Notes: generated from the sequence alone by a model not told the origin. 50,596 nt of DNA from Bdellovibrionota bacterium (GCA_040386775.1 JAZKEU010000010.1:1-50596); one strand, 5' to 3'; counted from the first letter of the stretch, positions 1-50,596 are shown. Numbers and translations are program-made.

Positions 1-1479
1 ACAGGCTAAAACGACCACACACGGTTGAGGACGGCGCCGCTGACAATGCTGGCCAGAAACACGTTCACCATCTGGAAATAACCTGCAACAACAGCCATCA
101 TGCCGACATCGCGCAAAAACCAAGAAGAAAATTAAAAGATTTTGTTTAGAAGAGTTTTTTTTTATTTTCTTTTCTCTTAAGAAAACAAAACTGAGCAATA
201 CCATAGTGACCACAAACATAAAGGGCATCAATCCCATGTAAAGCACCGCTGTTGAAACGGCCCATACGGGCCAGAGGAGAGTTCTGGTTGCAGTTTTTAA
301 AAACTCACTTTCTTTGATGACGGCGGCGATTGGAGGAGAGTTTTTGTAATAGAATTTTACAAATTTTTGCCCTAGTGAGAATTTATTTAAAACTTCATCT
401 CTGAATTTTTTGAAAGTTTTTACTTTTGCGTTGAGTGGTGAGCCATAGGCTGCCGTAGAAATAAAGCAGTTTTGGTTGTCTTCGAGAAGTCCGTAAACTT
501 CTCTTGGTTCTACGGAGTGTTGATCTACTACACAATTAGCACCAGCGAGATCTTTGAATACACCGATGTTTCCAGCTTCATCTTGAAAGCCGAACATAAC
601 AACGTATGTCTCTCCGTTTGTTAGGCCTTGATCAATTCTTCCATCGACAACTTCTTTGTTGTCGTCCAAGTCGATAATGTAGCTGTCGCTATCGTTATTC
701 ACGACATCTGGTGTTCCGCTCACAATTCCGCAGTTTGTTGGAGCAAAAAATCCTCTTAAGCCCGCGATAGGAGCAGCTCCTGGAGCTGAGAAATCTGCAA
801 CCGTAGAAAGCTCAGAGAGGTAAGCTTTTTCATCACCCGGATAAAGAGAATATTCTGCTACACCGGTGTTAATCGTGACGTTATTTGAAAGTGATAACCC
901 AGAAATTTGAGGCATTCCGTATATGCCAATTTTGATATTAATAAAATCATCTGGAACTTCATCACCAGTGCTGTCTACGCCCAGTTTAAAAACTTTATTT
1001 GTTCCCATTACTGTATTGGGATAGATCAAGTTGAATCCACAAGCGGCATCACCAACAAGTTTTATACAAAAAGTACTCCACGGAATTGAAACCGTATAGT
1101 CTTGGCCTGCGACATAATTGCTAATGGTAGTAAATGAAACAGCTTGGTTGTCCGGGTCGACCATGACAACTTTTCCATTGGTATTATCCGATTTCATTCG
1201 AATTTCAAGGCGAGTCGTTGAGCAAACAGTTCTAAGATTGCAGGCTCCACGCGTTCCTAAGCGTTCGCAACTGTTAATTACTGTAAGATCGCTATTGCAA
1301 GCACCAACACCCGAAACCCCGGCCATAATATCAATGTTGGTACTACTTTCATTCTCATCAGGATCTAAATCCACTTCATTGGAAGCATTGTTGACAGCAG
1401 AAACTGTTACCGCCGCTTGAAGACTCAAACCTGATAAATGAACTAGTAAACCAATAAAAATAATAAAGAGTATTTTCAT
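1..1479 (-). CDS. Secreted CFI-box C-terminal-anchor protein, partial
   Basis: The frame is open from an ATG at 1479 to the window edge, so the 3' end is missing or damaged. The translation begins with a signal peptide (MKILFIIFIGLLVHLSG, ending near QAA). About 300 residues of Cys-containing, Asp/Asn-rich extracellular sequence follow. Near residue 338 comes the motif CFISTAAYGSPL with a following FRD..L...G..FV.FYY..SPP block, the hallmark of CFI-box C-terminal sorting domains. One or two membrane segments (from about TRTLLWPVW) and a basic REKKIKK tail complete the usual anchor. The protein should naturally end soon after that tail. A run of nine T's (plus strand, 155-163) lies there, and dropping one base gives the ending KIKKTLLNKIF and a stop near 132-134. 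Sequence left of about 120 is richer in G+C and may be foreign to this gene. The substrate or function of the ectodomain is unknown. Confidence 0.75.
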   Translation of the reverse strand, partial: MKILFIIFIGLLVHLSGLSLQAAVTVSAVNNASNEVDLDPDENESSTNIDIMAGVSGVGACNSDLTVINSCERLGTRGACNLRTVCSTTRLEIRMKSDNTNGKVVMVDPDNQAVSFTTISNYVAGQDYTVSIPWSTFCIKLVGDAACGFNLIYPNTVMGTNKVFKLGVDSTGDEVPDDFINIKIGIYGMPQISGLSLSNNVTINTGVAEYSLYPGDEKAYLSELSTVADFSAPGAAPIAGLRGFFAPTNCGIVSGTPDVVNNDSDSYIIDLDDNKEVVDGRIDQGLTNGETYVVMFGFQDEAGNIGVFKDLAGANCVVDQHSVEPREVYGLLEDNQNCFISTAAYGSPLNAKVKTFKKFRDEVLNKFSLGQKFVKFYYKNSPPIAAVIKESEFLKTATRTLLWPVWAVSTAVLYMGLMPFMFVVTMVLLSFVFLREKKIKKNSSKQNLLIFFLVFARCRHDGCCCRLFPDGERVSGQHCQRRRPQPCVVVLAC

Positions 1480-1535
1480 ACTCAAATCAGATCATCGAGA
1501 GTTGAAATTGTCTATGCTTTTTAGGGAAAAAAGTT

Positions 1536-2342
1536 CTATTCGTAATAATCGAGATCGTGAGGAGATTCGTTGATCTGTCTGCGCTTTACTGTTTGTGCTT
1601 TCCCGAATTTGAAAACGCCAAAGACAGCACCTAGTGCTGCGTAAGTTAAGAATACAACAAAGAGCATGATTTCTGGTTTCCAAGCTACAATGATTAAAAT
1701 CATTACGCCTAAAACTAAATAATGAAAAGGCATTCTCTCTCTGAAATCCAAATCTTTAAAGCTTCTATATCTAAAAGTAGAAACCATAACGAAGGAAAGA
1801 AGGAACGTGATCGTGAGAAGTCCCCAATGACGATAGCCCTCGAGACCCAATTCATTAAAGGCAAGTACCGAGCTCGCAACAATACCGGCAGACATAGGGA
1901 TTGGTAAACCTTGAAAGTCTTTGCTCTCTACGCTTCCAATTTGAGTATTGAATCTTGCGAGTCTTAAAGCCCCGCATGCCACAAAAAGGAAACTTGCAAG
2001 CCAACCCACTCTGCCGAAGGGTTGAAGGGCCCATAAGAACATAAGAATTGCGGGCGCCATTCCGAAACTGATCAAATCACAGAGAGAATCAAACTCTGCT
2101 CCAAACTTACTAGTAGCTCTTGTCATTCTTGCTACCCGACCGTCAAGCAAATCAAAAACAGCGGCGGCGACGATAGCATAAGAGGCGATGGTGAATTCTT
2201 GTTTGATAGAATGAATAACAGAGAAAAAACCGAAGAACATGTTTGTCGCAGTTAATAGATTTGGCAGAACGTAAATCGTTAAGCCTAATCTTTCGCGAAT
2301 AGGGAGGTGAGGACGCTGGAATCTTTTTCTTCTAAATCTCAT
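1536..2342 (-). CDS. pssA: CDP-diacylglycerol-serine O-phosphatidyltransferase
   Basis: Makes phosphatidylserine from CDP-diacylglycerol and serine in the inner membrane, the first step towards phosphatidylethanolamine. The CDP-alcohol phosphatidyltransferase signature is complete: DG-x2-AR-x8-G-x3-D-x3-D is seen as DGRVAR, then G, D and D in FGAEFDSLCD, around residues 67-90. Several hydrophobic helices follow, as expected for the type II (Bacillus-like) enzyme, and 268 aa is in the family range. The ATG is preceded by TAGGAG, which overlaps the stop codon of the lipid kinase gene upstream. The two genes are therefore very probably co-transcribed and translationally linked. The basic, hydrophilic C-terminal tail is unremarkable. 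Confidence 0.93.
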   Translation of the reverse strand: MRFRRKRFQRPHLPIRERLGLTIYVLPNLLTATNMFFGFFSVIHSIKQEFTIASYAIVAAAVFDLLDGRVARMTRATSKFGAEFDSLCDLISFGMAPAILMFLWALQPFGRVGWLASFLFVACGALRLARFNTQIGSVESKDFQGLPIPMSAGIVASSVLAFNELGLEGYRHWGLLTITFLLSFVMVSTFRYRSFKDLDFRERMPFHYLVLGVMILIIVAWKPEIMLFVVFLTYAALGAVFGVFKFGKAQTVKRRQINESPHDLDYYE

Positions 2343-2348
2343 ATGCTC

Positions 2349-3068
2349 CTACATTATGGAGAACTGTGCCCAAAGTAAACACGCACTGAGTATTGGGAAT
2401 GTGAAATTATCATCAAGTCCAAAAACCGGCGTTAATTCTGAAATTGCGCCAATAAGACCAGCAACTAAGCTTGCTAAAATCAATCGCTCGGACATCAGAC
2501 CGGTGCCTGAAAAATAAACAATGCTCACAAGTGCACAAGCGATAAAGCCTGCAATAGTTCCCTGAAGAGTTTTCTTGCCTACCAGAACATCTTTTCCGTA
2601 CATAATCCCAAAAATACTTGAGATAGGATCACCAACCGCTAGCATCAAAAGAGATAGGGTTACGATTTCTTTCGGAAAGATCACGGCGATCGCCGTTACG
2701 CCAATCGTGAGGTAAGTCATTCCGGTGAGATTATTGACTTCGCTTTTGCGAACGAAAGATCCAAAAGTTGCTAATAATTTGTCGTTTAATTTTTTTGATT
2801 TAAGTCTAAAAAGATCAACACATACACAGAGTAAGGTGAAGCCCACAAATAGAATCAGCATTTCTTTGCGAGGCATAAAGTAATAGAGAGCTGCAATAGT
2901 GCCGGCCCCTAACATATGATAAATTCGCCTTGCTAGATGCAAATCCGATCGTACCTTCAATGTGGCTCCCTCAATAGATGTCTTCATAGGCATATAAAGC
3001 CAATCATAACCTTGATAAAATGCCGTAATCAATACAAAAGGCGCCAGCTTTTTTTGAATAAAAGACAC
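2349..3068 (-). CDS. SEC59/DGK1-like CTP-dependent lipid kinase (membrane protein)
   Basis: A polytopic membrane protein with the conserved block AVGDPISSIFG, then GK, then KTLQGTIAGF, typical of the dolichol kinase / yeast Dgk1 / phosphatidate cytidylyltransferase-like superfamily. These enzymes transfer phosphate from CTP to diacylglycerol or polyprenols. It sits 6 bp upstream of pssA, so it may feed phosphatidic acid or polyprenyl phosphate into lipid synthesis. The lipid substrate cannot be read from sequence. The longest frame starts with GTG at 3068, without a clear ribosome-binding site. Internal ATGs at codons 26 (2993) and 28 are alternatives, and the conserved RSDLHLARRIYHMLG segment lies after both. 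The N-terminus is therefore uncertain. Confidence 0.75.
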   Translation of the reverse strand: MSFIQKKLAPFVLITAFYQGYDWLYMPMKTSIEGATLKVRSDLHLARRIYHMLGAGTIAALYYFMPRKEMLILFVGFTLLCVCVDLFRLKSKKLNDKLLATFGSFVRKSEVNNLTGMTYLTIGVTAIAVIFPKEIVTLSLLMLAVGDPISSIFGIMYGKDVLVGKKTLQGTIAGFIACALVSIVYFSGTGLMSERLILASLVAGLIGAISELTPVFGLDDNFTFPILSACLLWAQFSIM

Positions 3069-3185
3069 CCGTTGGCATTTTTTGGCATTTTGCTCAGATA
3101 GTCCTTTTACATTAATAATAATATTAAGTAATATTGAATACTTAGATCGTTGGCGCGAGGTCTAAAATTTGCATATTTAAACAGT

Positions 3186-4019
3186 ATGAGAGTGTATTTG
3201 GTGTTCAATCTTTTTATAGCTTTGGTTCTGCTGTCTTCAGAGGCAGTTCAGGCTGTTGCGCATTCTTGGAGAGAAGAGGATTCGAGACCAGGTTACACCG
3301 AAGATTTAAAACCTGAAAATGATGAAGTGGGCGAGATCCTTTATGCTGTGGATAGCCCTTACAAAAACGAAGTTCACTACAACGATAGGATTTTTGATCC
3401 CACTCTCAAAAAAGACGTTACTCAGCGCTACCGAGAAAAATTTGGTAGAACGGAAGCCGAAATCATTCAGTCGCGAACACCGTATTTGAACAGTAATTTT
3501 TCCGAAGGTGCTTCGATCACTTTCAATGAGCAAGAATATCAAGCCCAACAAAAATCATTCGGCAATTATGTTGCTAAAAGAGTGGTCGAATATCATTTTG
3601 AAAAAGAAGCCAAAGACAGTCCGAGTTTGCGTGGAGTTTACGAAGCAAAACAAACTGTGGAAAACGCAAGTGCGTCGGTAGGCCAATTTAAAGTCCGAGC
3701 GAGATATAGAATTGCTTCAAACAGTATTCTCGCTTACATCAAAAATCCCTACGTGAATCTTGAAGGCCGTTTTGAAATGAGCGGAGAAAAGGAAACCGTA
3801 CTTTCTGTTTCTAGAGATTTAGGTGCAGGTTATTCACTTCTAACAGATTATTATTTTGTAAATACGAGATGGGATTGGATCGGTAGAAAAACTATTACTC
3901 CGGCGCTCTCTGTTTCGTTGACGTATTCTCCTTACAGAGACATGTGGGTTACGCAAGGTGTTCGTGGGGTTGAAATCTCAGAGCGCTTAATCATTGGCGG
4001 TCTCGGATATGTTTTTTAG
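3186..4019 (+). CDS. Secreted protein of unknown function, beta-rich C-terminus
   Basis: I do not recognise a family. The protein has a clear signal peptide (MRVYLVFNLFIALVLLSSEAVQA). An upstream in-frame TTG at 3150 would add 12 residues, but the ATG places the charged n-region directly before the hydrophobic core. The middle third is hydrophilic and charged. The last about 110 residues alternate polar and hydrophobic residues (YRIASNSILAYIKN, YSLLTDYYFVNTRWDW, ALSVSLTYSPY) and end GGLGYVF, with a terminal Phe as in outer-membrane beta-strand proteins. This suggests a small barrel or a membrane-associated beta domain. It is divergent from the lipid kinase-pssA pair with about 120 bp between, so the two units may share a promoter region. 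No enzymatic motif is visible. Confidence 0.7.
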   Translation: MRVYLVFNLFIALVLLSSEAVQAVAHSWREEDSRPGYTEDLKPENDEVGEILYAVDSPYKNEVHYNDRIFDPTLKKDVTQRYREKFGRTEAEIIQSRTPYLNSNFSEGASITFNEQEYQAQQKSFGNYVAKRVVEYHFEKEAKDSPSLRGVYEAKQTVENASASVGQFKVRARYRIASNSILAYIKNPYVNLEGRFEMSGEKETVLSVSRDLGAGYSLLTDYYFVNTRWDWIGRKTITPALSVSLTYSPYRDMWVTQGVRGVEISERLIIGGLGYVF

Positions 4020-4127
4020 TCTTGGCTTTAATCTCTTTGTCTCCTTCTGATACAAAACAATATCTAAAATATTAAAAAAACAAAACTGGTCTACTTTGCG
4101 TCAATAATTTGACCGAATTCTTCACTA

Positions 4128-4574
4128 GTGAAATTGCACAAAAAGTTTTTTAAAATTCATATGATTTTGTTTTTTGCTTTTGGGTTCATAGCGTTTATGG
4201 GTCTTTATGAGACAACTCCTATGCAATTGATCGAATCACAAATCACGGGTCGCGCTCCTGCGAGTGTAGCAGCATCCGTAGCTATGAAGTCGACAGAGGT
4301 ACTCAAGATCGATTGCGCGAACTTCAATCAAGAAGTAAAGATACCAGCTCATCAAGTGCGTCTTGAAGGCTATCTGTGCGATAAATTACCAAATCAAAAA
4401 GAAATTTCCATTCGCAATGAAACCACTGGAAAAACAGCCACGTTATTCAACAAAGGCAAATCCGAGTACATGACAGATTTCATCCAATTGAAAGACGGCA
4501 AAAATCAAATTACCCTGAGTTATGTATCAAAGAATCAACAAGTAAAAAAAGTCGATCTCACCATCCTCAAATAA
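4128..4574 (+). CDS. Membrane-anchored small protein, unknown function
   Basis: I do not recognise this 148-aa protein. It starts with GTG; an internal ATG at codon 12 (4161) is an alternative and neither has a strong ribosome-binding site. The N-terminus carries an uncleaved-looking hydrophobic segment (MILFFAFGFIAFMGLY) followed by a short Ala/Ser-rich linker. The remaining about 90 residues contain two Cys (IDCANF and GYLCDKL) and a beta-strand pattern (VRLEGYLC, KEISIRNE, NQITLSYVS, KKVDLTIL) resembling a single immunoglobulin-like fold facing the periplasm. The two cysteines could form a disulfide. It converges with the next gene, with a hairpin between them. Confidence 0.65.
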   Translation: MKLHKKFFKIHMILFFAFGFIAFMGLYETTPMQLIESQITGRAPASVAASVAMKSTEVLKIDCANFNQEVKIPAHQVRLEGYLCDKLPNQKEISIRNETTGKTATLFNKGKSEYMTDFIQLKDGKNQITLSYVSKNQQVKKVDLTILK

Positions 4575-4575
4575 A

Positions 4576-4594
4576 AAAAGTGCCCCGCACCTTT
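4576..4594 (-). terminator. Rho-independent terminator for the 162-aa gene
   Basis: Read on the minus strand, AAAGGTGC and GCACTTTT form an 8-bp stem (one G-U pair) with loop GGG. The stem is followed immediately by a run of U. It lies between two convergent genes. On the plus strand it is preceded by A's but has only a weak T tract, so it probably acts mainly on the minus-strand gene. Confidence 0.7.
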
Positions 4595-4646
4595 GTGTGT
4601 CGCAGCTGTGTTATTTGTGGAATCTGGGTTGGTGAGTGAAGTGAGT

Positions 4647-5135
4647 TTACTTCGTGGATTCTTTTACGAAGCGGGAGAAGTAGTATCTGCCGAGATATTC
4701 TAGATTTACCGGTTGTTCTTGGTAGGTCCAGATCACTTCGTTGAAGGCGCCAAGTCTTGCTTCGATGGAATCTTCTTGGCCCATGCTGTCCAAGGCTTCC
4801 ACTTGTGAAGTTAACATATCTGCACCGTGATAATGGATTTTTGCAGTGATTACGCCAGGACGTCTTAATGAGAAAAATAATTTAAAGCCATTTCTGAAAA
4901 GCATAAAATCTGCTTTTGTTTTTGAAATGCCATAAATCTTAACGCCACCAACGGTTGCGCCCCTCATTTTGTTGTAAACGGCAGTGTGATCGATAAAAAG
5001 GTCTTTGAGTCTGTTGAGAAACAGGATGGATTCGCCTTCAAGATTTTTGTCTTGATCAAAAGTTGGCGAAACATCGATGATCCCGCTCTCTTCCATCTTT
5101 TGTTCGGCTTCAACTAATTCTTTAATCCATTCCAT
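4647..5135 (-). CDS. Cytoplasmic protein of unknown function, 162 aa
   Basis: I do not recognise a family. There is no signal peptide or membrane segment, so it is probably cytoplasmic. It is acidic at the N-terminus (MEWIKELVEAEQKMEE). The core (VGGVKIYGISKTKADFMLF, then KLFFSLRRPGVITAKIHYH) suggests a mixed alpha/beta fold, and the C-terminus is aromatic-rich (YLGRYYFSRFV). The start is well supported: GAGGGGG lies 5 bases before the ATG, and a promoter-like pair lies upstream. A terminator follows it, so it appears to be a single-gene unit. Confidence 0.75.
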   Translation of the reverse strand: MEWIKELVEAEQKMEESGIIDVSPTFDQDKNLEGESILFLNRLKDLFIDHTAVYNKMRGATVGGVKIYGISKTKADFMLFRNGFKLFFSLRRPGVITAKIHYHGADMLTSQVEALDSMGQEDSIEARLGAFNEVIWTYQEQPVNLEYLGRYYFSRFVKESTK

Positions 5136-5182
5136 AAATTCCCCCTCAAAAACACTTCAGGTCAGCCACTTTAGGCAGTTTC

Positions 5183-5213
5183 AGTATAGCCCAATTATGA
5201 CTTTGATAGTCAA
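5183..5213 (-). promoter_or_regulatory. Candidate sigma70-type promoter for the 162-aa gene
   Basis: On the minus strand TTGACT (-35) and TATACT (-10) are separated by 19 bp, about 45 bp upstream of the ATG. The spacing is longer than the usual 17. A small dyad GACT-ATCAA-AGTC overlaps the -35 side. This is a pattern match only. Confidence 0.4.
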
Positions 5214-5241
5214 TACCTAAAATGTCCTGACATATACGGGA

Positions 5242-8133
5242 CTAAAAGACTTGAGGGGCTTGGATAGTGAAGTAAATGTTAAAACCGCCTTCAGCGTCCT
5301 CATCAAAACCATAGGCTCCCACAACTTTAAAGGTGATGGGGGCATGGTAGAAAATTGTGGTGTCTATTTTAAATTCAGCACCCGCAGCCGTAAAATATTT
5401 CCCTAATTCTGCTCTTGAGTAAGAATCGTCTTCATTAAAGTAAATGCCTTTGAGGGTAAGTGTTTCGGCAAAAATGCTCGCATGAAATCTTTTGATGAAA
5501 TATGGCGCAGGGCTGTCGGGTCCCTTCCATTTTTGTGAAAGCGGGAAGCGATATTCCACGGTTCCTGAAACCATGGTGAATCCCATGAATTGTCCTGGTG
5601 GATAGCCGCGAGTGACAAAGCCTTCGTTATCGGGGCCAAGAGTGTACTCTGCTTGAGAGCTTGTTGTTCCCAAAAGTAGGCTTCGATTTGCTTCGGTGTA
5701 AACGGTTTGGGCAGAGAGCGCGAGTACGTGGCGCTCCGGTAACCACTTGGTGTGAAAGTGCTGAAGCTTCACAAATGTTTCATCATAATTTGTCTTTGTG
5801 GAATTTTCGAAATATTTTGTGTACGTCGCTTTTGCGGATTGGCCCGAAGAAGAAATATCTAAAAGTTTTTTATCCATATTGTCGTAGGCAATTCCTGCGC
5901 TTGGACCATCGAAATAGTGATCCACTTTCTTGGCTGGAGTCGTAACGTACGAGAAGAGATTTGATTTTAGATATTCATAACCTAGTTTTGCTTTCCAATC
6001 ATTGCTGAGACCTGGAATATAAAACCAATGAGAAACCCCTACTTTCTGATCATGCGTAGTTTCTTGTAAGCTGTTGTGCCAATCGTAATCATCATAGGCA
6101 AAGAGAATTGTTTTTCCGATAGAATTATCCCAAAGATATTGGAAAGAGGTGCTGAATTTTTCGGATTTAGAGTGGTAACTGCCATCCAAGAGATAAGAGT
6201 GAAATCCCGTAGGATCTGATCCCGGAAGTGAAATAGAGGTGGTCGTGCCATCTTCGGCCACGGTGATCCACGGAATCCAGAATTGCGGAAACATATATGG
6301 AAGTGCGTGATAAGTTTTGGCTTCAGGATTTAACTTTGGTGCTTCGACTATTTTTTCCGGATAATTAGCGGCAATGGGGTGAGTTACAGAAGGAAGAATT
6401 ATTGCTTGTTTCGCAAGCGGCGCTTCTTTGATCTGCGGTCCATCACTGGTCAACTCACTGTAAATGATTTTATTGGCTTTTGTATCAATAGTTCCGTTCA
6501 CGGTTTTTGTAAGAGTATTTGTCAGGGCGCGGATGGAAGTCAGGTCACTGTTGACGGAATACAAATTTTCTACGCCACTTTTGTTGGATGAAAACACAAT
6601 TCCCTGCGAAGTGGAAACTGGGTATTTGCTCGGAAAATCCAAAATGCGTGTGATTTGTTTTGTTTCCATATTTAAAATATGCAAACGATCAATTCCTTTA
6701 GAATTTTTTTGCGCAAAAACCAATTCTTTTTCAGAGATAAAGCTTGGTCTTGAGACACGGTCATAGCTTTCAGGTGAATACAATAACGCTTCGTTTTTTC
6801 CTTCACCATCGACGGTATAAAGAGCGGTTTTTCCTTGGCTTGATTTGACAAAGGCAATCAAGTTCCCATTGGGAGAGACGGCAGGCTCTCTCGCTCTTAG
6901 GCCCTTGGTTATCTTTTTGGATTTCTTTTCAACCAAATCATAAGTGTAGAGATCATAATAATGATTGGTGCGATCAAAAGTATCTACGGAATCAAAAACT
7001 ATTTTTTGGGAACTCGGAAACCAAGTCGCCCTTTGAATTTCGCTTTTTTCTAAGTTTGGAAGCGGAACATGATTGTCGGTATCCTTAGGAGTTAAAGCTT
7101 CCGCCGGAACCCATTGTTCGCCTAAGCGTTTAAAAACGTAAAGTACAGAGTCGCCATCTTTATTGTCAGACACAAAGAGAAGCTTTTCGCCGTCAGGAGA
7201 AATTTCGGGAGAATGATTGAAAACTCCTTCTTTGGTGAGAATGAGATTTCCCTTTGTAGTTTCTTGTTCTTGGATTTTTGAAATTTGTTTTTGCGCCAGA
7301 TCACCATATTTTTTGTAAACATCTTTTAAAAAATCTTGGTATGTTTTGCCGAATTCATCCACCATAGGTTGCGTAATTACCCAGGGAAAACGTCTCGCGT
7401 ATCTTTCGTTGAATGTGCGAACAATCGAAATGGATTTGGATTGAATGAACTCGTGCCATACAAGCGCGCCATAGAAATACGGACGCTGTCCTCGCGGCCA
7501 ATCTGGAGTCGAAACTTCGTTGATGGCCGAAAGATTATCTTTGCCCCATTTTGAATCCAAATAGAGTGAGCGAATCATGGCATCGTAGTCGGTAGATTTG
7601 AGTCTTCCGAATTCATTGAATCGACTTTCCATCTCAACTGCGAGACCTTCGAGGTACCATCTTGGTAAAAACATGTTAGGCCTAATGACAGAACCAAAAA
7701 TAAAACGAAGAGGTTTGGCAACGCCTCTTGCGGGTTCCATGTTTAAGATGTGAGCATATTCATGCAAAAAAACATCTCTTGGCCAAGAACTGTAGTGATC
7801 AATGGAAGCGAGTGGAGTGGGCTGACTTACGTACACGTTCACATTGGGTCTCGGAACTCCAATTGCAGATCCATTCGAAACATCGTAGGTGTCATCGAGC
7901 ACCACCGTGGTTTTCTTAGGAGAAATGCCAAACACATCCACTAGGATTTGGTGTGAGCGCTCCGCTTCTTCTAAATAAATTTTAGCTAACTCGTAACTCT
8001 TCGCATCATATATGATGTCGAAATTTTCAGAGGAGATTTTGTTTAGCTTCACTCTTGGATCAAGTGCTAAAGTTTGCACACAAATAAGCAACGCACTCGA
8101 GAATAAAAATAATTTTAAAATTTGAAGTTTCAT
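5242..8133 (-). CDS. Gluzincin protease / TolB-like propeller / outer-membrane barrel fusion
   Basis: A 963-aa protein. The ATG at 8133 begins a signal peptide (MKLQILKLFLFSSALLICVQT). The longer frame to 8235 would run into the pal gene and is rejected. Domains in order: a peptidase-MA-like gluzincin with HEYAH at about residues 124-128 and the third ligand probably in WYLEGLAVE (E at about 162); at about 310-620, repeated PD40/TolB-type beta-propeller blades (PEISPDGEKLLFVS, PAVSPNGNLIAFVK); then about 320 residues of amphipathic strands ending in QAPQVF with a terminal Phe, an outer-membrane barrel pattern. It is probably surface- or outer-membrane-anchored with the protease and propeller on one face. 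The substrate is unknown. It is divergent from pal, which fits an envelope role, but it is not a true TolB. Confidence 0.8.
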   Translation of the reverse strand: MKLQILKLFLFSSALLICVQTLALDPRVKLNKISSENFDIIYDAKSYELAKIYLEEAERSHQILVDVFGISPKKTTVVLDDTYDVSNGSAIGVPRPNVNVYVSQPTPLASIDHYSSWPRDVFLHEYAHILNMEPARGVAKPLRFIFGSVIRPNMFLPRWYLEGLAVEMESRFNEFGRLKSTDYDAMIRSLYLDSKWGKDNLSAINEVSTPDWPRGQRPYFYGALVWHEFIQSKSISIVRTFNERYARRFPWVITQPMVDEFGKTYQDFLKDVYKKYGDLAQKQISKIQEQETTKGNLILTKEGVFNHSPEISPDGEKLLFVSDNKDGDSVLYVFKRLGEQWVPAEALTPKDTDNHVPLPNLEKSEIQRATWFPSSQKIVFDSVDTFDRTNHYYDLYTYDLVEKKSKKITKGLRAREPAVSPNGNLIAFVKSSQGKTALYTVDGEGKNEALLYSPESYDRVSRPSFISEKELVFAQKNSKGIDRLHILNMETKQITRILDFPSKYPVSTSQGIVFSSNKSGVENLYSVNSDLTSIRALTNTLTKTVNGTIDTKANKIIYSELTSDGPQIKEAPLAKQAIILPSVTHPIAANYPEKIVEAPKLNPEAKTYHALPYMFPQFWIPWITVAEDGTTTSISLPGSDPTGFHSYLLDGSYHSKSEKFSTSFQYLWDNSIGKTILFAYDDYDWHNSLQETTHDQKVGVSHWFYIPGLSNDWKAKLGYEYLKSNLFSYVTTPAKKVDHYFDGPSAGIAYDNMDKKLLDISSSGQSAKATYTKYFENSTKTNYDETFVKLQHFHTKWLPERHVLALSAQTVYTEANRSLLLGTTSSQAEYTLGPDNEGFVTRGYPPGQFMGFTMVSGTVEYRFPLSQKWKGPDSPAPYFIKRFHASIFAETLTLKGIYFNEDDSYSRAELGKYFTAAGAEFKIDTTIFYHAPITFKVVGAYGFDEDAEGGFNIYFTIQAPQVF

Positions 8134-8137
8134 AAGT

Positions 8138-8165
8138 TTGACATTCGCTCCTACCTGACTAGAAT
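8138..8165 (+). promoter_or_regulatory. Candidate sigma70 promoter of the pal cluster
   Basis: TTGACA and TAGAAT are separated by 16 bp, about 30 bp before the pal ATG. The -35 box lies just outside the start codon of the divergent protease-propeller gene, over its probable ribosome-binding region. Transcription of the two units may therefore interfere. Confidence 0.6.
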
Positions 8166-8195
8166 ATTGAGAATGTAAACCTGGAGGCAACACAT

Positions 8196-8726
8196 ATGTT
8201 TCAATACAAACAAAAATCGTACGGCATAAAATCAATCGGTATCACACTAGCAATAGCAGCTTTAGTAATTTCTTGTTCAAGCAAAAAGAAAAGTGAAGGA
8301 GAAGCAAGCGCTGATGGCTCTGGAGCTCCAGACATTTCTTCTTCAAACATGAATTTTGATCCTGTTGGTAGTGACAGTGGAACAATTTCTGGATTGTTCA
8401 CAATCAACTTTCCTTACGATCAAGCAATTCTTGATGAGACAAACAAACAAAAATTAAATTCCAATGCAGAGTGGATCAAAGCAAAAGGCAATACTGCTGT
8501 TGTGCAAATCGAAGGTCACTGTGATTCTAGAGGTTCAGTGGAATACAATTTAGCTCTTGGAGAAAGACGCGCAAAAGCAGTGAAGTCTTACTTGGTAAGC
8601 CTCGGCGTTAGTGGCGATAAATTAAGAGTTGTTAGTTATGGTGAGGAAAAACCTTTAGCACAAGGTGAGACAGAAGAAGCTTACGGTCAAAATAGACGCG
8701 CAAACTTTGTTCCGCTCCCAAACTAA
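8196..8726 (+). CDS. pal: Peptidoglycan-associated lipoprotein Pal
   Basis: An outer-membrane lipoprotein that tethers the membrane to peptidoglycan through an OmpA-like domain. The signal peptide ends in a lipobox (ALVISC), so the mature protein starts at Cys27. A Ser/Lys/Gly-rich linker leads to the OmpA-family domain, with the peptidoglycan-binding motif GHCDSRGSVEYNLALGERR and the C-terminal GQNRRANF. Length (176 aa) is typical. The start has GGAGG nearby. The usual tolQRAB genes are not adjacent. The downstream DUF4398 and YbgF-like genes form the envelope cluster often seen with Pal in Bdellovibrio-like and myxobacterial genomes. Confidence 0.93.
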   Translation: MFQYKQKSYGIKSIGITLAIAALVISCSSKKKSEGEASADGSGAPDISSSNMNFDPVGSDSGTISGLFTINFPYDQAILDETNKQKLNSNAEWIKAKGNTAVVQIEGHCDSRGSVEYNLALGERRAKAVKSYLVSLGVSGDKLRVVSYGEEKPLAQGETEEAYGQNRRANFVPLPN

Positions 8727-8740
8727 GCTAATTTAATCCA

Positions 8741-9052
8741 ATGAAGTTTGTGCAAGGGACATTGTCAGTATTCTTGATCAGTCTAATGGTAGGATGTGCG
8801 GTCAATCCTCCAGTTCAAGAATTCACACTTGCACGAACAGCTCTTACAGCCGCTCAATCGTCTGGAGCTAGCAAATACGCTCCAGGTCTCTGGTTCAAAG
8901 CAGAAGAAAATTACAGACAAGGTGAAAACGCTTTTAAAAAAGGCAATTTTGAAGTAGCTAAACAGTACTTTGCGGAGTCGCAAGATTTCTCTGAACGTGC
9001 CGAGAACAAAGCACGTTACGATAAAAGAAAATTGGGTGAGGACATACCATGA
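8741..9052 (+). CDS. DUF4398-type small lipoprotein
   Basis: A 103-aa lipoprotein with the signal LISLMVGC (lipidated Cys) and then one helical-repeat-like module. The sequence LARTALTAAQSSGASKYAPGLWFKAEENYRQGENAFKKGNFEVAKQYF, read in parts, is characteristic of DUF4398 proteins that accompany pal and TPR genes in delta-type bacteria. The FKKGNFEVAKQYF stretch reads like half of a TPR unit. It starts 14 bp after pal and its stop overlaps the next start by 4 bp (ATGA), so the three genes are one operon. It presumably works in the periplasm beneath the outer membrane, but no activity is known to me. Confidence 0.82.
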   Translation: MKFVQGTLSVFLISLMVGCAVNPPVQEFTLARTALTAAQSSGASKYAPGLWFKAEENYRQGENAFKKGNFEVAKQYFAESQDFSERAENKARYDKRKLGEDIP

Positions 9053-9732
9053 AAAAAGGAACCATGACAAAATTAATGATCGGCTTATTGATTCTACAAG
9101 CAGTAGGTTGCGTGGGTTTGAGAACTAGAGAAGAAGTGAACGAAATGGAAACTTCTAAGCAAGCTCAAGGTCAAGTGAGCCAACTTCAAAAACAAAAAGC
9201 TGAGGCCGATAACAAAGTTATGGTACTTCAAGATGAATTGAGACAATTGAATGGTCGTCTTGATATGCTGGAAAGAAAATCTGTAGATCAGGGTGCTGCT
9301 GGAAATGGTCCTTCCAATACTGATGTGATTGAACAAATGAAAATCTTCGAACAACAAAATGCTTCAATGAGAACAAAGATCGAAGAACTCGAAGGCAAAC
9401 TGGCAAATGCACAGAAAGCACAAACAACGGCAGCTGTAGCAGCGGTTGAAAAATCAACTCCATCAAAAGAAAAAGACAAAGATTCTTATGATTCCGCAGA
9501 AGATCTTTTCAGCAAAAAAGAATGGAAGTCTGCAATCTTGAGTTACCAGGCCTACAGAGATGCAAATCCAAAAGGTAAAAATTATTCCGATGCAACTTAT
9601 AAAATTGGTGTTAGCTTTCAAGAATTAAAAATGAAAGACGAAGCTAAAGTGTTCTTTGAAGAAGTGTTGCAAAAATTTCCAAAGTCTCCCGCAGCAAGAA
9701 AAGCAAAATTCAGACTCGGACAACTTAAATAA
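9049..9732 (+). CDS. YbgF/CpoB-like coiled-coil TPR lipoprotein
   Basis: Similar in architecture to the Tol-Pal accessory protein YbgF (CpoB). An N-terminal coiled coil (about residues 30-85, with repeated Q/L/E heptads) and an Ala/Lys-rich linker precede C-terminal TPRs (YDSAEDLFSKKEWKSAILSY, YKIGVSFQELKMKDEAKVFF). Unlike E. coli YbgF it has a lipobox (LQAVGC), so it is probably membrane-anchored. The first ATG overlaps the previous stop; codon 6 is a second ATG. In E. coli this protein coordinates peptidoglycan synthesis with outer-membrane constriction. The same role here is inferred from position after pal. Confidence 0.82.
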   Translation: MKKGTMTKLMIGLLILQAVGCVGLRTREEVNEMETSKQAQGQVSQLQKQKAEADNKVMVLQDELRQLNGRLDMLERKSVDQGAAGNGPSNTDVIEQMKIFEQQNASMRTKIEELEGKLANAQKAQTTAAVAAVEKSTPSKEKDKDSYDSAEDLFSKKEWKSAILSYQAYRDANPKGKNYSDATYKIGVSFQELKMKDEAKVFFEEVLQKFPKSPAARKAKFRLGQLK

Positions 9733-9771
9733 TGATAGCGCTCTCTTTGGAGAGTGCTGAGGACAGTCGTC

Positions 9772-10815
9772 GTGCGATTCAAATACGTTCTTGGCATTGA
9801 AACCAGCTGTGATGATACATCTTGTGCAGTAGTGGATGAAAATGGTTTTGTGAAGGCAATGCTTTCGGCAAATCAGGATTCTGTGCACCGTCCATTTGGT
9901 GGAATTGTTCCCGAGATCGCAAGTCGTAATCACACTATGACGCTTTTGCCTCTGGTGGATCAGGTTCTAAAAAAAGCAAACCTTGCAATTAATGATATCG
10001 ATGGAATTGCGGCGACGAATCGTCCAGGCCTTTTGGGATCATTGTTGGTCGGCATGGTGACAGCCAAAACTCTATCCCTGGCTTTAGATAAACCCTGGAT
10101 TGGCGTTCATCACATTGAAGGTCACTTGATGGCGCCTTTTTTGAATGATGAAACTTACAAAGCTCCTACAAACTGGGAGTTTCCTTTTTTATCTCTGGTG
10201 GTGAGTGGCGGACATACGTCTTTATTTAAAGTTTTAAGTTTCGGAAAGTATGAGCTTCTGGGTGCGACTACGGATGATGCTGCCGGTGAAGCTTTTGATA
10301 AGTTCGCAAAAATGGCAGGTCTGGGTTATCCTGGAGGAGTGCAGGTAGATAATCTGGCAAAGAATGGAGAAAAAAATTTCCATGCTTTTCCAAGAGCGCT
10401 ACTCAAAGAAGACAATTACGATTTTAGTTTTTCGGGTTTAAAAGCATCAGCACAAAGATTGCTGGCTGATATGAAGCCGGAAGATCTTAAGAAAAACATG
10501 GAAAATCTTTGCGCTTCTTATCAAGAAGCCATTGTGGATGTACTGTTTGAAAAAACCATGAAGGCTGCTCGGGATCACAAAATAAAACATATTACAGTCA
10601 CGGGTGGAGTTTCTGCAAATTCAAGACTGAGAGAAAAATTTCAGTCCCAAGAAAAAATTGTGGGATCAAAGATTATCGTTGCAATTCCACCGTTGAAGTT
10701 CTGCACGGACAATGCAGCGATGATTGGTCTTACGGGATTAAAATATTTAGAAAAAGGTTATACTTCTGACCTCAACACCGGCGTGTTTGCACGCGCCAGC
10801 ATAGCCGCGGAGTAA
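9772..10815 (+). CDS. tsaD: tRNA N6-adenosine threonylcarbamoyltransferase
   Basis: Transfers the threonylcarbamoyl group to A37 of ANN-decoding tRNAs, working with TsaB, TsaE and TsaC (not in this window). The ASKHA-fold signature GIETSCDDTSCAVV opens the protein. The metal-binding HHIEGH follows at about residues 110-115, and SGGHTSLF, GEAFDKFAK and the C-terminal TGGVSANS block are present. I chose the GTG at 9772 (VRFKYVLGIETSCDD) because GAGG lies 9 bases before it and 347 aa matches the family. A GTG at 9754 would add six residues. It begins shortly after the Pal cluster and may be read through from it. Confidence 0.93.
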   Translation: MRFKYVLGIETSCDDTSCAVVDENGFVKAMLSANQDSVHRPFGGIVPEIASRNHTMTLLPLVDQVLKKANLAINDIDGIAATNRPGLLGSLLVGMVTAKTLSLALDKPWIGVHHIEGHLMAPFLNDETYKAPTNWEFPFLSLVVSGGHTSLFKVLSFGKYELLGATTDDAAGEAFDKFAKMAGLGYPGGVQVDNLAKNGEKNFHAFPRALLKEDNYDFSFSGLKASAQRLLADMKPEDLKKNMENLCASYQEAIVDVLFEKTMKAARDHKIKHITVTGGVSANSRLREKFQSQEKIVGSKIIVAIPPLKFCTDNAAMIGLTGLKYLEKGYTSDLNTGVFARASIAAE

Positions 10816-10819
10816 AGGT

Positions 10820-11662
10820 ATGGAAGATAAATCAGCGTTACAAACATTTTCAATGTCCACGGTTCTACAAAGATTAAGGGATCTGGGAATTCGTCCGAAT
10901 AAAAAATTGGGACAGAATTTTTTAGTGAATGTGGATGTATGTAAAAAAATTGTGGATGCTGCGGTCAAAGACAATCCTTCAAAACTCATCGAAGTTGGGC
11001 CGGGATTGGGCGCATTGACAGAATTTCTATTGGATAATCCTGCGCCATTAACCTTAATTGAACTTGATAAAACTTTTGCCGAATACTGGCAAGAAAGACA
11101 AGTGAACGTGATTCATAAGGATGCTTTGCAGATTGATTGGGGATCTTTGGAAAATCCTCCTGGGACTTGTTTAGTGAGTAACCTTCCTTATCAAATTTCT
11201 TCTAGTATCGTGATTGATAGATGTGTTGAGCCTTACAACGTGAACCGCATGGTGTTGATGTTCCAAAAAGAAGTGGGACAAAGAATGACGGCAAGAAATA
11301 AAACAGAAGATTACAGTTTGCTTTCGGTAGTGGCGCAAACTTTCTGGAATATCACGGGATTGATGGACGTTGGGCCTAAAGATTTTTATCCTCCTCCACA
11401 AATCGCTAGTCGGGTACTAACTTTTGATCGCATCGAAGCGAATATTAAGGATCCTAAAAAATATTTAACGATGGTTAAAAAAGCGTTCGCTCAAAGACGT
11501 AAATTTATGGTTTCAAACCTTGGCCAGATATATTTGAAGGCCACTGTGATTGAATCTCTTGTAAAATTGGGCATAAAAGAGACGGTAAGAGCAGAGGATT
11601 TGACTGTGCAGCAGTTTATTGATCTTTACAGAATGTTGAATAACAATGAATCGAACCCTTAG
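10820..11662 (+). CDS. rsmA: 16S rRNA dimethyladenosine transferase RsmA/KsgA
   Basis: Dimethylates two adjacent adenines in the 3' hairpin of 16S rRNA during 30S maturation. The family entry motif PNKKLGQNFLVN is near residue 28. The SAM-binding EVGPGLGALTEFLL and the target-base motif SNLPYQIS are intact, and PKDFYPPPQIAS is the usual KsgA signature before the C-terminal domain. Length is normal (280 aa). The start lies 4 bp after tsaD; an ATG at codon 12 is an alternative start. It belongs to the tsaD-rsmA-smpB translation-quality operon. Confidence 0.94.
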   Translation: MEDKSALQTFSMSTVLQRLRDLGIRPNKKLGQNFLVNVDVCKKIVDAAVKDNPSKLIEVGPGLGALTEFLLDNPAPLTLIELDKTFAEYWQERQVNVIHKDALQIDWGSLENPPGTCLVSNLPYQISSSIVIDRCVEPYNVNRMVLMFQKEVGQRMTARNKTEDYSLLSVVAQTFWNITGLMDVGPKDFYPPPQIASRVLTFDRIEANIKDPKKYLTMVKKAFAQRRKFMVSNLGQIYLKATVIESLVKLGIKETVRAEDLTVQQFIDLYRMLNNNESNP

Positions 11663-11674
11663 GCTTTAAGGAAT

Positions 11675-12148
11675 ATGGCAAAAGAAGAAGAAAAAACTGG
11701 CATTAAAATCATTTCGGAAAATCGTAAGGCGTGGCACGACTATACGATCCTCGAAAAATTCGAGGCGGGGATGGTTTTGCTTGGGACCGAGATCAAGCCG
11801 GTGAAGGCGGGTCAGATTCAGTTGAAGGATTCTTACGTGGAATTTCTAAACGGGGAAATGTTTTTACTTCACGCGCACATCAGCACCTACAATGCTTCCA
11901 GCTACAACAATCACGCGCCTGAAAGAAAACGTAAACTCCTGATGAAAAAATCCGAGATCGAACGCCTCCACGCGAAAGTAAAAGAAAAAGGCCTAGGCAT
12001 TATCCCATTGAAAGTATATTTAAAAAAAGGTTTCGTAAAAATTGAAATCGCCTTCGTCAAAGGCAAAAAAGCCCACGACAAACGCCAAGCCATTAAGAAG
12101 AAAGACGTCGACCGAGAGCTTTCGCAGACGAAGCGGAAGAATCGTTAA
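11675..12148 (+). CDS. smpB: SsrA-binding protein SmpB
   Basis: Binds tmRNA and delivers it to stalled ribosomes. The protein has the conserved ISENRKAWHDY opening, GTEIKPVKAGQIQLKDSY, the HISTYNASSYNNHAPERKRKLL block, and a basic C-terminal tail (HDKRQAIKKKDVDRE...KRKNR) that acts in the A site. Length is typical (157 aa). AAGGA lies 5 bases before the ATG. It ends the translation-related operon. I searched the following bases for the ssrA gene, which is often a neighbour, and did not find it. Confidence 0.95.
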   Translation: MAKEEEKTGIKIISENRKAWHDYTILEKFEAGMVLLGTEIKPVKAGQIQLKDSYVEFLNGEMFLLHAHISTYNASSYNNHAPERKRKLLMKKSEIERLHAKVKEKGLGIIPLKVYLKKGFVKIEIAFVKGKKAHDKRQAIKKKDVDRELSQTKRKNR

Positions 12149-12162
12149 TCCGATTACAAAAT

Positions 12163-12765
12163 CTATTCAGGAAAATTTTCTTTTAGAATAAGCTTCAAAA
12201 ATTTTATTTGTCGATTGGCTTCTGCAAGATTTTTTACGATTTGCTCAAGGCTCCTAGATTCTGAATTATACATTCTTAATATATTTAGCTTTTGCTCTAT
12301 AGTAAATTGAGTAAAGTCGTAGGTACTCGGAAAATCCTTTTCTCGCTGTTCATGCTGCTGTTTTGTAGTCAGTAAGTTTTGCACGTTATTGCTATTGTTT
12401 CTTGAGCTCGGCGACAATATTCCTTCTCGTATTAGAATCTGCTCTATTTCTTCTGAAATTTTGAAAGCTCTTTTGATAGAAGACGCAATCTCAGAAATAG
12501 GTAATTTCGGACTAACCTTAGTTTTCTGATGATACTCGTTAATTAAGCTTTCAACTTTATTAACTAACTCAGCGGATAGCGGAGCCCAATCAACTCCGCC
12601 TAGTTTTAACATTTCTGCGGCCTTATCAAAGTCTTTTTCTGCAATTTTTAGATTGTGTACAATGTCCTCTTTAGAGACTCTGCTATTTTCAAAAAACAGA
12701 GAAGAGCATTCATTGGCTTTTAAATTCACTGAAATAAGTAGCGTAAAAAATATTAGCAATTTCAT
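12163..12765 (-). CDS. Secreted helical protein, unknown function
   Basis: I do not recognise a family. The chosen ATG at 12765 has GAGGG six bases upstream and starts a signal peptide (MKLLIFFTLLISVNLKANEC). A longer frame to 12810 adds 15 unlikely residues. The mature part (about 180 aa) is highly charged and predicted helical (NLKIAEKDFDKAAEMLKL, IEQKLNILRMYNSE, EQIVKNLAEANRQIKFLKL), with a single Cys right after the signal. NECSS lacks a good lipobox, so it is probably a soluble periplasmic protein. It converges with smpB, with 14 bp between the stops. Confidence 0.7.
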   Translation of the reverse strand: MKLLIFFTLLISVNLKANECSSLFFENSRVSKEDIVHNLKIAEKDFDKAAEMLKLGGVDWAPLSAELVNKVESLINEYHQKTKVSPKLPISEIASSIKRAFKISEEIEQILIREGILSPSSRNNSNNVQNLLTTKQQHEQREKDFPSTYDFTQFTIEQKLNILRMYNSESRSLEQIVKNLAEANRQIKFLKLILKENFPE

Positions 12766-12947
12766 TAATGCCCTCACTGTAAAAGATAAGTAGATCAATG
12801 AAAGATTCATGCCATGCTATTCGACTTATATGCATTGTTAGCTAGTTATCAGAGAAATATTTTCATTAACTGATTAAATATCATACGCTTAAGAGATGAA
12901 AATAAAAAGACATCAGCGACACAGTGGCATGTTCTAAAGTCGAATGC

Positions 12948-12966
12948 GTGATATTAAAAATATCAC
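12948..12966. promoter_or_regulatory. Perfect dyad GTGATATT-AAA-AATATCAC
   Basis: An 8-bp inverted repeat with a 3-bp spacer lies 15 bp upstream of the -35 box that serves the small basic protein gene. The position suits an activator or repressor site. It lacks a following T run, so a terminator role is unlikely. Confidence 0.5.
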
Positions 12967-12981
12967 AGTGATTTCAGTATG

Positions 12982-13009
12982 TTGTAAAAATAAAACCCCA
13001 TGCTATATT
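12982..13009 (+). promoter_or_regulatory. Candidate promoter of the small basic protein gene
   Basis: TTGTAA and TATATT are separated by 16 bp. Transcription would begin just before the AAGGAG ribosome-binding site. This supports expression of the short downstream gene. Confidence 0.5.
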
Positions 13010-13029
13010 ATTTAAAAAGGAGTTGTATT

Positions 13030-13221
13030 ATGTCAGAACAAAAACCTAGAATTGGCAAAAAAGGCGGCGCAAAAGAAATCGCTAAAAAACTTACTGAAAT
13101 TCGCCGTAAACCAATCTCAAAAGAGATTTTCGATATCGTTACAGAAATTAGCGAGCGGAATAGAAAGAGCGATAATAAAAAAATCGCTAAATCTGAAGAT
13201 GCGGAACTTTTTAGTTTTTGA
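13030..13221 (+). CDS. Small basic protein, 63 aa, unknown function
   Basis: A strong AAGGAG lies 7 bases before this ATG, and a promoter-like element lies before that. I therefore take it as a real gene and reject the longer start at 13000. The protein is very basic (RIGKKGGAKEIAKKLTEIRR, then ERNRKSDNKKIAKS) with an acidic last segment (EDAELFSF). It has no membrane segment and no Cys. It may be a nucleic-acid-binding or regulatory peptide, but that is a guess from composition only. It ends 9 bp from the convergent LysR gene. Confidence 0.6.
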   Translation: MSEQKPRIGKKGGAKEIAKKLTEIRRKPISKEIFDIVTEISERNRKSDNKKIAKSEDAELFSF

Positions 13222-13230
13222 AAAAGATCT

Positions 13231-14139
13231 TTATTTAAAATTAAAATAATTGTTTTTTATTAAATGTTCGGTGAAGGCGGAGTGAATCGTTCTGCGGCCG
13301 GACATTTTTCTTTCAAGCATCCAAATGTGATCGGAAAATTTACGTTCGGTGGGTCTGATGATTTTTACCGATGAAGAAAAATTAGAGCTATCTAAAACAA
13401 ATTTAGGAACAATTCCAATGCCTACGCCTTCTCTTACCAGTGCTAAAACCATTTCCGCAGTTGAAGCATATGCGCGAATCGGAAGGTTGTGTGGACGCTT
13501 TTTAAAATGTAAAGCTAGCCAGTTGCGAATGGGTTGGTGATTTAAATAATATTCTATCATGGGAGCTTTTATAATTTCATCGAATGTCGGTTTTTCTGGA
13601 AGGCGGCCCTTAGAAGAAATTAGAACGAGTTCTTCTTTGTATACTGGTCGAGACTCAATAACTCTTGTCTGTACCGAGGGAAAAATTGAAAAACATAAAT
13701 CAATACTGCCTTTTTCTAAAAGACGTTGGAGTTCGCTGGGAGTTTCGAAGGTCATTTTGACTTGAGCATAAGGATGCTTTTTTAGAAAAGCACTCAATAT
13801 CGGGGCCAGTTGGGACTTGGCAAATTCAAGATAGGAGCCAATCTTTAAAACACCTTGGACTCGATCTTTTTCATTTTGTAGGTTCTGCACAGCTTGCGTG
13901 AAACCTTTGTGATAAGTTTGAAATTCGCGATGAAGACTTAACCCAGTTTCTGTAGGGACTAATTTTTTACCGATGCGATGAAAAAGTGGAAAGCCTAGAG
14001 AATGTTCAAGCACGGCGATCGTTTGACTGAGGGCCGAAGGAGTCACGTTCAGCACTTCGCTCGCTAAACGATAGTTACCAGAATCTATAATCTGGCAAAA
14101 TACGGCAATTTTGTTGATATCTACATTATTAAGTTTCAC
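13231..14139 (-). CDS. LysR-family transcriptional regulator
   Basis: A 302-aa LTTR. An N-terminal winged helix-turn-helix (residues 8-65: FCQIIDSGNYRLASEVLNVT, PSALSQTIAVLEHSLGFPLF) is followed by a substrate-binding domain from about residue 90 to the end. It is transcribed divergently from the folate cluster with 95 bp between. The classic LysR arrangement makes the CADD-folB-folKP-ligase operon its likeliest target, together with its own gene. The inducer is unknown; a folate or pABA-related ligand would be attractive but is only a guess. Confidence 0.85.
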   Translation of the reverse strand: MKLNNVDINKIAVFCQIIDSGNYRLASEVLNVTPSALSQTIAVLEHSLGFPLFHRIGKKLVPTETGLSLHREFQTYHKGFTQAVQNLQNEKDRVQGVLKIGSYLEFAKSQLAPILSAFLKKHPYAQVKMTFETPSELQRLLEKGSIDLCFSIFPSVQTRVIESRPVYKEELVLISSKGRLPEKPTFDEIIKAPMIEYYLNHQPIRNWLALHFKKRPHNLPIRAYASTAEMVLALVREGVGIGIVPKFVLDSSNFSSSVKIIRPTERKFSDHIWMLERKMSGRRTIHSAFTEHLIKNNYFNFK

Positions 14140-14160
14140 TAAACGTTATGTTTAGGTAAT

Positions 14161-14192
14161 TTAGATTTTCTAATCAATATAATTCTAATCAA
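14161..14192. promoter_or_regulatory. Candidate LysR binding region
   Basis: Between the LysR gene and the folate cluster is the dyad TTAG-ATTTT-CTAA, which overlaps a direct repeat of TCTAATCAA (copies at 14169 and 14184). LysR regulators bind T-N11-A-type dyads in such divergent gaps. The assignment rests on position and symmetry only. Confidence 0.4.
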
Positions 14193-14234
14193 ATGGCTTT
14201 AAATCTTTCTTAAATCTCTAAACAGGAGGCCATT

Positions 14235-14900
14235 ATGCATACTTTCGCTCTAGCACTTAAACCGCTTCATCTTCTCAATCACCCTTTCTATCAGGATTGG
14301 ATGTCGGGCAAGCTGACGAACGAAACTCTTCAGGATTACGCGAGCCAATACTACTCTCACGTCAGTGCATTTCCCCGCTACATCAGCGCCATCCATTCCC
14401 AATGTGAAAATGAAGAAGATAGAAAAATTTTACTCGAAAATTTAAATGACGAAGAAGGAATCAATTACGGAACATCTCATCCCGAACTCTGGTTAAGATT
14501 TGGGGAAGGATTAGGAGCAAATCGTGAAGCGATGAAAACGGCCAATTCTAGAGCCGGCATTGAAAATGTCGTTGCTACATTTTTCAATCTGGCGAGATCG
14601 TCTTTCCACGAAGGACTGGGTACGCTTTACGCGTATGAATCGCAAGTTCCGGAAATTGCGGAATCTAAGATTCAAGGATTGAAAGCGCACTACCAAATCA
14701 CTGATGCGCGAACGCTAGAGTTTTTTGAAGTTCATAAATCCGCCGATGTTTACCATCGTCAAACAATTGAAGGAATATTGGATCGATTACCGGAAAAAGA
14801 AAAGAAAGAGGCCTTGGTGGCAGCAGAACTGGCGGCGAAATCGCTTTGGAATTTCTTGACTGAAATTCATGAAAGACCAGCACATGTCTCTTTACAATGA
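14235..14900 (+). CDS. CADD-like dimetal oxygenase, probable self-sacrificing pABA synthase
   Basis: A 221-aa all-helical protein of the TenA/PqqC fold, CADD subfamily. In Chlamydia, CADD makes p-aminobenzoate from its own side chains and replaces PabABC. Visible features are HPFYQDWMSGKL near the N-terminus (Tyr19 is the likely counterpart of the sacrificed Tyr), metal ligands in NLNDEEG (Glu74) and TSHPELW (His82), YAYES (Glu135), HKSADVYH (His167, Asp171, His174), and Lys145 in ESKIQGLK near the position of the chlamydial amino-donor Lys. Residue equivalences are from memory, not an alignment. AGGAGG lies before the ATG. It heads an operon with folB, folKP and a CofE-like ligase, which supports folate metabolism rather than a death-domain role. 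TenA thiaminase is the less likely alternative. Confidence 0.82.
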   Translation: MHTFALALKPLHLLNHPFYQDWMSGKLTNETLQDYASQYYSHVSAFPRYISAIHSQCENEEDRKILLENLNDEEGINYGTSHPELWLRFGEGLGANREAMKTANSRAGIENVVATFFNLARSSFHEGLGTLYAYESQVPEIAESKIQGLKAHYQITDARTLEFFEVHKSADVYHRQTIEGILDRLPEKEKKEALVAAELAAKSLWNFLTEIHERPAHVSLQ

Positions 14901-15282
14901 TTCCAAACCTAGAGTTTGCGCCTTAATAATTGAGGAATTGAAGTTTGCGGTGAAGCTTGGTTGCACAGCAGATGAAAGAGCGACCCCTCAAGAGGTGAGG
15001 GTTTCGATTGAATTGAGGTGTGAGGCTATTCCTCTTGGAGCGTTTTCCGATTCCATCGAAGATACGATTTGCTTTGCCAAGGTCAATGAAGTGCTGAAGG
15101 AATATATCGAAACCAGAGAGTTCAACTTGATCGAACGCATTGGTCTAGAGAGCTTTGGTCTTTTGCGCGAGCTTACAAAAAATCACCAGGTGCAAATTGG
15201 GGTGCGAGTCCACAAAGTTCAACCTCCGATTCCTAATTTAATTAAAGGTGCCCATTTTACTTGTGGAGATTTTATTTTATGA
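14884..15282 (+). CDS. folB: Dihydroneopterin aldolase
   Basis: Converts 7,8-dihydroneopterin to 6-hydroxymethyl-dihydropterin. The family pattern is present: an early VCALIIEELKFAVKLGCTADER segment (IIEELKF...G...ER), the central CFAKVNEVLKEYIETREFNLIERI with the catalytic-region ERIG, and the C-terminal VRVHKVQPPIP ending, which corresponds to the V.V.K..API motif. The ATG at 14884 overlaps the CADD gene by 17 bp; another ATG at 14869 would add five residues. Its stop overlaps the folK start as ATGA. About 132 aa is normal. Cotranslation with its neighbours is very likely. Confidence 0.88.
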   Translation: MSLYNDSKPRVCALIIEELKFAVKLGCTADERATPQEVRVSIELRCEAIPLGAFSDSIEDTICFAKVNEVLKEYIETREFNLIERIGLESFGLLRELTKNHQVQIGVRVHKVQPPIPNLIKGAHFTCGDFIL

Positions 15283-16553
15283 GATGTTTCATCGGTGTGG
15301 GTTCAAATTTAGGAGACCGCCAGCATCACCTCGAAAGAGCGGCGCAGTTTCTGAAAATGAAATCACCTGGGTTTTTTAAAGCATCGCCAGTTTATTCTTC
15401 GCCAGCGCTTGTTCCGGAAGGAGCGCCGGAGGCTTGGCGGAGTTCGTTTTTAAATGCGGTCTTTGAAATGGAATGGACTGACTCGCCGATGTCTTTGCTT
15501 GCGCTATTGAAGACCATCGAAAAAGATTTGGGTCGTGAGCCTGCTCCGCAATGGGCTCCCAGAATCATTGATTTGGATATTTTATTTTTTGGCGAAAATA
15601 AAATTCAGGAAGATAAGCTGACCATTCCTCATCCTGGAATTTGCCATCGATCCTTTGTGCTGGATCCATTAAAGCATTTAGCGCCATCCTTAAAACTTCC
15701 TGGTGGTACAGAATCTATTTTAACGAGATCAAGAAAGCTTCCGCAGAGTTCGCCATTGTGGATGGGAATTTTAAATCTCACTCCCGATTCCTTTTCGGAT
15801 GGCGGAGAATATTTGAATCCTTCAGAATGGATTGAAAAAATCAAACTGTTCGAAAAGTCCTTAGTGGGCATGATAGATATCGGAGCTGAATCCACTCGTC
15901 CAGGAGCCAGCGCTATATCTGCCAAAGCAGAGTGGGAAAGATTAAAGCCAACACTCGAATTTTTAAAAGATCGCTATCGAACACGAATCTTGCACCCTAG
16001 AATCAGCATGGATACAAGAAACGCGGAGACCGCCGAGGCGGCGCTAGAACTGGGTGCAGATTGCATCAATGATGTCAGCGGTGCAGCTGATCCCAAAATG
16101 TATGAGTTACTACAGAGCAGTACGTGCGAATATGTTCTGATGCACAGTTTGTCCGTTCCCGCCGACCCCAAGCACACTTTGCCGCCAGAAGCCGATGTGA
16201 TCTCTGAAATTAAGAACTGGGCCTATGAAAAATTAAATGAGCTCTCTCAAAAAAGAATTGCTCTAGATCGAGTAATTTTTGATCCAGGCTTGGGATTCGG
16301 AAAAACCGCGGAACAATCGCAAACCATAGTCAGAAGGATCGACGAATTTTTCGATTTACCGGTGCGTATTTTAGTGGGTCACTCGCGAAAATCATTTATT
16401 CAAAAATGGAGTGATCAGCCTGTCATAGACCGCGATTGGGAGAGCGTGGGAATCTCACTTCAGATGGCCGCGCGGGGAGTGGATATTTTGAGAGTGCACG
16501 ATGCCCATCACCATATCCGCGCGCACGCTGCTTACCTGGAGAGTATGAAATGA
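15279..16553 (+). CDS. folKP: Bifunctional HPPK-dihydropteroate synthase (FolK-FolP fusion)
   Basis: A two-domain folate enzyme of about 424 aa. Residues 1-150 are 6-hydroxymethyl-dihydropterin pyrophosphokinase (MRCFIGVGSNLGDR; NAVFEMEW; APRIIDLDILFF; IPHPGICHRSFVL). From about residue 160 it is dihydropteroate synthase (MGILNLTPDSFSDGG; DIGAESTRPGA; NDVSGAADP; DPGLGFGKT; GHSRKSF), which joins pABA to the pterin. The two activities are consecutive steps, so the fusion channels the intermediate. The start at 15279 overlaps the folB stop by 4 bp, and the end overlaps the following start by 4 bp. FolE and FolA, which the pathway also needs, are not in this window. Confidence 0.93.
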   Translation: MRCFIGVGSNLGDRQHHLERAAQFLKMKSPGFFKASPVYSSPALVPEGAPEAWRSSFLNAVFEMEWTDSPMSLLALLKTIEKDLGREPAPQWAPRIIDLDILFFGENKIQEDKLTIPHPGICHRSFVLDPLKHLAPSLKLPGGTESILTRSRKLPQSSPLWMGILNLTPDSFSDGGEYLNPSEWIEKIKLFEKSLVGMIDIGAESTRPGASAISAKAEWERLKPTLEFLKDRYRTRILHPRISMDTRNAETAEAALELGADCINDVSGAADPKMYELLQSSTCEYVLMHSLSVPADPKHTLPPEADVISEIKNWAYEKLNELSQKRIALDRVIFDPGLGFGKTAEQSQTIVRRIDEFFDLPVRILVGHSRKSFIQKWSDQPVIDRDWESVGISLQMAARGVDILRVHDAHHHIRAHAAYLESMK

Positions 16554-17275
16554 AAAAGCTAAGTGTACAGCCAATCCAAACTTCTATTTTTAGAGAGGGT
16601 GATCTTGCAGAATTTATAATTCAATCTATTCCCAAATCCCTAGTACAAGAAGAAATGGTGTTGGCGATCACTTCAAAAATCGTCAGTGTTGCTGAGAATC
16701 GTTTTATTTCTCGAGATAAAATAAGCAAAGAGGATTTAGTCAAACAAGAAGCCGATGTGTTCCTCGGAGAAATTGGTTACGGTTGTTTTTTGACAATAAA
16801 AGATGGCCTCCTGATTCCTTCTGCGGGGATAGATGAATCCAACTCAGAGCAGGGAGATTATATTTTATATCCAGAAAATCCTTTTCAAAGTGCCGAAAAA
16901 CTTTGGCTCAAACTGCGCGAGCGTTGGCAGATCTCAAAGCTTGGAATTGTGTTGACCGATTCCCACACAACTCCACTACGACGAGGCGTAACCGGAATTG
17001 CTTTATCGTATTGGGGATTCCAACCACTACGAAAGCTCATCGGCACAAAAGATCTTTTCGGACGCGAGCTACAAATGACAAACATGAACCTCGCCGATGG
17101 AATCGCCGCCTCCACCGTCCTGATGATGGGAGAAGGCTCCGAGTCTACACCACTAGCAATTGTCGAAGGTCTCGATCTGGAGTTCTGCGAGGTATCGAGC
17201 CTTGATGAGCTCTCAATACCTTTAGCAGAAGATTTGTATGGACCTATCTTGAGTCCATATATTTCAAAAATCTAA
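16550..17275 (+). CDS. CofE-like gamma-glutamyl ligase, probable folylglutamate synthase (FolC2-like)
   Basis: Resembles coenzyme F420-0:L-glutamate ligase (COG1478). The N-terminal LAITSKIVSVAENRFI matches the lKVVSiAEgr motif. The core LTDSHTTPLRRG, then TGIALSYWGF, DLFGRELQMTNMNLADGIAAS and VLMMGEGSESTP follow the CofE order of D-x(7)-RxG, DxxGRxL..T..ADxxA and the MGxG block. F420 is not expected next to folate genes. In Chlamydia a COG1478 protein beside CADD substitutes for FolC, and the same context here suggests it adds the glutamate tail to dihydropteroate or folate. ATGA overlap with folKP. It is shorter than FolC (241 aa) and unrelated to it. Confidence 0.8.
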   Translation: MKKLSVQPIQTSIFREGDLAEFIIQSIPKSLVQEEMVLAITSKIVSVAENRFISRDKISKEDLVKQEADVFLGEIGYGCFLTIKDGLLIPSAGIDESNSEQGDYILYPENPFQSAEKLWLKLRERWQISKLGIVLTDSHTTPLRRGVTGIALSYWGFQPLRKLIGTKDLFGRELQMTNMNLADGIAASTVLMMGEGSESTPLAIVEGLDLEFCEVSSLDELSIPLAEDLYGPILSPYISKI

Positions 17276-17461
17276 GGAAACTCAAAAATTACAAAAGTCA
17301 TGACCTTGCTCCAAACGGTTTCAAAGAGTAATTAAATCCAATGTATTGGGTCTCCGTCAGTACTAATGCGTAAGGTCGGTCGAATCCTGGTGCGTTTAAT
17401 TTTAGAATTGAATTCGGGCCAGATATGGATTTTCATCTTTGCCATAAGAGGGGGATTTTTT

Positions 17462-19771
17462 ATGTTTAAAAGCGCATTTATTTTTGCAATTCTATTCGTG
17501 ATGGCCGTTATCGGTACTCAAGCAGACGCCGCCACAAAATATTATAGATGGACAAATCAATATGGTTTAAGTGACAGCTTGCAGCCGATTTTGACTCAGT
17601 TGAACCAGACATCGAATTTGAATCTAGTTTACGCTGATTTCAAAAATGCTGAACACCGTGATCTAGCAAAGTATCGTTTCACAACGTTCTTGCAAATGTA
17701 TGAAGGCATTCCCGTTAAAGGTGCCATGATCCGTACATGGGTGGACAACAAAACCGGTTCGCTAATACAAATGGAAGCTCATCTTGAGGCTCCTGCGGAT
17801 AGAGAGCTTAGAACTCTAACTTTAAAAACAAAAAAAGTTGGCGGAACAGTTATTTTAGGAATGAACTTTAAAACGCTAACTAAAAACCTAGATACCATGA
17901 AGTACGTGCGTGAAGTGGTGTTGAAAAATATCGACGACAAGACAATCGGAAAAATCGATACACGCGATCAATGGGATGGAAACGATCTTCAGGCCGTGAT
18001 CCAAGTTACGGGCAAACGTGGCGTGCATACGATCATTGTTTCGCACTTCTCTAAAAAAATCGTATCGAACTCTTACAAACCTTTCCCCAATGCAGATATC
18101 GCGGCGTTGGTTTATCCTATATACGAAGAATCAGAGGGTGATCTAAAGCCTCAAGAAAGAGTTCCAGTTACACTAAAAAATATTTTAAATGTCAGAAAAC
18201 AAGTGAGCAGTGATCCCTATGCAGCTCTTCGCAATCGTAGTTATCTCTACGATTTGCACGATACCAATTTGGCGGAAACGAGTGAGGGTCAAGCGCAAGG
18301 TTATTGGTCATTTGCATGGCTAGTAAGAGCGGGAAAAGCATTATTCGAAGCTCTTCCGTGGGAAGAAAACTCTTATGCCAATAAAGGAATTTATCTTGAA
18401 GGTCGTTATGCTACGATCAGCTTGCATCCTAGTATTGCAAAAGTTCAGGGTTTAAAATTTCCTCTAGCTTATTCTGGTCACATGAATTTTATGGAATCAG
18501 AAACCATGGTGAATGGAAAATCTGTCTGGGGAGTGACGCCAGGATCTGCATATCGTGGACAGTTGTTGTCGGATTCTTCAAGCGCCCTTCTCCGTCCGGC
18601 GACTCGTTTGAAAGATCATAACTTTGTTCAATACATCAATGAAGGATTTGATGAGATTCAAGTTTACTATGCAGTAGACCGTTTGATGGAATCACTTCAC
18701 AGTATGGGATTCACGGATCCGGAGCTTTCAACTCGTCCGTTCCATGCCATGCTGTACGACACAGACATCAGTATGAAGGACAATGCGTACTACTGGAACG
18801 ACACTATCAACTTTACGACTTACTCTCCGGACGCACAAAACTACGCGCGTGATAACTCTACGATCTGGCATGAACTTGGTCATGGAGTCATGGATCGTCT
18901 CATGGGTGAAATGATCACCTTGGCAGACACCGGTGGCTTGAGCGAAGGTATGGCCGATTTCGTGGCAAAACTTGTAGTGGAAGACGTTACGGACAATCAA
19001 CCCTTCGAAGGTGAAGATAAATTCAGAATCATCAACCAAATTGGTTTTAGCTTAACAAATGAAGTTCATGATGATGGTGAAGCCTACGGTGGATCGATGA
19101 GAGACATCATGGAAGCAGCGGTCGCTAAGGATGCGCAAAATGGTTTAAAGAAAATGACGGACCTTACGTTGGATGCGATGAGACTCACGCGCAATCATCC
19201 AGGTTTAACTGCGAACGATTGGTTTGAGCATATGGTGTTTGCAGACAGTCTTGGCTCTCCAGGCATTCGTGCTCCGGGGGAGATGAGAGAGCTGATCTTG
19301 AGCTCAATTGCTCTCCGTAATTTCAACTTGGATAATTCTCCTACGGCAGATTTCAAAATCGTAGTGGATGGAAAAGATGTGCTGACAGGTGAAAGTTTTG
19401 GTTCTCGTCCAAAGCCTTACTTTGTCGAATTGAAAGCAGATCAAACTTCTGAGCATCAATTGGATATGAGTTTACACAGTACCGCCAACTACAAATTCAA
19501 GTATCCATTGAAAGTGGAAGTGAGCTTCAACAATGGACCTTTGCAAGGTGCAGTAAGATGGTTGGATGAAGCGGCGGGTGTAAAGACTTTCACGCTCAAT
19601 AGCGAAGCTGAAAAGGTGAGCTTAAAAGTGGGAGCCACTGGCGCATGTGATTTTGTTAATCGTGATGATGGAAGTTGTTCAGACTTCTTGTACATTTTGG
19701 TAACAAACGCAGGTGAGACGAAGCCTTCCGCGAAGAAGCGTTTTTATATGCGTGTGAAGCCACTATTATAA
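17462..19771 (+). CDS. Secreted thermolysin-like (M4/M36-type) metalloprotease
   Basis: A 769-aa protein. The ATG at 17462 follows GAGGGGG and opens a signal peptide (MFKSAFIFAILFVMAVIGTQADA); the longer frame to 17366 is rejected. After the signal comes an FTP/PepSY-type propeptide (FLQMYEGIPVKGAMIRTWVD) that probably inhibits and folds the enzyme. The zinc site is HELGH at residues 470-474 with the third ligand Glu495 in GGLSEGMADF, a gluzincin pattern closest to fungalysin/thermolysin proteases. The C-terminal about 180 residues are beta-rich with a Cys pair (ATGACDF, DGSCSD). It is likely exported to degrade external (perhaps prey) protein. It is preceded by about 186 bp without a gene. 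Confidence 0.87.
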   Translation: MFKSAFIFAILFVMAVIGTQADAATKYYRWTNQYGLSDSLQPILTQLNQTSNLNLVYADFKNAEHRDLAKYRFTTFLQMYEGIPVKGAMIRTWVDNKTGSLIQMEAHLEAPADRELRTLTLKTKKVGGTVILGMNFKTLTKNLDTMKYVREVVLKNIDDKTIGKIDTRDQWDGNDLQAVIQVTGKRGVHTIIVSHFSKKIVSNSYKPFPNADIAALVYPIYEESEGDLKPQERVPVTLKNILNVRKQVSSDPYAALRNRSYLYDLHDTNLAETSEGQAQGYWSFAWLVRAGKALFEALPWEENSYANKGIYLEGRYATISLHPSIAKVQGLKFPLAYSGHMNFMESETMVNGKSVWGVTPGSAYRGQLLSDSSSALLRPATRLKDHNFVQYINEGFDEIQVYYAVDRLMESLHSMGFTDPELSTRPFHAMLYDTDISMKDNAYYWNDTINFTTYSPDAQNYARDNSTIWHELGHGVMDRLMGEMITLADTGGLSEGMADFVAKLVVEDVTDNQPFEGEDKFRIINQIGFSLTNEVHDDGEAYGGSMRDIMEAAVAKDAQNGLKKMTDLTLDAMRLTRNHPGLTANDWFEHMVFADSLGSPGIRAPGEMRELILSSIALRNFNLDNSPTADFKIVVDGKDVLTGESFGSRPKPYFVELKADQTSEHQLDMSLHSTANYKFKYPLKVEVSFNNGPLQGAVRWLDEAAGVKTFTLNSEAEKVSLKVGATGACDFVNRDDGSCSDFLYILVTNAGETKPSAKKRFYMRVKPLL

Positions 19772-19814
19772 TCTAAAAGTGATTGAGGGGCTGATGCCTT
19801 TGGCTCCTTAATTT

Positions 19815-20585
19815 TCATTTCGAATTTTTCATTTCAAATTTTTCAGTGTTTTTCAATTCGAATTTAGATTCTTCAAAAATGTAGTTTTTAATTATAAATT
19901 CCGGAAAATTGATTTCAATCAAGTTTACGCTGTTGGCTTCTTTGCGTGTGCGGTTGGAGGTGGCAGTGCCGGCATTCACGAGCAGAGGAAATTTTTTGTT
20001 TTCGAGATCAATAAATTCGACGGAGCTTTGATGATCGTGTCCGCTCAAGATCATGTGCGGATTTAAGGTCAACGCACGGTCTTGAAGTTTTTTAATATTA
20101 AGGTTGTTGGTCTTTTTAAAAACAGGATGATGGCAAGCAATGATTCTGATAGATTGAGGAGCATCTTTGGTGAAGATCTCTTCCAGTACCAGGATTTCCT
20201 TTTTAGAAATTTTCCCTTCTTTGATGCTGTAGATATTGTTGGTGGTTATGCCGGCGATGATCATGTCATCGTCCTTGTAGATCGAGGGAGAAAAAGGTTT
20301 AATATATTTATTGTATTTTTTGAAAGGTGAGAAGAATCTTTGAAGGATATTGTAAAGAGGAACGTCATGATTTCCAGGGACGGATAGCACTGGAGCCTCG
20401 ACTTTTTTTAAAAAGTCTAGGGCCGCTAAAAATTGATGGGACCTGGCCCTCTGAGTGAGATCGCCAGTCACAACCACGCAGTTCACTTTTTGTGTATTTA
20501 TCAAAGTAAGTAACGAATTCAATACATTTGAATTGATTTTTCCGAAGTGAAGGTCTGAAATGTGGAGTATAAGTTTGGAGTTCAT
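19815..20585 (-). CDS. Calcineurin-like metallophosphoesterase
   Basis: A cytoplasmic 256-aa phosphoesterase. All metal motifs are in place: SDLHFGK (residues 10-16), VTGDLTQRA, VPGNHDVP, CHHPVF and SGHDHQSS. This order resembles the 3',5'-cyclic-nucleotide or phospholipid-related phosphodiesterases, but the substrate cannot be told. The last 20 residues are a Lys/Glu/Asn repeat-like tail (KFELKNTEKFEMKNSK). The start is secure because the first motif begins at residue 10. Its ATG is only 2 bp from the divergent lipid-kinase ATG, so its promoter must lie inside that gene. No ribosome-binding site is visible. Confidence 0.87.
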   Translation of the reverse strand: MNSKLILHISDLHFGKINSNVLNSLLTLINTQKVNCVVVTGDLTQRARSHQFLAALDFLKKVEAPVLSVPGNHDVPLYNILQRFFSPFKKYNKYIKPFSPSIYKDDDMIIAGITTNNIYSIKEGKISKKEILVLEEIFTKDAPQSIRIIACHHPVFKKTNNLNIKKLQDRALTLNPHMILSGHDHQSSVEFIDLENKKFPLLVNAGTATSNRTRKEANSVNLIEINFPEFIIKNYIFEESKFELKNTEKFEMKNSK

Positions 20586-20587
20586 CT

Positions 20588-21457
20588 ATGAGTCGATTAT
20601 TACTGCTAATCAATCCTTCGTCACGGAGCGGAGCAGATTATTATGAAAAAATACACAAATCCCTGGTCACCAAAGGGTATCGGATCGTTGATACGGAAGA
20701 TGAATTAAAAAACTCATCCTTTTCTGATTTAATAATTAAATACAAAGACCAAATCGACTTTATTGTGGTTGGTGGTGGCGATGGCTCCGTGAATAGCGTT
20801 TTGGAAGAGTTGGTTAAAGTAAAAAAACCACTTCTTGTGATTCCCTTGGGGACTGCGAATAACTTAGCCAGGACTTTAAAGATCCCATCTAATCTCGATG
20901 ACAACCTAAATCTCATTACCAAAAATAATATTCAAAAATTAGATTTAGGCGTAGTGAATGGAAAATATTTTGTGAACGTTGCCGGGATGGGTTTGAGCGC
21001 ACGCGTGAATCAAGCAGCGCAGTCAAATTTAAAAAAGAAACTTGGAGTATTCGCCTTTATCTTTACGGCTTTCACTAAAGCCAAAAGTATGAAGCCTTTT
21101 ACGGTTAAAATTAAGCTTGATGGTAAAACTCATAAGGCTAGATCTTGGCAGGTGAGTGTCTGCAATGGAAAACATTATGGATCAGGTTTAATCATTTCAA
21201 AAGAGGCTACACTAGAGGACGGAAAACTTCACTGCCTATCTACAGAAATAAAAAAGTGGTGGCATGGATTCTTTCTTATTCCTGCGGTGATACGTGGACA
21301 GTATGGTCCCAATCAAGATGCGACGTTGCTTTCAGGAGATCAAATCATCATCGAAACCAAGCGTCCAATGAAGATCGATTTAGACGGGGATATAAAAACA
21401 GAAACGCCAGCTCAATTTCATGTTGAAAGAGGAGTTTTGTCCGTATTGACGCCCTGA
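20588..21457 (+). CDS. YegS/BmrU-family lipid kinase (DAGK catalytic domain)
   Basis: Phosphorylates diacylglycerol or a related lipid. A 289-aa protein with the N-terminal nucleotide-binding domain (LLLINPSSRSG; VVGGGDGSVNSVL; PLGTANNLARTL) and the C-terminal beta-sandwich ending in KIDLDGD, typical of the YegS/DgkB family. TTGGAG lies within the divergent gene, 7 bases before the ATG. Paired head to head with a phosphoesterase gene. With the SEC59-like kinase elsewhere in the window, two unrelated lipid-kinase types are present. A hairpin just past the stop probably ends its transcript. Confidence 0.88.
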   Translation: MSRLLLLINPSSRSGADYYEKIHKSLVTKGYRIVDTEDELKNSSFSDLIIKYKDQIDFIVVGGGDGSVNSVLEELVKVKKPLLVIPLGTANNLARTLKIPSNLDDNLNLITKNNIQKLDLGVVNGKYFVNVAGMGLSARVNQAAQSNLKKKLGVFAFIFTAFTKAKSMKPFTVKIKLDGKTHKARSWQVSVCNGKHYGSGLIISKEATLEDGKLHCLSTEIKKWWHGFFLIPAVIRGQYGPNQDATLLSGDQIIIETKRPMKIDLDGDIKTETPAQFHVERGVLSVLTP

Positions 21458-21476
21458 TGAGAAGCTTTATAGTTCA

Positions 21477-21510
21477 TCAAGAAGCAACGTGTGGGTTGCT
21501 TCTTGATTTT
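21477..21510 (+). terminator. Perfect 12-bp hairpin terminator overlapping the convergent gene
   Basis: TCAAGAAGCAAC and GTTGCTTCTTGA pair perfectly around the loop GTGTGG and are followed by TTTT. It lies 20 bp past the lipid kinase stop. The same bases encode the last residues and stop codon of the convergent HAMP protein, so the hairpin is embedded in coding sequence. Confidence 0.65.
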
Positions 21511-22091
21511 GAGAATTCCATAGAAGGATCGTTGATCTGAGACTCTTTTTCTTCGATAATTTCATTTAAAATTTTTAAAGATTGAGGTTCCTTAAGGAAA
21601 TACTTAAGGCTTTCTAGCTTTTTTATATCAAAAGAATTCTGAGCTCTTAAGGTTTTATATAAATAATTGTAGTTCTGAATCAAATCATGGAATTCATCAT
21701 CTTGTCTTACGTGCAGCGTTCGTTGATACATATGTCCTCTTGTCACCATATCCATATGTTTTCTTAGGGCGATGATCGGACCTACCATTCTAAATGTTAA
21801 ACGAACTCCGAAATAAACGTGGAACACCACAAGAGTCATTAGAGAGAAAATAAAAAATCCCGTAATCCAAGTTTTCTCCTGATCCAGATGGTGAACAATG
21901 TCAGGACTCAGTGAATAGGCAAGATTCAAAAAAATATCATAGTTTTGATTCAAGAAATAATAAGTGGGTCCGCCCACGATGAGTGCGCTAAGGAGTGCTG
22001 AAGTCACAAGATAGCTTGTGTACTTGAGCTGAAAATCCTTATTAATGAGGTAATGGAACCTCTGAGGCGGCCTAAATGTCTTGTTTGCCAT
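21477..22091 (-). CDS. Two-TM HAMP-domain membrane protein without output domain
   Basis: A 204-aa protein with a short basic N-terminus, then FQLKYTSYLVTSALL (TM1), a loop of about 40 residues, and TM2 (WITGFFIFSLMTLVVFHVYF). A HAMP-like module follows (RMVGPIIALRKHMDMV...DDEFHDLIQNYNYLY) and a helical tail. No kinase, methyl-accepting or cyclase domain follows, so any signal must pass to a partner. The layout and several motifs (FQ.KY, the R..GP..A block, the DEF...L segment) match the C-terminal half of the LspA fusion later in this window, so the two modules appear paralogous. A TATAAT-like -10 (minus strand, 22100-22105) lies 8 bases from the ATG, so the mRNA may have almost no leader. 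Confidence 0.78.
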   Translation of the reverse strand: MANKTFRPPQRFHYLINKDFQLKYTSYLVTSALLSALIVGGPTYYFLNQNYDIFLNLAYSLSPDIVHHLDQEKTWITGFFIFSLMTLVVFHVYFGVRLTFRMVGPIIALRKHMDMVTRGHMYQRTLHVRQDDEFHDLIQNYNYLYKTLRAQNSFDIKKLESLKYFLKEPQSLKILNEIIEEKESQINDPSMEFSKSRSNPHVAS

Positions 22092-22110
22092 ATGTTCTAA
22101 TTATAGAGGG

Positions 22111-22139
22111 TTGTATTCTAAAAAGAGTTTTTCTAGAAT
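22111..22139 (+). promoter_or_regulatory. Candidate sigma70 promoter for the coiled-coil lipoprotein
   Basis: TTGTAT and TAGAAT are separated by exactly 17 bp. A dyad ATTCTA...TAGAAT spans most of the spacer and the -10, so a regulator could act here. The divergent HAMP gene has its own -10-like TATAAT nearby on the other strand. Confidence 0.5.
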
Positions 22140-22175
22140 AATTAGGAGATTAACATTCTTAAGTCTGAGGAAAAA

Positions 22176-22946
22176 ATGATCAAACTAGCTGCTATTTTTG
22201 TTCTTACCGTATTGATGACAGGACTCACGTCTTGTTCTAGCACATCTTCTAAAAACACAGAGGAAATCAGCTTAAAAGCTGACCGCAAACTTTTAGATAA
22301 ATATCGCACAGAAATGCCAGAAGATATAAAGGCCGAAAACGATTACATGGCGCTGGTTTTAAAAGACATGAGTGAGGTCAAATCAAAGCCTCAAGATGTT
22401 CGAGACCGTTACTATAAAGAAGTTCGTAGAAAGAGAGATGCCTTCAATAAGCAACACAGACAGATCAGAGAAAAATTCAATCGTGAAGAAAAAAAGAAAA
22501 GAGATGAGTTTTTAGCTGAGGCAAAAAAAGAAAGAACAAGCTTTGCTTCAAAAAAGCATGCTTCCTCGGAGTCTTCTGCATTTTTCTCGGAACAAAACAC
22601 AAAGCGAAATGTATTTTTCCAAGATCAATCGGACGCAAGAAAAGAATTTGAGTCGCAGATGGATCAATCAAGACGTGATTTCAATGACGATATGAACTTA
22701 AAGCAAAAACAATTCGATGATTCCTACCGCGAATACATGAAGAACTTCCAAGAAAAAGAAAAGCAAAAGAAAGAAGAGATGAAGGCAGCTCCATCTGTTG
22801 CGCCAGCATCACCGGCAACTACTTTAGGAACTCCTGCGGTCAATCCAACTACTGCAATAGCTCCAGCTACAGGTGGATATCTTGGTCAAGACAAGGATCT
22901 AGAAGAATTTGATAAGCTAAAGGATTCTAAAAGAGAATCTTTTTAA
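22176..22946 (+). CDS. Charged coiled-coil lipoprotein
   Basis: A 256-aa lipoprotein: signal peptide with lipobox (LTSC at residue 20), then about 170 residues of almost pure K/E/R/D/F-rich helix (KKRDEFLAEAKKER, DQSDARKEFESQMDQSRRDF). The helix suggests a long coiled coil or extended rod in the periplasm. A Pro/Ala/Thr-rich linker of about 45 residues comes before an acidic C-terminus. No family is recognised. GAGG lies before the ATG. It might span or brace the periplasm as Lpp- or TolA-like rods do, but that is inferred from composition. Its last codons form a terminator hairpin. Confidence 0.78.
   Translation: MIKLAAIFVLTVLMTGLTSCSSTSSKNTEEISLKADRKLLDKYRTEMPEDIKAENDYMALVLKDMSEVKSKPQDVRDRYYKEVRRKRDAFNKQHRQIREKFNREEKKKRDEFLAEAKKERTSFASKKHASSESSAFFSEQNTKRNVFFQDQSDARKEFESQMDQSRRDFNDDMNLKQKQFDDSYREYMKNFQEKEKQKKEEMKAAPSVAPASPATTLGTPAVNPTTAIAPATGGYLGQDKDLEEFDKLKDSKRESF
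22920..22944 (+). terminator. Terminator built into the last codons of the lipoprotein gene
   Basis: AAGGATTC and GAATCTTT form an 8-bp stem with one G-T pair around a 7-base loop and run straight into a T tract. The hairpin encodes the end of the protein (KDSKRESF) and ends at the stop codon. It lies 5 bases from the end of the convergent rluB gene. Confidence 0.6.
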
Positions 22947-22948
22947 AA

Positions 22949-23740
22949 CTAAGAGTCGTCGTCTGGGAGATCGCGTTTTGTGCTCTTCATGCGTTTTTTC
23001 TTTGGTTTGCGATCTGGGTCTACAAAGATTTTTTTGTATTGAGTTTCTGTTAAAAGTTGGAAGTCTCCTCTTTGGAGGTTTCCAAGTTCCAATGATCCAA
23101 TAGAAATCCTTTGAAGTTTCAATACATCATGTCCGATCTTTTCGAACATATTTCTGATCTGTCTGTTTAACCCTTGGGTTAGAACCACTTTATACCAAGA
23201 GTGCTTGGTGTCAGCTTTTTTCATTTTTTCGATAGATCTAAAGCGAACTTTACCACCAATGATCGTTACTCCTTTTTTGAGCTTTTCGATCTTTTCAGGT
23301 TTTGGTTCGCCTTCTACTTTGACGATATAAGTTTTTGGGATTTCAGTTTGGGGATGGGTGATCTTGTTGGCAAAATCGCCATCGTTGGTGAAGAGAAGAA
23401 GTCCTTCGGTGTTCCAATCGAGACGTCCTACCGGATAAAGTCTTACGGGAAATTGTGATAAATAATCGGCAACGGTCTTTCTCTCTAATGGATCTTCCAT
23501 TGTCGTCAAAGTTGATTTTGGTTTATGGAACATCAAGTAGATCAACTGATTAGCTGGTTTGATGATTTTACCTTGAACTTTAACAGTGTCGATTTTTGGA
23601 TCGACTTGGGTGCCGAGATCCTTTACTACTCTACCATTGATTTGCACGTGGCCATCTGTAATTAGCTGATCGGCTCCACGTCGTGAGCTCGCTCCAGATT
23701 GCGCGATATATTTGTTGAGTCTGATTGTTCCCTTGTCCAC
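22949..23740 (-). CDS. rluB: RluB-family 23S rRNA pseudouridine synthase
   Basis: Isomerises a uridine in 23S rRNA (position 2605 in E. coli for RluB). It has an N-terminal S4 RNA-binding domain (RLNKYIAQSGASSRRGADQLI) and the RsuA/RluB catalytic motif GRLDWNTEGLLLFTNDG, whose Asp is the nucleophile. The C-terminal LNRQIRNMFEKIGHDVLKL follows, then a Lys/Arg-rich tail. RluE/RluF or RsuA specificity cannot be excluded. It begins with GTG, preceded by AAAGGA, and overlaps the upstream gene by 79 bp. Because the S4 domain begins at residue 7, the overlap looks genuine. Confidence 0.9.
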   Translation of the reverse strand: MDKGTIRLNKYIAQSGASSRRGADQLITDGHVQINGRVVKDLGTQVDPKIDTVKVQGKIIKPANQLIYLMFHKPKSTLTTMEDPLERKTVADYLSQFPVRLYPVGRLDWNTEGLLLFTNDGDFANKITHPQTEIPKTYIVKVEGEPKPEKIEKLKKGVTIIGGKVRFRSIEKMKKADTKHSWYKVVLTQGLNRQIRNMFEKIGHDVLKLQRISIGSLELGNLQRGDFQLLTETQYKKIFVDPDRKPKKKRMKSTKRDLPDDDS

Positions 23741-24699
23741 GTTTTTAGTCCTTTGGAGATACCTTGAGAGATATTTGGTGGTTGAATAAAGCTGTGAATA
23801 TCGTTTAACAGAATTTCGAGCATTTTGTCATCGACAAAGATATTTTCGAGGGCGTTTTGACCGCGAATATAGGCTTTTTTACCTAGTTCTAAGCTTCCGT
23901 TAAGATCTCTCTTCAAGAAATCGATAGTTTGCTCAAGAACTTGCACCAATTCCACATAGAGAGGCTCCGTAGAACGATCGATAAAGAACCTCTCAATTTT
24001 CTTCAAGGCATAGAGGATGTTCGAATCTTGGTGAAAGCCATGAAGCTCAATTCGCTGGAAACTTTGGAAGGTATATCCACGAATGTAATCGCCAACAATC
24101 ATATCATCACGGACGGTAAAATGAGCAGTGATGAAGTTAGAGATTTGCAGCTGCTGCTTGATACTTGGAATTAATTCTAAATTTTTATCGTAATCGAGTT
24201 TTCTGTCTTGAATGAGAGGAATGACCTGTCCGTTGTGGATGTAGGCGGCGTCATCGAAGCTGCGAACTTGGATTCGACCTTGAGGCATCGCTAAAATGGC
24301 GTGGGCGATATTGTTTTTGTCTGCAAAAATTTGTGTTGGGATATTTGGTTTTTCTCGGTGCAAATATTGTTTGATGATTTCGAGCTGATCGCGGTGAGAT
24401 TTGATTTTTACTATTTGAATTTGCTCAGGTCTTTTTAAATTGGCCCAAGCTTTGGCATTCATGTCGGGTCCCAGGAATTTGAACAAAGCATTCGAGGCGA
24501 ACTGTGATAGCTCTAAAGCGTTTTGCTGCCAATGTTCAAAAGTGAGCGCTTTAATGTAAAAGCTAAAAATAGTTTCTGGTAAAAATGGAGCTTCGAGATC
24601 GGTGAAAACACGGATGTAATTGTAGAGCGCCAAAAGAGCTTGGTTCGTTTGGGGCTTTTGCTCGTATAAGAATTTTCCAAATTCGCCATTAGTTCTCAT
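23662..24699 (-). CDS. Cytoplasmic protein of unknown function, 345 aa
   Basis: I do not recognise a family. It has no signal peptide or membrane span. The sequence is mostly helical at the N-terminus (LLALYNYIRVFTDL, IKALTFEHWQQNALELSQFA), then a mixed middle with a beta-rich segment (GRIQVRSFDDAAYIHNGQVI) and further helices (LYVELVQVLEQTIDFLKRDL). The last about 27 residues are encoded in the overlap with rluB and are hydrophilic. This fits coding drift into a neighbour or a recent loss of the original stop. Co-transcribed with rluB. In other bacteria the slot before rluB is often taken by scpA/scpB, but I see no convincing similarity to them. Confidence 0.7.
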   Translation of the reverse strand: MRTNGEFGKFLYEQKPQTNQALLALYNYIRVFTDLEAPFLPETIFSFYIKALTFEHWQQNALELSQFASNALFKFLGPDMNAKAWANLKRPEQIQIVKIKSHRDQLEIIKQYLHREKPNIPTQIFADKNNIAHAILAMPQGRIQVRSFDDAAYIHNGQVIPLIQDRKLDYDKNLELIPSIKQQLQISNFITAHFTVRDDMIVGDYIRGYTFQSFQRIELHGFHQDSNILYALKKIERFFIDRSTEPLYVELVQVLEQTIDFLKRDLNGSLELGKKAYIRGQNALENIFVDDKMLEILLNDIHSFIQPPNISQGISKGLKTWTREQSDSTNISRNLERAHDVEPIS

Positions 24700-24798
24700 A
24701 CTTCAATGATAAAGAGACAAAGGTCTAAGTCTAGTCTTTTTTGAAGGTCTAGCCCTTTACTGGCCCTCAAGTTAATATATTGGAAGGAGACAAGTTTT

Positions 24799-25263
24799 AT
24801 GGAAAGAAGATTACACCCGTTATTTCAAGAGTCGTTGCAAAATAACCAAAAAACCATCAATCAAAAAGTTCAGATTCAAGAAAAATTTGATCCAACACCG
24901 GCGGCATTTTCGCAGAATAATCCTGGTTCTGCCAATTCCAATATGATGGAATTTTTAAATGAATCAAAATTAAAAATGAATCGTATCGCGCAGAAAATGG
25001 CAAACTTTGAAGATCGACTTGCGGGTGTGACTCAAGAGATGAGAGCCACTCATGCAAAACTTTCTAGCCGCTTTACAGAGAGAGGACTTGCTGAACATAA
25101 GATCGAAGCGCTAATTGAAAGACAAAATTCCGTGATCAATTCCTTCGAAAAAAAGATGGCTCAAATGTCTAAAGTTATCGAAGATTCAAATCTTCAGCTA
25201 TTGAGAACGCAAAGTGCACTCGAGGACGCGAGACGTGAAATCGCGAAGCTTAAAAGACTCTAA
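24799..25263 (+). CDS. Coiled-coil protein of unknown function, 154 aa
   Basis: A short, soluble protein with an excellent ribosome-binding site (AAGGAG, 10 bases from the ATG). Residues 1-50 are Gln/Asn-rich and probably disordered. Residues 55-154 form one long helix with heptad character (LKMNRIAQKMANFEDRLAGV, IEALIERQNSVINSFEKKM, LRTQSALEDARREIAKLKRL), that is, a dimeric coiled coil. There are no Cys residues and no signal peptide. A structural, cytoskeletal or adaptor role is possible, but nothing in the sequence decides it. Confidence 0.72.
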   Translation: MERRLHPLFQESLQNNQKTINQKVQIQEKFDPTPAAFSQNNPGSANSNMMEFLNESKLKMNRIAQKMANFEDRLAGVTQEMRATHAKLSSRFTERGLAEHKIEALIERQNSVINSFEKKMAQMSKVIEDSNLQLLRTQSALEDARREIAKLKRL

Positions 25264-25327
25264 ATCTTTAATAAAAGAAATCATGTACTGCTGATAAATC
25301 GTGAAATATGTTCCCGTTATTTAATTC

Positions 25328-25346
25328 GAGGAACACATTGTTCCTC
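25328..25346. promoter_or_regulatory. Palindrome GAGGAACA-CAT-TGTTCCTC upstream of the TIGR02147 gene
   Basis: A perfect 8-bp dyad with a 3-bp spacer, ending 6 bp upstream of the -35 box. Its position suits an operator, perhaps for the regulator's own product. The stem has no T tract after it, so a terminator role is unlikely. Confidence 0.5.
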
Positions 25347-25352
25347 AAGCTC

Positions 25353-25380
25353 TTGCTTATTTTAAAAATCGATTTATATT
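25353..25380 (+). promoter_or_regulatory. Candidate promoter giving a leaderless TIGR02147 mRNA
   Basis: TTGCTT and TATATT are separated by 16 bp. The -10 ends 6 bases before the ATG, so transcription would start at or next to the start codon. No Shine-Dalgarno sequence is visible before this ATG (GCTCCC). Confidence 0.45.
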
Positions 25381-25386
25381 GCTCCC

Positions 25387-26193
25387 ATGTTAAACAGATC
25401 CAATTACATAAACATTCTTAAAGAGCGGCTGGCAGACAGAATCAAAAGGAATTCCAGATATTCCTTACGAGCATTTGCCAAAGACATCAATATGTCCCCA
25501 GGGCGTTTGAGTAACGTCCTAAATGGCAAATCAGGCTTGTCTTTAGATAAGGCTTCAACCATTGCGCAAAAACTCGATTTGAGTGAAGCAGAGGCAGAAT
25601 GGTTTATCACTTCGGTTCAATCCCAAGATGCGCGAAGTAAAACCAAAAGGTCTGAAGCACAAAGACGCATTAACGCCTTAAAAAAAACTTACAAGGATTA
25701 CCAGCAGCTCAACTTGGATCAATTTGCTCTAATTTCAGAATGGTATCATTTTGCTTTGATAGATCTGATGGATACTAAAGATTTTAAAAATGACACCCAA
25801 TGGATGGCTAAAAGATTAGGAATTTCTAAAGTAGAAGTGGAAGTTGCGTTGAGCAGATTAAAGTCTCTTAACTTTATTAAAGAAGAAAAAAATAAACTTT
25901 CAGTTTTGGTTCGTGAACCATCAACTCCGAGTAATATTCCTTCGGCGGCAATCAAACTCTTTCATCGTCAAATTTTGGAGAAAGCAATTACCGCTATCGA
26001 TATGCAAAGTGTGGAAGAAAGAGATTTTTCGGCGATAACGATGCCAATCTCTAAAGATATTATGGAAGAAGCTCAGATTAAAATAAAAAATTTTAGAAGA
26101 GAATTTGATAAATGGGCTCAAGAAAATAGTAAAAATAAGAAAGATGTTTATTGCATTAGCATTCAGTTTTTTAATTTAACGAATAACCAATAA
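25387..26193 (+). CDS. TIGR02147-family DNA-binding regulator
   Basis: A 268-aa protein of a family found mainly in Bdellovibrio-like bacteria and Fibrobacter. The N-terminal 75 residues contain an XRE-like helix-turn-helix (SLRAFAKDINMSPGRLSNVL, then GLSLDKASTIAQKLDLSEAE). The next part has the typical EAQRRINALKKTY and FALISEWYHFALIDLM segments, a second winged-helix-like region (WMAKRLGISKVEVEVALSRL), and a C-terminal helical region ending in CISIQFFNLT. It is placed directly before two secreted-protein genes, a common arrangement for this family, so it probably controls them. Target sites are unknown; the palindrome just upstream is one candidate. Confidence 0.88.
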   Translation: MLNRSNYINILKERLADRIKRNSRYSLRAFAKDINMSPGRLSNVLNGKSGLSLDKASTIAQKLDLSEAEAEWFITSVQSQDARSKTKRSEAQRRINALKKTYKDYQQLNLDQFALISEWYHFALIDLMDTKDFKNDTQWMAKRLGISKVEVEVALSRLKSLNFIKEEKNKLSVLVREPSTPSNIPSAAIKLFHRQILEKAITAIDMQSVEERDFSAITMPISKDIMEEAQIKIKNFRREFDKWAQENSKNKKDVYCISIQFFNLTNNQ

Positions 26194-26207
26194 CAAGGAG
26201 AGAAAGA

Positions 26208-26843
26208 ATGAAAAATAAATTATTAATTATGACGATTGCTTTTTTAGCAACAATCGAGAGCCATTATGTCTGGGCCGGCGAAGTAGGGAATGGTCCTGAT
26301 CTAAAAGGTAGCGCAGCTCCACTGAATACCGATAAAGAAGTGCCTATTGGAGTATTAAAGCAAATCAATAAAAAATGTGAAGATCAACTAGTAGAAGACT
26401 TTGTTTATAAGACTACGGGACAAGTTTGTAAAGATGCGAATTGCCTTCTTAAACCCAATTCTTCAAAAATTTGGATGGCTAGTGTAGATCGGTACAATAA
26501 ACAATGCCGTATCCAGGTGATATCTGAAGTTCAAACAATCAGCAGATTTTCTCATGCTTACTATGATCAAAATAACATACCTCAGACAAATTATTCAGCT
26601 AAAAAACCGGGTCTGCTTCCTTATTTGGAAGGAGAGGCTACGGAAAAAGTTAACGATTACAATGAGCTCGGGATACAGACAAAATCAGGCGTGATTGCTA
26701 AGGGCATTCGTTTGGTTCGAGTTCTTCCCGAGAATTACACGGCATACTACTGGAATTGCGAACGCGAAATGATAACTAAAGTTCCCGTAGATTTAAAATC
26801 CGTTGAGGCTTGTTTGATTCAAAATTTAAATGAGTATCCATGA
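26208..26843 (+). CDS. Secreted Cys-containing protein, unknown function
   Basis: I do not recognise a family. A strong AAGGAG precedes the ATG. It has a signal peptide (MKNKLLIMTIAFLATIESHYVWA) and a mature region of about 188 aa with six cysteines (KCEDQ, VCKDANC, QCRIQ, NCERE, ACLIQ), enough for three disulfides. TGQVCKDANCLLKPNSSKIW recalls small extracellular beta domains, but no motif is diagnostic. It lies 14 bp after the TIGR02147 gene and overlaps the HExxH gene by 4 bp, so it probably belongs to one operon and may be secreted together with, or act on, the HExxH protein. Confidence 0.75.
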   Translation: MKNKLLIMTIAFLATIESHYVWAGEVGNGPDLKGSAAPLNTDKEVPIGVLKQINKKCEDQLVEDFVYKTTGQVCKDANCLLKPNSSKIWMASVDRYNKQCRIQVISEVQTISRFSHAYYDQNNIPQTNYSAKKPGLLPYLEGEATEKVNDYNELGIQTKSGVIAKGIRLVRVLPENYTAYYWNCEREMITKVPVDLKSVEACLIQNLNEYP

Positions 26844-27805
26844 TATTTTTGATTAACTTTCTATTGCTTTTTTCATCCCCGGCTTTGGCCTGTCCTCTCA
26901 AGGCTCCTAGTGAATTACTAGGAGCCTTGAGAGCGTCGAGCGCAGTTACGCTTTCGGTCCAGCTGTCGAGATCAAAATTCATTACCGAGAGCACTTATAG
27001 TTATATTGACCATCTCACAGATTATTATCTGAACGACTATCCCCAAGTGCAAAATGTAGGTGCGTGCTTAGAACAAGAGCTTTCACCGGTGATGGATCTA
27101 AAGGCTCTGTTTGCACGTTCGCTGATGCAAAAAACATTAACGAAGCTTTCGCAGTCCAAAAGTTTACTGGCCCAAAAAATTGCGACGATCACTAACAACA
27201 GTGAAGTTTTGATGTTCCAAATTTTTAGTAAAGAGCTTCCAGGTACGCAGAGAATTGCAGAGGTGGATCGGTCTACGGGAGTTATCTCCGCTAGCCCTTC
27301 AAAAATTCCACCCAACGAATGGCCGCTAATATTTGTACATGAAATTCTACATCGAAGAGATGAAACCCTGCAGAGCTCCATCGTTACCTACAATAATTCT
27401 GAAAATATCACTCAAATGATGGCCCTATTAAAAAGTAATAGAAAGTGGGAAGCCCTAATGCCAAATGAACAACAGCTCATGCTCGATCAGATTGAGCGTG
27501 CGTTAAATCGTGGATTTTTGGCCGAGTTCAGAGCATGGACATTAACATTGCAAGTCTATCAAGAATGGCTTGAGCAAAAAGAAATTATAGCCATTCCGTG
27601 GGTTGAAGAAATTTTACTCAATAAAAAAGAAAATCAACCTCTGGCAGATTATATTTATAATTATCTTTATCCACGTTTCACAAAGCCCATCGCGGAGGGT
27701 GTTTATGCTTCCGACATCTGGCTGACAGCATACGATCTAAAAATAAAAGAATTGCAAAACTCAGACAAGACTTCCTTAATAAAAAAAGCTTTTGGAAAAC
27801 TCTAA
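26840..27805 (+). CDS. Secreted HExxH protein, putative metallopeptidase
   Basis: A 321-aa exported protein: short signal peptide (MIFLINFLLLFSSPALAC), the Cys being right at the probable cleavage site. A clear FVHEILHRRDE motif at about residues 170-180 gives the two His and Glu of a zinc-peptidase site. A third ligand may be the Glu in FLAEFRAWTL some 60 residues later. The remainder is helical with no family I can name, so catalysis is inferred from the motif and its export. The ATGA start overlaps the upstream gene. Codons 19-31 encode both arms of a perfect 17-bp hairpin, giving the near-repeat K-A-P-S-E-L-L-G-A-L-R. The G+C is similar to its neighbours. Confidence 0.72.
   Translation: MIFLINFLLLFSSPALACPLKAPSELLGALRASSAVTLSVQLSRSKFITESTYSYIDHLTDYYLNDYPQVQNVGACLEQELSPVMDLKALFARSLMQKTLTKLSQSKSLLAQKIATITNNSEVLMFQIFSKELPGTQRIAEVDRSTGVISASPSKIPPNEWPLIFVHEILHRRDETLQSSIVTYNNSENITQMMALLKSNRKWEALMPNEQQLMLDQIERALNRGFLAEFRAWTLTLQVYQEWLEQKEIIAIPWVEEILLNKKENQPLADYIYNYLYPRFTKPIAEGVYASDIWLTAYDLKIKELQNSDKTSLIKKAFGKL
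26895..26933. repeat. Perfect 17-bp inverted repeat inside the HExxH gene
   Basis: CTCTCAAGGCTCCTAGT and ACTAGGAGCCTTGAGAG pair without mismatch around the loop GAATT, starting 55 bp after the ATG. Neither strand has a following T run, so it is not an intrinsic terminator. As RNA it would be a very stable stem in the early coding region. The part encoding it lies at the signal peptide/mature boundary. Confidence 0.85.
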
Positions 27806-28083
27806 ATATTCCTGGAAAATGGAAAGTGTGAAATCTCAAAAAATAAAAATAGTAATAAAAAATTCACTTTGGATTTAAGGCACCAGGGTACATCTTACAA
27901 GCGCAATTACTCAATAATTTGGCCTATTTAAATAATATAGGTTTTGGGTGATTTGCTTCAAAGTATTGATAATCAAAAGAAATCCTACTTTTGCATTTTT
28001 CTAAAATAAATTTTTCTAATTTTAAAATTCAAATTCAAATTTCAATCAAAAAAAGAATTGTTAAGTATTTCTAACTATCGCTG
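27806..28083. other. AT-rich region without a gene
   Basis: About 280 bp of strongly AT-rich sequence between the HExxH gene and the promoter of the next small gene. I see no coding frame, tRNA or clear terminator. Runs such as AAATTCAAATTCAAATTTC give it low complexity. It may be an upstream element or simply decayed sequence. Confidence 0.5.
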
Positions 28084-28114
28084 TTGACAAAATTAGCATC
28101 AAAAGAGGTATAAG
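28084..28114 (+). promoter_or_regulatory. Candidate promoter of the 70-aa secreted peptide gene
   Basis: A perfect TTGACA is followed after 19 bp by TATAAG (or after 17 bp by GGTATA). The -10 lies inside the dyad GAGGT-ATAAG-ACCTC at 28105-28119, so a bound protein would cover it. Confidence 0.55.
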
Positions 28115-28119
28115 ACCTC
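28105..28119. promoter_or_regulatory. Dyad over the -10 box, putative operator
   Basis: GAGGT and ACCTC are inverted around ATAAG, directly on the promoter's -10 region. This is a typical repressor position, though short. No regulator is assigned; the TIGR02147 protein encoded about 2.7 kb upstream is one candidate. Confidence 0.4.
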
Positions 28120-28127
28120 CACTAACC

Positions 28128-28146
28128 AATACCCAAAATGGGTATT
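28128..28146 (+). promoter_or_regulatory. 5' leader hairpin before the small secreted peptide
   Basis: AATACCCA and TGGGTATT form an 8-bp perfect stem with an AAA loop. It ends 7 bp before the AGAGGAG ribosome-binding site. It could stabilise the message or affect translation. Confidence 0.5.
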
Positions 28147-28166
28147 ATTAAAAGAGGAGTAACTAT

Positions 28167-28379
28167 ATGTTAAAATCATTTATCGCTATTGCTGCGTTAT
28201 TGATCGGAATGGGGATGGCTACGGATGCAAATGCACAAACTACAACTGTAACAACAGGATGTACGTCACAAGGTTGTTATTACAACATCTACACTTGGAT
28301 AAATGGTGCATGGGTGCACACGGGTTGTGGGTTTGAAAGATTTGGACCAGCATTTCCACGCGATCCAGCAATGCAATAG
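28167..28379 (+). CDS. Small secreted peptide, 70 aa
   Basis: An AGAGGAG site 7 bases before the ATG, a promoter and a terminator all argue that this short gene is real. The signal peptide is MLKSFIAIAALLIGMGMATDANA, leaving a mature peptide of about 47 residues. Three Cys (TGCTSQGCYYN, HTGC) and many aromatic residues (YYNIYTWINGAWVH) are confined to 30 residues, and the C-terminus is Pro-rich. No family is recognised. The architecture is that of an exported effector, bacteriocin-like or surface peptide, but nothing proves any of these. It appears to be a separate transcription unit. Confidence 0.7.
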   Translation: MLKSFIAIAALLIGMGMATDANAQTTTVTTGCTSQGCYYNIYTWINGAWVHTGCGFERFGPAFPRDPAMQ

Positions 28380-28415
28380 TATTTTAGAATAATTTAAGAG
28401 TTTTTTTGCGAAATT

Positions 28416-28446
28416 CACCTGTCTAATAAGTCAGGTGGATTTTTAT
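28416..28446 (+). terminator. Rho-independent terminator after the small secreted peptide
   Basis: CACCTG and CAGGTG form the stem with a 10-base loop, followed by ATTTTTATT. It lies 37 bp past the stop codon. The following about 170 bp before the next gene hold no coding frame that I can support. Confidence 0.65.
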
Positions 28447-28616
28447 TAAAAATATAATCTGGCGTAAGTTTGTAATGCTGGTTTACGATCGACTTTCACA
28501 AAAACCAAGACTTCCGGCTCGTATAGGTACAATAATACCACAGATCTGGACTGAACAATTTTAAGTACAAAAGCTAACATATTCTTAATAGCAACTTAAA
28601 AATTGAGAAATAAACT

Positions 28617-29147
28617 GTGACAAAATTGTACTCCGTATTAATGATGTGCCTTTTTTTAAGCAACTCTTTAGCTATGGCTAAAAATTCAGTAGATATAAAA
28701 GTTTCTAAAACTTTTTCTATGGATTTATCTTTTCAGTCTACGGCTCCATTGGAAATGCCTTCTTTGAATTCCAAATTATTTAAAGCAGATAATGTTCTGG
28801 GCTTAAGTAGTAAAAATCAATTATTGGTTGTTCACAATAAACCTCTCACGCTTGCCAATAAATACAGTGTGGAAAGATATTGGGACAAGAGCAGAAAGCA
28901 AACGCGCTCCTTTGATAAAGATGAAAAAAATCAAGGTTGTACAAAATTTTCTAATCGTATGTATCAATGCTCAAGAGATGTAAATCAAAATGGAAAATAC
29001 ATTTCAGAATCCATTTATTGGAACGCAAAAAATGATTTGGTTTTACTGAGAGTTTCCTCAAATAAATCTACAGAAGATTCTAGAAAGATTTTAAGCTCCA
29101 TAAAAATTCAAGCAGACTCTAGGTTGCCCGCAGGAGGAACAAAGTGA
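28617..29147 (+). CDS. Secreted protein, unknown function, 176 aa
   Basis: A GTG-started gene with a signal peptide (MTKLYSVLMMCLFLSNSLAMA). The mature part is Lys/Ser/Asn-rich. It contains a Cys pair (QGCTKF, MYQCSRD) about ten residues apart and ends in an amphipathic segment (SRKILSSIKIQADS). I see no known family. The ribosome-binding site is weak (GAGAAA), so the start is not fully certain. Its end overlaps the start of the next secreted-protein gene, whose GGAGG lies within it, so the two are coupled. Confidence 0.7.
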   Translation: MTKLYSVLMMCLFLSNSLAMAKNSVDIKVSKTFSMDLSFQSTAPLEMPSLNSKLFKADNVLGLSSKNQLLVVHNKPLTLANKYSVERYWDKSRKQTRSFDKDEKNQGCTKFSNRMYQCSRDVNQNGKYISESIYWNAKNDLVLLRVSSNKSTEDSRKILSSIKIQADSRLPAGGTK

Positions 29148-31351
29148 TGAGAATCAAATTGTTACTTCTGACATCACTTATATTCTCGAGTTCAAATCTT
29201 TACGCTCGTTCCTATGATCCAACAAATGATTTATTTTTTGCTTTTGGTAGTAGATGCAAGGGCAAAGGCTCTGTCAATGATTCGGCCTTTAACGATGGCG
29301 CAGGTCTTAAGTACATAGCCGAGAGTATTCGTGATGATGCTTCTTGCAAGGGCATTACTGGCGCATTAAATGATATTCAAAACTTGAACGTTCCTAGATT
29401 ACTTAGAGACCGTAACTCTGAAGATGATCTAGAGTATATGTCCATACAGGCAAATGATTTAGAATTGGCAATTCAAGCAGAGATGAGTTCTGCCACTCCA
29501 GATATGGACTATATTGGTGCTCTAAAAGCGGAATTGGTTCTAGCGAAGGTGAATATTGCAAAGTCGCAAAAATTATCTAACCAAGAGCAGACAAGAAGAA
29601 GATTAGAGACAATTGATAATTTTCAAAAATATTCCAATACACTCTTTGCACGCCTTAAACAAAGCGATGAATGCTTGACCAAGAATCCAAATATTGCGGC
29701 ACAAATTGGAGCGCAAATTTTGGGTTTGGGTTCAACGATGGCTTCTGGTTATGTCGGATCTTTGATGCTTGCCACGGGAAGTATGGTAGATAACTACGTT
29801 TCATTTGTAAGGCAACACAAGATTGGAAACAAGATCAAGGACGTAACCAACAATCGCCTTGGCGAAGCTGTGGGTTGCTCATTAGAAGGATTGTCGTATA
29901 CCTATTGCCAAGCTCGCGATGTGGAAACAATTATTAATTTTAATAAATCTAAAAACAAAGATGTGAAATCAAAACCCAGCTGGTTGGATGGTATTGGAAT
30001 TATTGGCCAAGATGTCCAATCTTATATGGATTGGATCACTCAGGTGGATTCGGGAGCGCCAGCAGGAACCATCGGTCGAGCGGATGACAAGAAGAAGGCT
30101 TTTGCCTTGCAGAATGATTTGCGTTCTGCAGGAATTGATATCGAAGGTATATTGAATACCGCTAAGAACACTGTTGCCCAAAGCAGTAATAAAATTGAAG
30201 CGACCAAAAAAGCCCTCAATGATATTGCGACGAAGTTTCAGGTTTGTGATACTTTTGGTAATTGCGGGCTGTCCTCAGGCGGACCTTTTGGAAATGCTTT
30301 TGCCTCTGATCCTGGTTGCGGACCTTTTATATATCTTTATTCAAAAGGTGTAGATCGAGTCAGAAAAGACAACGGATTGATTCCTTGCAAAACCTATGTC
30401 ACAACACAGTATCCAATCATCCCTGATATCAATACTGAAGTTGGTCCTCTCGTCGATGGCCTTGTTGCTGAAGCAACTCAAAGTATCAATATTCAACTCT
30501 CTCAGGTGAGTGAGAGCAATCCTAATCTTGTTATATCTAAGGTAGATGCACGAACTCAGAATCGTAGATCTGCAAGAGAGTTTTTAAATTCCTCATTGGC
30601 TTACTTAGAAAACTTACTTGGTGATAGCAATAGCATTGCCCAAAGAAAAAATCAGCGTGAACTGATAGAAAAAACAAGGGGCCAAATTGTCAATGCACTT
30701 AAGATCATAGATAGAACTGAAGAGGGAAATACAGATCCTTCCAAGAAAGTTGCAGATCTTTCAAAAGAGTTAATCCCACTGGGAGATACATTTGCAATTC
30801 CAAAATCATTGAGTGAAATTATAAATCAAGATATCGATCAAAAAATTAGCCAAGGTCAAATTGATGAGAATTTGGCCGCACTCATGCAACTCTCTTCAAA
30901 TGACAGTCTGGGAGAGTTGATAAAATACTACATCGGTCTTGAAGCTGCGAAAACTCAATCTCGATCCGCGAAAGAATTAACCCGCACAAATTTATCCGCT
31001 CTTTCATCTATCTTTAGCGACAGTTTAAAAAATCGCATGGAAAAATTAAGTCGCCAAGCCAAAGATGATCCCGATGCCAAGGAGTCTTTGGCACTACTAT
31101 GCATGCAAACTCTTGCGGTGCCTGAATCTCCGAAGATGGGAAAATTGGATGTTAAGCAATATTGTGACGGACAAGTTTATAAAAGTATTTATGACGAATC
31201 AAAAATCTCTATGAACTACAATGATCTTTCAAGAAAAAGTTATCCGGAGAGAGCATGCGCAGTCTACGATTTCTACCGAAAGTCATATCTCTATGGCCTC
31301 AAATCCAATCGGGGCAACTCGCCAACAGATAAAGCAGAAGGTGCAAAGTAA
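29147..31351 (+). CDS. Large secreted Cys-rich helical protein, unknown function
   Basis: A 734-aa exported protein with no family I recognise. GGAGG lies 9 bases before this ATG; a GTG three bases earlier is equally possible. After the signal peptide (MRIKLLLLTSLIFSSSNLYA) it is mostly helical, with long Gln/Asn/Ser/Lys-rich helices. Cys are scattered throughout (SRCKGKG, ASCKGI, DECLTK, VGCSLEG, TYCQAR, VCDTFGNCG, DPGCGPF, LLCMQT, QYCDGQ, RACAVY), consistent with many disulfides. A Gly/Ala hydrophobic patch (AQIGAQILGLGSTMASGYVGSLML) at about residues 185-210 may insert in a membrane. It is translationally coupled to the 176-aa secreted protein, so the two may form a complex. Confidence 0.75.
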   Translation: MRIKLLLLTSLIFSSSNLYARSYDPTNDLFFAFGSRCKGKGSVNDSAFNDGAGLKYIAESIRDDASCKGITGALNDIQNLNVPRLLRDRNSEDDLEYMSIQANDLELAIQAEMSSATPDMDYIGALKAELVLAKVNIAKSQKLSNQEQTRRRLETIDNFQKYSNTLFARLKQSDECLTKNPNIAAQIGAQILGLGSTMASGYVGSLMLATGSMVDNYVSFVRQHKIGNKIKDVTNNRLGEAVGCSLEGLSYTYCQARDVETIINFNKSKNKDVKSKPSWLDGIGIIGQDVQSYMDWITQVDSGAPAGTIGRADDKKKAFALQNDLRSAGIDIEGILNTAKNTVAQSSNKIEATKKALNDIATKFQVCDTFGNCGLSSGGPFGNAFASDPGCGPFIYLYSKGVDRVRKDNGLIPCKTYVTTQYPIIPDINTEVGPLVDGLVAEATQSINIQLSQVSESNPNLVISKVDARTQNRRSAREFLNSSLAYLENLLGDSNSIAQRKNQRELIEKTRGQIVNALKIIDRTEEGNTDPSKKVADLSKELIPLGDTFAIPKSLSEIINQDIDQKISQGQIDENLAALMQLSSNDSLGELIKYYIGLEAAKTQSRSAKELTRTNLSALSSIFSDSLKNRMEKLSRQAKDDPDAKESLALLCMQTLAVPESPKMGKLDVKQYCDGQVYKSIYDESKISMNYNDLSRKSYPERACAVYDFYRKSYLYGLKSNRGNSPTDKAEGAK

Positions 31352-31375
31352 TTGACGCACTGACAGTACGGAAAA

Positions 31376-32968
31376 CTAGGGGGTACCTTTTAGAGAGTTC
31401 ATTTTGTTGAGTCGCTTGATGAAATCTATTGGGGATTCGAATCCGGTTAGGGTTAAATCTTTTCGAACAGTTCCATCTTTTTCGATGAATATAATTGTCG
31501 GCAATCCTACCACTCCGTATTTTTCTAAGATTGGAGAGACGTGGGCGTTCTCTTGGGTGGCGTCCACTTTGAGTAATACTGCTCCGGCCAGTTCTCTTTT
31601 TACCTCTAAATTTCCAAATGTGAACTTATCAAGTTCGTGGCAGGCTGCACACCAATCCGCGTAAAAATCAATAACCACTACTTGCTTATTTCTAGCTCCC
31701 TCAATGGCTTTTTCTGAGAAGGCAGCCCACCCTGTGGATGGAGTTGTGATTTGTGTGGATTCAGGAGGTGTAAAATATTTTTTTAATACCGGTGAAAGAT
31801 AATAAAAACCCATTATGATTAGAACTACGCCGAATACTTTTTTTACTCTCAGCATCCATGGGCCAGATTTAGGAAGTTTACTTATAAGCTGAGAAAAAGT
31901 TCCCATCAAAATAAAGATCAACCCCAATCCCATAGCATAAGTGAAGAGGAGAAAGAATCCTAGAACTGCTTTTTGACTCTGAGCTACGTACGTAAGAAGC
32001 GCCACGAGCACAGGTCCTACGCAAGGACTAGCTACGATACCAGCGATCAAACCTGTAACGTATGCGCCCACATATCCTTGAGATATTTTTTTATTTCCAA
32101 GTTTTGATCTAATGAATACGGGCACTTGAATTTCATAGAGGCCAAACATGCTCAGTGCCATGGCAAAAAATAAAAGCGCAATGATTGAAACAACGAGAGG
32201 GTTGCTTAGGTAAGAACCAAAAAGAGTTCCTGTTTTTGCAGCGGCAACTCCAAGTAGAGAATAAGTCGTTGCTATTCCGTGAACATACACAAGGCTAATC
32301 ATAAAGCCTTTCCAACGAGACTTACCAATGGTCTGCGATCCCAAAATTGAAAGGGTGATAGGAATCATTGGAAATATACAGGGAGTAAAACTAGTTAAAA
32401 TTCCTGCAAAAAATATAAATAAGAATGTAAGAATCGATCCTTGATTGATAAGATCTTCCACGGAAATATCTGAGAGTGAGTCTGCCAGGCTCGTACTCTT
32501 GGAAGGATTATCGATTACCGCCACGTTCAATATTTTTTTGGTGGGTAATAAACAAAAATCCTCGGAGCAAGCTTGATAAGTCATTTGGATTTGAATGTCT
32601 TTGAGTGGGGACATTTCGGCGCGCAAATTTAGAATGAGTTCCGATTTTTCTTTAATGCCTTTTTTATTCTTTTTCGAAAATTTATCATAAAACTTAATAA
32701 GAGGTTTGATTTCAAAGTTTTGAACTTCAAGACCTTTTTGAGGTTCTAGAATTTCGAATTTAAAAGAATCAAAATAAGCATGATATCCTGTAGGCAAAGA
32801 CATATCGAATTTCACAGGAGTAATTTTTCCAGGAGAAATTACTATATCACTTTTAGAAGTAGATCCGATCGATGCAACCTCAACACTTAATGGGTCTTTA
32901 AGAGCGTTAATGGCAAAAGCATTAGGACTCAATGCTATTAAAATGGACAACAATAATTTCATCTTCAT
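31376..32968 (-). CDS. dsbD: Thiol:disulfide interchange protein DsbD
   Basis: Carries electrons from cytoplasmic thioredoxin across the inner membrane to keep periplasmic thiols reduced. All three modules are present: a periplasmic N-terminal domain with the reactive pair in CSEDFC; a central eight-helix CcdA/DsbD membrane domain with its Cys in SFTPCIFP and ASPCVGP; and a C-terminal thioredoxin domain with ADWCAACHE (CAAC). Length (530 aa) is close to the E. coli enzyme. The signal peptide (MKMKLLLSILIALSPNAFA) and AGGA before the ATG support the start. A reducing pathway suits this window, which is rich in exported Cys proteins. Confidence 0.95.
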   Translation of the reverse strand: MKMKLLLSILIALSPNAFAINALKDPLSVEVASIGSTSKSDIVISPGKITPVKFDMSLPTGYHAYFDSFKFEILEPQKGLEVQNFEIKPLIKFYDKFSKKNKKGIKEKSELILNLRAEMSPLKDIQIQMTYQACSEDFCLLPTKKILNVAVIDNPSKSTSLADSLSDISVEDLINQGSILTFLFIFFAGILTSFTPCIFPMIPITLSILGSQTIGKSRWKGFMISLVYVHGIATTYSLLGVAAAKTGTLFGSYLSNPLVVSIIALLFFAMALSMFGLYEIQVPVFIRSKLGNKKISQGYVGAYVTGLIAGIVASPCVGPVLVALLTYVAQSQKAVLGFFLLFTYAMGLGLIFILMGTFSQLISKLPKSGPWMLRVKKVFGVVLIIMGFYYLSPVLKKYFTPPESTQITTPSTGWAAFSEKAIEGARNKQVVVIDFYADWCAACHELDKFTFGNLEVKRELAGAVLLKVDATQENAHVSPILEKYGVVGLPTIIFIEKDGTVRKDLTLTGFESPIDFIKRLNKMNSLKGTP

Positions 32969-32998
32969 ATCTATGATTCCTATCGGTTTTAAGCTGCC

Positions 32999-33012
32999 GA
33001 CACTCGAGTGTC
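32999..33012. promoter_or_regulatory. 14-bp palindrome GACACTCGAGTGTC between dsbD and motA
   Basis: A perfect palindrome 30 bp upstream of the dsbD ATG and about 135 bp before motA. It is followed by TTTTAT on the plus strand, but no plus-strand gene ends there. It is more likely an operator than a terminator. Confidence 0.4.
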
Positions 33013-33101
33013 TTTTATAACCTAAGTCTAGGTGAGTGGGTAGAGTTTAGGAAAATATCAAAGACCTTGGTCAAGACTGACATTGGGGATCAAGATTTAC
33101 T

Positions 33102-33129
33102 TAATCTATTGGAAGGCTTAAGCCGAAAA
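33102..33129 (+). promoter_or_regulatory. Possible sigma28-type promoter before motA
   Basis: TAAT and GCCGAAAA are separated by 16 bp, partly matching the flagellar consensus TAAA-N15-GCCGATAA. The transcript would start within or next to the ribosome-binding site. Motility genes are natural sigma28 targets. The match is incomplete. Confidence 0.3.
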
Positions 33130-33147
33130 AATGCTTGAGGTGATCTT

Positions 33148-34008
33148 ATGGGTATAGTTGGATTTATAGTCGTTTTTGCGATGGTCTTCGGGGGATATGT
33201 TCTCCACGGTGGACAGATGCGTGTTATGTGGCAACCGACCGAGTTCATGGTTATTTTCGGGGGTGCGATTGGTGCCATAATTATTTCTTCTCCAATATCT
33301 TCAATCAAAATGATGGTCGGAATGACAATCAAAGCTTTGATTGCTGGCGGATTGAAGAAATCAGATTACCTCGATCTTTTACAAATGATGTATCGACTGT
33401 TCCAAGTCTTCAGAAAAGACGGACCTCAAGCAGTTGAAAAACATATTGAAGATCCAATGAATTCAGAAATTTTTAAAGCATACCCAACTTTCTTAAAGAA
33501 TCACCACGCCGTAGATTTCCTTTGCGACACTATGAAGATCACACTCTCTGCGGATCTTTCACAATACGACGTTGATGATTTGTTAGATCAAGATATTAAA
33601 GTTATTCACGAAGAAGAACATCAAGCTCAAGGGATCATGGGATCCGTAGCCGATGCGATGCCGGGTCTCGGGATCGTGGCCGCGGTACAAGGGGTTATCT
33701 TGACGATGGGTAAATTAACAGAAGGTACTGAAGCGATCGGTGCCTCGGTTGCCGCTGCCCTCGTTGGTACGTTCTTAGGGGTTATGGCAGCTTATTGTAT
33801 GTTTGCGCCACTCGCTTCTAAAATGGCAAAGAACATTGATGCTGAAGGTAGATATTTAAAAGTAATTAAAGCTGCGATGGTTGCTCTTCAAAAAGGTGCG
33901 CCACCGTTAGTTTGCGTAGAGTACGCAAGACGTTCTATTTATCCAAATGATAGACCATCATTTGAAGAAATGGATTCATCTACTCGTGATATGAAAAAAG
34001 CAGCGTAG
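33148..34008 (+). CDS. motA: Flagellar stator protein MotA
   Basis: Inner-membrane proton channel subunit of the flagellar stator. The 286-aa sequence has four hydrophobic helices, two at the start (GIVGFIVVFAMVFGGYVLHG, FGGAIGAIIISSPISS) and two in the second half. These contain the MotA signature VADAMPGLGIVAAVQGVI and the AAALVGTFLGVMAAYCM helix. The cytoplasmic loop of about 110 residues carries the charged segments that contact FliG. GAGG precedes the ATG. It ends 6 bp before motB, as in most mot operons. Confidence 0.94.
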   Translation: MGIVGFIVVFAMVFGGYVLHGGQMRVMWQPTEFMVIFGGAIGAIIISSPISSIKMMVGMTIKALIAGGLKKSDYLDLLQMMYRLFQVFRKDGPQAVEKHIEDPMNSEIFKAYPTFLKNHHAVDFLCDTMKITLSADLSQYDVDDLLDQDIKVIHEEEHQAQGIMGSVADAMPGLGIVAAVQGVILTMGKLTEGTEAIGASVAAALVGTFLGVMAAYCMFAPLASKMAKNIDAEGRYLKVIKAAMVALQKGAPPLVCVEYARRSIYPNDRPSFEEMDSSTRDMKKAA

Positions 34009-34014
34009 GAACAA

Positions 34015-34899
34015 ATGGCAAAAGAAGAAAAGAAAGTCATAGTCATAAAAAAGATTACCGAGGCAGGACACGGTCACCATGGTGGTGCGTGGAAGGTGGC
34101 CTTCGCCGATTTCATGACTGCCATGATGTGTTTCTTCCTGGTGATGTGGCTCTTAAACCAATCTGAAGAAACGAAAAAACAAGTCGCTTCTTATTTCACT
34201 GGTCCTAGTATGATTGAACATCAGTTCACGAGCTACGGAGCGGAGTTAACACTAGAAAAATTATTCTTGGATTTAGTCAATCAACCATTGAAGACAGCGC
34301 AAGAGTTTATGCAGCCAGCGGATTTCACTCCTAATTTAATGTCTATGGGTTCAAAGAAAATCGTTATGCAACAGATCGCTCAAGAACTGGGCGAGATGGC
34401 TTCAAACGTGAATATTGAATCTGATTCGGTGACATTCGAAATTCCTGATAGATATTTATTTGAAAGGGGCAGCAACAAGCCTTCGGCGCAGTTTATAAAT
34501 ACAATGAAAAAAATCGAAGCTGTAACTCAAGGCCTAGAATACTCAGTAGTAGATATTCGATCGAATTTCTTTTATACAGACAGCGCCATTTCAGATCAAG
34601 ATGCGGAATGGGTAGCAAAAAGCAGATTGGATTTAATTCAAAATAAAGTGAAGTCAGGATTTGAACACGAATCAAACGATGTTATTGGAACAAGTAAAGC
34701 AAGTAAAAATACAGCGTCTCAAACTGGGACACGCAGTGGAATGATCACTTTTGAAATCAAGCAAAAAGAATTTTTACCAGACGGCAGAAAGCCTCGCAAA
34801 TTAGAAGATGTTTTTGATAGCAAAGTTGAAGGATCTAATCCTTACGACACATTTGTAAAGCGCGCTACTAAATCTAAAAAAGAAAATAGGAAGAAGTAA
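34015..34899 (+). CDS. motB: MotB-like stator protein with unusual C-terminal domain
   Basis: The N-terminal half is canonical: a basic segment, then GGAWKVAFADFMTAMMCFFL with the proton-carrying Asp, then VMWLLN and a plug-like region. The C-terminal OmpA-like domain is recognisable (FEIPDRYLFERGSN; VAKSRLDLIQNKV). At the place of the usual GHTD-type peptidoglycan-binding strand it has VVDIRSNFFYTD, and it ends with a long basic Lys/Arg-rich tail. Binding of peptidoglycan may be altered. It is paired with motA in one operon. Several MotAB sets occur in Bdellovibrio-type genomes; which set this corresponds to is not known to me. Confidence 0.88.
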   Translation: MAKEEKKVIVIKKITEAGHGHHGGAWKVAFADFMTAMMCFFLVMWLLNQSEETKKQVASYFTGPSMIEHQFTSYGAELTLEKLFLDLVNQPLKTAQEFMQPADFTPNLMSMGSKKIVMQQIAQELGEMASNVNIESDSVTFEIPDRYLFERGSNKPSAQFINTMKKIEAVTQGLEYSVVDIRSNFFYTDSAISDQDAEWVAKSRLDLIQNKVKSGFEHESNDVIGTSKASKNTASQTGTRSGMITFEIKQKEFLPDGRKPRKLEDVFDSKVEGSNPYDTFVKRATKSKKENRKK

Positions 34900-34975
34900 T
34901 GGTGTTTGCATCAGGATTTGTCCTAAAGTGAGACATGCATTTAGATGTTTATCAAAAATACCGATAACTAACAGT

Positions 34976-35602
34976 ATGAAAACATTCCGTATTCTATGTG
35001 TATCTCTGTTACAATTTTCAGTTCAAATTTCTTTGGCTTTGTCTCTGATTAGTTGTATGGCCAAAGTGGAAAATGAAGATGTGATTGAAAGCGTAGAAAT
35101 AACAAGTCATGAAATCGAGCGTAGTGGAGCGAATGCAAAAATTATTTTGCATGGAGTTTGTCCTCGCTATACGAGTACATTGAAGATCAACGCGGGATCC
35201 TCTAGTTACGATGTTGTTCCATCATCGATGTCAGATCCAGGAGCTTATGTTGCAGGCTCTGGAGTTCCCATTGGAGAATGCAATAACGGGGTTCTCCGTG
35301 TGGAATACCCTGTCCCTAATCCAGCAACTGCGAGAATTATTCCATTTAAAGTAAAAGCGAAAATGGCAGATGGTAAGATCAGTTTGTACGCAGCAATAAG
35401 AGATGTGGATTTTTCAACTCCATTAGAATCATTGCCTGGATTCGCAGTCACTTCTGGCGGTGCATTTGAAGGGTCAAGTGGAATTACAGTGCATGCAAGT
35501 GCTGGAATTGTATTCAATCGCAACGACTCGATTATTATTACAGGTGCTAGTGCCACGCTTAGAGCAGGGCTACAGGGTATATTGTACGACGATACATTTT
35601 AA
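34976..35602 (+). CDS. Lipoprotein of unknown function, 208 aa
   Basis: The ATG at 34976 begins a lipoprotein signal (hydrophobic core QFSVQISLALSLISC with lipobox LISC). A longer frame to 34928 would bury it, so I reject that start. The mature region is beta-rich with two further Cys (GVCPRYTS, IGECNNG). A C-terminal strand-turn pattern (FAVTSGGAFEGSSGITVHAS, DSIIITGASATL) is like a small adhesin or a surface domain. No family is recognised. It lies 76 bp after motB and may or may not be co-transcribed. No good ribosome-binding site is seen. Confidence 0.72.
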   Translation: MKTFRILCVSLLQFSVQISLALSLISCMAKVENEDVIESVEITSHEIERSGANAKIILHGVCPRYTSTLKINAGSSSYDVVPSSMSDPGAYVAGSGVPIGECNNGVLRVEYPVPNPATARIIPFKVKAKMADGKISLYAAIRDVDFSTPLESLPGFAVTSGGAFEGSSGITVHASAGIVFNRNDSIIITGASATLRAGLQGILYDDTF

Positions 35603-35641
35603 GATCTAGAATGAACCTTATAAATTTAGGCTAGACTTTTG

Positions 35642-35661
35642 TGTGAATAGATCTATTCACA
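35642..35661. promoter_or_regulatory. Perfect 20-bp palindrome tgtgaatagatctattcaca
   Basis: A contiguous dyad without spacer, in the 130-bp gap before the S26-like gene. The ends TGTGA...TCACA recall Crp-type half-sites, but the spacing is 10 rather than 6, so Crp itself is not implied. It is likely an operator or a strong hairpin in the leader. No T tract follows. Confidence 0.65.
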
Positions 35662-35732
35662 TCCATAATTATATGAGATCTTTGTTTGAGAAAGAATTTG
35701 ATTCGATTCAAGGCAAACAAGGATAAGGCATC

Positions 35733-36365
35733 ATGGAATTTAATAATTTCAAAGATAAAATCAAAGCAAACATTATTCCCATAGTGGTGGTTGGACTGGG
35801 AATTGTACTCATTATTGGTGGCTTGATTTATTCTCAAAGCAAAAAAATTAAAATTGAAACCCAGTCTTGGAATGATGACGGCACGCTAAAAGAAGGTGTG
35901 AATTGCAAAACAGACAAAGAGACAGTAAAGGTTCCTGTAGCGGGTTCGGATATCTTTGAAGGCGGAACTGAAGTTGAAGTTGAAATGAATTATTATGCAT
36001 GCAACAAAGGTACTCGTGACGACATCGTGATGATTAAATCTCCTGGCAGGCAAGAGCCTCTTTTCAAATACATAAAATTACTTCCAGGTGATAAATACAG
36101 TGTGCAAGCCAAAGATAAGAAGTTCAGTGTTATTGTAAATGGAAACGAGATGGAAAATTCTAAAGGTGAAATTTACTCTTTCACAGAAAGAAAATCTCGT
36201 ATGATCAAGCTTTACGAAAGCAATTTTAAAGATGGAATCAAGCAAGGCGTATATTTTGTATTCGGAGAAAGCCCTGCAGGGGGTTTCGATTCAACAAGAT
36301 TCGGACCTGTAACCTCAGAAAGAATGGTTGGAAGAGTTTTAACTAAACCAACAGAAAAGAAGTGA
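35733..36365 (+). CDS. Divergent S26 (signal peptidase I-like) protein
   Basis: A 210-aa membrane protein with one N-terminal transmembrane helix (IIPIVVVGLGIVLIIGGLIY) and a periplasmic domain with LepB-like features. GSDIFEGGTEVEV at about residues 71-83 matches the Ser region GSMxPTLxxGD, with Ser72 as the catalytic candidate. YIKLLPGDKY supplies Lys115 as in YIKRxxGLPGD, 43 residues later. FGESPAGGFDSTRFGPV and ERMVGRV match the C-terminal box GDNRxxSxDSRxxGPV. Size and spacing fit the shorter Bacillus-type enzymes. It is more divergent than a housekeeping signal peptidase, so it may process a special substrate class. A Cys pair (NCKT, YACN) may form a disulfide. It lies 1 bp before the DnaQ gene. 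Confidence 0.72.
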   Translation: MEFNNFKDKIKANIIPIVVVGLGIVLIIGGLIYSQSKKIKIETQSWNDDGTLKEGVNCKTDKETVKVPVAGSDIFEGGTEVEVEMNYYACNKGTRDDIVMIKSPGRQEPLFKYIKLLPGDKYSVQAKDKKFSVIVNGNEMENSKGEIYSFTERKSRMIKLYESNFKDGIKQGVYFVFGESPAGGFDSTRFGPVTSERMVGRVLTKPTEKK

Positions 36366-36366
36366 G

Positions 36367-37191
36367 ATGCATCCTACAACAAAGATCAAAGATTTAACCT
36401 TAGTAGCATTTGATTTGGAGACTTCGGGAGGATATCCCTTGGATTCTGAAATCTGTGAGATCGCTGCAATCAAATGGAAAGACGGAAAAATTATTGATGA
36501 GTTTAAAACCCTCATAAAGCCCACTAAGAAGATGTCTGATTTTATTATTGGTATTCACGGTATCACTAACGAAATGGTGGAGAGCAGTCCTCGTATAGAA
36601 GATAAGATTCAAGAGTTTTATAATTTCATTCATGGATGTGCTGTTGTGGCCCATCACAGCCCATTCGATATGGGATTTTTATCTATAGAATTTGAGAAAA
36701 AAGCTTTTGTGGCTCCTTCGACCCCAGCTCTATGTACATCACTTTTAGCAAGAAGGGTTTTTCCAGAGTCTACAAATCATAAGTTACAAACTCTTATAGA
36801 ATTTTTAAATATTCCCAAAAACCAAGCCCATAGAGCCTATGAGGACACAGTACAGTGTTTGAATGTGGCGCTAAAAATTTTTGAAAAAGTAGGATGGGAT
36901 AAAACCTTAAAAGATCTTTATGATATTCAAGGCAGAATACTCACTTGGCAGAATTTTTATATGAGTGAGCTCAAAAAAAATCCAACTTTTAAAAATCTAA
37001 TAGATGCTGTTCAGAAAGATCAGCGAGTGAGAATTATTTATAAAGCTGGTCTAATTAGAAGAGATGAAAAAGTAAAAGTACATGCAGTAGTACGCTCCCC
37101 AGATGGAGATTTTATTTTCGCTCATACAGAAACAGACCCAAAAATAAAAAGATTCTACCTCTCAAAACTCCTAGAATCAGAACTAATTTAA
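36367..37191 (+). CDS. DnaQ-type exonuclease fused to a WYL-like domain
   Basis: Residues 10-175 form a DEDDh 3'-5' exonuclease: AFDLETSGG (Asp16, Glu18), AHHSPFDMGF and HRAYEDT, the fold of the DNA polymerase III epsilon subunit and of RNase T-like enzymes. A helical linker follows. The C-terminal about 70 residues (VRIIYKAGL, VKVHAVVRSPDGDFIFAH, IKRFYLSKL) resemble a WYL domain, which binds nucleic-acid-related ligands in many regulators and phage-defence proteins. The start immediately follows the S26 gene, so the pair may be an operon. It may be a DNA-repair nuclease; a pol III partner role is unproven. Confidence 0.82.
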   Translation: MHPTTKIKDLTLVAFDLETSGGYPLDSEICEIAAIKWKDGKIIDEFKTLIKPTKKMSDFIIGIHGITNEMVESSPRIEDKIQEFYNFIHGCAVVAHHSPFDMGFLSIEFEKKAFVAPSTPALCTSLLARRVFPESTNHKLQTLIEFLNIPKNQAHRAYEDTVQCLNVALKIFEKVGWDKTLKDLYDIQGRILTWQNFYMSELKKNPTFKNLIDAVQKDQRVRIIYKAGLIRRDEKVKVHAVVRSPDGDFIFAHTETDPKIKRFYLSKLLESELI

Positions 37192-37209
37192 AAGAGAATC
37201 CGGTACCTT

Positions 37210-38118
37210 TTATTTTTTATTTAGGAAGGTGGTTAGTTTGGTTCCTAGTTTATCTGCTAGTTCTTCTAGGTGTTGGAATTCGTCTCCCGTTCTTAGTTTT
37301 AGAGGGCGGACCTTTCCATGGGAGAGATCTTCTAGGAATTTTTCGAAGGCATAGAGAGGACCCGCAGCTCTGTGCGAGAGGACTAATCCTACAAAGAATA
37401 AGAAGATAATAAAAGCCGCGCTGACAATGCCGAAGGTCAGTAGGAATGGAATCAAGAATTTATCTTCGATATGCACTTGGTGGCCAATCAAATCAATGAT
37501 CGTAACTTTCATATAAGTGTAGGAGTAGACTGCTGCAATCACTGCAAATGCAAGTCCCAGCAACATCAATTTAATTGAGTATTTAATTTGAAACTGAGGA
37601 TTAACGAGAAACATTTTTCTCGCATCATTTTCTGGCCACAGTTTTTTGCCATCTTTAATTAGAGAATAAACGATCATGGCATAGCCGACCCACTGAACCA
37701 TATCGGCTACGTTAAAGGCTGGAGTCGTGCGATTGTATGTTCCGAGAACTATAAAGTCTACGATATAGCTCCATGCAATTCTGTCCGCTACGTTTCCAAG
37801 AATGCCACCCAGTAGAATGGAGAGACCCGTTCTTAAAACAAATAATTTTGTAGGTAAAAGATATTGAATTAGAAAGAAGATAAAAATTAAAAAAGCTCCA
37901 CCCGTAGAAAGTGAAACCACTCTCAAGACCGCAGGAAGATCCGAGAACAATCCCAGCATCGCGCCGTAGTTATGATGTTTTACAAAACCAAGAAATCCAT
38001 AGAATTTAAGGTTACTAACATGTTCGATGGCAATAAGTTTTGTAATGCGATCAAGACCCCAAGTCAAAAAGAGCGGAATCCAAACATAGAGTAACCAATG
38101 TCGCTGCTTCATTTTCAT
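37210..38118 (-). CDS. lspA: Lipoprotein signal peptidase fused to a two-TM HAMP module
   Basis: The N-terminal about 160 residues are signal peptidase II, which removes signal peptides from prolipoproteins. LDRITK (box A), NYGAMLGLF (box B), GGILGNVADRI...VDFI with Asp112, and FNVAD with Asp139 include both catalytic Asp. The remaining about 140 residues are absent from ordinary LspA: a second membrane unit FQIKYSIKLMLLG...TYMKV, a long TM (FLIPFLLTFGIVSAAFIIFL), then a HAMP-like segment (SHRAAGPLYAFEKFL...GDEFQHLEELADKL). The total of 302 aa is almost twice the usual LspA length (about 160-170 aa). Its start overlaps the stop of the oligopeptide-binding lipoprotein by 4 bp (ATGA), so the two are translated together. 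Signal-dependent control of maturation is a speculation. Confidence 0.85.
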   Translation of the reverse strand: MKMKQRHWLLYVWIPLFLTWGLDRITKLIAIEHVSNLKFYGFLGFVKHHNYGAMLGLFSDLPAVLRVVSLSTGGAFLIFIFFLIQYLLPTKLFVLRTGLSILLGGILGNVADRIAWSYIVDFIVLGTYNRTTPAFNVADMVQWVGYAMIVYSLIKDGKKLWPENDARKMFLVNPQFQIKYSIKLMLLGLAFAVIAAVYSYTYMKVTIIDLIGHQVHIEDKFLIPFLLTFGIVSAAFIIFLFFVGLVLSHRAAGPLYAFEKFLEDLSHGKVRPLKLRTGDEFQHLEELADKLGTKLTTFLNKK

Positions 38119-39671
38119 TGTTGTGATTCCTTTATTTCAATATTGTAGACGGGGCTTAAATCTCCACTCACGGGAGGTACATATCCTGTGATGCGTTTGT
38201 GAACTATGTCCACCAAAGTATTATACCAAAGAGGAATGATAATTTGTTCATCAAAAATAATTTTTTGTATCATGTTGTAGTGAGCTATTCTCTTTTTCAC
38301 GTCTTCGATCACTATACCTTCATCGAGTGCTGGATCCAGTGAGGGATTAGAATAAAAGCCACGATTCCTGCCAGGAGGAAACTCACGCGAATGAAATGCC
38401 TGTCGATAGATGTCTGGGTCGGTCAATCCCACCCATCTCATTATGGCCATCTGGAAGTTGCCTGATTTTACGTCACCATAAAAAGTTCCCCATTCGTAGC
38501 TCTGAATTTTTACGTTGAGTCCAGCTCTGGTCAATTGAGCGGCAATCACGCGGGCGTACTCTACAACTTCGGGATTGTTTGAGGTTTTCAAAATGAATTC
38601 TTTATTTTTGAGATTCATTTTTTGAATTCCGGCTTTTGCCGCCTCTGGATCGTATTCTATTTTTTTTAGATCGTGATTATGGTAAGGATTATTGCTTGGA
38701 AGGAGTGAAGTTGCGCTCTCTCCGTAGCCTTCAAGTTTGTACTTGATGATTTCATCTCTGTTGAGAGCTTTTGAAAGTGCCCATCTAAATTCTTTATTTT
38801 GAAAATCTTTATCTTTGAGGTTGAGTAGCATGTAGTTCATCGAAGAGCCAGGATACTTGAAAACATTGTATTTGTTTTGCTTTTCTACATAAGCAATTTT
38901 TGTGAGAGGTAAGCCAAATTGAATAATGTCGAGGGATCCCTTGTAGGCGTTTAAAAATCTTGTACTGTCATCTTGAATCACTTTAAAAACCAAATATTTT
39001 ACTTTTGGTTTGTACATGGGATTTTCGCGAGCTTCGAGAATGATTTCACTTAAATTTCTAGATGCGATTTTATAAGCTCCGCTGCCAACAAGGTGATCTC
39101 CAAAAGTATCGCCATACTGCTCGATCAATTTCTTAGGGAGAATCTTCATCAGGGAAAGATCCGTTAAAAATACCGCAGAGAATTTTTTGAGCTTCACTTT
39201 TACTATTGGATTTTCACCATCAAAGTTGGCATCTACGGTGTCGATCAGATCAAAAGAACTTTTAAATGGATTTGATGGCTTTAGATATTCTGTAAATGTA
39301 TATAAAATATCTTCTTTCGTTACAGGATCTCCATTGGAGAAGGTTAGTCCTTTGTGCAGATAGAAAGTGTAGGTTTTATTTTTGTAATCCCACTTGTGGG
39401 CGGCCTCGCCTTTGATATCTATAACGGAATCGGTTCTGACGAAGGAGCTAAAAATTAAGCTATTTAACCTTTGTCCTGTTGCATCTGTTGTGATTCTGGG
39501 ATCAATACTTTTTGGTTGTGCGGTGAATGCGAGCGTTACGCTCTCTTTCGGGTCGTGATTTTTTTGTGTACACCCAAATGACACAAGAAGTGATGATATA
39601 AATATCAAAGTTAAAATTTTATCTGAAAATTTACTGGAAGTTTTTCTGTCTTGAATGTAAGTCTGTCTCAT
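38115..39671 (-). CDS. Oligopeptide/dipeptide-type ABC substrate-binding lipoprotein
   Basis: A 518-aa family 5 extracellular solute-binding protein (OppA/DppA type). The signal ends in a lipobox (LLVSFGC), giving a lipidated periplasmic protein. Characteristic segments are LAFTAQPKSIDPRIT, YTFYLHKGLTFSNGDPVTKEDILYTF (read in parts), LVGSGAYKI, and FRWALSKALNRDEII. Substrates of this family include peptides, murein peptides and nickel; the sequence does not decide. No permease or ATPase gene is adjacent. Its neighbours, the LspA fusion (needed to mature this lipoprotein) and the peptidoglycan enzymes dacB and mltD, suggest cell-wall peptide recycling, which is an inference. Confidence 0.85.
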   Translation of the reverse strand: MRQTYIQDRKTSSKFSDKILTLIFISSLLVSFGCTQKNHDPKESVTLAFTAQPKSIDPRITTDATGQRLNSLIFSSFVRTDSVIDIKGEAAHKWDYKNKTYTFYLHKGLTFSNGDPVTKEDILYTFTEYLKPSNPFKSSFDLIDTVDANFDGENPIVKVKLKKFSAVFLTDLSLMKILPKKLIEQYGDTFGDHLVGSGAYKIASRNLSEIILEARENPMYKPKVKYLVFKVIQDDSTRFLNAYKGSLDIIQFGLPLTKIAYVEKQNKYNVFKYPGSSMNYMLLNLKDKDFQNKEFRWALSKALNRDEIIKYKLEGYGESATSLLPSNNPYHNHDLKKIEYDPEAAKAGIQKMNLKNKEFILKTSNNPEVVEYARVIAAQLTRAGLNVKIQSYEWGTFYGDVKSGNFQMAIMRWVGLTDPDIYRQAFHSREFPPGRNRGFYSNPSLDPALDEGIVIEDVKKRIAHYNMIQKIIFDEQIIIPLWYNTLVDIVHKRITGYVPPVSGDLSPVYNIEIKESQQ

Positions 39672-39706
39672 GAAATGATTTTAGCGACATCGGAAGGATA
39701 ATTCAA

Positions 39707-41146
39707 ATGAAACACTTGATAGTTGTTACGATTTTTTTAATCAGTTTACCATTAATGACCTTAGCACAGAGTTCTCTTCCAAGTGCAGAGAAGATGCAGC
39801 TAGAGAAAGCAGCTCTAGAAAAGATTGTCAGATCAGGTGGAATATCCATGCAAGATCTAGGGATTGTGGTCATGAAGGAAGGTGCCATCGTATATGAAAA
39901 TCAGTCCCAACAGAAATTTATCCCTGCGTCCCTCTCTAAGATCCTCACCGCAATCGCAGCTCTTAAGACCTTCTCACCTGAGCAAAGAAATATCACGGAG
40001 TTAAGAACTACTGCGTCGGTAAAAGACGGAGTTTTAGATGGCGCACTGTACATAAAAGGCTATGGTGACCCAAGTTTTATTTCTGAACAGATGTGGGTGC
40101 TTGTAAATAATCTGACTCGCAGTCGAATCACAAAAATCAAAGGGCCAATCTACGTGGATAGCACTGTCTTTGATGATAAATTTTTTGATGGAAGTCGTCA
40201 AAGCTTAAGAGTCGATCGCGCTTATGATTCTCCGGTTTCAGGTCTTTCGTTCAACTGGAATACGGTGAATGTTTATGTGAGGTCTAGCGAAAAAGTAGGA
40301 CAACCTCTCAAGGTAATTATCGACCCTGAAAATGAATATTTCACTCTTGTGAATAAGACGACGACAGTTTCCGGGAGTAAACCTGCGGCTATTATTGTGG
40401 ACAAGCAAGAAGGCAAAGATGGTGAAAAAATTATTGTTTCAGGTTCCATGGGAATCAATCAAAACGAAGCCGTTAAGTTTGCGAGCGTCACGCACCCTGA
40501 TTTATGGGTTGGTAAAAACTTGCTCCAATTTTTAAAGCAAAGAGGAATTACAGTAGAAGATTCGAAAATCAGTTCGCAAAAAACTCCCGGAAGTTCGACT
40601 CTGCTAGCTGAAGCTAAGGGCTGGACATTCTTTGAAGTAATTGATGGCATGATGAAATTTTCAAACAATTTTTTGGCAGAAATGCTCACAAAAAATATTG
40701 CAGCTAGCAAAGGTAAGCAAGGTAGCATTGAAAAAGGCGTTGAGCTTATCAAAGAAGTTCTAGAAACAAATTACGATCTAAAAAAATCTAGATATGATTT
40801 TTTTAGCCCTTCGGGATTCTCTAATAAAAATAAAATTACACCAGAAGATTTAGGGACATTAATGTTTAAAGCACATAAAGATTTTTCTATTTCTTCTTAT
40901 TTCTTAAGCAGTATGGCTGCTCCACAGAGTGAAGGTACATTGTCGAAACGTATGGGATCATTGAAAGAACCAAAATTGGTCAGAGCGAAGACAGGACTTT
41001 TGTCGGGAGTGACTGGCCTAGCCGGATATGCAGCTAATTCAAAAGGGGAAGTATTTACATTTGTTTTTGTGTATAATGGAAACGGTAAAGAAGTACAAGC
41101 CCGCGACCTTTTTGATAAGATCGCCGTGAATATAACAGGATTGTAA
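39707..41146 (+). CDS. dacB: D-alanyl-D-alanine carboxypeptidase/endopeptidase (PBP4, S13)
   Basis: Trims peptidoglycan cross-links in the periplasm. A signal peptide (LIVVTIFLISLPLMTLAQ) and the three penicillin-binding motifs are in the right order: PASLSKIL (SxxK), KFSNNFLAEM (SxN), and RAKTGLLSGVTGL (KTG). The insert between the first two motifs is the size expected for S13. Length (479 aa) is normal. AAGGA lies 9 bases before the ATG. It is divergent from the oligopeptide-binding lipoprotein and is followed 1 bp later by a lytic transglycosylase, so the two make a small peptidoglycan-remodelling operon. Confidence 0.93.
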   Translation: MKHLIVVTIFLISLPLMTLAQSSLPSAEKMQLEKAALEKIVRSGGISMQDLGIVVMKEGAIVYENQSQQKFIPASLSKILTAIAALKTFSPEQRNITELRTTASVKDGVLDGALYIKGYGDPSFISEQMWVLVNNLTRSRITKIKGPIYVDSTVFDDKFFDGSRQSLRVDRAYDSPVSGLSFNWNTVNVYVRSSEKVGQPLKVIIDPENEYFTLVNKTTTVSGSKPAAIIVDKQEGKDGEKIIVSGSMGINQNEAVKFASVTHPDLWVGKNLLQFLKQRGITVEDSKISSQKTPGSSTLLAEAKGWTFFEVIDGMMKFSNNFLAEMLTKNIAASKGKQGSIEKGVELIKEVLETNYDLKKSRYDFFSPSGFSNKNKITPEDLGTLMFKAHKDFSISSYFLSSMAAPQSEGTLSKRMGSLKEPKLVRAKTGLLSGVTGLAGYAANSKGEVFTFVFVYNGNGKEVQARDLFDKIAVNITGL

Positions 41147-41147
41147 T

Positions 41148-42662
41148 ATGAAAAAAATATTTTTTATTTCACTTCTTATTGGATTGGTCCCCGTTGCGTG
41201 CGCTACCGTGAATAACCTCTCAGAAGAAGAGATTAAGCAGTTGGAAGTTCACACGGAAGAAGTTCAAGACAAGGTGGAAGGGCAAACGAAGGAAGACGTA
41301 CTACCTGCCGATAAAAACAAAAAATGGATTGCCCCGAATTACGCAAATCAATCCAATATTCCAGGTTACGACGCGACGACATTCGCAATTCCAGAAGCTT
41401 TGAAGGAAAGAGTTAATTTTTGGATTGATATCTATACAAAATATACAACATCACAAGGTATTATGCATGATAGTCGATTTACTCATGTAGTTTATGAGCC
41501 TATTGATTTTGCTCACCTCGATAATGATAAATCCTTGTCTTCAAATCAAAGATTCAAGGCCGAGAAAAAATATTTAGACGAAAGAAAAAAACACATTAAA
41601 GAAATTCTACTGAAGCTTCACGAATTGAAGGACTCTGCTGGACTTGCAGGAGAAGAGCTTCGTTACTGGAAAATGTTTGAAAATGTGAATGAAAAAGATA
41701 AATTCTTAAATGCATCTCAAAAAGGACGTTTAAGATTCCAATTGGGCCAAAAGGATCGTTTCATTCAAGGTATTTACTATTCAGGAAGATATCTCAAAGA
41801 AATGGAAAAGATTTTTGCAGAATACAATATGCCGAAAGAGCTCACGAGACTCCCCTTCGTAGAAAGTTCATTCAATATCAAGGCAAAATCAAAAGTTGGC
41901 GCAAGCGGTGTTTGGCAATTTATGAGAAGCACAGGAAAACTCTACATGAAAGTGAATGCGACGATAGATGAAAGGAATGACCCCATCATTGCCGCCCATG
42001 CTGCTGCCAAACTTTTAAGACAAAATTACAACGTTCTTGAAAGCTGGCCACTTGCAGTAACGGCCTATAATTACGGTGCGGCAGGCATGAAAAGAATTGC
42101 TGAAAAAGCAGGAACAAAAGATCTTGCTGCAATTTATGGTACAAATCCTACTTCCAGATTTGGTTTTGCTTCGGAGAGCTTTTACACAAGTTATTTGGCA
42201 GCTTTAGAAGTAGAAAAAAACGCAGAAAAATATTTTGGAACAACTTTGAAGTGGGCCGATGAAGTTCCGTATTTTGAAGTAAAAATTCAAAGACCTATTT
42301 TATTTAAAGAACTAAAAGGATTTCACAATAACAAAGATGAGGACATTATAAATCTCAATCCTCATTTTTCTCAAACGATCACAAGAAACATCGTAAAGAT
42401 CCCGGCAGGGACAAAAGTCCGTGTACCAATTGAACAAGAGAAAGCTTTTGCAGAATATTTAGCAAGGCCTTCGCCACGCAGTGTTGTCGAAAAAGAGCCT
42501 GTAGGTTCTGGATCAATGGTCAGTTATAAGGTTGCAAAAGGGGATACTCTTTATGATATATCCAAGCAATTCCAGATCAGCGTGGATAAGATCATTCAGG
42601 CGAACCAAGATATCAATCCGAGCGCCTTAAGACCAGGTCAGACGATTGAAATTCCTCAATGA
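41148..42662 (+). CDS. mltD: MltD-like lytic transglycosylase with LysM
   Basis: Cleaves peptidoglycan glycan strands. A probable lipobox (GLVPVAC) precedes about 190 residues of helical, charged leader. Then comes an SLT domain with the catalytic Glu in RLPFVESSFN and the flanking motifs GASGVWQFM and VTAYNYGAAGMKRI. The C-terminal LysM (SYKVAKGDTLYDISKQF, IIQANQDINPSALRPGQTI) anchors the enzyme to murein. MltD itself usually has two or more LysM repeats, and only one is seen here, so it is a relative rather than a strict MltD. In Bdellovibrio-like bacteria such enzymes remodel host or self wall, but the site of action is not known here. Confidence 0.87.
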   Translation: MKKIFFISLLIGLVPVACATVNNLSEEEIKQLEVHTEEVQDKVEGQTKEDVLPADKNKKWIAPNYANQSNIPGYDATTFAIPEALKERVNFWIDIYTKYTTSQGIMHDSRFTHVVYEPIDFAHLDNDKSLSSNQRFKAEKKYLDERKKHIKEILLKLHELKDSAGLAGEELRYWKMFENVNEKDKFLNASQKGRLRFQLGQKDRFIQGIYYSGRYLKEMEKIFAEYNMPKELTRLPFVESSFNIKAKSKVGASGVWQFMRSTGKLYMKVNATIDERNDPIIAAHAAAKLLRQNYNVLESWPLAVTAYNYGAAGMKRIAEKAGTKDLAAIYGTNPTSRFGFASESFYTSYLAALEVEKNAEKYFGTTLKWADEVPYFEVKIQRPILFKELKGFHNNKDEDIINLNPHFSQTITRNIVKIPAGTKVRVPIEQEKAFAEYLARPSPRSVVEKEPVGSGSMVSYKVAKGDTLYDISKQFQISVDKIIQANQDINPSALRPGQTIEIPQ

Positions 42663-42695
42663 TTTCTCTATGTATCTTTGTCTAGAGTAATTTTC

Positions 42696-42725
42696 ACTCT
42701 ATTTCTATTTATCGGGAAATAGAGT
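42696..42725 (+). terminator. Hairpin between mltD and the next secreted protein gene
   Basis: ACTCTATTTC and GAAATAGAGT form a perfect 10-bp stem with a 10-base loop, followed by TTAATAATA. The U tract is poor. It may terminate the dacB-mltD unit or form part of the next leader. Confidence 0.45.
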
Positions 42726-42736
42726 TTAATAATAAT

Positions 42737-43333
42737 ATGAAGATTCTAATATTTACCACGATTTTCGTGTTTTCTTTTTCATTGCACGCACAAGAAAGCT
42801 TGCCAGTGAAAGTGCAAAATACTACCAAAAAAAACAGCAATCTTTCTGCGATCAGCTCGCAGGTCGATGCCATGAAAACAGAAGTGATGAGTGAAAAAAT
42901 GCAAGTTCTTGTTCTAAAAGATCTTCTAAAAAAAGAAGGACTTGATGGCTCTAGAAAATCACTCATTATTGCTTTTAAAAACGAACTCGGAAAAAGATAC
43001 CTCGTGGATTCCGTTACATACAAATTGAATGGCGAAATCATTTATCAATATGTAGCAGAAGACAGAGCGACAGCGAGTGTAGAAAAAAATAATCCCTCTA
43101 AGCAATTTGAAACTAAAGTGGTTCCTGGACCATATAACTTTGAGGTTCAAGTTATTTACCGCGGCAATGACTCCGGGGTATTTTCATACGTAAAAGATTA
43201 TAGAATTACTAGAGAAGAAAAAATGGCAATTGATGTTAAAAAAGCGAATCAGATTGTAGTTAATGCCTTTGAAAGTGGCGGAGTCTTTGCAGATTTCAAA
43301 GACCGTCCACAATTAAAGGTTTCTCAGAATTAG
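42737..43333 (+). CDS. Secreted protein of unknown function, 198 aa
   Basis: A signal peptide (MKILIFTTIFVFSFSLHA) is followed by a short Ser/Lys-rich segment with coiled-coil character (SSQVDAMKTEVMSEKMQVLV). A beta-rich domain comes next (RYLVDSVTYKLNGEIIYQYV; VPGPYNFEVQVIYRGNDSGVF), whose pattern suggests an immunoglobulin- or carbohydrate-module-like fold with a short helical end. No Cys and no enzyme motif are visible. It heads the large same-strand cluster with the TPR proteins, so it may be a periplasmic partner in that assembly. Confidence 0.75.
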   Translation: MKILIFTTIFVFSFSLHAQESLPVKVQNTTKKNSNLSAISSQVDAMKTEVMSEKMQVLVLKDLLKKEGLDGSRKSLIIAFKNELGKRYLVDSVTYKLNGEIIYQYVAEDRATASVEKNNPSKQFETKVVPGPYNFEVQVIYRGNDSGVFSYVKDYRITREEKMAIDVKKANQIVVNAFESGGVFADFKDRPQLKVSQN

Positions 43334-43360
43334 TGCTTGAGCATTTCGACAGGAGGTTGA

Positions 43361-44704
43361 ATGCGCTCTCTCGTTTCGGTTTTGATATTTTTAGAATTTA
43401 CTTTCAGTGCTCAAAGTATTTGGGCGGCTAAAGATATCAAAGCCTCTGAAATTGTAACTGAAGCTCAATCCTCTTTCATGAGGGGAGATCTTTTCAATGC
43501 ACATCGTTTCTATGTATTGGCTTATGAAAAAACTCCTCAAGCATTAGATCCAAAAGACATTGAAAATATTGTGGTCACAAAACATATTACTTTGCCGTTT
43601 AAACAGTTCTTGGCGTATTGCAAAAATGAAGTACGGTCTGGGAAATTCAAAGTTGAAACGCAATTTTATTGTGCAAAAGCTCTTGTTCATGCAGAAAAAT
43701 ATATGGAGGCATTGGATTTCATAGAGAACATCCCAAAGAGCTATCAGCGTTTGGAATATTACTTTCTAAAAGCATCGCTCTATTTAAAAATCAATAAAAC
43801 CCAAAACTGTCTTGAGGATATGACCGTTGCGCAATCAAAAGTCTCTGAAAATACATCTCTACACTTTAGAGACTTGATTCAGGTGATCCATGCGAGATGT
43901 TTATTGGCCGAAGGGCGCTATGCCGAAGCAGTTAATAAATTTCAAACTCTTTCAGTCAATAGTGATTTCTATCTAACAACTCTTGAAGAGCAAGCTTGGG
44001 CACATTTCAAGGCGAGAAATTTAACTTCTTCTAGAGATATTTTAAAAATATTAGTCTCATACTTTACAGGACAAGATGTTAAAAACCAAATTTTTGGGGC
44101 AGATGTTTATTTTAGAGCAAAATATCTTCAGGCTTACATTGAGTTGATTTCAGAAAACCGTGATCGATCAAGGGATCTATTCGCTGGATTAAAAATAGAA
44201 ATTCAAAGATTCAAAAAAGATAATATTTCTAAAAATTCTTCTAAGGGCCTAGCTGTTCCTAGAGACACATTGGTCAAGCTGGCTCAATTGAAAACATATT
44301 CTCAGTTGCTAAATAAAGAATATGACTTCATTGGCAAATTTAGAAACTTTATGAGTACGTGGTCGTCTGTTGAAGATTCAAAAAATTTGGACGCAGATGT
44401 ACGATACCTTGTGGCTATTAACTCAGAGATCAATACGGTTCAACGTTTAAAAAGTGCGGAGCTTGTTGATTATTTAAAAAAATTAAAAGTAACGCAAAAG
44501 CTTCAAGCGCAAGTTGTATACAGAGCAATGGAGCAGTCGCTTCAGCAGTCGAGAAGAAATATAGACTCAATAGAATTCAAAGCAAATATGGGCCAAGTGG
44601 AAAACTTTTGGGCAGCAAGGACAGAAGGTAAGAGAACTCTTGCGGAAGTACTAGATTCTTATAAGCGAGAAGTCACGATGGTTGAGGATTATCTAGGAAA
44701 ATAG
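43361..44704 (+). CDS. Secreted TPR protein, gliding-cluster type
   Basis: A 447-aa exported protein with a signal peptide (RSLVSVLIFLEFTFSAQSIWA). The mature part is one long alpha-helical solenoid of TPR-like pairs, for example ASEIVTEAQSSFMRGDLFNA, FYCAKALVHAEKYMEALDFI, HARCLLAEGRYAEAVNKFQT and EEQAWAHFKARNLTSSRDIL. AGGAGG lies just before the ATG. It has no lipobox. Partners are likely to be the 1268-aa TPR protein next door. Its type and position recall GltC/GltE-like periplasmic proteins of the Myxococcus gliding machine, but individual orthology cannot be stated from sequence alone. Confidence 0.8.
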   Translation: MRSLVSVLIFLEFTFSAQSIWAAKDIKASEIVTEAQSSFMRGDLFNAHRFYVLAYEKTPQALDPKDIENIVVTKHITLPFKQFLAYCKNEVRSGKFKVETQFYCAKALVHAEKYMEALDFIENIPKSYQRLEYYFLKASLYLKINKTQNCLEDMTVAQSKVSENTSLHFRDLIQVIHARCLLAEGRYAEAVNKFQTLSVNSDFYLTTLEEQAWAHFKARNLTSSRDILKILVSYFTGQDVKNQIFGADVYFRAKYLQAYIELISENRDRSRDLFAGLKIEIQRFKKDNISKNSSKGLAVPRDTLVKLAQLKTYSQLLNKEYDFIGKFRNFMSTWSSVEDSKNLDADVRYLVAINSEINTVQRLKSAELVDYLKKLKVTQKLQAQVVYRAMEQSLQQSRRNIDSIEFKANMGQVENFWAARTEGKRTLAEVLDSYKREVTMVEDYLGK

Positions 44705-44737
44705 TAAAGCGGGAAATAGTAAGGCAGAAAGCAGTAA

Positions 44738-47700
44738 ATGAAGAAATTGAGTGCTAAAAGAAATTTAATAATCATCGCGGCAAGCCTATTGGCTTCGGGA
44801 ATTTCTTTTGCTGAGAATAAGCCATCTACAGGTCCAACAAACGAAGAAATTATCTATGACTCTTATAGAGATTATTTAAAAGCCTCGCAAGATTACGTTG
44901 CAACTCAAAGAGATGCCTCAGAGCAGATTAGAAATTGGAGAAAGAAGCGGCTAGCTGAGATTTTTAATGAAAAATTAGATACTACTGAGCAAAACCTTCT
45001 CTTGAGCAACTCAAATCTAATCGAAGAATTCAATAAATTCCTCAAAGAAAATAGTGTCGATTCATTGGATGATGTTTTGTTGATTCGTTTATCTCAGTTA
45101 TACTTTGAGAAAGCCAATTTGGAATTCAGTCAACAAATGAAAAAAAATCAAAGCGGATCAGGAATAATACCGATTCCTAATTACAAGAAAGCCATTTTGT
45201 TCTCAAAGCTCTTCACAACAAAATTTCCAAATTCTCCAATTGGGGACAAAGCCTATTACCTATTAGGATTTGCATCGGAAGAGATGGGAAAATCATCTGA
45301 ATCTATCGTTCACTATGAAGACTTGCTGAAAAAGTACCCTGCATCTGAATTTGCAGACGAGGTAACTTGGAGACTTGGCGAGATATTCTACGATGAAGGA
45401 AAATACGCCAAAGCCGAGCAAATGCACCTTAAACTTTCCAAAATTCATGGGTCGTTCTATACAAAAGCAATGTACAAGTTGGGTGCTATTTATTTTTCAC
45501 AAAAGAAAATCAATGAATCTGCATTGGTCTTTCAAAAGCTAATTTCTGACATAGAGAAAATAAAAAATAAGTCTCCTGAAGATCAAGCGATCTTAGATGA
45601 AAGCTTTGATTATCTTGCAACATTATTAAGTAATGATAATCAATTAAAAATTTCAACTGAATACCAGCCAGAAGTTTATTACAGACTGGGCCTTCTTTAT
45701 AAAAAGCGCCTCGATGAAAAATCAATGAGAATTGTATTTGCATCGGCGACACAAAAATTTCCAAAATCTAGACAGCTCCCGTTGATGTACACGGAATTGA
45801 TTGAAAGTTTTGATAATGCGCAAGACTCTGAAAAAGCCAATATGTATAGAAGCCAATTTGTTCAAGTTTTAACTCAAGATCAAAAATGGTGGAATGCAAA
45901 TGAAGAATACAAAAATATAGTTTTTCAGACTCAAGATTTATTAGAATTCAATCTGATAAAGAGCGCCGAATATTATGCAGAAAAAGGTTACTCTAAGAAT
46001 GATATGGGGCAGCTACAGATAGCTAAGAATCGGTACTTTAATTTTATCACAAAGTATTCTTGGTCCTCTTACAAAGATTATGCAAAACTTGAGTTGGCTG
46101 ATCTAGAGTATTTCCTTGGAAATTATGCTCAAGCTTCTAGCTATTATTTTGAAATTGTAAATGAATCGATATCGCCAACCCTGAGAGAAGAAGCAGCATA
46201 CAGCTTAATTTGGTCCGAAGTAAAAAAAGTCGGCTATGATTTAAATTTTGATGCAAGGAATGCGGCTCCGCAAAGCCTACAAAAAACAGTGCTTGATTCT
46301 TCAGAAAAAGTATTTTCGCAAGCCGCAATTTTCTATATTTCTAAAATTAAAAATAGCTCTAGAAAAAATAAAATTACATATAAACTTGCAGAAATGTACG
46401 CAGAACATGGTGATTTTGATATTTCAACTCAGTATTTGAATATGATCATTTCCGACACCGAACACTCTGCCGCCATAACCGTCAGAGCGTACCGTTTTTT
46501 AATGGAAATATTTAATATAAAAAATGATTGGTCATCACTAGTTTCAATACAAGAGCTCTATGATTCTACTTTCTTTGGTGGTGATATTGAATCTCTGGAT
46601 AAAGAAAACTTCAGACAAAAATATAGAGACAAATTAGAAGCTGCTTATAACTTTGAACTTGAAAATAAATATTTAGAGGCAGCTCAAGAATTAGAAAAAG
46701 TCATCATTCAAAATCCAAGAAGCCCGATGAATGATTTTTTGCAGCTTAAGATTGCAGGGTTCTATATTCAAATTGGTCAATTCAGTAGAGCAGAAGGGCT
46801 CTGCTCATCGTTAGAGAATACAAAATACAAAGCTGAGGCTCAATTCTTAAAGACAGCGATTTTTTATAAGACCGGTAGAATTGAAGAATCTGTAAAAGAA
46901 TTAGAAGTTTTTGCACTAGCAAACAAAAAGCATCCATGGTTTGAAGAGGCAATTCTGAATGTCCTCTCGTTGAGATCTCAGATGGGCTCGGAAGAAAAAT
47001 CTGTTGAAATGATAAGAAAAGTTAATCCGGAGACTCTGACTCCCTACACATACTATGAATATATCAAGGCCCTGCTGGAAACTAAGAAGTACGACGAATT
47101 ATATAAGGCAATCAACGCAACAAAAGGTAAACCAAAATACGACAGTTACCGTATGCAGTACTTTGCTCTACAAGGTCAGCATGATCGTTATGATTATTTA
47201 GGTCTAGATAAAACCTGTACAAGTATTGAGAAGGCACTTCAATCTAAAGCCAAATCTGCCTTTGGAACTTTAAATAAAAGTTTCTGTGAATATGCAAAAT
47301 TAAAAACAATTGTAGGCCAGGCAGATGTAACATTGGAGGACATCGTTACTCGTTTGAATTCAATTTATTCTAATAAAATTGATTCAGTAACAACGCTGGC
47401 ATTGAATGAAATTTTAACAAAGAGTGATTTAAAAAATACATTCAGAGCGCAGTTTGAGCAGTTGATTCACAAAGGTTGGCAAATTGCTAAAATTTATCCA
47501 TTGAGTGAAGAAACTCAAAAACTATCTCAATCCATTATTAATTATAGCGGAAAGCTTCCTCTTTCATTATCATATATGATCAATTGGAAAGTGGGCCTTG
47601 GTGAGTTGTTTGATTTTCAAGCTTTTTCCGATAAATCAGGATTATGGAAAGATGTAAGAGTGTCTTGTGAATCAAGACAATATTCGGAATGCTTGAATGG

Positions 47701-48544
47701 CCTAAAGCAAATTCAAAAACTAGAAAAATCCAGTGAGGTTTATGAAAATCTCATCGTTGCGTCTCTTAGAATGAATGATGATGAAGAACTTCAAAATTGG
47801 TTGAGCCAGTACATTAAGGAATCGGCGGGAAGTGAGCGAAGTCAAATTTTTGCTTACTATTTAGGAATGGCAGATCGTATTCCTGAAAAGAAAGATTTCC
47901 AAATATCAGACGATCCAATGGTGATGTCGGCAAAAGCTCTTCAGGTTTGGACAAATAAAGACAATAAGAATGCGATTGATACGTTATTGAGCGTGCTGCG
48001 ACAACATCCAGAATCTCCGTATCCGTATTATGTGCTATCACAAGTTTATTATGATCAAGGTTATGCAGAACTTGCTCGCACAATCGTGTTGAATGGTTAT
48101 GAAAACACAGACAGTAGAGCGCTACTGCCCTTAGTTTATCAGTTGAGTGCAGTGACATACTCGACAACTTCGACAGCAAATGTAGAGTATGGACGAGATC
48201 AAAGTCTAGCTGAGAGTTTTGCATTGGCGTTTGCATCTTTAAAAGATAAAGATTCAGCATCACTCGATAAATCTTATCAAGCAGTTAAGAACTATAAGAC
48301 TTGGTTCAATGCAGTTAAGACTTTAGAGCTCGTTTATACAAACTCAAACGCATTTAAAGTCGATGATGACAGTAAGAATCTTTATACACAATGGTTGCAA
48401 TCACTTTATCAGTTATCACGTGGAAAAATTGAACTTTCATTAGAGAAAATGAGTATTCTAGCGCAGAAAAATCAGGTGGTTCCTAACTTTAAAGAGATTG
48501 AAAGAATGATTTCTAGTCGTGAAGTGGCTACGGAAAAGAAATAG
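44738..48544 (+). CDS. Giant secreted TPR protein, AgmU/GltD-like
   Basis: A 1268-aa exported protein: signal peptide (NLIIIAASLLASGISFA), then TPR-type repeats nearly end to end. The clearest are YYLLGFASEEMGKSSESIVH, VTWRLGEIFYDEGKYAKAEQ, YKLGAIYFSQKKINESALVF, KLELADLEYFLGNYAQASSY, FLKTAIFYKTGRIEESVKEL and YVLSQVYYDQGYAELARTIV. The size and all-TPR build match AgmU/GltD, a periplasmic gliding-motility protein of Myxococcus, and Bdellovibrio-type bacteria glide on surfaces. The function is assigned by architecture and neighbourhood. It has few Cys and no catalytic motif. The gene ends 7 bp before the next start. Confidence 0.8.
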   Translation: MKKLSAKRNLIIIAASLLASGISFAENKPSTGPTNEEIIYDSYRDYLKASQDYVATQRDASEQIRNWRKKRLAEIFNEKLDTTEQNLLLSNSNLIEEFNKFLKENSVDSLDDVLLIRLSQLYFEKANLEFSQQMKKNQSGSGIIPIPNYKKAILFSKLFTTKFPNSPIGDKAYYLLGFASEEMGKSSESIVHYEDLLKKYPASEFADEVTWRLGEIFYDEGKYAKAEQMHLKLSKIHGSFYTKAMYKLGAIYFSQKKINESALVFQKLISDIEKIKNKSPEDQAILDESFDYLATLLSNDNQLKISTEYQPEVYYRLGLLYKKRLDEKSMRIVFASATQKFPKSRQLPLMYTELIESFDNAQDSEKANMYRSQFVQVLTQDQKWWNANEEYKNIVFQTQDLLEFNLIKSAEYYAEKGYSKNDMGQLQIAKNRYFNFITKYSWSSYKDYAKLELADLEYFLGNYAQASSYYFEIVNESISPTLREEAAYSLIWSEVKKVGYDLNFDARNAAPQSLQKTVLDSSEKVFSQAAIFYISKIKNSSRKNKITYKLAEMYAEHGDFDISTQYLNMIISDTEHSAAITVRAYRFLMEIFNIKNDWSSLVSIQELYDSTFFGGDIESLDKENFRQKYRDKLEAAYNFELENKYLEAAQELEKVIIQNPRSPMNDFLQLKIAGFYIQIGQFSRAEGLCSSLENTKYKAEAQFLKTAIFYKTGRIEESVKELEVFALANKKHPWFEEAILNVLSLRSQMGSEEKSVEMIRKVNPETLTPYTYYEYIKALLETKKYDELYKAINATKGKPKYDSYRMQYFALQGQHDRYDYLGLDKTCTSIEKALQSKAKSAFGTLNKSFCEYAKLKTIVGQADVTLEDIVTRLNSIYSNKIDSVTTLALNEILTKSDLKNTFRAQFEQLIHKGWQIAKIYPLSEETQKLSQSIINYSGKLPLSLSYMINWKVGLGELFDFQAFSDKSGLWKDVRVSCESRQYSECLNGLKQIQKLEKSSEVYENLIVASLRMNDDEELQNWLSQYIKESAGSERSQIFAYYLGMADRIPEKKDFQISDDPMVMSAKALQVWTNKDNKNAIDTLLSVLRQHPESPYPYYVLSQVYYDQGYAELARTIVLNGYENTDSRALLPLVYQLSAVTYSTTSTANVEYGRDQSLAESFALAFASLKDKDSASLDKSYQAVKNYKTWFNAVKTLELVYTNSNAFKVDDDSKNLYTQWLQSLYQLSRGKIELSLEKMSILAQKNQVVPNFKEIERMISSREVATEKK

Positions 48545-48551
48545 GGGAAAT

Positions 48552-48833
48552 ATGAGACGCGCAGTATTCAGCTTTGTTATGATTTCAGTGGTTTCTTTAA
48601 CCGTCATTGCTCAAGTTGCCCCTGCGGAACAACAGCCAGGACTTCCAGTTCTTTCAAAAACTCCCAAATCATTGTTTTTAATTAAAAAAGCTAAAATCGA
48701 TAATGACGTAGGTGAGCCTGTATTATATCCTAGTGAAAAACAATCAAAGTTGCTAACAGATGAAAAGATATTCAACAAGTATAGACTTCAAATTTTGGAC
48801 GGACAGAAAGACGACTGGGGCAATACGCGCTAG
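48552..48833 (+). CDS. Small secreted protein in the gliding-type cluster, 93 aa
   Basis: The ATG at 48552 is preceded by GGGG and opens a signal peptide (MRRAVFSFVMISVVSLTVIA). A longer frame from inside the TPR gene is rejected. The mature peptide is short and Lys/Pro-rich (LPVLSKTPKSLFLIKKAKI) and ends DGQKDDWGNTR. No Cys and no known family. Its close spacing (7 bp) after the giant TPR gene argues for co-expression and probably a small periplasmic partner. Confidence 0.7.
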   Translation: MRRAVFSFVMISVVSLTVIAQVAPAEQQPGLPVLSKTPKSLFLIKKAKIDNDVGEPVLYPSEKQSKLLTDEKIFNKYRLQILDGQKDDWGNTR

Positions 48834-48849
48834 GGCATTTCTTTTTGTT

Positions 48850-49356
48850 ATGTTTTTTTCGTCAGTTGTTTTCGCGCAAAGCATGCGCTTTTCTGCAAAC
48901 GAAAAAATAATTATCAACTCAGTTATAGATCAATTTAAAAAAGAATGCGGCCATATCGCAGTTCTTGATGATGGGAAATTGAGAGAAATTCAAAATTTTT
49001 ATCAGACCAATAGAGAGTCAATGAGTGAAGACATCAAGAATTGTTACGGCGAATTTTTAAGTCAATTGGTTGGAACGCATAATATTTATCAACAAACTTG
49101 TGACGAAGTTACGCCTAAGGAAAATTACGGCAAAGATAAGGATCTTGCACGGATTTTCGTGAACATTAGAAAATATCATTCTGGTATCAGGGCTTACCAC
49201 GAAAAATTGAACGAGTGCTTGGTCCGCAAGGGTGCAGCACCAAAAGATATCATTGCTTTTACAGATTTTGAAAAGAATGCGAGAACCCTTTCCAGAAAAA
49301 TTAGAGAAACCAATATTCAACTACCCTTTAGAGAAAATTCGGTGAACTACAGATGA
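48850..49356 (+). CDS. Secreted Cys-rich protein in the gliding-type cluster
   Basis: No family recognised. The mature protein of about 155 aa is helical, with four Cys (KECGHIA, KNCYGEF, QTCDEV, NECLVR), probably two disulfides. The start is unclear. The frame continues upstream to an ATG at 48760, which would overlap the previous gene by 74 bp and carry about 20 unlikely residues. The ATG chosen here gives only a very short signal (MFFSSVVFAQS) lacking a basic n-region. A non-standard ATA at 48823, preceded by GGGG, would give a good signal peptide (RARAFLFVMFFSSVVFA). The stop overlaps the next start as ATGA. Confidence 0.65.
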   Translation: MFFSSVVFAQSMRFSANEKIIINSVIDQFKKECGHIAVLDDGKLREIQNFYQTNRESMSEDIKNCYGEFLSQLVGTHNIYQQTCDEVTPKENYGKDKDLARIFVNIRKYHSGIRAYHEKLNECLVRKGAAPKDIIAFTDFEKNARTLSRKIRETNIQLPFRENSVNYR

Positions 49357-50489
49357 GGTGTGTAACTGTAGCATTATTTTTATTCTCAACAGCTGCTTTT
49401 GGGAAAAATTTTAATGCTGATGTTAAGTTTGGATCTTTCTATGAGACGAATACTTATTACGCCAGTGACAAGAAAAAAGATGACATTGGGTTTTTAATGG
49501 AACCTCACCTTGCCTATAGTTCCGGTGGTCAATACAGCATTAGTACCGACTCTACAGTTTCTTATACAAAATATCTATCTAACACCAATCAAGATAATTT
49601 TACTTATGATCTGAATCTAAAAAACAATCTAAAAGTTGGTAATGCTTTTCAGGTTTATGTTACTCCCAAAGTAAAATTAATCAGTGAACCAGCATTAGAT
49701 AAAACGCAAGATCGATTGGAGCGCCAATTCATCGGGGCAAACCTCGGTATGATTTTTGCCAAAGACTCCAGAAGACAATATATTTTTGAAACTCAGTACG
49801 AGCAAGAAAGTTTAAGTCAAGCAGAGTACGATCACCTCAACAACCAGGCCATCACTGCAAAGTTGTATTATAAAAAATATTTTTTACCGGAGACCTTTGT
49901 TTATTTCGGAGTGAGCGGTGGTACAAGGCAATATCCTGACGGGCTCACAGCGCCAGATTTTAGAGTAAAGTATGATAATCAAAGAATTGAGCCGGGATTT
50001 GGTCTCGAAGGGCGTCTCACTAGATATTTCAAAATTAGATCTTATTTTGGTTATTCACTCATTCAATATAAAGCAAAAGGGAATTACCAAGACCCAGTTT
50101 ACATCCTGGAACTTGAAGAAGAATTATCTCCGAAAGATTTCTTGTTATTGGGTTTAGAGAACACGGCGGAAGATTCTTACTTTACAAATTTCCAACTCAA
50201 CCAAAAAGTTTACGTAGGATACGGAAGATTTATTGGTGACCAAATCCTTTGGGTTTCAAAAGTAGAATATGTTTACCGTACTTTTTCAAAACCTCAGCGC
50301 AGAGACGATCAAAGATTTGTTGCAGATTCTCGCTTAGAATATTCCTACAGTGAAAAATTAAAATTAGAAGCATCTGTCATGCTAGATGTTCTTTCCTCAG
50401 ATGCCGTGGATCCAGACACTACACCCATAGATCCATCCTCCAGTTATCAAAATATCCGCGCAGGCTTCTACGGAAAATATCTTTTCTAA
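49353..50489 (+). CDS. Outer-membrane beta-barrel protein of the gliding-type cluster
   Basis: A 378-aa protein with a signal peptide (MRCVTVALFLFSTAAFG) and then regularly alternating amphipathic strands with short Asp/Lys/Asn-rich loops (YSISTDSTVSYTKYL, AFQVYVTPKVKLI, QYIFETQYEQE, LLLGLENTAEDSYF). It ends GFYGKYLF, the terminal aromatic residue of outer-membrane barrels. About 12-16 strands would fit. It is comparable in role to the GltA/GltB/GltH barrels that anchor the Myxococcus gliding machine in the outer membrane. That assignment is from context, because barrel sequences diverge quickly. It is translationally coupled (ATGA) to the preceding gene. Confidence 0.8.
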   Translation: MRCVTVALFLFSTAAFGKNFNADVKFGSFYETNTYYASDKKKDDIGFLMEPHLAYSSGGQYSISTDSTVSYTKYLSNTNQDNFTYDLNLKNNLKVGNAFQVYVTPKVKLISEPALDKTQDRLERQFIGANLGMIFAKDSRRQYIFETQYEQESLSQAEYDHLNNQAITAKLYYKKYFLPETFVYFGVSGGTRQYPDGLTAPDFRVKYDNQRIEPGFGLEGRLTRYFKIRSYFGYSLIQYKAKGNYQDPVYILELEEELSPKDFLLLGLENTAEDSYFTNFQLNQKVYVGYGRFIGDQILWVSKVEYVYRTFSKPQRRDDQRFVADSRLEYSYSEKLKLEASVMLDVLSSDAVDPDTTPIDPSSSYQNIRAGFYGKYLF

Positions 50490-50596
50490 ATTCTGTGCCT
50501 ATGATCTAGAACCCCGTTTAAACAATGCATGGCAGAAATTGTGTATAAAAAACTATCATATTATTTCAATCATGCTATCGTTTTTAGGTCCATGGG

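Follow-up and report, generated by a model that had tools for sequence, protein, structure and literature searches.

Folate synthesis without the canonical PabABC and FolC enzymes is best described in Chlamydia trachomatis, in which the CADD protein CT610 and its neighbor CT611 (folC2) replace them, the folate genes are clustered, and F420 genes are absent (PMC1971073). The COG1478 ligase beside CT610 was described as the FolC replacement of Chlamydia in 2007, and the DHFS/FPGS activity of CT611 was shown by its complementation of an Escherichia coli folC mutant (PMC1971073); the role of CADD in pABA supply was settled after that year (PMC11965152 and references therein). CADD produces pABA out of its own Tyr and Lys residues, and so does NePabS (PMC11965152; PMC13108848), encoded by NE1434 of Nitrosomonas europaea, a self-sacrificing pABA synthase outside Chlamydia in which the sacrificed residues are conserved (PMC11965152). 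In Rickettsia, the gene named 'frC' corresponds to the same protein family, TIGR04305 (PMC5615194). No description of this route in Bdellovibrionota was found in the literature searched, which was partially covered.

In this work, we analyzed a stretch of 50,596 nucleotides (hereafter, the window) from a Bdellovibrionota bacterium (GCA_040386775.1, JAZKEU010000010.1:1-50596), a relative of the predator Bdellovibrio. With a probability of about 0.88, we propose that an operon in this window accounts for the pABA branch and for the last steps by which folate is made de novo, with substitutes for two of the canonical enzymes. We regard it as a well-supported example of an alternative folate route that is already known, here in a lineage new to it.

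Gene organization and folate gene content

Positions 14235-17275 of the window encode, in a single direction, a CADD-type pABA synthase, FolB, a FolK-FolP fusion and a CofE-like (COG1478) ligase. The initial annotation had recognized this overlapping four-gene cluster, and profile searches together with direct reading of the sequence bore it out, with the gene calls right and all four genes at the coordinates first given. It had also placed the operon behind a LysR regulator; such a gene is indeed the neighbor, but it is divergent rather than upstream in the same direction. The features are the following:

13231-14139, minus strand: LysR-type regulator (PF03466 and PF00126), divergent from the operon
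14139-14177, no strand assigned: putative LysR operator, with the dyad CTAAAC-N5-GTTTAG (14139-14155) and then TTTAGATTTTCTAATCAA (14160-14177)
14224-14229, plus strand: ribosome-binding site AGGAGG of the CADD gene, read directly from the sequence
14235-14900, plus strand: predicted CADD-type self-sacrificing 4-aminobenzoate synthase, 221 aa (TIGR04305 profile, residues and model)
14884-15282, plus strand: FolB, dihydroneopterin aldolase (profiles), with an alternative upstream ATG at 14869
15279-16553, plus strand: FolK-FolP fusion, HPPK and dihydropteroate synthase (profiles)
16550-17275, plus strand: COG1478/CofE-fold gamma-glutamyl ligase, proposed FolC replacement (profiles, model and context)

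The CADD and FolB genes overlap by 17 nt, or by 32 nt if the upstream ATG is used, and the FolB/FolKP and FolKP/ligase junctions are 4-nt ATGA overlaps each.

The CADD protein passed the TIGR04305 model with 274 bits (cut-off 200). In an alignment with CT610, both residues of the sacrificed pair are present (Y19, equivalent to Chlamydia Y27, and K145, equivalent to K152), as are all six metal ligands, with E73, H82, E135, H167, D171 and H174 aligning with the six-residue 3His/3carboxylate dimetal site; the matching C. trachomatis ligands we take to be E81, H88, E142, H174, D178 and H181. The 3H/3C composition of the CADD dimetal site has been stated previously (PMC11965152, PMC13108848). Y19, K145 and the six ligands were invariant in 24 of 24 CADDs sampled from many phyla, and the same was true of Y35 and Y39, which match NePabS Tyr41, reported as essential, and Tyr45, reported as important (PMC11965152). 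Furthermore, the AlphaFold model (pLDDT 95) displays the heme-oxygenase-like fold of CADD, its top PDB match in structural alignment being the Fe/Mn CtCADD 8va9 (TM 0.90, rmsd 1.4, 37% identity).

FolB passed the Pfam FolB model (60 bits, cut-off 31.8) and the FolB domain model TIGR00526 (49.6 vs 45.05 bits), and fell below the equivalog TIGR00525 (61.7 vs 72.15 bits). Both parts of the FolKP fusion passed their models, with 108 bits for HPPK/folK (TIGR01498, cut-off 54.1) and 250 bits for DHPS (TIGR01496, cut-off 162.6). The ligase is a member of the F420_ligase superfamily (PF01996/COG1478), with 135 bits against a gathering threshold of 25. Its best NCBIfam model was TIGR04132, with 241 bits; as this is under the curated cut-off of 350, the protein is not to be filed in that family, although the cut-off looks narrow, since a Rickettsiales ligase (L136) also misses it with 336 bits. 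The score against CofE TIGR01916 was likewise under the cut-off (133 vs 180.65 bits). The structural model of the ligase (pLDDT 90) gave significant fold matches to CofE only; it shares the fold of Archaeoglobus fulgidus CofE (2PHN, 7ULD; TM 0.85 with 2PHN; 31% identity), and its residues D95 and D137 are conserved and aligned with CofE D109 and D150 (2G9I numbering).

The initial annotation had suggested that CADD stands in for PabABC and a CofE relative for FolC, and the content of the source genome (2.86 Mb, 98.4% complete, a 26-contig draft in which absences are results of profile searches) agrees with both. FolC was not found above cut-off, the best matches (up to 36 bits) being consistent with Mur ligases. 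PabB was not found either, and the sole chorismate-binding enzyme detected scores as an isochorismate synthase; this candidate corresponds to MenF, adjoining MenD, MenH and UbiE (the three neighbors were named by eye). PabA profile matches comprised CarA and GuaA only, neither being PabA. One class IV aminotransferase (PabC fold) resembles branched-chain or D-amino-acid transaminases (BCAT/DAAT), and given this gene there is no clear PabC rather than a strict absence. In addition, CofD of F420 synthesis was detected neither in the source genome nor in any of the 99 genomes compared within the order. FolE (C12:63016) and FolA (C3:18297) are present, so the route is predicted to be complete save for the dephosphorylation of dihydroneopterin triphosphate, a step outside the search. 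Of the findings named beforehand as speaking against the proposal, namely complete pabABC and folC, a missing Tyr/Lys pair, or F420 genes, none was encountered.

Origin of the operon and its candidate divergent regulator

The label Chlamydia-type, originally given to the cluster, proved too narrow, with 355 CADD loci confirmed in many phyla by a genome scan; the best 80 of these belong to Bdellovibrionota, Pelagibacterales, Rickettsiales, Ignavibacteria, Armatimonadota, Marinimicrobia and others. Carriage of CADD by plasmids was considered and rejected, as plasmids give distant relatives only (30% identity or less). Rickettsiales loci include three (L136, L137 and L152) with CADD, folB, folKP and ligase arranged differently, and one (L150) with CADD and ligase.

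This equal gene set in Rickettsiales, together with the G+C content of the operon (44%, against a window mean of 39%), could be taken to mean that the entire operon was recently acquired by horizontal transfer from Chlamydiota or Rickettsiales. However, protein trees, which the initial annotation had called for and which were built for CADD, FolKP and the ligase with Chlamydiota (outside the best 80 loci) and Nitrosomonas sequences left out, separated the FolKP and ligase of the order from those of Rickettsiales with full support, and the CADD was also apart in a quick tree. Most bdellovibrionotal CADDs fell in one group (SH-aLRT 93 in a quick tree with no bootstrap), the genes are ordered unlike those of the Rickettsiales loci, and only in Bdellovibrionota was the LysR gene detected. 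Because these CADDs are mostly together, inheritance and loss within the order would explain their distribution better than recent transfer, which is not favored by these trees without Chlamydiota and which we regard as unlikely. Of the two origins initially offered, an ancient route or horizontal transfer, the latter loses ground in its recent form, and an older transfer is possible in view of the G+C difference.

The LysR gene starts 95 bases before the CADD start, in the opposite direction. Its orthologues (E<1e-45) occur in 6 of the 99 genomes, all of them CADD-positive and with the gene divergent beside CADD, which corresponds to 6/13 CADD-positive vs 0/86 other genomes (Fisher p 1.5e-6, uncorrected for kinship); additional LysR copies adjoin CADD in loci L108, L113, L114 and L160. 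Ungapped comparison of nine intergenic regions revealed a conserved footprint of 44 columns holding 51 bits, vs 19 +/- 1.3 in shuffles, and conservation drops to near background in the intergenic DNA just downstream. The first column of the footprint touches the LysR start codon. The arrangement of CTAAAC-N5-GTTTAG and then TTNAGATTNNCTWATCAA resembles a pair of LysR-type sites, and the exact 18-bp operator match is unique in the genome; LysR probably controls the operon through this candidate operator. A wider regulon was also sought and rejected, as half-site matches with one mismatch were at chance genome-wide (three further matches vs three in the control), and so were matches with two mismatches within the window.

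Enzyme exchange across 99 genomes of the order

In the comparison set of 99 genomes, DHPS, CADD and FolC were called above profile cut-off and PabB calls were checked by best-scoring model. DHPS was found in 20 genomes, of which 8 have PabB and 12 have CADD, with none having both and none having neither; given that the PabB/CADD state changes only about 2 times on the FolKP tree, these counts are not independent, and a paired test was without power. PabB was not found outside the DHPS-positive set, the PabB-like match in the DHPS-less G013 being TrpE and the next one, in G002, being MenF. A thirteenth CADD genome, G091, carries folB and the start of folK, where its contig ends.

FolC accompanies PabB in all 8 PabB genomes, where the ligase is missing throughout; of the 12 CADD genomes, 11 have the ligase. 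The exception, G006 (L107), displays the order CADD-folB-folKP-FolC, with FolC occupying the usual slot of the ligase. In 9/9 FolC-only genomes folKP is followed by FolC, and in 9/11 DHPS-positive ligase genomes by the ligase, the two others (G001 and G064) having the ligase apart from folKP. The two genes exchange at one position after folKP, a clear case of natural gene-for-gene slot exchange. Every DHPS-positive genome (20/20) has FolC or the ligase, and three genomes have both (G048, G051 and G054; one 8% contaminated, two 57-64% complete). Mutual exclusion of FolC and ligase was not significant across all 99 genomes (Fisher p 0.10), and reached p 0.0014, uncorrected for kinship, among the 20 DHPS-positive ones.

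Folate synthesis seems to be entirely lost from most members of the order, and nearly all of its genomes keep DHFR. The ligase is found in 23 DHPS-less genomes, with FolC above cut-off in 0/23; 19 of these ligases were placed in the tree, where they are interleaved with the operon ligases. In one case (L038) the gene follows an isocitrate/isopropylmalate dehydrogenase-like gene (named by eye) and not folate genes. Rickettsia has been reported to keep FolC while using host-derived folate (PMC5615194), and retention of the ligase without DHPS points to polyglutamylation activity as what may be selected, as was proposed for the Rickettsia FolC (PMC5615194). The 23 genomes lacking DHPS and FolC thus suggest that the ligase could serve for glutamylation of salvaged folate.

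It could be argued that the true substrate of the ligase is not folate but, for example, an F420-like or pterin cofactor, the folates being monoglutamates or extended by another ligase; its place in the CofE family, a score under the TIGR04132 cut-off and CofE as sole solved fold match would be in line with this. An F420 role was rejected, however, as CofD is missing from the 99 genomes; moreover, the ligase takes the folC position after folKP, where G006 has FolC, one or the other is present wherever DHPS is, and CT611, a homologue of the ligase, can stand in for folC in E. coli (PMC1971073). We therefore judge a non-folate substrate to be quite unlikely, and we infer from the folate gene context, with FolC and CofD absent from the genome, that the ligase works like CT611. 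Also quite unlikely is that the CADD-like protein catalyzes a different HDO reaction, with pABA or folate taken up and the operon linkage being historical: the functions of HDO enzymes vary widely (PMC13108848) and the pathway is apparently lost from most of the order, but the sacrificed Tyr/Lys pair, the six ligands and the functionally important aromatics Y35 and Y39 (PMC11965152) are all conserved, the model superimposes on CtCADD (TM 0.90), and CADD is present exactly where DHPS lacks PabB, with the contig-end genome G091 as the one apparent exception.

The proposed route and its relation to known systems

Under the proposed folate route, the CADD-type HDO would use its dimetal site and O2 to cleave the side chain of its own Tyr19, with the amine coming from its own Lys145, yielding one pABA per protein molecule, as homology with the CADD of C. 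trachomatis and the NePabS of N. europaea suggests. With FolE, encoded outside the operon, supplying them, FolB and FolK would provide the pterin diphosphate that FolP couples to pABA; the COG1478 ligase would add glutamate instead of FolC, and the FolA encoded elsewhere would reduce the product. The divergent LysR, via the conserved operator, may set the copy number of the single-turnover enzyme.

A broader proposal can be made, to which we give even odds as a whole: that the LysR, found only beside CADD and in Bdellovibrionota, adjusts the amount of a pABA synthase that works only once to the need for folate, and that the CofE-like ligase is the main folylpolyglutamate synthase of the order, having taken the place of FolC after folKP and being kept in the 23 DHPS-less genomes to glutamylate prey folates. 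Its prediction for Bdellovibrio is that folate from prey is glutamylated by a relative of CofE. The locus brings the self-sacrificing pABA route and a CofE-like ligase together in a single operon of a lineage other than Chlamydia, and it offers a regulator and an operator, both candidates open to testing, for an enzyme giving one product molecule per protein. The chemistry is known; the candidate LysR regulator, the conserved operator-like footprint, the lineage, the slot exchange and the keeping of the ligase in 23 genomes devoid of DHPS and FolC are new.

When compared with described systems, the window CADD shows traits of both characterized enzymes. NePabS has Phe in place of both CtCADD Y141 and CtCADD Y170 (PMC13108848); the window CADD has Y134 at the first position, a Tyr as in CtCADD and unlike NePabS, and F163 at the second, a Phe as in NePabS. 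Since these residues are intermediate, metal preference is not predictable from them, and CADD homologues with mixed residues, which have been linked to the Mn/Fe or Fe/Fe choice, would be useful for settling the metal question. In contrast to A. fulgidus CofE, the window ligase belongs to a folate operon in genomes where no F420 pathway was found. The Rickettsiales loci likewise join CADD to a COG1478 ligase, in most cases with folB-folKP, but differ in gene order, in having no divergent LysR orthologue and in forming separate clades. Finally, the window and Chlamydia CADDs have the sacrificed Tyr/Lys and the metal ligands in common; however, Chlamydia is devoid of folE and folE2 (PMC1971073), whereas the source genome has FolE, a check that the initial annotation had included. 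Unlike Chlamydia, the window presents one CADD-folB-folKP-ligase operon, with a divergent LysR, an operator-like footprint, and a ligase that scores under the TIGR04132 cut-off.

Window operon and neighbouring reading frames

The folate operon of the window (14235-17275) displays a G+C content of 44%, compared with 39% both in the whole window and in the LysR gene. Other reading frames of the window are:

17366-19771, directly after the operon: 801-aa protein, weak M36 metallopeptidase match only
26840-27805: 321-aa ORF, without Pfam match at E<0.001
29144-31351: 735-aa ORF, without Pfam match at E<0.001

The CADD of locus L099, on a contig titled Alphaproteobacteria MAG, was placed among Bdellovibrionota and shares 63% identity with the window CADD; this contig is probably mislabelled.

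Exchange of FolC and the COG1478 ligase

FolC was found in the ligase position, after the FolK-FolP fusion, in the following operon:

L107 (genome G006, contig C39), 5947-9527: CADD-folB-folKP-FolC

This arrangement is an intermediate between the two late-step solutions, FolC and the ligase. Separately, the operon is longer in G095 (contig C163, 1679-2933), with the ligase directly followed by FolA (DHFR) on the same strand.

Distribution of FolC and the COG1478 ligase

Profile searches yielded neither FolC nor COG1478 ligase above cut-off in 50 of the 99 order genomes, among them G002, a member of the family to which the window's genome belongs; in contrast, DHFR was nearly universal. The operon ligase and a FolC encoded outside the operon were found together in G048, G051 and G054, which are contaminated or incomplete MAGs; the co-occurrence may reflect binning error or true redundancy. 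Finally, several Bdellovibrio-type genomes (loci L036-L057) have kept the ligase while lacking both DHPS and FolC, and this persistence suggests that the enzyme glutamylates salvaged folate.
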